The notes below the pieces were generated by a model. The model made no database searches, was not told where the DNA came from, and was given only the letters and a program-made list of their open reading frames with translations. The position numbers were made by a program, and so were the translations under genes. A DNA stretch of 24,954 bases from a virus. The stretch lies in IMG/VR virus record IMGVR_UViG_3300042691_019258, positions 1-24,954 of that record. One strand, written 5' to 3'. Below, piece after piece: positions 1 through 24,954 of this stretch (position 1 is the first letter of the stretch; the number at the start of each line of letters is the position of its first letter).

Positions 1-2
1 TC

Positions 3-389
3 AAGGTCATGGCCCAGGCGGTCGATCCGAATCTTGCAACGATTCTGATTAAAGACATCGGCGCCGCCACCGCCGCCGAGCAAGAAGACGAGCAAACCGC
101 CTTCGCCAAAATCGCCGCAGGCACCGAACCCCCGCTCAAAGAAGGCGGCCAAAACGCGCAGGTAAGGCTGCAAACCTTGCAGCAAATCATTCAGTCGAAT
201 CCCGCCGTCCAGCAACGCTACCAGCAAGACGAAATCTTCCGCAAGATGATCGACGCCCGCGCACAGGCATTCCAATTCCAATTACAACAACAGCAAAACG
301 CAGTCATCGGCCGCACCGGCAGCCAGCCCGCGCTCCAAAAGATGCAGCAGGAACAGCAACTCGGCATGACCGCCCAACCCGCCGCCTAA
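3..389 (+). CDS. Probable portal protein, C-terminal part (5' end outside window)
   Basis: The frame is open to the left edge of the window, and the first ATG (position 9) has no convincing ribosome binding site, so this is most likely the tail end of a longer gene. The visible 127 residues are alpha-helical and very rich in Gln and Ala, with a poly-Gln run near residues 97-102 of the ATG-numbered product. A segment resembling EGGQNAQVRL is followed by NPAVQQR and a Q-rich tail, which in my recollection of podovirus-type portals is typical of their C-terminus. Portals form the dodecameric ring at the capsid vertex through which DNA enters and leaves. Position at the head of the tail-gene cluster and upstream of an adaptor candidate fits this. 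The family assignment is inference; a different head protein is possible. Confidence 0.5.
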   Translation, partial: KVMAQAVDPNLATILIKDIGAATAAEQEDEQTAFAKIAAGTEPPLKEGGQNAQVRLQTLQQIIQSNPAVQQRYQQDEIFRKMIDARAQAFQFQLQQQQNAVIGRTGSQPALQKMQQEQQLGMTAQPAA

Positions 390-393
390 CCGT

Positions 394-612
394 ATGCACC
401 CGAACATTAACGTCAGGAACGTCGCCGGATTAAACATCCCGCAGCACGACTATCTCAGCATCTCGTATTACGGCAGCACCAACAACATCCAGACCGTGAC
501 CTACAAAGAAGGCGGCAGCGGAGGCCAAACAGTCGCCACGCTGACATTCTCCTACACGACCAACCCGCCGACCACCAACGACGCGGACCTCGCCACCGTC
601 ACCCGCTCTTAG
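394..612 (+). CDS. Small hypothetical phage structural-region protein (72 aa)
   Basis: It lies 4 bp after the preceding stop and runs in the same direction, so it belongs to the late operon. The protein has no membrane segment. It is Thr/Asn/Gly/Tyr-rich with predicted beta character in the second half (the TVATLTFSYTT stretch). No Shine-Dalgarno is visible before the ATG, so translation is probably coupled to the upstream gene. Its first four residues (MHPN) are the same as those of the small gene at 3862. I do not recognise the family. The TAG stop sits inside the first unit of an octamer repeat array. Confidence 0.6.
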   Translation: MHPNINVRNVAGLNIPQHDYLSISYYGSTNNIQTVTYKEGGSGGQTVATLTFSYTTNPPTTNDADLATVTRS

Positions 613-632
613 TCTTTTAGTCTCTTAGTCTC
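609..632 (+). repeat. Three tandem octamers TTAGTCTY
   Basis: The gap between two late genes consists of three consecutive 8-bp units (TTAGTCTT, TTAGTCTC, TTAGTCTC) followed by TTTT and ACC before the next ATG. The first unit contains the stop codon of the upstream gene. No ribosome binding site is present, so the next gene starts right after the repeat. A related octamer array in the opposite orientation is at 3777-3816. Confidence 0.8.
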
Positions 633-639
633 TTTTACC

Positions 640-2694
640 ATGCCTTGGACGTTTAACCCCTTCAGCGGCACGTTCGATCAAAAAGGATCGGGCGGCGGCG
701 GCGGCGCGTCCTATATCGACGGCGAGGTGCAAAACTTCAGCGCGTTGCCCACCGCCAACCCGCCAGCCGTAGACAGCGCCTACCTCGTCCGCGAACCCGA
801 AGGCACTTGGCTCATCAACCGCAAGCCCGCGGGCATCTACATTCGCGTTGCCACCACCGGAACACGCGCAACTGACTGGACCTACGCCGGCATTCTGCCG
901 GATGTCTTCAACGACGCCAACTTCCTCCTGTATGACAACGGCGACAGCTCCAAAAATTTAGCCTTTCAACTCTCCGGCATCACCACCGGCACCACCCGCA
1001 CGCTGACCGTGCCGGATGCCTCCGGCACCATCGCGCTGACCACAACCGCCCCAGCCTCCCACACCCACGGCAACCTAACCAACGACGGCAAAATCGGCAC
1101 CACCGCAAACCTCCCCTTAAAAACAGGCACAAATGGCGTCATCGAGGCAGGGGCTTTCGGCACGGCGGCAGGGAGCTTTTGCGCTGGCGACGATGTTCGG
1201 TTGTCGGATGACCGCGACCCGAATCTTCATGCCGCAAGTCACCTCCCCGATGGCGCTGATGAGATTTTTGATCAGTCGTTGAATACAGTGGACGCGCCTA
1301 CGTTTGTAACACTTAACGTTGATGGCTTGGTTGTTGATTGTAACACTAACCCCTTTAGTGTTGCGGGCGGAAAACTTTATATAGACAGCGGATCGACAGA
1401 ACTTGAATTAGGTTTTCCGATTAGTCTTGGTCAAGCGCCAGATGTTCCAGCGGCTCAAGCAACTACCAGAACGAACATCGGCGCAGCCGCCTCTGGCTCC
1501 ATCACCACCAGCGGCCTCACCCAAGCCACCGCAAGAATTTTAGGCCGCACGACGGCGAGCACAGGGGCCATCGAAGAAATCCAAATCGGCGCGGGCTTGA
1601 GTCTGTCGGCGGGCGAGCTTTCTTCGACAGTCAGCGCGGGCATTCCTGCAACCCTCCTTGACGCCAAAGGCGATCTGATCGTTGCCTCGGCGGCGGATAC
1701 GGCGGCACGTTTGCCTGTCGGCGCAACAAACGGCCACGTTCTGACGGTGGACTCGGCAGAGGCCACGGGGATGAAATGGGCGGCTGCATCGGGCGGCGTG
1801 GTCAGCGGCAGCGTGGATAACGCCATCTTGCGGGCTGATGGTAGCGGGGGCAGCACAAGCCAAAGCAGCGCCATCGTCATTGATGACGCAACAACAACCA
1901 CGCAGAACAATGTCGCCATAACCAATCAGCACAGTGGGCAGACAAACTCGGCTTTGGTGCTAACGCCAAAAAACGAAGGTTCATTTATTGTTGGGCCAAA
2001 GCCCGATGGGACAGCCACAGGAGGTAACGCTCGCGGCAACCGAGCGGTAGATTTGCAATTTGATAGAAATAGTAGCACGCAATGTGCATCTGGCGCTTGG
2101 TCATTTCAAGCTGGTTACAGAAATACTGCTTCTGGATCGCAAGCAGTTTGTTTTGGGGCGCAAAACACATCAAGCGGAACTTCATCAATCTGTCTTGGCG
2201 GCATCAACTCAACCGCATCTCAAGAGTATAGTGCCACGATTGGCAACGCGGCAGTAGCAGACCGCGCGGTCATGCTGGCGATTGCGTCTGGCAGATTTGC
2301 AAGCAGCGGAGATGCACAACGTGTTCTATGCGTTCTTCGCAATAAAACAACGGATGCCAGCGCAACCGAATTATTTTATGCAGGTGGATCGACAAGATTT
2401 AGTATCCCATCTGGCAAAGTAATGGCGATGCTCGTCAACATCACAGGAGTCAAGTCTGACGGAAGCGCAGTTGCCCATTATGCTCGTCAATACGCTATCA
2501 AAAATGTCGGTGGCACAACGAGTCAAGTGTATGGAGCGGTTACAGTAGGCGCGGACAACGCCGCAGGCACATCAATCGCGCTGTCGGCCAACGATACCAA
2601 TGACGCGCTGAAGATCGAAGTCACAGGCATCGCATCCGAAACATGGCGATGGGTCGCAAGCGTGGATGCCGTGGAGGTAGCTTATGGAACCTAA
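640..2694 (+). CDS. Long tail fibre protein
   Basis: This 684-residue protein would form the trimeric fibre that contacts the host surface. The N-terminus has a WTFNPFSGTFD motif, as seen at the start of many phage fibres, then a Gly run near residue 20. The middle is a low-complexity Ala/Gly/Thr/Ser shaft. It includes a DAKGDLIVASA segment (about residues 341-383) that recurs in phage fibres, and YadA-head-like repeats of the SGSQAVCFG / SGTSSICLG type around residues 490-540. The C-terminal 120 residues form a compact beta-rich knob. There is no Shine-Dalgarno before the ATG. Two internal stretches (about 1260-1440 and 1920-2560) are clearly lower in GC than the flanks, suggesting module exchange. 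The stop overlaps the next gene's start by 11 bp. Confidence 0.85.
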   Translation: MPWTFNPFSGTFDQKGSGGGGGASYIDGEVQNFSALPTANPPAVDSAYLVREPEGTWLINRKPAGIYIRVATTGTRATDWTYAGILPDVFNDANFLLYDNGDSSKNLAFQLSGITTGTTRTLTVPDASGTIALTTTAPASHTHGNLTNDGKIGTTANLPLKTGTNGVIEAGAFGTAAGSFCAGDDVRLSDDRDPNLHAASHLPDGADEIFDQSLNTVDAPTFVTLNVDGLVVDCNTNPFSVAGGKLYIDSGSTELELGFPISLGQAPDVPAAQATTRTNIGAAASGSITTSGLTQATARILGRTTASTGAIEEIQIGAGLSLSAGELSSTVSAGIPATLLDAKGDLIVASAADTAARLPVGATNGHVLTVDSAEATGMKWAAASGGVVSGSVDNAILRADGSGGSTSQSSAIVIDDATTTTQNNVAITNQHSGQTNSALVLTPKNEGSFIVGPKPDGTATGGNARGNRAVDLQFDRNSSTQCASGAWSFQAGYRNTASGSQAVCFGAQNTSSGTSSICLGGINSTASQEYSATIGNAAVADRAVMLAIASGRFASSGDAQRVLCVLRNKTTDASATELFYAGGSTRFSIPSGKVMAMLVNITGVKSDGSAVAHYARQYAIKNVGGTTSQVYGAVTVGADNAAGTSIALSANDTNDALKIEVTGIASETWRWVASVDAVEVAYGT

Positions 2695-3154
2695 TCAAAT
2701 GTTCACAGTCGGCCTTGTGCCGTCACATCAACTCGTCAGCCTTCTTACCGATGACGAAGGCAACTGGCGCGATGTGCCAGAGGGCGAAACCGTAGTGCCG
2801 CTCGTCAAAATCCCAAAGCCCGAAGTCGGCGCATGGGAGCCAAATGTTGTCTGGTTTGAAGATCGCGTCGAGCGTCAGTGGGTCGCGGGCACGCCTGCGC
2901 CTTTGCCGACCTACTCGCCCGAAGCATGGACTTCGCTCCACTTCTCGCCCATGCAAGTTTCCGCCCTCCAGCGGTTTGAGATGGCGCTTTTGCAAGAAGG
3001 AAAGCCGCTTGGCAGCAACATGACTGCGCTTAAAACGTGGATGGAGGGGATGCTGCTTGCCAGCGTTGATCCTACTCCGCGCACGTTTGATTTGCCGCCG
3101 TGCAGCTACGAGGTTGCGAGTGCGGAGGCGGTTGCTGACCTAAACGCACAATGA
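2684..3154 (+). CDS. Hypothetical protein coupled to the tail fibre (possible fibre assembly factor)
   Basis: The ATG lies inside the last codons of the fibre gene (11 bp overlap), and the stop overlaps the next start as ATGA, so all three are translationally coupled. The 156-residue product has no membrane segment or signal. The N-terminal part contains the TDDEGNWRDVPEGE stretch and several Trp residues; the C-terminal half (LQRFEMALLQEG, LKTWMEGMLL) is helical. Being encoded immediately after a fibre gene is typical of fibre chaperones. I see no diagnostic motif for a named chaperone family, so the role is inferred from position only. Confidence 0.75.
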   Translation: MEPNQMFTVGLVPSHQLVSLLTDDEGNWRDVPEGETVVPLVKIPKPEVGAWEPNVVWFEDRVERQWVAGTPAPLPTYSPEAWTSLHFSPMQVSALQRFEMALLQEGKPLGSNMTALKTWMEGMLLASVDPTPRTFDLPPCSYEVASAEAVADLNAQ

Positions 3155-3768
3155 GGACTGTAACTCTCCAATCTATCCTCCTCCGCGCATGGCAACGTGT
3201 CGGAAACGACGCCAGCGACATCTCTTCGATCCCGACCGGCGCAAGGACAATGTTGGTCGCCGCCGCCAACGAGCGCATATCGGACTGCTGGGAGTGGGCC
3301 GATTGGCCTGAGCTGATGCGCGTCGAAAGCCGCACCATCCAGGGCAACGCCACGACAGGTTGGTATATCGACTACGAACAGAGTGGCGAAACCGCCATGG
3401 GCGAAGTCTTCAACATCTACCGCGACAACCCCAACACCCACGCCGCGCCCCGCGAACTGCAATACACCCTCTTGGGCGACAGCATCCGCTTCCCCGACGA
3501 CACCGAAATCCCCACCACCGCCTGGGTGAGATACCGCCTCCGCCCCGACACCTACTCAACGTCAAACCTCTCCGCCACCGTCCCGGCTGTCCTAAGCAAA
3601 GCCGTCGGCTACCTCCTCACCGCCAGCCTCCTCGAAGAAGACGGCCAGCTCGACAAATCAACCCTCATGGAAAGCAAAGCGGAGACCGAACTCATCACCG
3701 AACGCGACAAATTTTACTTCCAGCAAAACCAACCGACCACTTGGACGGCTCGCATAAATTATTACTGA
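3151..3768 (+). CDS. Putative head-tail adaptor (tail tubular protein A-like)
   Basis: This 205-residue protein begins with a helix (LQSILLRAWQRVG) and continues with a Trp-rich segment (CWEWADWPELMRVE). A beta section follows with Tyr and Pro residues (WVRYRLRPDTYS), then a C-terminal helical hairpin (SKAVGYLLTASLLEEDGQ) and a charged tail. The layout of N-terminal helix, W-x-E-W patch, beta core and C-terminal helical bundle resembles podovirus adaptor proteins that sit between portal and nozzle. It overlaps the previous gene as ATGA. A nozzle-like gene is at 6893, and having both in one operon supports the pairing. The assignment rests on pattern and context and could be another connector protein. 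Confidence 0.6.
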   Translation: MRTVTLQSILLRAWQRVGNDASDISSIPTGARTMLVAAANERISDCWEWADWPELMRVESRTIQGNATTGWYIDYEQSGETAMGEVFNIYRDNPNTHAAPRELQYTLLGDSIRFPDDTEIPTTAWVRYRLRPDTYSTSNLSATVPAVLSKAVGYLLTASLLEEDGQLDKSTLMESKAETELITERDKFYFQQNQPTTWTARINYY

Positions 3769-3776
3769 GCCGCCCA

Positions 3777-3816
3777 AGAGACCAAAAGACCAAGAGCTTA
3801 AAAGACCAAAAGACCT
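3777..3816 (+). repeat. Five tandem octamers, consensus RAGACCA-like
   Basis: The spacer after the adaptor gene consists of five 8-bp units: AGAGACCA, AAAGACCA, AGAGCTTA (degenerate), AAAGACCA and AAAGACCT. Their reverse complement (TGGTCTYT) is close to the TTAGTCTY octamers at 609-632, so the two arrays look like one repeat family in opposite orientation. Confidence 0.75.
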
Positions 3817-3820
3817 TCTG

Positions 3821-3848
3821 AACCAGCAACCAGTTACCCGCAACCCGC
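3821..3848 (+). repeat. Four tandem heptamers, RACCMGY-like
   Basis: Directly after the octamer array come four 7-bp units: AACCAGC, AACCAGT, TACCCGC and AACCCGC, followed by a partial TACTCC. Together the two arrays fill almost all of the 93-bp gap before the next ATG. No ribosome binding site is visible. Confidence 0.65.
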
Positions 3849-3861
3849 TACTCCTAAAATC

Positions 3862-4119
3862 ATGCATCCTAACGTCCGCACAACCAACCGCCAGTCCGGC
3901 AGCCTGCTCATCGCCGACACCAACGCCGTCACCGGCGAATTCGTCAGCATCGACAGCCTGGACAACGCCACCAAATTCGAAGTCCTGACCGGCAACGCCA
4001 CCGGCATCGCCAACGCGACCAGCGGCAGCGCCACCGCCATCCCGGCCGGCACGACCATCGACGGCATCTTCACCGCCATCAAGCTCCACGCCGGCAGCGT
4101 CATCGCCTACCGCAAATAG
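3862..4119 (+). CDS. Small hypothetical phage protein (85 aa)
   Basis: The product is an 85-residue soluble protein rich in Thr, Ala, Gly and Asn with alternating hydrophobic positions, consistent with a small beta-sandwich. It has no membrane segment. It begins MHPNVRTTN, reminiscent of MHPNINVRN in the small gene at 394. Like that gene it follows or is bordered by short tandem repeats and lacks a Shine-Dalgarno. It lies between the adaptor candidate and the lysis cassette, 2 bp before the next ATG. Small decoration or stabilising proteins can look like this, but no family is recognised. Confidence 0.65.
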   Translation: MHPNVRTTNRQSGSLLIADTNAVTGEFVSIDSLDNATKFEVLTGNATGIANATSGSATAIPAGTTIDGIFTAIKLHAGSVIAYRK

Positions 4120-4121
4120 CC

Positions 4122-4316
4122 ATGAGTGCCGAGCATTCCACACTTAGCACATTGGAGAGGGGACTGCTCGGCACAGTCGCCACCACCGGCACCGTCGCCG
4201 TCAGCTTCATGCAGACCCTCGAAGTCTACCTGCGCGTCGCCGGCCTGGGCATCGGCCTGGCCATCGGCGTCGTCACCCTACTTTCAGTCATCCGGGACTA
4301 CCGCCGGAAATCATAA
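4122..4316 (+). CDS. Small membrane protein, holin candidate
   Basis: This 64-residue protein has one or two hydrophobic segments (about residues 15-28 and 35-56, the latter containing VAGLGIGLAIGVVTLLSVI). It ends in a strongly basic tail, DYRRKS. Size, hydrophobic core and charged C-terminus are those of a phage holin, which opens the inner membrane to release or activate the endolysin. It is the first of four genes leading to an amidase, a standard lysis-cassette position. No sequence motif proves holin function, and it could instead be an antiholin, with the next gene as the holin. Confidence 0.6.
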   Translation: MSAEHSTLSTLERGLLGTVATTGTVAVSFMQTLEVYLRVAGLGIGLAIGVVTLLSVIRDYRRKS

Positions 4317-4330
4317 GGAGAAACAAAACC

Positions 4331-4504
4331 ATGCGTAACATCAAAACGACCATCCTCGGAGTCATCACCATCCTCATCAGCGTGCTGACCGTCGCCCGCA
4401 ACATCCTCGAAGGCACGCCCGTCGGCGACCTGGCAATGCACCTCGCCGCGATCACCGCCGGCTGGGGACTAATTGTTGCGAAGGATAATTCGGCACGGCT
4501 CTAA
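4331..4504 (+). CDS. Second small membrane protein of the lysis cassette (57 aa)
   Basis: A clear AAGGAG ribosome binding site at 4315-4320 precedes this ATG. The 57-residue product has a hydrophobic N-terminal segment (ILGVITILISVLTVA, about residues 8-22) and a second apolar stretch (about residues 36-49). This would give a two-pass topology with short connecting loop and a charged end. The arrangement fits a class II-type holin or a holin/antiholin partner of the gene at 4122. It is short and easily missed by gene callers with a 60-residue cut-off. The strong ribosome binding site contrasts with most neighbours, which have none. Confidence 0.6.
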   Translation: MRNIKTTILGVITILISVLTVARNILEGTPVGDLAMHLAAITAGWGLIVAKDNSARL

Positions 4505-4512
4505 GACGAAGG

Positions 4513-4689
4513 ATGAAACCGCAAGCCGACCAGGTAGGGCGGGGCCTCCGGACCCGCCGCTGCCTCCAAGTCTCAGCCCTAGCCGTCATCGCCCTGTCGA
4601 TGACCAGCTGCGTCACGGTCGGGTATGACTTCTTGAAGCAACAAGCCACCGTCACCGTCAATCCCCCGACCAAAGGCTACGCGAAATAA
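4513..4689 (+). CDS. Small lipoprotein, possible outer-membrane spanin (58 aa)
   Basis: The ATG follows GAAGG at a short distance. The product has a basic N-terminus (RTRR around residues 13-16) and a hydrophobic stretch (LQVSALAVIALSM). A lipobox-like MTSC follows, with Cys at about residue 33, and then a short mature part of about 26 residues ending in a Pro-containing tail. Small lipoproteins between holin and endolysin genes are commonly outer-membrane spanin subunits (Rz1-like) that help disrupt the outer membrane. I see no inner-membrane Rz-type partner with a long coiled coil next to it, so the spanin role is an inference. The unusually long pre-lipobox region could mean that the true start is internal. 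Confidence 0.55.
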   Translation: MKPQADQVGRGLRTRRCLQVSALAVIALSMTSCVTVGYDFLKQQATVTVNPPTKGYAK

Positions 4690-4692
4690 CCC

Positions 4693-5280
4693 ATGTGGAC
4701 CTGGCTCAAGAGAATCTTTGGCAAGAAATCCGCCGCTACCCCAGCGCCGGCCTTGCCGAACTTTGCCTCCGTATCCAGGCCGAGCTTCACCGTCGAGCCA
4801 CCGCTGACGACCTACGACGAGCGCCGTCTCAGCACGCCGAACAAACAAACCCACCGCATCAAACCGGAAGCCATCGTCCTGCATCACTCGGACGGCAGCT
4901 ACCACGGCAGCTGCGCCTGGATCACCAACCCCGCCGCTAAAGTGAGCTACCACGTCCTCATCGCCCGCGACGGCCGCCGCACCGTCTTCGGAAGCGACAC
5001 CGACCGCTGCTGGCACGCCGGCCGCAGCAACTGGCACGGCCGCCCCGACCTCAACAGCTGGTCCCTCGGCGTCGCCTGGGAAGGCAACACCTACGAAGAC
5101 CCGCTCGGCGAAGCCGCCATGAACAGCGCCCTAGAATACCTCGTCCCCCGCATGCGCAAGTGGAACATCCCGATGAACCTCATCCTCACCCACCAACAAG
5201 TCGCCCCAACCCGCAAAACCGACATCTCCCCCGGCGACGCCGCCCGCTTTAAGTCACGGCTCAAAGCCGCACTCAACTAA
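4693..5280 (+). CDS. Endolysin, N-acetylmuramoyl-L-alanine amidase (Amidase_2/PGRP fold)
   Basis: This enzyme hydrolyses the bond between N-acetylmuramic acid and L-alanine in peptidoglycan to lyse the host. Residues 58-190 match the zinc amidase fold. His64 in VLHHS is the first metal ligand, H108 lies in the conserved WHAG, and H167 begins the HQQVAPTRKTD segment. In that segment K175 and D177 stand where the family has its Lys and third metal ligand (Cys or Asp). The first 12 residues, MWTWLKRIFGKK, form a basic amphipathic helix followed by a Pro/Ala linker, which is unusual for a simple amidase and could mediate membrane contact. There is no signal peptide, so release depends on the upstream holin candidates. 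Confidence 0.92.
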   Translation: MWTWLKRIFGKKSAATPAPALPNFASVSRPSFTVEPPLTTYDERRLSTPNKQTHRIKPEAIVLHHSDGSYHGSCAWITNPAAKVSYHVLIARDGRRTVFGSDTDRCWHAGRSNWHGRPDLNSWSLGVAWEGNTYEDPLGEAAMNSALEYLVPRMRKWNIPMNLILTHQQVAPTRKTDISPGDAARFKSRLKAALN

Positions 5281-5282
5281 CT

Positions 5283-5303
5283 CGTCACACGTCACACGTC
5301 ACT
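5283..5303 (+). repeat. Three tandem heptamers CGTCACW
   Basis: The 37-bp gap between the endolysin and the tailspike contains CGTCACA, CGTCACA, CGTCACT in tandem, followed by a pyrimidine-rich stretch running to the ATG. There is no Shine-Dalgarno. This is the third intergenic gap in the late operon built from 7-8 bp tandem units. Confidence 0.75.
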
Positions 5304-5317
5304 AACCACTTCTCCTT

Positions 5318-6430
5318 ATGGCCAAAACAATTCCCCAACTCACCGACGCCACAACCGTCAACGCCGCCGACGAGCTAATCATCAGTCAAGGCGGAATCAC
5401 CAAACGGGCAACGGCGAGCGAGCTGCTCAACAGCAGCGCCATCGTCACGGCTACCGGATCAACGGACGCAAGGTCGCTTGCTGCTCGCTTTGCTGATGTG
5501 GTCAACGTCAAGGACTTTGGCGCGGTTGGTGATGGTGTTGCTGACGACACAGCAGCGATTCAAGCGGCCGTCAATACAAACAAGGTCGTTGTATTCCCAG
5601 AAGGAACCTACAAAACAGATACCGCCGTCACGGGAATTGGCCGCATGGTGACAACGGGAGCCGTGTTCACTGGCGCTAATCCGATAGACACTTATCCGGC
5701 GTTTGGAACCGGCTCTCTAAAGGTTTTTTCTAAAGGAAACAACAACAGTTTCATTGGTATTGCCCATAATACACTTAGCGCATCAACGCTGTCTTTTCCG
5801 ACAGGAGTGACGGGATATGGGCGCAACGACAACGCAGGAAATGCTGTCTTTGGCATCTACGCCGAGGCAAGGCAATACGCCAACACAGGCTGCGTTACCA
5901 ATGAGATCGACAGTTTTAATCATGGCGCAGCACCCTCATCCAATTTGCCGCCAGACAGGTCTATTGGAACGACTCAACAGCACCCTATTGCGCTCACTGT
6001 TGCAGCTGGTGGAACGGCCAATAGCTCTATTGGCATTGAAATTGGACGCGAAGGATCGTCGCCACAGAAATTTCTTACAGGCATTTATTTGCAAGCAGAC
6101 GGCGTTGTTGATTATGGACTGTTTATAGATGCAACAAGCGCGAGCACATCTGAGGCTATTGTCGCCAAGCATGTTACTTCTCGTATTTGTATAAATGCTA
6201 TTGGCCAAGGAACACCCGTTTCGGCCAATGCTTGGATTAGCTACGCAGACAAAGACGGCAATCCTATATTTGGAATCAAGCAGAGTGGAAGATGCTCGTT
6301 TAACACGGGCGTCACACAAAGCACGCGAGGCGTAGCCGGAGCAGCACAAGTGCTGCCGTCCAATCCCAACGGATATCTTCAAGTCGAAATCGGCGGCATA
6401 ATGAACCTAATTCCTTATTACGCTCCATGA
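5318..6430 (+). CDS. Tailspike with pectate-lyase-type beta-helix start
   Basis: This 370-residue protein begins with a short virion-attachment segment (IPQLTDATTVNAADELIIS), as found in many podovirus fibres. The classical beta-helix opening follows at residues 64-98: VKDFGAVGDGVADDTAAIQ, then VVFPEGTY. This is the Pectate_lyase_3 signature of tailspikes that bind or cleave surface polysaccharides. The remaining body is repetitive, beta-rich and Asn/Gly/Thr-rich. The C-terminus, with FGIKQSGRCSFN, resembles a compact fibre tip. It is short for a full beta-helix depolymerase, and no catalytic pair can be assigned by eye. From about 5570 onward the base composition is distinctly more AT-rich than in the neighbouring genes. 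The stop overlaps the next start (ATGA). Confidence 0.8.
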   Translation: MAKTIPQLTDATTVNAADELIISQGGITKRATASELLNSSAIVTATGSTDARSLAARFADVVNVKDFGAVGDGVADDTAAIQAAVNTNKVVVFPEGTYKTDTAVTGIGRMVTTGAVFTGANPIDTYPAFGTGSLKVFSKGNNNSFIGIAHNTLSASTLSFPTGVTGYGRNDNAGNAVFGIYAEARQYANTGCVTNEIDSFNHGAAPSSNLPPDRSIGTTQQHPIALTVAAGGTANSSIGIEIGREGSSPQKFLTGIYLQADGVVDYGLFIDATSASTSEAIVAKHVTSRICINAIGQGTPVSANAWISYADKDGNPIFGIKQSGRCSFNTGVTQSTRGVAGAAQVLPSNPNGYLQVEIGGIMNLIPYYAP

Positions 6431-6603
6431 ATGAATATATAATCAAGCTCAACCAAGATCACTTGCGCGTGATTAACGATGCTTTGCTGGCTACTCCGTA
6501 TGGCGCTGCTGCGCCGGTGGTTGCCCACATTAACAGCGAGATACAGCGTCTCTACAACGAGCAATACGACAAGCAGCGCGAACCGCGCAAGGAGGAACAA
6601 TGA
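6427..6603 (+). CDS. Small hypothetical protein (58 aa)
   Basis: The gene starts inside the tailspike stop (ATGA) and its stop overlaps the next ATG, so it is embedded in a coupled series. The product begins MNEYIIKLNQDHLRVINDAL and is predicted to be helical, with a hydrophilic, charged C-terminus (YDKQREPRKEEQ). Its last codons carry the AAGGAGGA ribosome binding site of the following gene. A second in-frame ATG does not occur nearby, and the ATGA overlap favours this start. Its position between tailspike and nozzle suggests a small tail-related or assembly factor. No family is recognised. Confidence 0.6.
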   Translation: MNEYIIKLNQDHLRVINDALLATPYGAAAPVVAHINSEIQRLYNEQYDKQREPRKEEQ

Positions 6604-6893
6604 ACTGGTCGATCACGGGAATAACAACACGCAACACACCGAACGCAGGAACTATTGTTGTTGTGTCGTTTTTGGTCAGCGACGGAATAAGCAGCATCGC
6701 TAACGATGTGAGAGTTGATGAAATTGATCCAAACAATTTTATACCACTGAGCGAAATTACGGAGCAGCAAGTTATAGAATGGGTAAAGGCGGCCTTGGGC
6801 AATGCAAGGGTTGGCGAGTTGGAATCACTTGTTGAGCAAAAAACAAATGCACCAGCACAAGACGTAGCCACGATTCTCCCTTGGAATAACTAA
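6600..6893 (+). CDS. Small phage protein of the NWxITxxTT type (97 aa)
   Basis: A strong AAGGAGGA at 6589-6596 precedes the ATG. The 97-residue protein starts MNWSITGITTRN and has a beta-rich first half. It then shows a conserved-looking helix FIPLSEITEQQVIEWVKAAL, then a short segment ending LPWNN. This order (beta domain, F-I-x-L-xx-ITE helix, terminal PW) resembles a family of small proteins found beside tail genes in marine and freshwater phages (DUF7936-like by recollection). The biochemical role is unknown. The gene overlaps both neighbours by a few bases. Confidence 0.7.
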   Translation: MNWSITGITTRNTPNAGTIVVVSFLVSDGISSIANDVRVDEIDPNNFIPLSEITEQQVIEWVKAALGNARVGELESLVEQKTNAPAQDVATILPWNN

Positions 6894-8917
6894 TGCCCCT
6901 CGAAAGCCCAACCGCCCGCGACGGAGACGCAGGTTTCGTCGGCTTTGCCAGCCGATTGAATCCGGTGGCCTTGCCGGCGGGCATGCTCCAGTCCTCGGAG
7001 AACATGCGCCTCGATCGCGGGACGGCGAAGACGCGCAAGGGGGCGCGGCGGTTGGCGGATGATTTGCTGCCAGGGGACTTTCCGGTCACGTTGCCGTTCC
7101 GATTTGATCCGATTGAGACCTCGGAGACGGTGTTGGATTTCACGCTGGCAATCGGCACGAACGGCGTGCGGCTCCTCACTGATTACCCTAATGGCGTTTT
7201 TGCCAGCGGCGCTTATCGCTCGCCGGGACTGAACAACAGGGAATACGTCCTGCTGGCTACGGCAACTGGGGCGTTTGTCTACGACGACACAAACAGCCTT
7301 GGAGAAGTGACCAGCCTCATCACTGACCACACCGGCGATCCGATCACCGACGAGTTGGGTAACGAGCTGGTGGCGGTCAATTACTTGCAGCCTGTTTCGT
7401 TTCCGGAGGGCGAGATCATTGAGCCGACTGACAAGGTCTCGATGGTGCAGGCGTTTGACCGGATGTATCTGCTGCGGGAAGCTGACCAAAATGTGGCGGG
7501 CTGGGGTCCGAAGGAACTGACGGCGGGCGGGATCGGTGTCTCTGGCACCACGGCCACGGTCTATTGCACGGGGCATGGCTACTCGGCCGGGCTGCGGGTG
7601 CGGCTGGACGGCGGATCGGTGGCTGCTTTCGCTGGCCACGAATACGACATTGTAAGCGTTAGCACGAACAGCTTCACCATCACGGTGCCCAGCGGAACGT
7701 CGGCCATGGCAGCGGCGTCGGGGCGCACGATGCGCAGGGTCAAGCCGCCGCTGTATTGGACGGGTGATATTACAACGCCTTTTGTCAAGGCGCCGGGTGG
7801 CGTTCCGGCTGAGGGCGCAACGTATCGCCGGATGCGCTCGGTGCCGTGGGCCAGCTATATCGGCAACCGCCTCGTCCTGCCGGACGGACGCGACCAAGTG
7901 ATGCTGTCAGACGTGCTGGAGCCGGATGTCTATGATCCGTTCTGGTCCAGCTTTCGCGCCAACAAAGGGAGCAACGACTACATCGTGGCGGTGCATCCAT
8001 GGGTGGAGGGCAGCTTCCTTATCTTCATGCGCAATAGCATCTGGCTGGCTACCGTGAACCAGACTTACGACCCCTCAAGCGGCGACGGGTTGGTCTCGCG
8101 TTTGGATTTGCTGACGGATGAAATTGGTTGCAGCGCCCGCCGGTCCATCGCCACGGCCGGTCAGTATATTTATTTCCTTTCGGATGCCGGCGTCTACCGC
8201 CTCGATGCGCGGTTGGATCTCAAATTGCGCGGCGACACCAAGCCGCTTTCGGACCCTATCGCCGACCAGATCGCCCGCATTCCGAGCGATGGAGCTGAGA
8301 ACGCCGTTGGCCTGTGGCACGACAACCGTTACTACCTGGCGGCGCCGGTGGATGGCGCGGACCTCAACAATGCGCTGTTCATTTACTCGGCGCTCAACGA
8401 GCAGTGGGAAAGCATCGACAGCTATCCTTTTGGGATCAGCAATCTCATCGTAGCCCAACGCAATGCGACTAGCCGCCGTCTGTTTGCCGCATCGTTGACC
8501 GGCAAGCTGTTTCTGCTGGAAGACGTGGAGCGCGGAGATGATCCGCCGGATTCTACGCTGGGCATTGACTACTTCACGCCGGTTGGCGGCCGCCTCAAGA
8601 CGCGGCGCTATGGATTCGGCACGATGGGCAGCAAGCGATTCGTGCGCGTGATGTCGGACGTAGTTCTGCCGAATACCGGATCAATCAAGGTCAACGCCTT
8701 GATGGTTAACCCTGACAAGGAAATTGAACTGGTGCCGGGAATGACCAACACGTCCGGTCTGGCTGAGGATTACACGCTGAAGCAGCCGATCCGCACGAAG
8801 GCGCATTACTGCGAAATTGAATTTGAAACCACTGCCGAGCGGCCGGAGATCCGCACGGTCGGCGTGGAAGCGGCCATGCCCAGCATGCCGCAAACGGAAA
8901 CACGACATAGCGAATAA
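6893..8917 (+). CDS. Tail tube nozzle protein (tail tubular protein B / P22 gp10-like)
   Basis: This 674-residue protein likely forms the hexameric nozzle at the end of the short tail. The N-terminus shows the pattern SRLNPVALPAG..SSENMRLDRGTAKTRKGAR, which resembles nozzle and stabilisation proteins where an N-x-x-x-x-x-G strand leads into a propeller. Repeated beta-blade-like segments follow, including NRLVLPDGRDQVMLSD, GSFLIFMRNSIWLATV, GQYIYFLSDAGVYRLD and NRYYLAAPVDG. Between about residues 215 and 280 a separate insertion (GTTATVYCTGHGYSAG to MAAASGRTMRR) looks like a small beta domain. The start overlaps the upstream stop as TAATG. With the adaptor candidate at 3151 and portal fragment at 3 it completes a podovirus tail core. 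Confidence 0.75.
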   Translation: MPLESPTARDGDAGFVGFASRLNPVALPAGMLQSSENMRLDRGTAKTRKGARRLADDLLPGDFPVTLPFRFDPIETSETVLDFTLAIGTNGVRLLTDYPNGVFASGAYRSPGLNNREYVLLATATGAFVYDDTNSLGEVTSLITDHTGDPITDELGNELVAVNYLQPVSFPEGEIIEPTDKVSMVQAFDRMYLLREADQNVAGWGPKELTAGGIGVSGTTATVYCTGHGYSAGLRVRLDGGSVAAFAGHEYDIVSVSTNSFTITVPSGTSAMAAASGRTMRRVKPPLYWTGDITTPFVKAPGGVPAEGATYRRMRSVPWASYIGNRLVLPDGRDQVMLSDVLEPDVYDPFWSSFRANKGSNDYIVAVHPWVEGSFLIFMRNSIWLATVNQTYDPSSGDGLVSRLDLLTDEIGCSARRSIATAGQYIYFLSDAGVYRLDARLDLKLRGDTKPLSDPIADQIARIPSDGAENAVGLWHDNRYYLAAPVDGADLNNALFIYSALNEQWESIDSYPFGISNLIVAQRNATSRRLFAASLTGKLFLLEDVERGDDPPDSTLGIDYFTPVGGRLKTRRYGFGTMGSKRFVRVMSDVVLPNTGSIKVNALMVNPDKEIELVPGMTNTSGLAEDYTLKQPIRTKAHYCEIEFETTAERPEIRTVGVEAAMPSMPQTETRHSE

Positions 8918-8919
8918 TT

Positions 8920-9786
8920 ATGGCAACACTAAGCAAGGGACACACTTTCAGTGGGGGCGAAACCGTCACGGCGGCCAAACTCAATGCGCTGGTCGATAGC
9001 GCCACGATCAGCAATATCGTCAATGCCGAGATCGACGCCTCGGCGGCCATCGCGCACACCAAGCTGGCCAGCATTACGGCCGGTCAGGTGCTTTTGGGCA
9101 ATGCCAGCAATGTGCCAACGGCTACCGCGTTGACAGGCGATGTGACGGTCAACAGCTCGGGCGTCACGGCGATTGGTTCTGGCGTAATCGTAGACGCCGA
9201 CGTGTCGGCCTCGGCCGAAATCGCCGTGAGCAAGCTGGCCGATGGCGCGGCGCGGCAGCTTTTGCAGACGGACGCCGCCGGAACCGGAGTAGAGTGGGCC
9301 AGCAACATCGACGTGCCTGGCACGCTGGATGTGACCGGCGCGGCGGTGCTAGATAGCACGCTGACGGTCGCCGGGGCAACCACGCTTAACGGCAGCCTAA
9401 CCATGGGCGATGCGGACGACATTGTGGTCAACACCGGCACCGGCACCAAGATCGGCACGGCGGTGGGGCAGAAGATTGGCTTTTGGAACGTGACACCGGT
9501 GGTGCAGCCGGCCGCAGCAGGACAAGCGGCAGCGGCAGCTCAAACACAGGACGCCGTTACCGACAGCACGGGCGGAGCGGTCAGCACAACGCTGGCCGCA
9601 ATCACGGCTCCGGCCGCTGATGCGACCACCTCGCTGACCGCCGACATGACGGCGGTGAAGAACGCCTTGGCGTCCATTGCCTCCCAGCTCGCCAAGATCC
9701 GCACGGACGTGGCCAATATCAAAACACTTCAAGACGCAAGCCGCACGGCGCTGGTCAATACGGGAATCATGAAGGGAGCAGCATAA
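8920..9786 (+). CDS. Tail fibre-like protein with internal repeats (288 aa)
   Basis: The first 40 residues (MATLSKGHTFSGGETVTAAKLNAL) form an attachment-type segment shared with the next gene. Two internal copies of an I-x-D-A-x-x-x-A-S-A-x-I-A-x-x-K-L unit follow, at about residues 39-56 and 90-107. The middle has triplet-like fibre repeats (GTLDVTGAAVLDS, TLTVAGATTLNG). The C-terminus is Ala-rich and helical (ASQLAKIRTDVANIKTLQ), compatible with a trimeric coiled coil. No receptor-binding knob is visible, so it may be a proximal or short fibre. It starts 2 bp after the nozzle gene without a ribosome binding site. Confidence 0.75.
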   Translation: MATLSKGHTFSGGETVTAAKLNALVDSATISNIVNAEIDASAAIAHTKLASITAGQVLLGNASNVPTATALTGDVTVNSSGVTAIGSGVIVDADVSASAEIAVSKLADGAARQLLQTDAAGTGVEWASNIDVPGTLDVTGAAVLDSTLTVAGATTLNGSLTMGDADDIVVNTGTGTKIGTAVGQKIGFWNVTPVVQPAAAGQAAAAAQTQDAVTDSTGGAVSTTLAAITAPAADATTSLTADMTAVKNALASIASQLAKIRTDVANIKTLQDASRTALVNTGIMKGAA

Positions 9787-9787
9787 T

Positions 9788-10171
9788 ATGGCAACAATCA
9801 CAGCAGGGTATAGTTGGGTAAGCGGCGAAGTCGTCACCCCCGCCAAGATGAACTCGGCCGCCGTGCCGACCATCAGCAACATCGTCAACGCCGACGTGTC
9901 GGCCTCAGCCGCCATCGCGGGCAGCAAGGTGTCGCCGAATTTTGGGGCACAGAATGTCGTGACCACCGGTGCCGGGGGATTTGGCACGGCCACACCGGAC
10001 GCCAAAGCGGCCCTCGATGTGACCAGCACGACGCAGGGATTCCTCCCGCCGCGGATGACGACCGCCCAGCGGGACGCAATCACCAGCCCGACCGCTGGTC
10101 TGGTCCTTTACAATTCATCAACGAACAAACTCCAAGTCCGCACCAACACGGCTTGGACCGATCTGCACTAA
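9788..10171 (+). CDS. Short tail fibre protein, paralogue of the preceding gene
   Basis: This 127-residue product opens with MATITAGYSWVSGEVVTPAKMN and TISNIVNADVSASAAIAGSK, clearly related to the N-terminal part of the preceding gene. The C-terminal half is the widespread fibre-tip module LDVTSTTQGFLPPRMTTAQR...GLVLYNSSTNKLQV...W, found at the ends of many phage fibres. It therefore looks like a short fibre made of an attachment segment plus one tip module. It begins 1 bp after the previous stop, and its own stop overlaps the next start (TAATG). Confidence 0.8.
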   Translation: MATITAGYSWVSGEVVTPAKMNSAAVPTISNIVNADVSASAAIAGSKVSPNFGAQNVVTTGAGGFGTATPDAKAALDVTSTTQGFLPPRMTTAQRDAITSPTAGLVLYNSSTNKLQVRTNTAWTDLH

Positions 10172-10521
10172 TGCTGCCATGGCAAAAGGCAAAACACTGG
10201 TGGGACGAGCACTCGACACAAGACTTCTGGGAAGCAGTCGGCGAGCATCTGTCGGCGGGCTATGTGTGGAACTCACCGGAGTTTTTCCTCATGGGCCATG
10301 CACGCTGCTGGAGCGCGGAGGAGCAAAACTTTGAGTCAGGCACGCCTAACTGCTGGCATGTCACTTTGGCCGCATCGGCGGGATGTAAGAGTCCAGTCGA
10401 GGAGGCCATGCGGATCTTTCCGTATCCGCAACAATACATGTCATGGTTTCGTGGCGGCCGCGATGGGCGCATCAGGATTCACCGATGGGATAAGTTAGAA
10501 AAAGCAACAAGGAGGAAATAA
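10171..10521 (+). CDS. Hypothetical phage protein, Trp-rich (116 aa)
   Basis: The chosen start overlaps the upstream stop as TAATG. An ATG 357 bp upstream in the same frame would run through the fibre gene and gives an Arg/Gln/His-rich shadow, so it was not used. The product is rich in Trp, His and Cys and contains YVWNSPEFFLMGHARCW, followed by a segment with CWHVTLAASAG and a C-terminal basic region (RIHRWDKLEKATRRK). Proteins of this type occur next to fibre and ejection genes in some podoviruses. Their function is not known to me. The end of the gene carries the strong ribosome binding site of the next one. Confidence 0.7.
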   Translation: MLPWQKAKHWWDEHSTQDFWEAVGEHLSAGYVWNSPEFFLMGHARCWSAEEQNFESGTPNCWHVTLAASAGCKSPVEEAMRIFPYPQQYMSWFRGGRDGRIRIHRWDKLEKATRRK

Positions 10522-10522
10522 T

Positions 10523-11701
10523 ATGGGAGATGTAGTAAAGAGCATTTTTGGAGGTGGCGGCAATAGCGTCACATACAACGTGCCGCAACCAGCGTCACCG
10601 GCACCAATCGACTACGACAAGATGTATGCCGCGGCGACGCGGTCGGCCATCCAGCAGATGCAGGAGCAGGAGCGTTCGCTCGAGCGTCTGTATCCGAAGA
10701 TGATCGGTCAGCAGCTCGGCACGGCCCGCCAGGTGGCCGGGGAGTTGGATAATCAATACCTCGCCCGGACCCGGGGCGTGATGGACCAGGAGCTGCAAGC
10801 GGCCAGCGCCCCCAGCGCCATCGAGGCGGAGATACAGCGTCAGGCTCAAGAGGAACTGATGCTCGGACGTTCCCTCTCGCCGGAGCAGGAACGTGCGGCA
10901 CAGCAATCCGCCCGCGGCGCCTTCGCCGCCCGCGGTCTGGGCACCAGCGCCGGATCGGCCGCCGCGGAGATTCTTAACCGCGACTCCATGGCGCAGCAGC
11001 GACTCGACCAGCGGCGTCAATTCGCCCTCGGTGCCAACCAGCTCGACCTGGCCCGCCGTGGCCGGCGGATCACCCTGGCCGAAGGCTACGGCGCCCTCGA
11101 CCCCTTCGCCCGCGGACTCAACCCGGCTTTCGGCCTGGGCCAAGCGACCATGGGACAAGGCACGCAGCTGATCGGCAATACGTTCAACAATGCCGTGAAC
11201 CAGGCGGGCAACGTGGAATCCTTCAACCGGAATATGCAGGCCGGGATGTATAACAACTGGCAGAACAACAATGCCGCAATCCAAGCAGCCAACATTACCG
11301 GTCGCGCCAGCACGAACGCTGGAACGATGGGCATGTTCGGCGGATTGGCACAGGGATTAGGCTCGCTCGCCGGAGGTTATTTTTCAGGCGGAGGAACCCT
11401 GTCCGATAAGCGGCTCAAGAAAGACATCAAGCAGACCGGCGAAGACGGCGTGCTTGGCCTCAAGACCTACGAATATCGCTTCAAAGGCGAGAGCAGTGAT
11501 GCGCCCAAGCACACAGGCTTCATGGCTCAAGAGGTGCAAAAGGTGCTTCCAGAGGCTGTTGAGGAAGTGAACTACCAAGGCAAGAAGCGCCTAGCCATCA
11601 AGCCGCAGGTTATCGGACAGGCATTGGCAACGGCGCTGGCCTCCCAGCAAGACGCAATGTTTTCAAAAGGATACACCGTAGGATCTGGATTTAAGGGCTA
11701 A
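10523..11701 (+). CDS. Alpha-helical virion protein with C-terminal Peptidase_S74 (intramolecular chaperone) domain
   Basis: A strong AAGGAGGAAATAAT lies directly before the ATG. Residues 1-290 are helical and Gln/Ala/Arg-rich (for example QEQERSLERLYPKMIGQQL, QSARGAFAARGLGTSAGSAA) and end in a Gly-rich hydrophobic stretch (MFGGLAQGLGSLAGGYF). This looks more like an internal-core or ejection protein than a fibre. Residues 294-372 carry SDKRLKKDIKQ, YEYRF, TGFMAQEVQKVLPEAV and a terminal helix, the hallmarks of the S74 self-cleaving chaperone. In that family cleavage occurs before the conserved Ser (here Ser294) after trimerisation. The tail after the domain is only about 20 residues, short for the family. 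Confidence 0.82.
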   Translation: MGDVVKSIFGGGGNSVTYNVPQPASPAPIDYDKMYAAATRSAIQQMQEQERSLERLYPKMIGQQLGTARQVAGELDNQYLARTRGVMDQELQAASAPSAIEAEIQRQAQEELMLGRSLSPEQERAAQQSARGAFAARGLGTSAGSAAAEILNRDSMAQQRLDQRRQFALGANQLDLARRGRRITLAEGYGALDPFARGLNPAFGLGQATMGQGTQLIGNTFNNAVNQAGNVESFNRNMQAGMYNNWQNNNAAIQAANITGRASTNAGTMGMFGGLAQGLGSLAGGYFSGGGTLSDKRLKKDIKQTGEDGVLGLKTYEYRFKGESSDAPKHTGFMAQEVQKVLPEAVEEVNYQGKKRLAIKPQVIGQALATALASQQDAMFSKGYTVGSGFKG

Positions 11702-11704
11702 CGC

Positions 11705-12340
11705 ATGAGCTTCGACACCTACCTGCAAGACAACGGGTTTTCGTCAGGAACGCAGCTATCGCCTGAGCGTGCGCGGCAGCTTTTTGGTGCTTACCAAACC
11801 GGTGTTTCTCCTTGGGGCGTTGTGGCATCAAGTCGCCAGCAGTCGCCAAGCCAAGGCCAAGGCGGCGGAATGGACATGGGCGGCATGGCCGGAATTGCTA
11901 AAGGGTTCATGGGTGGCGGGAAGGATGGTGGCGGCAAAATGGGCGGCGGCGGAAGCTGGGGCGGCGCGGCCAGCGGTGCCATGGCCGGTGCGGCGGCGGG
12001 CCACATGAATTACCAAAACGACCCGAACATGAGCAACAAGCGCGACGGCTTTGGCACTAAATATCGAGACAATCGCGCCGAAGTCGGCGGCGCCGTGCTC
12101 GGTGGCGTGATGGGTTACTATGGACTTGGCAGCATGGCCGGTCCTGCCGTGACCGCAGCGCATCCGGTGATGGAACCGACGACACGCTGGCTTATTAACA
12201 CCGGCGACAGTTTCGGCGGCGCGGGTGGTGCGCTGATGATGGACCCCATCGGCACAGTGGCCAGCGGCAAGTATGACGGCAAAGAACTCGCCCTCGGCGC
12301 CCTGATGGGACCAGCCGCAAAGTGGTTCAAGATCATTTAA
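11705..12340 (+). CDS. Gly-rich putative internal virion/ejection protein (211 aa)
   Basis: The N-terminal 35 residues (MSFDTYLQDNGFSSGTQLSPERARQLFGAY) form a small helical region. A Gly/Met/Ser-rich stretch follows (residues about 54-90, many GGG and MGG repeats), and then two glycine-zipper-like hydrophobic segments (ASGAMAGAAAGHM and GGAVLGGVMGYYGLGSMAGPAV). These features suit a membrane-inserting ejection protein that helps form a DNA channel on infection. The gene lies between the S74 protein and two further internal-protein candidates. No named domain is recognised, so function is inferred from composition and place. Confidence 0.7.
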   Translation: MSFDTYLQDNGFSSGTQLSPERARQLFGAYQTGVSPWGVVASSRQQSPSQGQGGGMDMGGMAGIAKGFMGGGKDGGGKMGGGGSWGGAASGAMAGAAAGHMNYQNDPNMSNKRDGFGTKYRDNRAEVGGAVLGGVMGYYGLGSMAGPAVTAAHPVMEPTTRWLINTGDSFGGAGGALMMDPIGTVASGKYDGKELALGALMGPAAKWFKII

Positions 12341-12361
12341 CCAACCAAGGAGAACAAAACT

Positions 12362-12859
12362 ATGTTTGCATACAACGCAGGAGGAGTGCAGGACCGCAGC
12401 GGCGAAATACTGGGCGCCGGTTCAGCGCAGGCAGCGCAGATTAACGCGCAGATGCTGGCGCAATTCGGCCAAGACATGGGCGGGATGATGAATACATTCG
12501 CTGAGGCTTATAAGCAGAAGGAGCAGGACAAAAGCGACGCGCGCATCTATGGCCAGCTACTCAAGTTTGTTGCGCCAGCCTTTGGGCAACAAGGCGACGC
12601 GGTCCTGCAGGAGTACAACAGCCTAAAAAGAGACAGGGACAAGGCAAACTATGGGCGCACTGTTAGCCAGCTTCTTGGACCAGCAAGCAATGCGCTTATG
12701 GCTCAACGCAGCGCTGGGATTCGGGAGAACCAGCAGTCGCTGACTGCAGCAATGCCTAGGGTGCGCGAAGCCGCTGCCGCACAAGGCAGGGTTGCCGCTG
12801 GCCAAGGAACTATGGGCGTCCCGCCAAACGTGAATCTCGACTACGTCAAAGACCGCTAA
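12362..12859 (+). CDS. Putative internal virion protein (165 aa)
   Basis: A good ribosome binding site (AAGGAG at 12347-12352) precedes the ATG. The product is almost entirely helical and Gln/Ala-rich: AGSAQAAQINAQMLAQFGQDMGG, then a charged coiled-coil-like segment (FAEAYKQKEQDKSDARIYGQ) and a Gly/Ala-rich end. It lacks a signal or clear membrane segment. The composition and neighbours suggest one of the proteins stored in the capsid and ejected with the DNA. It lies 1 bp before the next start, so the two are coupled. Confidence 0.7.
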   Translation: MFAYNAGGVQDRSGEILGAGSAQAAQINAQMLAQFGQDMGGMMNTFAEAYKQKEQDKSDARIYGQLLKFVAPAFGQQGDAVLQEYNSLKRDRDKANYGRTVSQLLGPASNALMAQRSAGIRENQQSLTAAMPRVREAAAAQGRVAAGQGTMGVPPNVNLDYVKDR

Positions 12860-12860
12860 T

Positions 12861-13790
12861 ATGCCTCCACGCAACCAACAGCCTCCATACTACCAAGACG
12901 AGGAGCCTCTCCCTGTCATGGACAACGGCATGTCGCTTGCCCAGCTCGAGGCTGGTGTGACCGATATGAACGGCGTCCCAGCCTACGAAGACGATCTGTC
13001 GGCGCCGGAAGAAATTCTCAACGATGCGGCGGCAATGGAAGTCCCGGCGACCGGGATGTCTTTTGACTTCGGTTCGCTGCGCGTGCAAAGCCCCGAAGAC
13101 TTCGATGCGCTGCCCGACGAGCAAAAGGAACTTCTTCGCGCCATCAAGCGCGGCATTCAGTTTACTCCCCAAGGCGCTGCCGAGTTTATCCTCAGTCAGC
13201 AAAAGTCACGCATGGAGCAAGACCGCAAGGTGGCCATGATGCAGGCTGACCCAGTTCGCCAAGAGCAGACGCGCAAGCTGAAGACCGAGGCGGATGTGCT
13301 GGAGGAAAACCGCATGAAGGCGATGCGCAAGACCTTTGAGACGGCGTCCTACATGGATGACTTACTGGAAAAGACCAAAACACACCCTGGGCGGCAATAC
13401 GCCACGGGCAAGAGCAGCATCTTGCCGAAGGTTCCCGGCACGGCGCCGGCGGACTTCCAAGTGCTGCTTGACCAGATCGGCGGACAGCAATTCTTGCAGG
13501 CGTTTGAAACGCTCAAGGGCGGCGGCCAGATCACCGAGGTGGAAGGACGCAAGGCGACCGAGGCGATGGCGCGGATGAATCCGCGGCAGAGCGAGGAGGC
13601 ATTCCTGCAGGGCGTCAATGAGTTTCAATCGATCGTGCGTTCCGCCAAGGAGCGCGCCACCGCCAAGATCCAACCCCAAGATTCCCCATCAACGCCGGCC
13701 GCCCAAAGCGCGGCCCCGCGTCAGCGTAAAACAGTAGCAGGAACAACCTACGAAAAAGGAGCTGACGGAAGATGGTACCAAGTTCGCTAG
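12861..13790 (+). CDS. Putative ejection/internal protein with GGGxITEVEG motif (309 aa)
   Basis: The first 100 residues are acidic and proline-containing. Residues about 110-170 form a charged helix (QQKSRMEQDRKVAMMQ, RQEQTRKLKTEADVLEENR). Residues about 195-265 hold a segment I recognise from many phage and prophage internal proteins: ADFQVLLDQIGGQQFLQAF, LKGGGQITEVEGRKATEA, then a Met-Asn-Pro helix. The tail is Pro/Ala-rich and ends in a small basic module, TYEKGADGRWYQVR. Its function in DNA delivery is inferred from family context. The last 19 bp overlap the start of the giant gene, and its coding end contains that gene's AAGGAG. Confidence 0.75.
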   Translation: MPPRNQQPPYYQDEEPLPVMDNGMSLAQLEAGVTDMNGVPAYEDDLSAPEEILNDAAAMEVPATGMSFDFGSLRVQSPEDFDALPDEQKELLRAIKRGIQFTPQGAAEFILSQQKSRMEQDRKVAMMQADPVRQEQTRKLKTEADVLEENRMKAMRKTFETASYMDDLLEKTKTHPGRQYATGKSSILPKVPGTAPADFQVLLDQIGGQQFLQAFETLKGGGQITEVEGRKATEAMARMNPRQSEEAFLQGVNEFQSIVRSAKERATAKIQPQDSPSTPAAQSAAPRQRKTVAGTTYEKGADGRWYQVR

Positions 13791-16700
13791 ACGGATTAAC
13801 CGACGAGCAGCTCGCCGAGCTGGAAGCGCAGCAGGGACAGCCGGAGATCACCACCGGACTGGTGGATCGCCTTGCCGCATCCCCTGCTCCGGCGCAGGGA
13901 TTCACCGACCAGCAGCTTGATGCGCTGCCAGCGCTGGCCTCTACGCCGTTTGCCCGCGAGCGTGGCATTGCCCTGCCGCCCGAGGCGCCCGCGGAGCCGG
14001 AGCCGATGACAGACTATGAGCTGAACCAGCTCGAGGAGGAGAACTACCGCCGCGTGGACTACATCATGCCGCAGGAGGAGTTCCGGCAGTATTGGACGCG
14101 ACGCAAGGAGGAGAACAACGAGGTCGGACGCTTCATTGATGGTGTAGGCCAAGGTGCCGCAGCCATGATTGGCATGCTGCCGCAGGCGGCCAATGAGATC
14201 ACCGATGCGCTGATCACGGGCGTCAAAGATCCGCTGCGCCAAGCTGAACGCAATTTGCAGACCGGCGCGGAGATCGTCCGCAAGGCTGGCATCAACATGG
14301 TGCAGCTCTTCGACTGGGTCGGCAACAAAGCCAATGACACGGCAACCTGGGCGAAGCGCCGCGGACTAAAGCAGCAGGCATTGGCCAAGCGCCTCGAGCA
14401 GGAAGGCAAACTGACCGGCGATGAGCTGCGGGACGCGAACATTATTGCCGCGGCGGCCAGCGAGGCGGATGCGATGGAGCCGACGCCGGTGGAAGAAGAA
14501 GAGGATTTCGACAAGGCTTACGAGCGCTACCAGCGGGAGAAGGCGTTGGAGCAGGAGTTTGCGGGAGTCACTGACTTTCAGATTGGTGCCAGCAGGGTGA
14601 GCGCGCCGGCGGCGACCAAGGAGGCTTACCAGATTACCGACGAGCAGCCTGCGGAGACGCTGTCGATGATCGGCTCCATGGTTGTTGATCCGGTCAATTT
14701 GATCCCGGTCGGTGCGGGCGCGTTGAGCAAGCTGCGCGTGCTTCGCCGTACAGCAACACTCGCCGGCGCCCCACTTCGAGGACTGGAGCGCGTGGCCGAT
14801 GCCACAGCAGACCTCGCCGAGCGCGCAGAGTTCGGCATCAGCAGCCGAGTGCAGGACATCACCGGGCTGACCGCAAAACAGCAGGCAGCGCTTGGTGCCG
14901 GTGTGGCCGGTGCAGCAGTCTATGCGGACGCAGCGGGCGGCGGCGGCAATGTTACCGCGGCAGTCACGGCCATCGGCAGCGTGCTGCCAGGGCTGCGTTA
15001 TGGCGGTGCAATCATCCGCAAGACCGGAGCGGCGGCCGGAGGCGCTGCGACCATCATCCGCGAGGCGGGTGTTGGCGGCATCGGCACGGCGCGAGCGGAG
15101 GCGGCGGCTGACTTGTCGCGCATGACGGCGATCCCTGAGCGCTACCGGAAATACTTTACAGGCTACGTTGACGGCACTGACAGCACACTTAAGCGCGTAG
15201 CGCAGGATGCTGGCAATCCAGAGGCGCTGCGCCGTGTGGCACGCTTTGCCGACCGCGCTGGTGCGACCACAGCGGCCCGTCTGGCTGACGATGTGACGAG
15301 CGGAGCGGTGGCTGCTGGCATTACCGGAGCACCCTTTGCTGCATTGCAGCCGGATGCCGAGCGCGCCGGTGAGGTGCTGGGCGGCATCATGGCCTTGGGC
15401 GGTGTGGCCGGAGTCGCTGGCAGTGTGGCTCGCCGCGGAGCTACGGAAGCTGACGCGGACATCGCCCGCATGATGGCTGACGTGTATGCGGTGGGCGGCA
15501 ATGTGGATGCGTTTTCTGCGCTGCCTCACGCCTCGCTGGACCGCATGGCGGCCATGCAAGGTGTGCTGGCAGGCAAGGTGGATTTTGTTCCTCTCAAGGC
15601 GGACGAATACCGGATGAACAAGGACGTGTCGGCGACCGGCGGCGAGCTGGCCGCAGGACTCTTCCTTGAGAAGGACGCCAACGGACGCGCCCGGGTTTTC
15701 ATCAACCTCGACGCACGCAAGTCGGCTGGTGGCGTGGACGCCATTGCTCCGCATGAGATTGGCCACGCCATCCTGACAAGCAACGTCCTTGATGGGCAGC
15801 CGCGCAATGACCTGCGCAACTTGGTTAACCAGCAATATGGACCGGACGGCGTGACCGCGCGCGGACGCGAGTATGTTGGGCGCTTGGTTGACGCGGACAT
15901 CAACAATGGCACAACCGGCGAGCTGCCACAGGTGCTGACCGAGCAGGAGTTCCGCGACCTTGAGAGCGGCAACAAGTCGGCGGCAGACATTTCCAAGGCG
16001 CGCAAGCTGGAGCCGAGCGAGCGCGAGAGGCTGATTAACGAGCGCTACGAGGAGCTGTCGCAGCGCAGCATTGAGCGTAGCGAAGATGCCCTGGACTGGG
16101 CGCGCGACGAGATCATCGCCGAGACATTTGCCAGCGAGGCGCCGGCCATTGACTTCCGCGCCATCCGCCGCGATGCCGCCTTCCCTCGCCTCGCCGAGTC
16201 TATGCTGGCGACCGGCGGGCGTGTGCTGGAGATGATGGGTGTGCGTTTGGACGGCGGCACCGGCAAGATGCTGGACAATCCGTCCGTCCTCTTCCGCGAC
16301 AACCCGCTCTTCCAAGACCGCATCATGCAAAAGCGGGTGAAGGAATACGTCCGCGCCTACGATCAGTATTTGGTCGGCCTTGAGGAGGCTGGCAGCGCAA
16401 CGCCCCGCGGCGTAGAGCTGGCGCGCAGCAGCCGCCCGGAGGACATGGCGCGCAGCACGCACGTCAAACTGCGGGACGAGGGCCGCGGCGTGTTGGAGAA
16501 CGACTTTCTGTTCCAAAAGCCAGACGGCACCTACGCCTACAAGCCGCAGCCGATCATCAATGCCGCCGAGGCCAACCGCGCAGCGCAGATCAAGACGCTC
16601 TACGATGCGAAGAAGTTTGTGCCGGTCAACTCAACCGAGTTTGGCAAGCGCAAGGTCAACGGACGCGAGGTCATTGGCGGGCCGGTGCTGCCGCCGCAGT

Positions 16701-19700
16701 TTGACCTCTTCACGCAATTCCCGCAGCACGTCCGCCAGTTTGCCCGCGGCATGGAAGCCAGCCGCGCCGAGGGTGGAAGCTGGAACATCGACTACAACGC
16801 CATCGGCACTGGATCGAGCGGACGCTACCGCATCACCAACATGGGCGCCGTGCGTGCCATCCAGCGCGAGACCGTGCCTTTCGGCTGGCAGGTGACCAAG
16901 CAGAACCATTTGCTCGCAGCGTCGCTCGACCTCAACGCCTTCCGCGCGTCTGCCATGAAGGCGATCAACAAGGGCGAGCTGGGCATCTTCAACAACGACA
17001 TGAAGCAGGTGGAGGCCGACTTGAAGACCTACCTCGCCAACCACCGCAACGGAATGCCCGGAGAGGCGACCATCGGACAGCAGAAGCGCGACACGCTGAA
17101 CGGACTCATCGGCACCGGCACCGCCGTGCAGCGCGCCGCCAACCCACTCTACGCCGAACTGAATCCCAAGGGCAGCATCCGCACTTGGCGCATCGACCGC
17201 CTCAACGATGCCCAGCCGAGCGGCCGCACCGGCTACTTCTTCGACTACGACAAGATCAACAACAACCGCATGCCCCAGCAGATCCCGCGGGAGGCTCAGG
17301 GGATGCCGGATGTGGCGATTTCTGGTAGGGGTGATGGGATGCCGGAGCAGTGGGACGCCTATACTGAAAGCCTGCTTGATGACGTGGAGTCATGGGCGAA
17401 CGCGCGTGACACCGGCAGGACTGACTACGACATGCAGGATGTTGTGCAGAGCTTTGTGGACTTCGCCCGCACCAACCCGCAGATAGTCGGCGATGATTTA
17501 GCCAAGGCGTTTTACCGCGCCGAGAAGCCGACAGCGTCCCAGCGGAAGAAGCTCAATGCGGCGCTGGAGAATGTTGGTCAGCCGCCGCGCGCAGCCGCCC
17601 CGCGCGCCCAAGCCATGCCGGACTCCCTTGAGTCCGTTCCCACCGACCAACTCCAACGCCAATACGAGGAGAACCAAGGCTACCTCGGGCTGTCCACCCT
17701 GGGCATGCGTGAGGGCCGTCCGGTGCGTGGCGGCGCCGCGCAGACCCGCGAGCTGCTCCGGCGCAACGAGGCGATCAGCGCAGAGCTGGAGCGCCGCGGC
17801 GTGCGGCAGGAAGATCCGCAGTTGCAGCGGGCGCTGCAGAGGCGTGGGCAGGCGATGCCGGATGCTGAGGTGCAGTCAAAAGCTGCGGAGACATTTGAGC
17901 AGCTCAAGCGGTCGCAATTTATCCCGACAAAGGTTGCTGCGGATGTTGTCGGCGGGTTCCCAGAATATCTTAGGCCGGTTGCGCAGTTCATTACCGACCA
18001 GCGCCAGAAGTTAGCCAACGGCCAGATGACGCGCCGCGACGTGATGAAGGCGTATGTGATGACCGTGGCGTCCCAAGGCTCCGGCGCGCGCGCGGTCGAG
18101 GTCATCGCCAACAACGTGGCCAAGGACGGCATCAAGTTTCGTCCGTCCAAAGATTTCACAACGGCCGACAAGCAGGGCCGCGCGGCAATTCGTCCCGAGG
18201 AGGCTGCAGCGTATTGGCTCGGAACCAACGCTGGCCAGCGGGCGCTCAATAACTTTGAGGCCGGCCGCTTTAGCCCAGACGACTGGAAGGAGCTGGTCGC
18301 CATTCGCAAGGCATACGGCGATGACCGCTTCAACAACCTCGGCGCGTTTAATCCCGACAACATTCGCACGACGGACAAGGTGCTGGCCGACTTAAACGCC
18401 AGCCGCGCGGACACCGTCAAGGTGATGGATGCAGTGCAGCAGCTCCGCGGCATCAAGACGGGCAAGAAGGGATTCATCGCGCACCTGCTCGGCATCGGCG
18501 ACGTGCCGACCATTGATGCGGTCGAGATCAACTTCTGGCTGACCGGCAAGGCCGACATCGGCAAGCTAAACACGCGCAAGGCAACGCTGGCGCGCAGCGT
18601 CAAGGAGTCAATAAGCGACCGGCGCGTTAGCCAAGAGATGTTCCGACGCATCGATCAGCGCATCAATGCGTTGCGCGATGAGGTTCCGGGCGGGGCAGAC
18701 ATTAGCCCGGAGGTGTGGTCGCACGTTATGCACCACTGGCTTTGGGACAAGTCGAAGGGCATCGAGACAACGCATGAGGGCATGTATCGGGCGCAGGCAC
18801 AATTTATGCCGGATGCTGTCGTGGGCGACGAGGGCGGCCCAGTGTGGAGAACGCTGCAAGACGCGCCGGTCATTACGCTAAAGGATCTCAAGGGTCGCAA
18901 GGTATTCGCCGCGTTTGCTGACCTCACTAGCGCCGGCAAGATTTACCGCGGCATTGACTCAAGCGAGATTGCCGTGCCGATTGAAACGCACGGCGGACCG
19001 GAGTGGCCGCTGCTGCAGGCTGAGAAGGTTGGCGAGGAGACCAACGTGTGGTCAAACCAAGGCGCCGGCGTTTCCGCCATCAAGGCGCGTAGGGCCAACG
19101 AGGGCGCCATCATGCTGATTGCGGCAATGGATAAGAACGCGCACGTCAGCAATACTGAGACGGCAACCGCGGTGATTGCCACAAACGCGGCCTATGCACG
19201 CGACGGGCGGATAACGCCCGAGAATTTGGCAACGCTTGACAACTTGGTCCGCGCGGAGATTGAGGATTTCCCGGGCATTGAGTCGCCGAACATCATGGAA
19301 TACGTCAATAAGCTCCCATTTCAAGGAGCCAAGAGCCGCGCGCGTATTGCCGAAATTCTTGAGTCGAAAAAATCGCAGGATCTCGGCGCGGCTAACGTGC
19401 AGAGGATCTTGGATGAAATGAGGTCCGACCAATACGACGGCCTGCGCATTGGCGATGCCGTTCTTGCCATTGAACTTACTCCAGGCGCTCCCGCTGTGAA
19501 GCTCGGCGAGCAGGGAACTCTTAAACATCCTTCGTATCAATATGCCCTGCGCGGGCGCGTGATTGGCCGATTCGCGCGGCCAATTAACATCAGCTCTATT
19601 TTCGACGACTTCTACGCGAAGCGCCGCGCCGAGGGCAAGCCGGAGCTTGGCGACCGCCGCGCCTTCGATTTGGCAAAGCCGGTGCAGGAGATTACCGACA

Positions 19701-20635
19701 CAATTGCATCCCGCATTCCCGGCACGCCATACATGTCGTTCAAGTCGCCGCGGCACGCCCAGCTAATCAACATGGCCAAGGACGGTAAGTGGCGCTCAAC
19801 CGAACAAACAGTTAGGGCCGGCGGCGTATCTCCCGCGGCGTTCATTGACGCGCTTAACGCATCGCCCGCAAAGCTGGCGCTGGATAGATACACGCTGAAG
19901 GGCCTACAGGAAAAGCTCGAGACTAGAGCGATGTCTATTTACCAGCTCGGTGACGCCCAGGTGTTCTTTGGCATCAAGCAGGGCGACCCGGCCTCAGCCT
20001 ATGGGCAAAACCCCACAGCATTTGGCTTCGGCCCGAACGAAAAAACGCTGTCTCTGGTGCTTAACAACGAGCGCAGAACCGGCGGCATGGCTGACGCTAT
20101 TGTTGTGAAAGCGCTGCAGGAGGGCGTGACGGCGCTGGATTGCTTTGCGGTGAAGTCGGAGAAATACCCCAACGGCATGCTTCCATCGCTTTACGAGGCT
20201 TACGGATTTCAGAGCACTGGGTCGCTGCCGTTTGACCCACAGTTTTACAGCAAAACAGAGCTTGCAGATTTGAAGAAATACTGGAAGTCTATTGGTTGGG
20301 ACGAACGCCTCGGCCTGCCAGAGATCGTCCTAATGAAATGGAGGGGAAATAATGAACTCAGAACAAAAAGCCTACGAGAACTTGCTGAGCAAGGTGGACA
20401 GAGTTTTCGGGGAGAAGCTAGACCAATTGTCCGAGACGCAAGAAGCCGTAGTAAATCGACTTCTAACAAACGCAATCAGTCGAAGCGGCGGGCCAGACAA
20501 GGTGACGCTGGCGCAGGTGCAGGGAGTCAAGGAGATGCTGGAGGAGGAGTTCGGCTTAGCGGCGGTTTCTTGAGGGCCTACGACGAGCTGCTGTCCCTGT
20601 CGCCCGACGAACTGCGCAACCTAGGTATTCAATAG
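13772..20635 (+). CDS. Giant polyvalent virion protein with HEIGH zinc metallopeptidase motif (2287 aa)
   Basis: An AAGGAG at 13756-13761 supports the start. It resembles the large polyvalent proteins that podoviruses package and eject. Residues 1-300 are mainly helical. Residues about 300-560 contain several Gly/Ala hydrophobic segments able to insert in a membrane. A zinc-peptidase region follows, with H661-E-I-G-H665 and a downstream E780-x-x-x-E784 candidate for the third ligand. Next comes a segment with WRIDRLNDAQPSGRTGYF. Then there are MPD/MPE-containing linkers (Met at 1178, 1190, 1282, 1362, 1679) separating helical domains. A GGPEWP motif (1741-1746) and a GNAT-like region ending LPSLYEAYGF (about 2092-2190) follow. 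After about residue 2192 the sequence becomes Arg/Ser/Lys/Gly-rich and looks non-coding in this frame, where another gene overlaps. The protein probably acts in the infected cell. Domain names are inference except the HExxH motif. Confidence 0.85.
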   Translation: MVPSSLDGLTDEQLAELEAQQGQPEITTGLVDRLAASPAPAQGFTDQQLDALPALASTPFARERGIALPPEAPAEPEPMTDYELNQLEEENYRRVDYIMPQEEFRQYWTRRKEENNEVGRFIDGVGQGAAAMIGMLPQAANEITDALITGVKDPLRQAERNLQTGAEIVRKAGINMVQLFDWVGNKANDTATWAKRRGLKQQALAKRLEQEGKLTGDELRDANIIAAAASEADAMEPTPVEEEEDFDKAYERYQREKALEQEFAGVTDFQIGASRVSAPAATKEAYQITDEQPAETLSMIGSMVVDPVNLIPVGAGALSKLRVLRRTATLAGAPLRGLERVADATADLAERAEFGISSRVQDITGLTAKQQAALGAGVAGAAVYADAAGGGGNVTAAVTAIGSVLPGLRYGGAIIRKTGAAAGGAATIIREAGVGGIGTARAEAAADLSRMTAIPERYRKYFTGYVDGTDSTLKRVAQDAGNPEALRRVARFADRAGATTAARLADDVTSGAVAAGITGAPFAALQPDAERAGEVLGGIMALGGVAGVAGSVARRGATEADADIARMMADVYAVGGNVDAFSALPHASLDRMAAMQGVLAGKVDFVPLKADEYRMNKDVSATGGELAAGLFLEKDANGRARVFINLDARKSAGGVDAIAPHEIGHAILTSNVLDGQPRNDLRNLVNQQYGPDGVTARGREYVGRLVDADINNGTTGELPQVLTEQEFRDLESGNKSAADISKARKLEPSERERLINERYEELSQRSIERSEDALDWARDEIIAETFASEAPAIDFRAIRRDAAFPRLAESMLATGGRVLEMMGVRLDGGTGKMLDNPSVLFRDNPLFQDRIMQKRVKEYVRAYDQYLVGLEEAGSATPRGVELARSSRPEDMARSTHVKLRDEGRGVLENDFLFQKPDGTYAYKPQPIINAAEANRAAQIKTLYDAKKFVPVNSTEFGKRKVNGREVIGGPVLPPQFDLFTQFPQHVRQFARGMEASRAEGGSWNIDYNAIGTGSSGRYRITNMGAVRAIQRETVPFGWQVTKQNHLLAASLDLNAFRASAMKAINKGELGIFNNDMKQVEADLKTYLANHRNGMPGEATIGQQKRDTLNGLIGTGTAVQRAANPLYAELNPKGSIRTWRIDRLNDAQPSGRTGYFFDYDKINNNRMPQQIPREAQGMPDVAISGRGDGMPEQWDAYTESLLDDVESWANARDTGRTDYDMQDVVQSFVDFARTNPQIVGDDLAKAFYRAEKPTASQRKKLNAALENVGQPPRAAAPRAQAMPDSLESVPTDQLQRQYEENQGYLGLSTLGMREGRPVRGGAAQTRELLRRNEAISAELERRGVRQEDPQLQRALQRRGQAMPDAEVQSKAAETFEQLKRSQFIPTKVAADVVGGFPEYLRPVAQFITDQRQKLANGQMTRRDVMKAYVMTVASQGSGARAVEVIANNVAKDGIKFRPSKDFTTADKQGRAAIRPEEAAAYWLGTNAGQRALNNFEAGRFSPDDWKELVAIRKAYGDDRFNNLGAFNPDNIRTTDKVLADLNASRADTVKVMDAVQQLRGIKTGKKGFIAHLLGIGDVPTIDAVEINFWLTGKADIGKLNTRKATLARSVKESISDRRVSQEMFRRIDQRINALRDEVPGGADISPEVWSHVMHHWLWDKSKGIETTHEGMYRAQAQFMPDAVVGDEGGPVWRTLQDAPVITLKDLKGRKVFAAFADLTSAGKIYRGIDSSEIAVPIETHGGPEWPLLQAEKVGEETNVWSNQGAGVSAIKARRANEGAIMLIAAMDKNAHVSNTETATAVIATNAAYARDGRITPENLATLDNLVRAEIEDFPGIESPNIMEYVNKLPFQGAKSRARIAEILESKKSQDLGAANVQRILDEMRSDQYDGLRIGDAVLAIELTPGAPAVKLGEQGTLKHPSYQYALRGRVIGRFARPINISSIFDDFYAKRRAEGKPELGDRRAFDLAKPVQEITDTIASRIPGTPYMSFKSPRHAQLINMAKDGKWRSTEQTVRAGGVSPAAFIDALNASPAKLALDRYTLKGLQEKLETRAMSIYQLGDAQVFFGIKQGDPASAYGQNPTAFGFGPNEKTLSLVLNNERRTGGMADAIVVKALQEGVTALDCFAVKSEKYPNGMLPSLYEAYGFQSTGSLPFDPQFYSKTELADLKKYWKSIGWDERLGLPEIVLMKWRGNNELRTKSLRELAEQGGQSFRGEARPIVRDARSRSKSTSNKRNQSKRRARQGDAGAGAGSQGDAGGGVRLSGGFLRAYDELLSLSPDELRNLGIQ
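20352..20573 (+). CDS. Small overlapping gene inside the 3' end of the giant gene (73 aa)
   Basis: A strong ribosome binding site, GGAGGGG at 20340-20346, is placed 5 bp before this ATG. The 73-residue product (MNSEQKAYENLLSKVDRVFG..., SETQEAVVNRLLTNAIS, EMLEEEFGLAAVS) is a balanced, helical, acidic protein. In contrast the overlapping part of the giant frame is low-complexity Arg/Ser/Lys/Gly. A TAA in the third frame overlaps this ATG as TAATG, the junction style used elsewhere in this operon. Immediately after its TGA, the giant frame again reads like real protein (LRAYDELLSLSPDELRNLG). The local frame structure may therefore include a frameshift. Function is unknown. Confidence 0.6.
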   Translation: MNSEQKAYENLLSKVDRVFGEKLDQLSETQEAVVNRLLTNAISRSGGPDKVTLAQVQGVKEMLEEEFGLAAVS

Positions 20636-20647
20636 GCGCAAATGCCG

Positions 20648-20676
20648 TTGACAGTCTACGGCGAATTGCGTATAGT
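20648..20676 (+). promoter_or_regulatory. Strong sigma70-type promoter
   Basis: A perfect -35 box TTGACA (20648-20653) is followed by a 17-bp spacer and a near-perfect -10 box TATAGT (20671-20676). Transcription would begin near 20683, after the end of the late operon. It drives the 165-170 nt stretch up to the terminator at 20822-20851. Confidence 0.7.
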
Positions 20677-20682
20677 TTTCTT

Positions 20683-20851
20683 AGCGTTCCGAAAGGAAGA
20701 CCCAACGTGTCGCGCGCGATGCGAAGCCTTGGACAAGCCCTAAGCAGGTGACTTGATTATGGCCCAAGGCAAAGCGCGCCGCTAATCTAATAGCTCATCT
20801 GGCACGTCCAGAAAGAGACTAAGGGTCAGCTACGGCTGGCCCTTTCTTTTT
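20683..20851 (+). ncRNA. Candidate small RNA or micro-peptide transcript
   Basis: The stretch is bounded by the promoter at 20648-20676 and the terminator at 20822-20851, so a short discrete transcript of about 165-170 nt is predicted. It contains no ORF of ordinary size. Two tiny frames exist. A GTG frame at 20707-20751 encodes 14 residues (MSRAMRSLGQALSR) after AGGAAG. An ATG frame at 20759-20785 encodes 8 residues (MAQGKARR) and has AGGTGA at a good distance. It also contains ATCTGGCACGTCCAGA (20797-20812), an inverted repeat matching the putative integrase arm motif. I do not recognise an RNA family. Whether the product is RNA or peptide is open. Confidence 0.4.
20822..20851 (+). terminator. 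Rho-independent terminator with UACG tetraloop
   Basis: The stem AGGGTCAGC / GCTGGCCCT (9 bp with one G-U pair) closes a TACG loop, i.e. the very stable C(UNCG)G type, and is followed by TTCTTTTT. It would end both the short transcript from 20683 and read-through from the late operon before the attachment region. Confidence 0.85.
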
Positions 20852-20897
20852 GCCAGACTCTGCGCCAGAGCGGCAATCGGACACAGTAGGTCGGGAC

Positions 20898-20936
20898 ATT
20901 TTCAGTCCTCTGCTCTGCCAACTGAGCTACCTAGCC
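20898..20936 (-). tRNA. 5' half of a tRNA-Phe(GAA) gene (partial, not functional alone)
   Basis: On the minus strand the sequence reads GGCTAGG (acceptor 5' strand, 20936-20930), TA, a D arm GCTCAGTTGGCAGAGC, A, GAGGA, and the anticodon loop CTGAAAA with GAA anticodon (20903-20901), then T. Identity stops there. The expected 3' anticodon strand, T arm and CCTAGCC acceptor strand are absent. This is a tRNA fragment rather than a gene, probably the identity segment of the attachment site. A perfect 6-bp inverted repeat (CGGGAC 20892-20897, GTCCCG 20940-20945) encloses it. Confidence 0.75.
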
Positions 20937-21084
20937 GAAGTCCCGTTTTCTCTGATGAACAGAGCAAAAGTTTTGATCTGGTGCAATCTGGCTTGATCTG
21001 GTTTGGCCTATTTTTTGTCAAACTACCCGCCAGATTTTGCCAGACACCTTGGCAGGGTTTGACGCCCGTGCTATTGGTTCCGGC

Positions 21085-22191
21085 ATGGACACCACGCACA
21101 AGATCACGGCGGCCGGTCTGACCGGCAAGCTCTACCAAACAACCGACTCGCCGCGGTGGCAGTTTGAGTTCCGGCATCCGCACACCAAGAAGCGACTTCG
21201 CATTTCCACCGGACTGCGCGACTTGATCATGGCCAAGGAGAAGGCCAAGGGCATCCTGGTCGATGCCGGACGCGAGGGCTTGGCGGCGCTGCAAGCGCAT
21301 CAGCAGCGGGCCACGTCGAAGTCGATTGGTGAGGCGATTGACCATTATTTGAAGGTGAGCAAGATCGGCAGCAAGCAGAGCAATGTCAATCGTCTGTTGC
21401 GGCTGCTGCGGGCCACGCTGGGCGGAACGAATGAGCAGGTGCGGGAAAAACCGCTGAGTGTGCTGACGCCGGCGCTGGTGGCCAAGTATCTCGCGGAGTG
21501 GAAGGGCAGCGTCTACACGCTGCGCGGCGTGCTAGTGTCGTCGCGCGCCGTGTTTTGTCATGCGCTTGACTGGGAGGGCTTCCCGCTGCCGGAGTCACTG
21601 GAGAAGTTTGCCAAGACGACCAAGGGCATGCGGGCGCCCTCGCCTACGTTTGAGCGCATTGACCCGAAGGTGCTCGAGGCAATGGACGCAGCAAGCAAGC
21701 AGCGGTCGCCGGCGATACGAAGAGCCTTCCTATTGACTCGCTACTTGGGAATGACGCCGAAGGAATGCTCGCTCTGCCGCAAGGCGTGGATCGAAGCGCG
21801 CAACGACAAGTTCGTCATGGTGGTCATTGAGCGCGACGGCGTGACGCTGAAGACCGGAAGCAAGCGGGGGCGCGCCATGTCGATTCCCGAGTGGATGGCT
21901 GCGGAGCTGCTCGCCGCAGATGACTTCATGGTGGACGGCAAGACGCCCAGCCGCCGGAAGTATTTCATGGACCGGATCTTCAATGCGTTTGTGCGGGAGT
22001 TCTTGCCGGATCGGCGCACGGCAGCCTACGAGCTGCGGCGACAAGCTGGCTCGGACATCCTCAATGCGACTGGGAAGATCAGCGTGGCACAGCACATGCT
22101 CGGACATTCTTCACCGACGACAACCTCGACCTGGTACGCCGTCTACGACCGCGAGGTCGATGTCGCTGCGGTGTGGGACGTGCAACATTAA
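21085..22191 (+). CDS. int: Tyrosine integrase with atypical catalytic residues
   Basis: This is a tyrosine recombinase that would join attP to a tRNA-Phe target. I chose the ATG at 21085 (368 codons); a TTG at 21037 also keeps the frame open, and neither has a Shine-Dalgarno. The N-terminal region has the arm-binding pattern GKLYQTTDSPRWQFEFRHP, then a core-binding helical domain (SIGEAIDHYLKVSKIGSKQSN). In the catalytic domain the usual G-L-R-x-x-E reads GMTPKE, so Thr224 replaces the first Arg. The second box reads YELRR (Tyr315 instead of His, Arg318 kept). LGHSS provides His341 and WY provides the nucleophile Tyr351. The gene is adjacent to the tRNA fragment and arm repeats. The missing first Arg is unusual, so the enzyme could be divergent or impaired. 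Confidence 0.88.
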   Translation: MDTTHKITAAGLTGKLYQTTDSPRWQFEFRHPHTKKRLRISTGLRDLIMAKEKAKGILVDAGREGLAALQAHQQRATSKSIGEAIDHYLKVSKIGSKQSNVNRLLRLLRATLGGTNEQVREKPLSVLTPALVAKYLAEWKGSVYTLRGVLVSSRAVFCHALDWEGFPLPESLEKFAKTTKGMRAPSPTFERIDPKVLEAMDAASKQRSPAIRRAFLLTRYLGMTPKECSLCRKAWIEARNDKFVMVVIERDGVTLKTGSKRGRAMSIPEWMAAELLAADDFMVDGKTPSRRKYFMDRIFNAFVREFLPDRRTAAYELRRQAGSDILNATGKISVAQHMLGHSSPTTTSTWYAVYDREVDVAAVWDVQH

Positions 22192-22197
22192 CGTCAC

Positions 22198-22226
22198 AAG
22201 ACATCCGGCCCAATACCCTGTATAGT
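22198..22226 (+). promoter_or_regulatory. Promoter for the 42-residue gene
   Basis: AAGACA (22198-22203) as a -35 with a 17-bp spacer and TATAGT (22221-22226) as -10, identical in its -10 to the promoter at 20648. Transcription would start about 20 bp before the ATG at 22252. Confidence 0.5.
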
Positions 22227-22251
22227 AAGTATAGGGAAAGGAGGTGCGCTT

Positions 22252-22380
22252 ATGCGTGACTACGCAACGCCGCTCGGGATCGTCATCGGTCCCTATGGCG
22301 GGATTGGTTATGTCGGCGGGCCGGATGACCCGAGCTGGATCAAGGTTCTGCTCCGGTGGCTCGGCTTGAAGCTCGACTGA
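22252..22380 (+). CDS. Small hypothetical protein with own promoter and terminator (42 aa)
   Basis: An excellent ribosome binding site (AAAGGAGGTG, 22237-22246) precedes this ATG. The 42-residue product begins MRDYATPLGIVIGPYGGIGY, continues with VGGPDDPSW and ends in a short amphipathic basic helix (IKVLLRWLGLKLD). It has its own promoter upstream and a strong terminator 8 bp after the stop, so it is a single-gene transcription unit between integrase and the convergent lipoprotein operon. No family is recognised. The independent expression suggests a gene active in the lysogen. Its amphipathic C-terminus could associate with membrane. Confidence 0.65.
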   Translation: MRDYATPLGIVIGPYGGIGYVGGPDDPSWIKVLLRWLGLKLD

Positions 22381-22387
22381 CCTACAG

Positions 22388-22421
22388 ACGGCCGCGGGGA
22401 AACTCGCGGTCGTTTTGCTTT
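22388..22421 (+). terminator. Rho-independent terminator with GAAA tetraloop
   Basis: An 11-bp stem (ACGGCCGCGGG / CTCGCGGTCGT, with two G-U pairs) closes a GAAA tetraloop and is followed by TTTTGCTTT. It lies between the 42-residue gene and the convergent lipoprotein gene, whose stop is at 22420-22422. On the minus strand there is no T-run after the hairpin, so it works best for the rightward transcript. Confidence 0.8.
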
Positions 22422-22803
22422 ACGGCGCCACGACAAGATCCGCCTTCTTTGCCGGCTGCGGCGGCGCCCAGGGTAAGCTGAAGACAACCCTCGAAGGTAT
22501 CCGCTGCCCGGGCCACCAGATCTTCGTGTCATGCAGACCGCCGGTTACCGGCACGGCCTTGATGATTGTAAGCAGCGGCCCCTCAAATCCGCCGGTGCTG
22601 TCCGCGGGCAGCATGATCGTGCATGGCGTTATGCCCGCCCACTCGTCGTCCACCATGACCATCATGCCGGTCGGCACGCTATGCACGGCCATGGCGCGAG
22701 CCTTGGGTGCGGTCGGCGGCTCGGGCTTGGGCTCTGGTGCCGTGGCGCAGCCTGCGAGCAAAACAGCCGCGGCGAGTCTAATAAGGGACGTTGTCGTCTT
22801 CAT
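22420..22803 (-). CDS. PEGA-like lipoprotein, lysogenic-conversion candidate (127 aa)
   Basis: The ATG at 22803 is chosen because it begins a clear lipoprotein signal: MKTTTSLIRLAAAVLLAGC, lipobox LAGC with Cys19. A Pro/Lys/Glu linker follows (PEPKPEPPTAPKA). The mature part has a PEGA-type pattern (VHSVPTGMMVMVDDEWAGITP), a beta domain found in envelope proteins. An upstream in-frame ATG at 22908 adds a Cys/His-rich shadow and is rejected. It is the last gene of a leftward operon controlled from the regulator side, so it may be made in the prophage state. Phage-encoded lipoproteins of this size are often superinfection-exclusion or surface-modifying factors; that role is inference. Confidence 0.75.
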   Translation of the reverse strand: MKTTTSLIRLAAAVLLAGCATAPEPKPEPPTAPKARAMAVHSVPTGMMVMVDDEWAGITPCTIMLPADSTGGFEGPLLTIIKAVPVTGGLHDTKIWWPGQRIPSRVVFSLPWAPPQPAKKADLVVAP

Positions 22804-23002
22804 GGCACCAACTGGCGATTTGTGACAGATGCTCGTCAAACGGCAACACGTCCAGCGCAATGCATGCATTCCGCAATCGGCACTCGCCGTAGGCACGTCG
22901 CAGGCCAAGCACGGCGCTGCCGGTGAAGCTGCGGCCGGCGAACCGGAAGGGCTCCAAGGGCCAGCAGCCGGTGCCGAGGTAGTCGAAGCGCTGCAATGTC
23001 AT
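22778..23002 (-). CDS. Small hypothetical protein (74 aa)
   Basis: The product begins MTLQRFDYLGTGCWPLEPFR and contains FTGSAVLGLRRAYGECRLRNACIALDVLPFDEHLSQIASWC, a well-formed soluble domain with Cys and Trp residues. It starts inside the end of the preceding gene (ATGA-type overlap at 22999-23002) and overlaps the lipoprotein gene by 26 bp, so it is part of the coupled leftward operon. Conserved-looking helices argue that this frame is the real one here. I do not recognise a function. Confidence 0.7.
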   Translation of the reverse strand: MTLQRFDYLGTGCWPLEPFRFAGRSFTGSAVLGLRRAYGECRLRNACIALDVLPFDEHLSQIASWCHEDDNVPY

Positions 23003-23217
23003 CGCACCGCCCTCCTCGCGTGATGCAGAACCTGACGCAGCGCAGCCTCGAGCTTCGGTGCGGCGGCGTAGAGATCAGCATTGGTGTGCAACTCAAGGCC
23101 AGCGGCGATGAGCTGCCGGTAGCGGGAACGATGGCGGCTGCCGTGGATGCGCTCCCCTGCCCACTCACTGGCGGCGAAGCCGATGAGGGAGAGCGTGCGC
23201 GGGCTGATGCGGTTCAT
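22999..23217 (-). CDS. Small hypothetical protein (72 aa)
   Basis: The 72-residue product (MNRISPRTLSLIGFAASEWAG, then GSRHRSRYRQLIAAGLELHTNADLYAAAP and a basic helical tail) is predicted helical and basic. Both ends overlap the neighbours by 4 bp (ATGA), the signature of translational coupling. It has no signal peptide or membrane segment. Early phage regions commonly carry such small unknown genes. Confidence 0.65.
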   Translation of the reverse strand: MNRISPRTLSLIGFAASEWAGERIHGSRHRSRYRQLIAAGLELHTNADLYAAAPKLEAALRQVLHHARRAVR

Positions 23218-23459
23218 TCTCGGAACGGATCGGATTTGCGCGCGACCTCGCGGACGTGCTTGGTTGGGCGGTTATGCAGGACGCCGCTGTCGTACAGGCA
23301 GCACCATTCATGCGCGATGCGCGAGGCAATGTCGTCCCATGCCGTGCCGCCTTGCTCGTAGGCAGACGCGGCGATGGCAGCGAAGACTGCTTTGGGCGTA
23401 TCGTCGAACACGCGACCAAGATTGTCTTGGTAGACGTTGTGCAGGTTTTTGAGGTTCAT
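23214..23459 (-). CDS. Small hypothetical protein (81 aa)
   Basis: The start at 23459 lies 1 bp after the upstream stop (TAACATG). A longer in-frame version starting at 23624 would overlap the upstream gene for its first 55 residues and reads like a shadow. The protein (NLKNLHNVYQDNLGRVFDDT, PKAVFAAIAASAYEQGGTAWDD, SRIAHEWCCLYDSGVLHNRP) is helical, with a Cys pair and several His residues. It belongs to the leftward operon. Function is not recognised. Confidence 0.68.
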   Translation of the reverse strand: MNLKNLHNVYQDNLGRVFDDTPKAVFAAIAASAYEQGGTAWDDIASRIAHEWCCLYDSGVLHNRPTKHVREVARKSDPFRE

Positions 23460-23460
23460 G

Positions 23461-23748
23461 TTAGTCAACAACGATCTCGTTGCCATCATTGTCCCAAACG
23501 CGACCATTGAAGCTGACGTGCGCAATCTTTTTGCGCCCCTCGTAGATGTTGCCGCCCGTCCAGTTGCCGCCGCCAAGTTGGTTGCGGCGAATGAATGCGC
23601 TGCAGACCTTGGATGCTTCGGCAAAGCTGCTGACAGGCACGTTTTGCGTTTTGCCGCTTTCTTCTGGCTCGTTCCAATATCCGCCAGCGATGTCTGGATT
23701 GCTGCGGTGTGAGAGTTTGACGGTTAGCTGTTTGGTTGTGATGTTCAT
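23461..23748 (-). CDS. Small conserved-type protein with LGGGNW / NGRVWD motifs (95 aa)
   Basis: The start at 23748 is preceded by AACCACACA instead of a Shine-Dalgarno. The product begins MNITTKQLTVKLSHRSNPD and contains FAEASKVCSAFIRRNQLGGGNW and IYEGRKKIAHVSFNGRVWD. The pattern helix, N-x-LG-x-x-x-W, GG, then A-x-(I/V)-S-(Y/F)-NGR-x-W is one I recall in many small proteins of phages, plasmids and proteobacteria, with no known activity. It is the first gene of the leftward five-gene operon and has a promoter candidate 49-54 bp upstream. Confidence 0.75.
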   Translation of the reverse strand: MNITTKQLTVKLSHRSNPDIAGGYWNEPEESGKTQNVPVSSFAEASKVCSAFIRRNQLGGGNWTGGNIYEGRKKIAHVSFNGRVWDNDGNEIVVD

Positions 23749-23772
23749 ATGTGTGGTTGGTTGAACGTGGTA

Positions 23773-23802
23773 ATAATTAGTGTGTCTTGGTGCTGCCGTC
23801 AA
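23773..23802 (-). promoter_or_regulatory. Candidate promoter for the leftward operon
   Basis: Reading the minus strand, TTGACG (23802-23797) is followed by an 18-bp spacer and AATTAT (23778-23773). A TTGGT motif (plus-strand 23787-23791), the same half-site found repeatedly at the regulator promoters, lies in the spacer. The match is moderate. Confidence 0.4.
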
Positions 23803-23848
23803 TAGTTTTTCGCCATCTTTTTTGCAGATAGTTGCAAATGCCTGTCCC

Positions 23849-24106
23849 CTAGCCTGTTATCTCCCGCATTTTCTTGGCCCATCCGGCCACGTTGCGGATG
23901 AGCTGGGCGCGGAACTGCTCGGGGATCGGCCCGCCGAACGCCTCCTCGGCGTCCATGTAGTGCCGCAGCGCCATGGCCGAGTAGGGTCCGAGCTTGAGGT
24001 TGTTGGCCTCGGCTCGTTTCTCGACGCGCGCTTTGGTGCGGTCGTCCAGGTTAAGGTAGATGCCGCGCGTTGTTTTGGTGCGCGCGGGTTTAGTTTGGGT
24101 GCTCAT
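23849..24106 (-). CDS. Ribbon-helix-helix DNA-binding regulator, candidate repressor
   Basis: The 85-residue protein has a basic N-terminus (TKPARTKTTR). A beta strand RGIYLNLD (residues 14-21) precedes two helices (DRTKARVEKRAEANNL and YSAMALRHYMDAEEAF). This order is the Arc/MetJ/CopG-type fold that binds DNA as a dimer through the strand. A helical C-terminal extension (FRAQLIRNVAGWAKKMREITG) may add oligomerisation. It is transcribed leftward, away from a helix-turn-helix gene, in the place where temperate phages keep their repressor. Its leader carries AACCACACA. A promoter with a perfect TTGACA is upstream, with TTGGT half-sites around it suggesting autoregulation. Calling it the main repressor is inference. 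Confidence 0.75.
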   Translation of the reverse strand: MSTQTKPARTKTTRGIYLNLDDRTKARVEKRAEANNLKLGPYSAMALRHYMDAEEAFGGPIPEQFRAQLIRNVAGWAKKMREITG

Positions 24107-24129
24107 GTCTTTGTGTGGTTAACAACCAG

Positions 24130-24158
24130 ATCCTCTGTCTGCTTACCAACAATGTCAA
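24130..24158 (-). promoter_or_regulatory. Leftward promoter of the RHH regulator
   Basis: On the minus strand, a perfect TTGACA (24158-24153) with a 17-bp spacer leads to GAGGAT (24135-24130). The -10 keeps the key A at position 2 and T at position 6 but is otherwise weak. The spacer contains GTTGGTAAG, one of the half-sites shared across the divergent region. Transcription would start 15-20 bp upstream of the ATG. Confidence 0.45.
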
Positions 24159-24245
24159 ATGGGGTCTTTTGCCCATGCTCACACTTGGTAGAAAAATAAC
24201 TATTGCCAACTCCCGCCAACTTTGTTTTGTTGGTGACTTACCAAT
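24142..24245. promoter_or_regulatory. Operator-like ACCAA/TTGGT repeats between divergent regulators
   Basis: Four half-sites lie in the 137-bp intergenic region: ACCAA at 24145-24149, TTGGT at 24185-24189, TTGGT at 24230-24234 and ACCAA at 24240-24244. The first and last belong to a direct repeat CTTACCAA (24142-24149, 24237-24244). The last two form a palindrome TTGGT-5-ACCAA covering the start codon of the rightward gene. The arrangement suits binding by the RHH or HTH protein. A weak rightward promoter (TTGCCC 24169, AAAAAT 24192) may be present. Confidence 0.45.
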
Positions 24246-24435
24246 GAGCACCACACCTCACCAACTGCTCACAATGCGCGAAGCGGCGACCGCCCTGCGC
24301 GTGAGCTACAGCACGGCCCGCAAGTGGGTCTTAGACGGCCGGCTCCCGTCGATTGCCCTTGGGCAACGCACGCGCCGGATTCCCTCGCAGCAACTCGCAA
24401 AGTTCATTGCGAGCAACACGACAGGAGGCAACTAA
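24244..24435 (+). CDS. Helix-turn-helix protein, excisionase/MerR-like (63 aa)
   Basis: The start at 24244 is supported by GGTGA about 8 bp upstream and by domain length; an upstream in-frame ATG at 24115 adds 43 residues of promoter shadow. Residues 9-35 (LTMREAATALRVSYSTARKW, then VLDGRLP) are the winged-helix pattern of excisionases and MerR-like DNA binders. A wing with basic residues (GQRTRRIPSQQLAKFI) follows. It is divergent from the RHH gene and first in a rightward early operon. That suits either an excisionase directing prophage excision or a Cro-like switch protein. The two roles cannot be told apart by sequence alone. Confidence 0.75.
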   Translation: MSTTPHQLLTMREAATALRVSYSTARKWVLDGRLPSIALGQRTRRIPSQQLAKFIASNTTGGN

Positions 24436-24436
24436 T

Positions 24437-24559
24437 ATGACACTCCTTGAAGTCCTCTCCTACCTCACCGACCCGACGTTCGTCACCACGGCGTTCATCG
24501 TTGTCGGCGGCTTCCTCGCGCTGGAGCTGATCGACCAGATCGGAGGTCACCATGATTGA
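24437..24559 (+). CDS. Single-span membrane miniprotein (40 aa)
   Basis: ACAGGAGG (24421-24428) precedes the ATG at 24437, one base after the previous stop. The 40-residue product MTLLEVLSYLTDPTFV... has one transmembrane segment (about residues 14-32, TAFIVVGGFLALELI) and an acidic/His tail (DQIGGHHD). A longer in-frame ORF from 24353 overlaps the HTH gene and is rejected. Small single-span proteins in phage early regions can inhibit host membrane processes or interfere with superinfection, but nothing here is diagnostic. Confidence 0.6.
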   Translation: MTLLEVLSYLTDPTFVTTAFIVVGGFLALELIDQIGGHHD

Positions 24560-24878
24560 CCTCGCCTACGAGAAGCAACCGGACGCGCAGCAGATCGCCG
24601 AGATGCTGGTCGATGCGATCCACGGCGCCGTCGATGAACACAACGAGGAGGTTGCTGCGGCAGCCGAAGCGGCAACGCTGCAGTCGCCCATCCTCAAGCT
24701 GGTCAAGGAGCGCAATGAGGCTCGCCGCCTGTGCGCGCTGCTCGCTGCGGCGATGCCCGACCTCGCCTTCGCCGTGACCAGCCAGAAGGCGATGGATGCG
24801 GCCAACAACGAAATACACCAAGCGCTCATGGCTTACGTCAAGACGCGCAAGGAGTGGGACGAGAGGAGCTGGAAATGA
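24552..24878 (+). CDS. Helical hypothetical protein (108 aa)
   Basis: GGAGGT at 24541-24546 gives a good ribosome binding site, and the ATG overlaps the upstream stop by 8 bp. The product is entirely helical and Ala/Glu-rich (DAQQIAEMLVDAIHGAVDEHNEEVA, ILKLVKERNEARRLCALLAAAMPD), ending in a basic/Trp segment (RKEWDERSWK). Coiled-coil dimerisation is likely. It is part of the rightward early operon, and its stop overlaps the next start as ATGA. No family is recognised. Confidence 0.7.
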   Translation: MIDLAYEKQPDAQQIAEMLVDAIHGAVDEHNEEVAAAAEAATLQSPILKLVKERNEARRLCALLAAAMPDLAFAVTSQKAMDAANNEIHQALMAYVKTRKEWDERSWK

Positions 24879-24954
24879 GCGACCACGACGACCGCTGCGA
24901 TGACGAGGCAGCCGAAGGGCGCCGCTGGGACAGCGCAATAGACCGCGCTGCGCT
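24875..24954 (+). CDS. Start of a further early gene (runs off the window)
   Basis: An ATGA overlap with the preceding stop begins a new frame, MSDHDDRCDDEAAEGRRWDS, that stays open to the window end. It is strongly acidic with an Asp cluster. Only 26 residues are visible, so nothing more can be said than that the early operon continues. Confidence 0.5.
   Translation, partial: MSDHDDRCDDEAAEGRRWDSAIDRAA

Follow-up and report, generated by a model that had tools for sequence, protein, structure and literature searches.

Introduction

Elements that integrate at tRNA genes usually carry the 3' part of the gene: Islander lists 3,760 elements in which a 3' fragment is carried, against 159 for the 5' fragment (PMC4383910). 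The 5'-half layout, at 159 of 3,919 or about 4%, is thus known but uncommon. In islands of the 5'-fragment class, the element brings in the 5' part of the tRNA gene, the host 5' fragment is displaced, and an anticodon-centred crossover is among the listed sites (PMC4383910). The conventional 3'-half attP, as in mycobacteriophages, combines a tyrosine integrase and arm sites with a stretch of identity that lies to the integrase side of the anticodon loop (PMC10865867). The tRNA-dependent lysogeny of Fionnbharth, a type described for actinobacteriophages, also targets a tRNA gene at the anticodon region (PMC10865867). Among the recombinases themselves, IntDes enzymes have a shifted first arginine and a tyrosine in place of the first histidine, and in the CTnDOT integrase a different arginine assumes the first-arginine role; recombinases whose first arginine is relocated thus include active or naturally occurring ones (PMC8138268).

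Here we analyzed a viral DNA of 24,954 nucleotides, hereafter the window. The first-pass annotation had read positions 20797-21085 as an attP built on the 5' half of a tRNA-Phe gene, with arm repeats on both sides, and had called the 5'-half arrangement uncommon and the 3' part usual; the Islander counts agree with this view.

Results

The interpretation of window positions 20797-21085 as an attP built on a tRNA-Phe 5' half is well supported at the sequence level. The core is a block on the minus strand (20898-20936) that corresponds to nucleotides 1-39 of tRNA-Phe(GAA) and is exactly identical to complete host genes. As in the 5'-fragment class, the identity starts at tRNA nucleotide 1 and ends inside the gene; it stops one nucleotide beyond the anticodon loop, so that the earlier claim of a 39-nt identity ending at this loop was borne out. 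The window and the host gene share exactly these 39 nt, and upstream of the gene just 2 nt match. The anticodon loop itself (CTGAAAA, 20899-20905, minus strand) would be the region of strand exchange: in the window phage, its sister phages, and the integrated cousins, identity blocks end 0–5 nt past the loop. The complete 3' half of tRNA-Phe reads CTGAAAATCCTCGTGTC; the phage leader directly before GGCTAGG is GGGACTTC or GGGATTC, and the sequence following the tRNA 5' half on the phage side is TGTCCCGACC or TGCCCCG. ARAGORN found no complete tRNA gene in the 24,954-base window, and an Rfam search of the window gave no match.

Exact search of the viral collection found the half up to the anticodon loop, a 38-mer, in seven other contigs, where sequence unrelated to any tRNA 3' half follows it. 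Compared with the window, the flanks of these contigs are 73–98% identical, whereas the half is 100% identical. Relatives whose integrases are 61–75% identical carry the 5' half of a tRNA-Thr(CGT) or a tRNA-Met-like gene in the same place, and alignment of 15 attP regions revealed common elements to either side of the core. The integrase tree separates Phe-type and Thr-type sequences into two supported groups and places the Met type outside both. The left flank of the Phe-type contig L022 resembles that of the Thr-type contig L015, suggesting that the attP-integrase cassette was swapped between phages.

The core is bracketed by the repeats that the first-pass annotation had noticed. GCCAGA occurs at 20852, 20864, 21029, and 21039, and TCTGGY at 20798, 20977, 20987, and 20997, the latter three at an exact 10-bp period; the eight motifs compare with a mean of 0.36 expected, none of 2,000 dinucleotide shuffles reached eight, and the cluster is the densest region of the window for these motifs. 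The 11-bp direct repeat, TTTTGCCAGAC, is also present as claimed, at 20848 and 21035. On this basis, repeated putative arm sites flank the core on both sides, as in a lambda-type attP. The putative left arm (20848-20869, plus strand) consists of TTTTGCCAGAC and the second GCCAGA, and is kept in Phe- and Thr-type relatives; the block ATCGGACACAG between this arm and the core (20876-20886, plus strand) is largely conserved among the 15 aligned attP regions. On the other side of the core lie a CTCTG...CAGAG inverted repeat (20950-20964, plus strand), the CTCTG of which is conserved in all attP relatives, and two putative right arm clusters. One comprises the three TCTGGY motifs (20977-21002, plus strand) and is partly conserved; the other comprises two GCCAGA motifs 10 bp apart (21029-21045, plus strand) and includes the second TTTTGCCAGAC (21035-21045). 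A terminator-like hairpin with a T-run, which matches the consensus (20821-20850, plus strand), marks the left edge of the attP-integrase cassette, and relatives also have a hairpin at the corresponding position.

Further left, a near-consensus promoter, TTGACA-17-TATAGT, is located just past the late gene (20648-20676, plus strand), with the terminator at 20821-20844. A small RNA candidate delimited by this promoter-like site and the terminator (20648-20844) was rejected: the stretch before approximately 20790 is not conserved in relatives. The open reading frame at 13772-20635 (2,287 aa) had no Pfam match, and two pieces of it, the second in a frame that is not confirmed, had no PHROG match.

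The tyrosine integrase gene (21085-22191, plus strand; PHROG 1, E = 9e-21) is divergent from the tRNA half. Its reading frame opens at TTG 21037; the start codon is most likely ATG 21085, an invariant Met, rather than this TTG. A match to Pfam PF00589 was weak and fell under the cut-off of that family. The predicted model, of moderate confidence (pTM 0.49), matched full-length lambda integrase best, with N-terminal beta strands (4-41) in the position of the lambda arm-binding domain. The PHROG match and the model together suggest a catalytic domain preceded by an N-terminal arm-binding domain, as expected of a lambda-type enzyme. The catalytic set R-K-H-R-H-Y is incomplete in the window clade: the Box I Arg is replaced by Thr (LGMTPKE) and the first catalytic His by Tyr, both invariant in the clade alignment, and we therefore regard the enzyme as a variant rather than a canonical tyrosine recombinase. 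Arg235, a candidate for the role of the missing Box I arginine, is conserved in the window-clade integrase, the reading frames of the clade integrases are intact, and many residues are invariant. Comparison of the integrase with 50,697 phage records gave no match.

The identification of the half as tRNA-Phe was confirmed in genomes. A scan of genome contigs with the 39-mer returned 13 exact matches, each a complete tRNA-Phe gene and all in MAGs. Twelve of these 13 MAGs are titled Verrucomicrobiota or a lineage of it (Spartobacteria, Chthoniobacterales, Chthoniobacteraceae, or Chthoniobacter); the remaining one is titled Akkermansia muciniphila, but its genome came up within the order to which the other 12 belong. 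In three genomes (G003, G004, and G006), the Thr half and the Met half are matched exactly too. The tRNA-Phe motif is single in 15 of 17 putative host genomes, which are drafts and make this copy number provisional. Because the att identity matches a host tRNA gene, we infer that the host is probably a member of Verrucomicrobiota, from freshwater Chthoniobacterales.

The first-pass annotation had pointed to prophages bounded at the anticodon loop as a check. No window-clade lysogen was found among the genomes searched, and integrase alignment against 84,980 genomes yielded no confirmed integrated copy; the cousin integrases found in genomes are 23–28% identical to the window clade where aligned. 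Three of these distant cousins show the predicted layout. In G144, the tRNA-Lys gene is intact with a divergent integrase directly upstream, and a displaced 5' half (exact 38 nt) 45 kb off adjoins DNA similar to the beginning of that integrase gene. In G340, one contig carries an intact tRNA-Ser beside a divergent integrase as well as a phage portal gene; the displaced half, 43 nt long and with a promoter of its own, lies on a second contig that is presumably linked to the first. In G196, 41 nt of tRNA-Thr lie beside a divergent integrase on one contig, and the intact host gene is elsewhere. In all three, identity begins at nucleotide 1 and stops 0–5 nt past the anticodon loop. The rebuilt tRNA with a displaced 5' fragment is seen in the distant cousins G144 and G340, and is absent for the window clade in the searched genomes. 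An empty site was not recovered for G340, the upstream flank of which is not conserved within its family; the gene downstream of its tRNA resembles, by eye, that in G429. Viral scans with the integrases of G144, G196, and G213 gave no match.

Related arrangements were observed in other genomes. The 5'-type tRNA-Lys island of G144 (G144:C58:43755-89100) contains type I restriction genes, a reverse transcriptase, and metabolic genes, and its far end is marked by the second 5' half with a likely integrase-start remnant; the type I restriction and metabolic genes in the intervening DNA indicate an island, not a clear prophage. In G012, a 10-kb insertion (L057; G012:C1; 5678-5728, 5846-5920, 15769-15806) splits tRNA-Thr(CGT) with a common core of just 15 bp, the island's own complete tRNA-Thr(CGT) adjoins the broken 3' half, and the flanks match uninterrupted sites in relatives. 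We considered G012 as a 5'-type island and rejected it, since the full junction consists of the 15-bp core and a complete replacement tRNA, which is a different type. In G289, a 3-kb unit (L126/L128; G289:C19:43915-46971), inside which no integrase was seen, is bounded by a 40-nt tRNA-Ser 5' half. Approximately 68 nt of near-identical upstream DNA is repeated along with this half, and the host promoter region is thus doubled as well.

The carried half also varies. In G213 and G093, related integrases have a tRNA-Lys 3' half directly upstream, codirectional with the integrase, and in G320 the integrase gene follows an intact tRNA-Thr, the 3' end of which points toward it. The carried half is therefore not fixed in the wider integrase family. 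The deep branches of the integrase tree are without resolution and give no direction of orientation change; the near-symmetric anticodon arm may allow orientation flips.

The earlier proposal that the phage supplies both a new 5' half and a new promoter is supported for the half; as to the promoter, none of the 15 window-clade attP sites has a convincing sigma-70-like one upstream of the half. We scored the 60 nt upstream of each tRNA with an approximate E. coli sigma-70 matrix: the window-clade sites (n = 15) scored 1.1–4.5, host tRNA-Thr genes all 10.8, and host tRNA-Phe genes 4.1–9.8. Over 130 nt, the window-clade leaders scored no better than shuffles, and a consensus promoter scan of the attP region found no minus-strand promoter. 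The sequence TACAGAGA near the leader -10 position was set aside as a promoter, because the similar CTCTGTAGAA (in the integrase direction) is also integrase-side in 3'-type sites, where it lies downstream of the tRNA. With the same matrix, the rebuilt tRNA-Ser genes of G340 and G391 scored 10.0 and 12.5 from DNA between the tRNA and the integrase, with TTGCCA-16-TAGTAT and TTGCCA-16-TATTAT, respectively, 19–20 nt upstream of the gene.

Discussion

We propose, with a probability of about 0.85, that this locus serves as attP for a temperate phage whose insertion target is a Verrucomicrobiota tRNA-Phe gene, which is rebuilt with the phage 5' half. A lambda-type tyrosine integrase would bind arm repeats on both sides of the core and catalyze strand exchange within the anticodon loop. 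The native 5' half of the host gene, with its promoter, would thereby move to the far prophage end, and the phage 5' half joined to the host 3' half would give an intact tRNA-Phe with the integrase gene divergent directly upstream, transcribed from within a phage leader of roughly 150 bp. We favor this explanation because of the 39-nt identity, the invariance of the 38-mer among related phages, the Thr and Met halves at the same site in sister phages, the motif cluster, and the 13 putative host genomes with complete tRNA-Phe genes; in addition, G144, G340, and G196 show the predicted anatomy or an attP/host-gene pair. The reading of the site made in the first pass is upheld by the same observations and by the anticodon-loop ends of the identity blocks in the integrated cousins. 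The absence of a window-clade lysogen from the searched genomes, the remoteness of the cousins in which junctions are seen, the clade's lack of the usual Box I arginine, and the lack of a recognizable promoter for the rebuilt gene count against it.

The first and third of these points could also mean that the phage no longer integrates, and that attP and integrase are remnants or act on phage DNA alone. We consider this improbable: the reading frames are intact with many clade-invariant residues, the half has stayed identical to the host gene while the flanks drift, and recombinases in which the first arginine has moved from its usual position are known in active or naturally occurring form (PMC8138268). 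Insertion might instead break tRNA-Phe and leave the lysogen dependent on a complete phage-borne tRNA gene, the logic that the G012 island follows; but the identity in the window spans the whole 5' half, 39 nt instead of a short core, and neither the window nor 19 relative loci, viral records that may be incomplete, yielded a tRNA gene. Searching 17 viral records for a T-arm motif produced two matches only, GGTTCAACTCC, which is unlike the host tRNA-Phe T arm, and such dependence is very unlikely here. Equally slight is the chance that the half is not an att site and represents a transcribed tRNA fragment, a decoy, or a relic of host DNA. A conserved element could in principle be transcribed, and no positive support for this idea was found; the half is invariably located within the repeat cluster next to the integrase, its end is always the anticodon loop, and its tRNA identity switches between phage clades at a fixed place.

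If the gene is rebuilt as we propose, its expression requires explanation. The tRNA-Phe motif is single in most putative hosts, and therefore the rebuilt gene must be expressed; a phage-supplied promoter is plausible by need and is supported in the tRNA-Ser cousins. We lean toward a real leader promoter that takes the place of the host tRNA promoter and is weak or non-consensus when judged against E. coli. The sigma-70-like promoters of G340 and G391 and the doubled upstream DNA of G289 are consistent with it, whereas the low window-clade scores relative to host tRNA genes and the empty minus-strand scan are not. That the 5' half lacks an ordinary promoter altogether, with the lysogen's only tRNA-Phe expressed from the attP-integrase control region, seems doubtful. 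If true, the prophage would control a gene indispensable to the host, and normal expression would return on excision.

Several described systems are close to the window phage under the preferred reading. Like the Islander 5'-fragment islands, it carries the tRNA 5' part; in contrast to them, the displaced host fragment was not found in the genomes searched, and the window clade consists of phages that have three tRNA targets and an integrase subfamily of their own, probably in Verrucomicrobiota (PMC4383910). It shares with the conventional 3'-half attP, including those of G213 and G093, a tyrosine integrase, arm sites (putative here), and an anticodon loop with the identity block on its integrase side, but carries the opposite tRNA half, with the tRNA pointing away from the integrase gene (PMC10865867). 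Unlike Fionnbharth, it carries a full 5' half, and no complete tRNA gene was found (PMC10865867). The G012 island resembles tRNA-dependent lysogeny but sits in Verrucomicrobiota. By description, the integrase shares the lack of a first arginine at the usual place and the His-to-Tyr change with IntDes, described from Desulfovibrio alone (PMC8138268).

The locus represents a group of phages, probably infecting freshwater Verrucomicrobiota, that have a distinct integrase subfamily and retain the uncommon 5'-half layout across three tRNA genes. Our analysis also provides a host prediction for an uncultured phage group. Compared with its distant 3'-half relatives, the window clade is a good place to study the switching of integrase target and orientation on the near-symmetric anticodon arm, and it is also useful for studying promoter replacement by a prophage at a single-copy tRNA gene.
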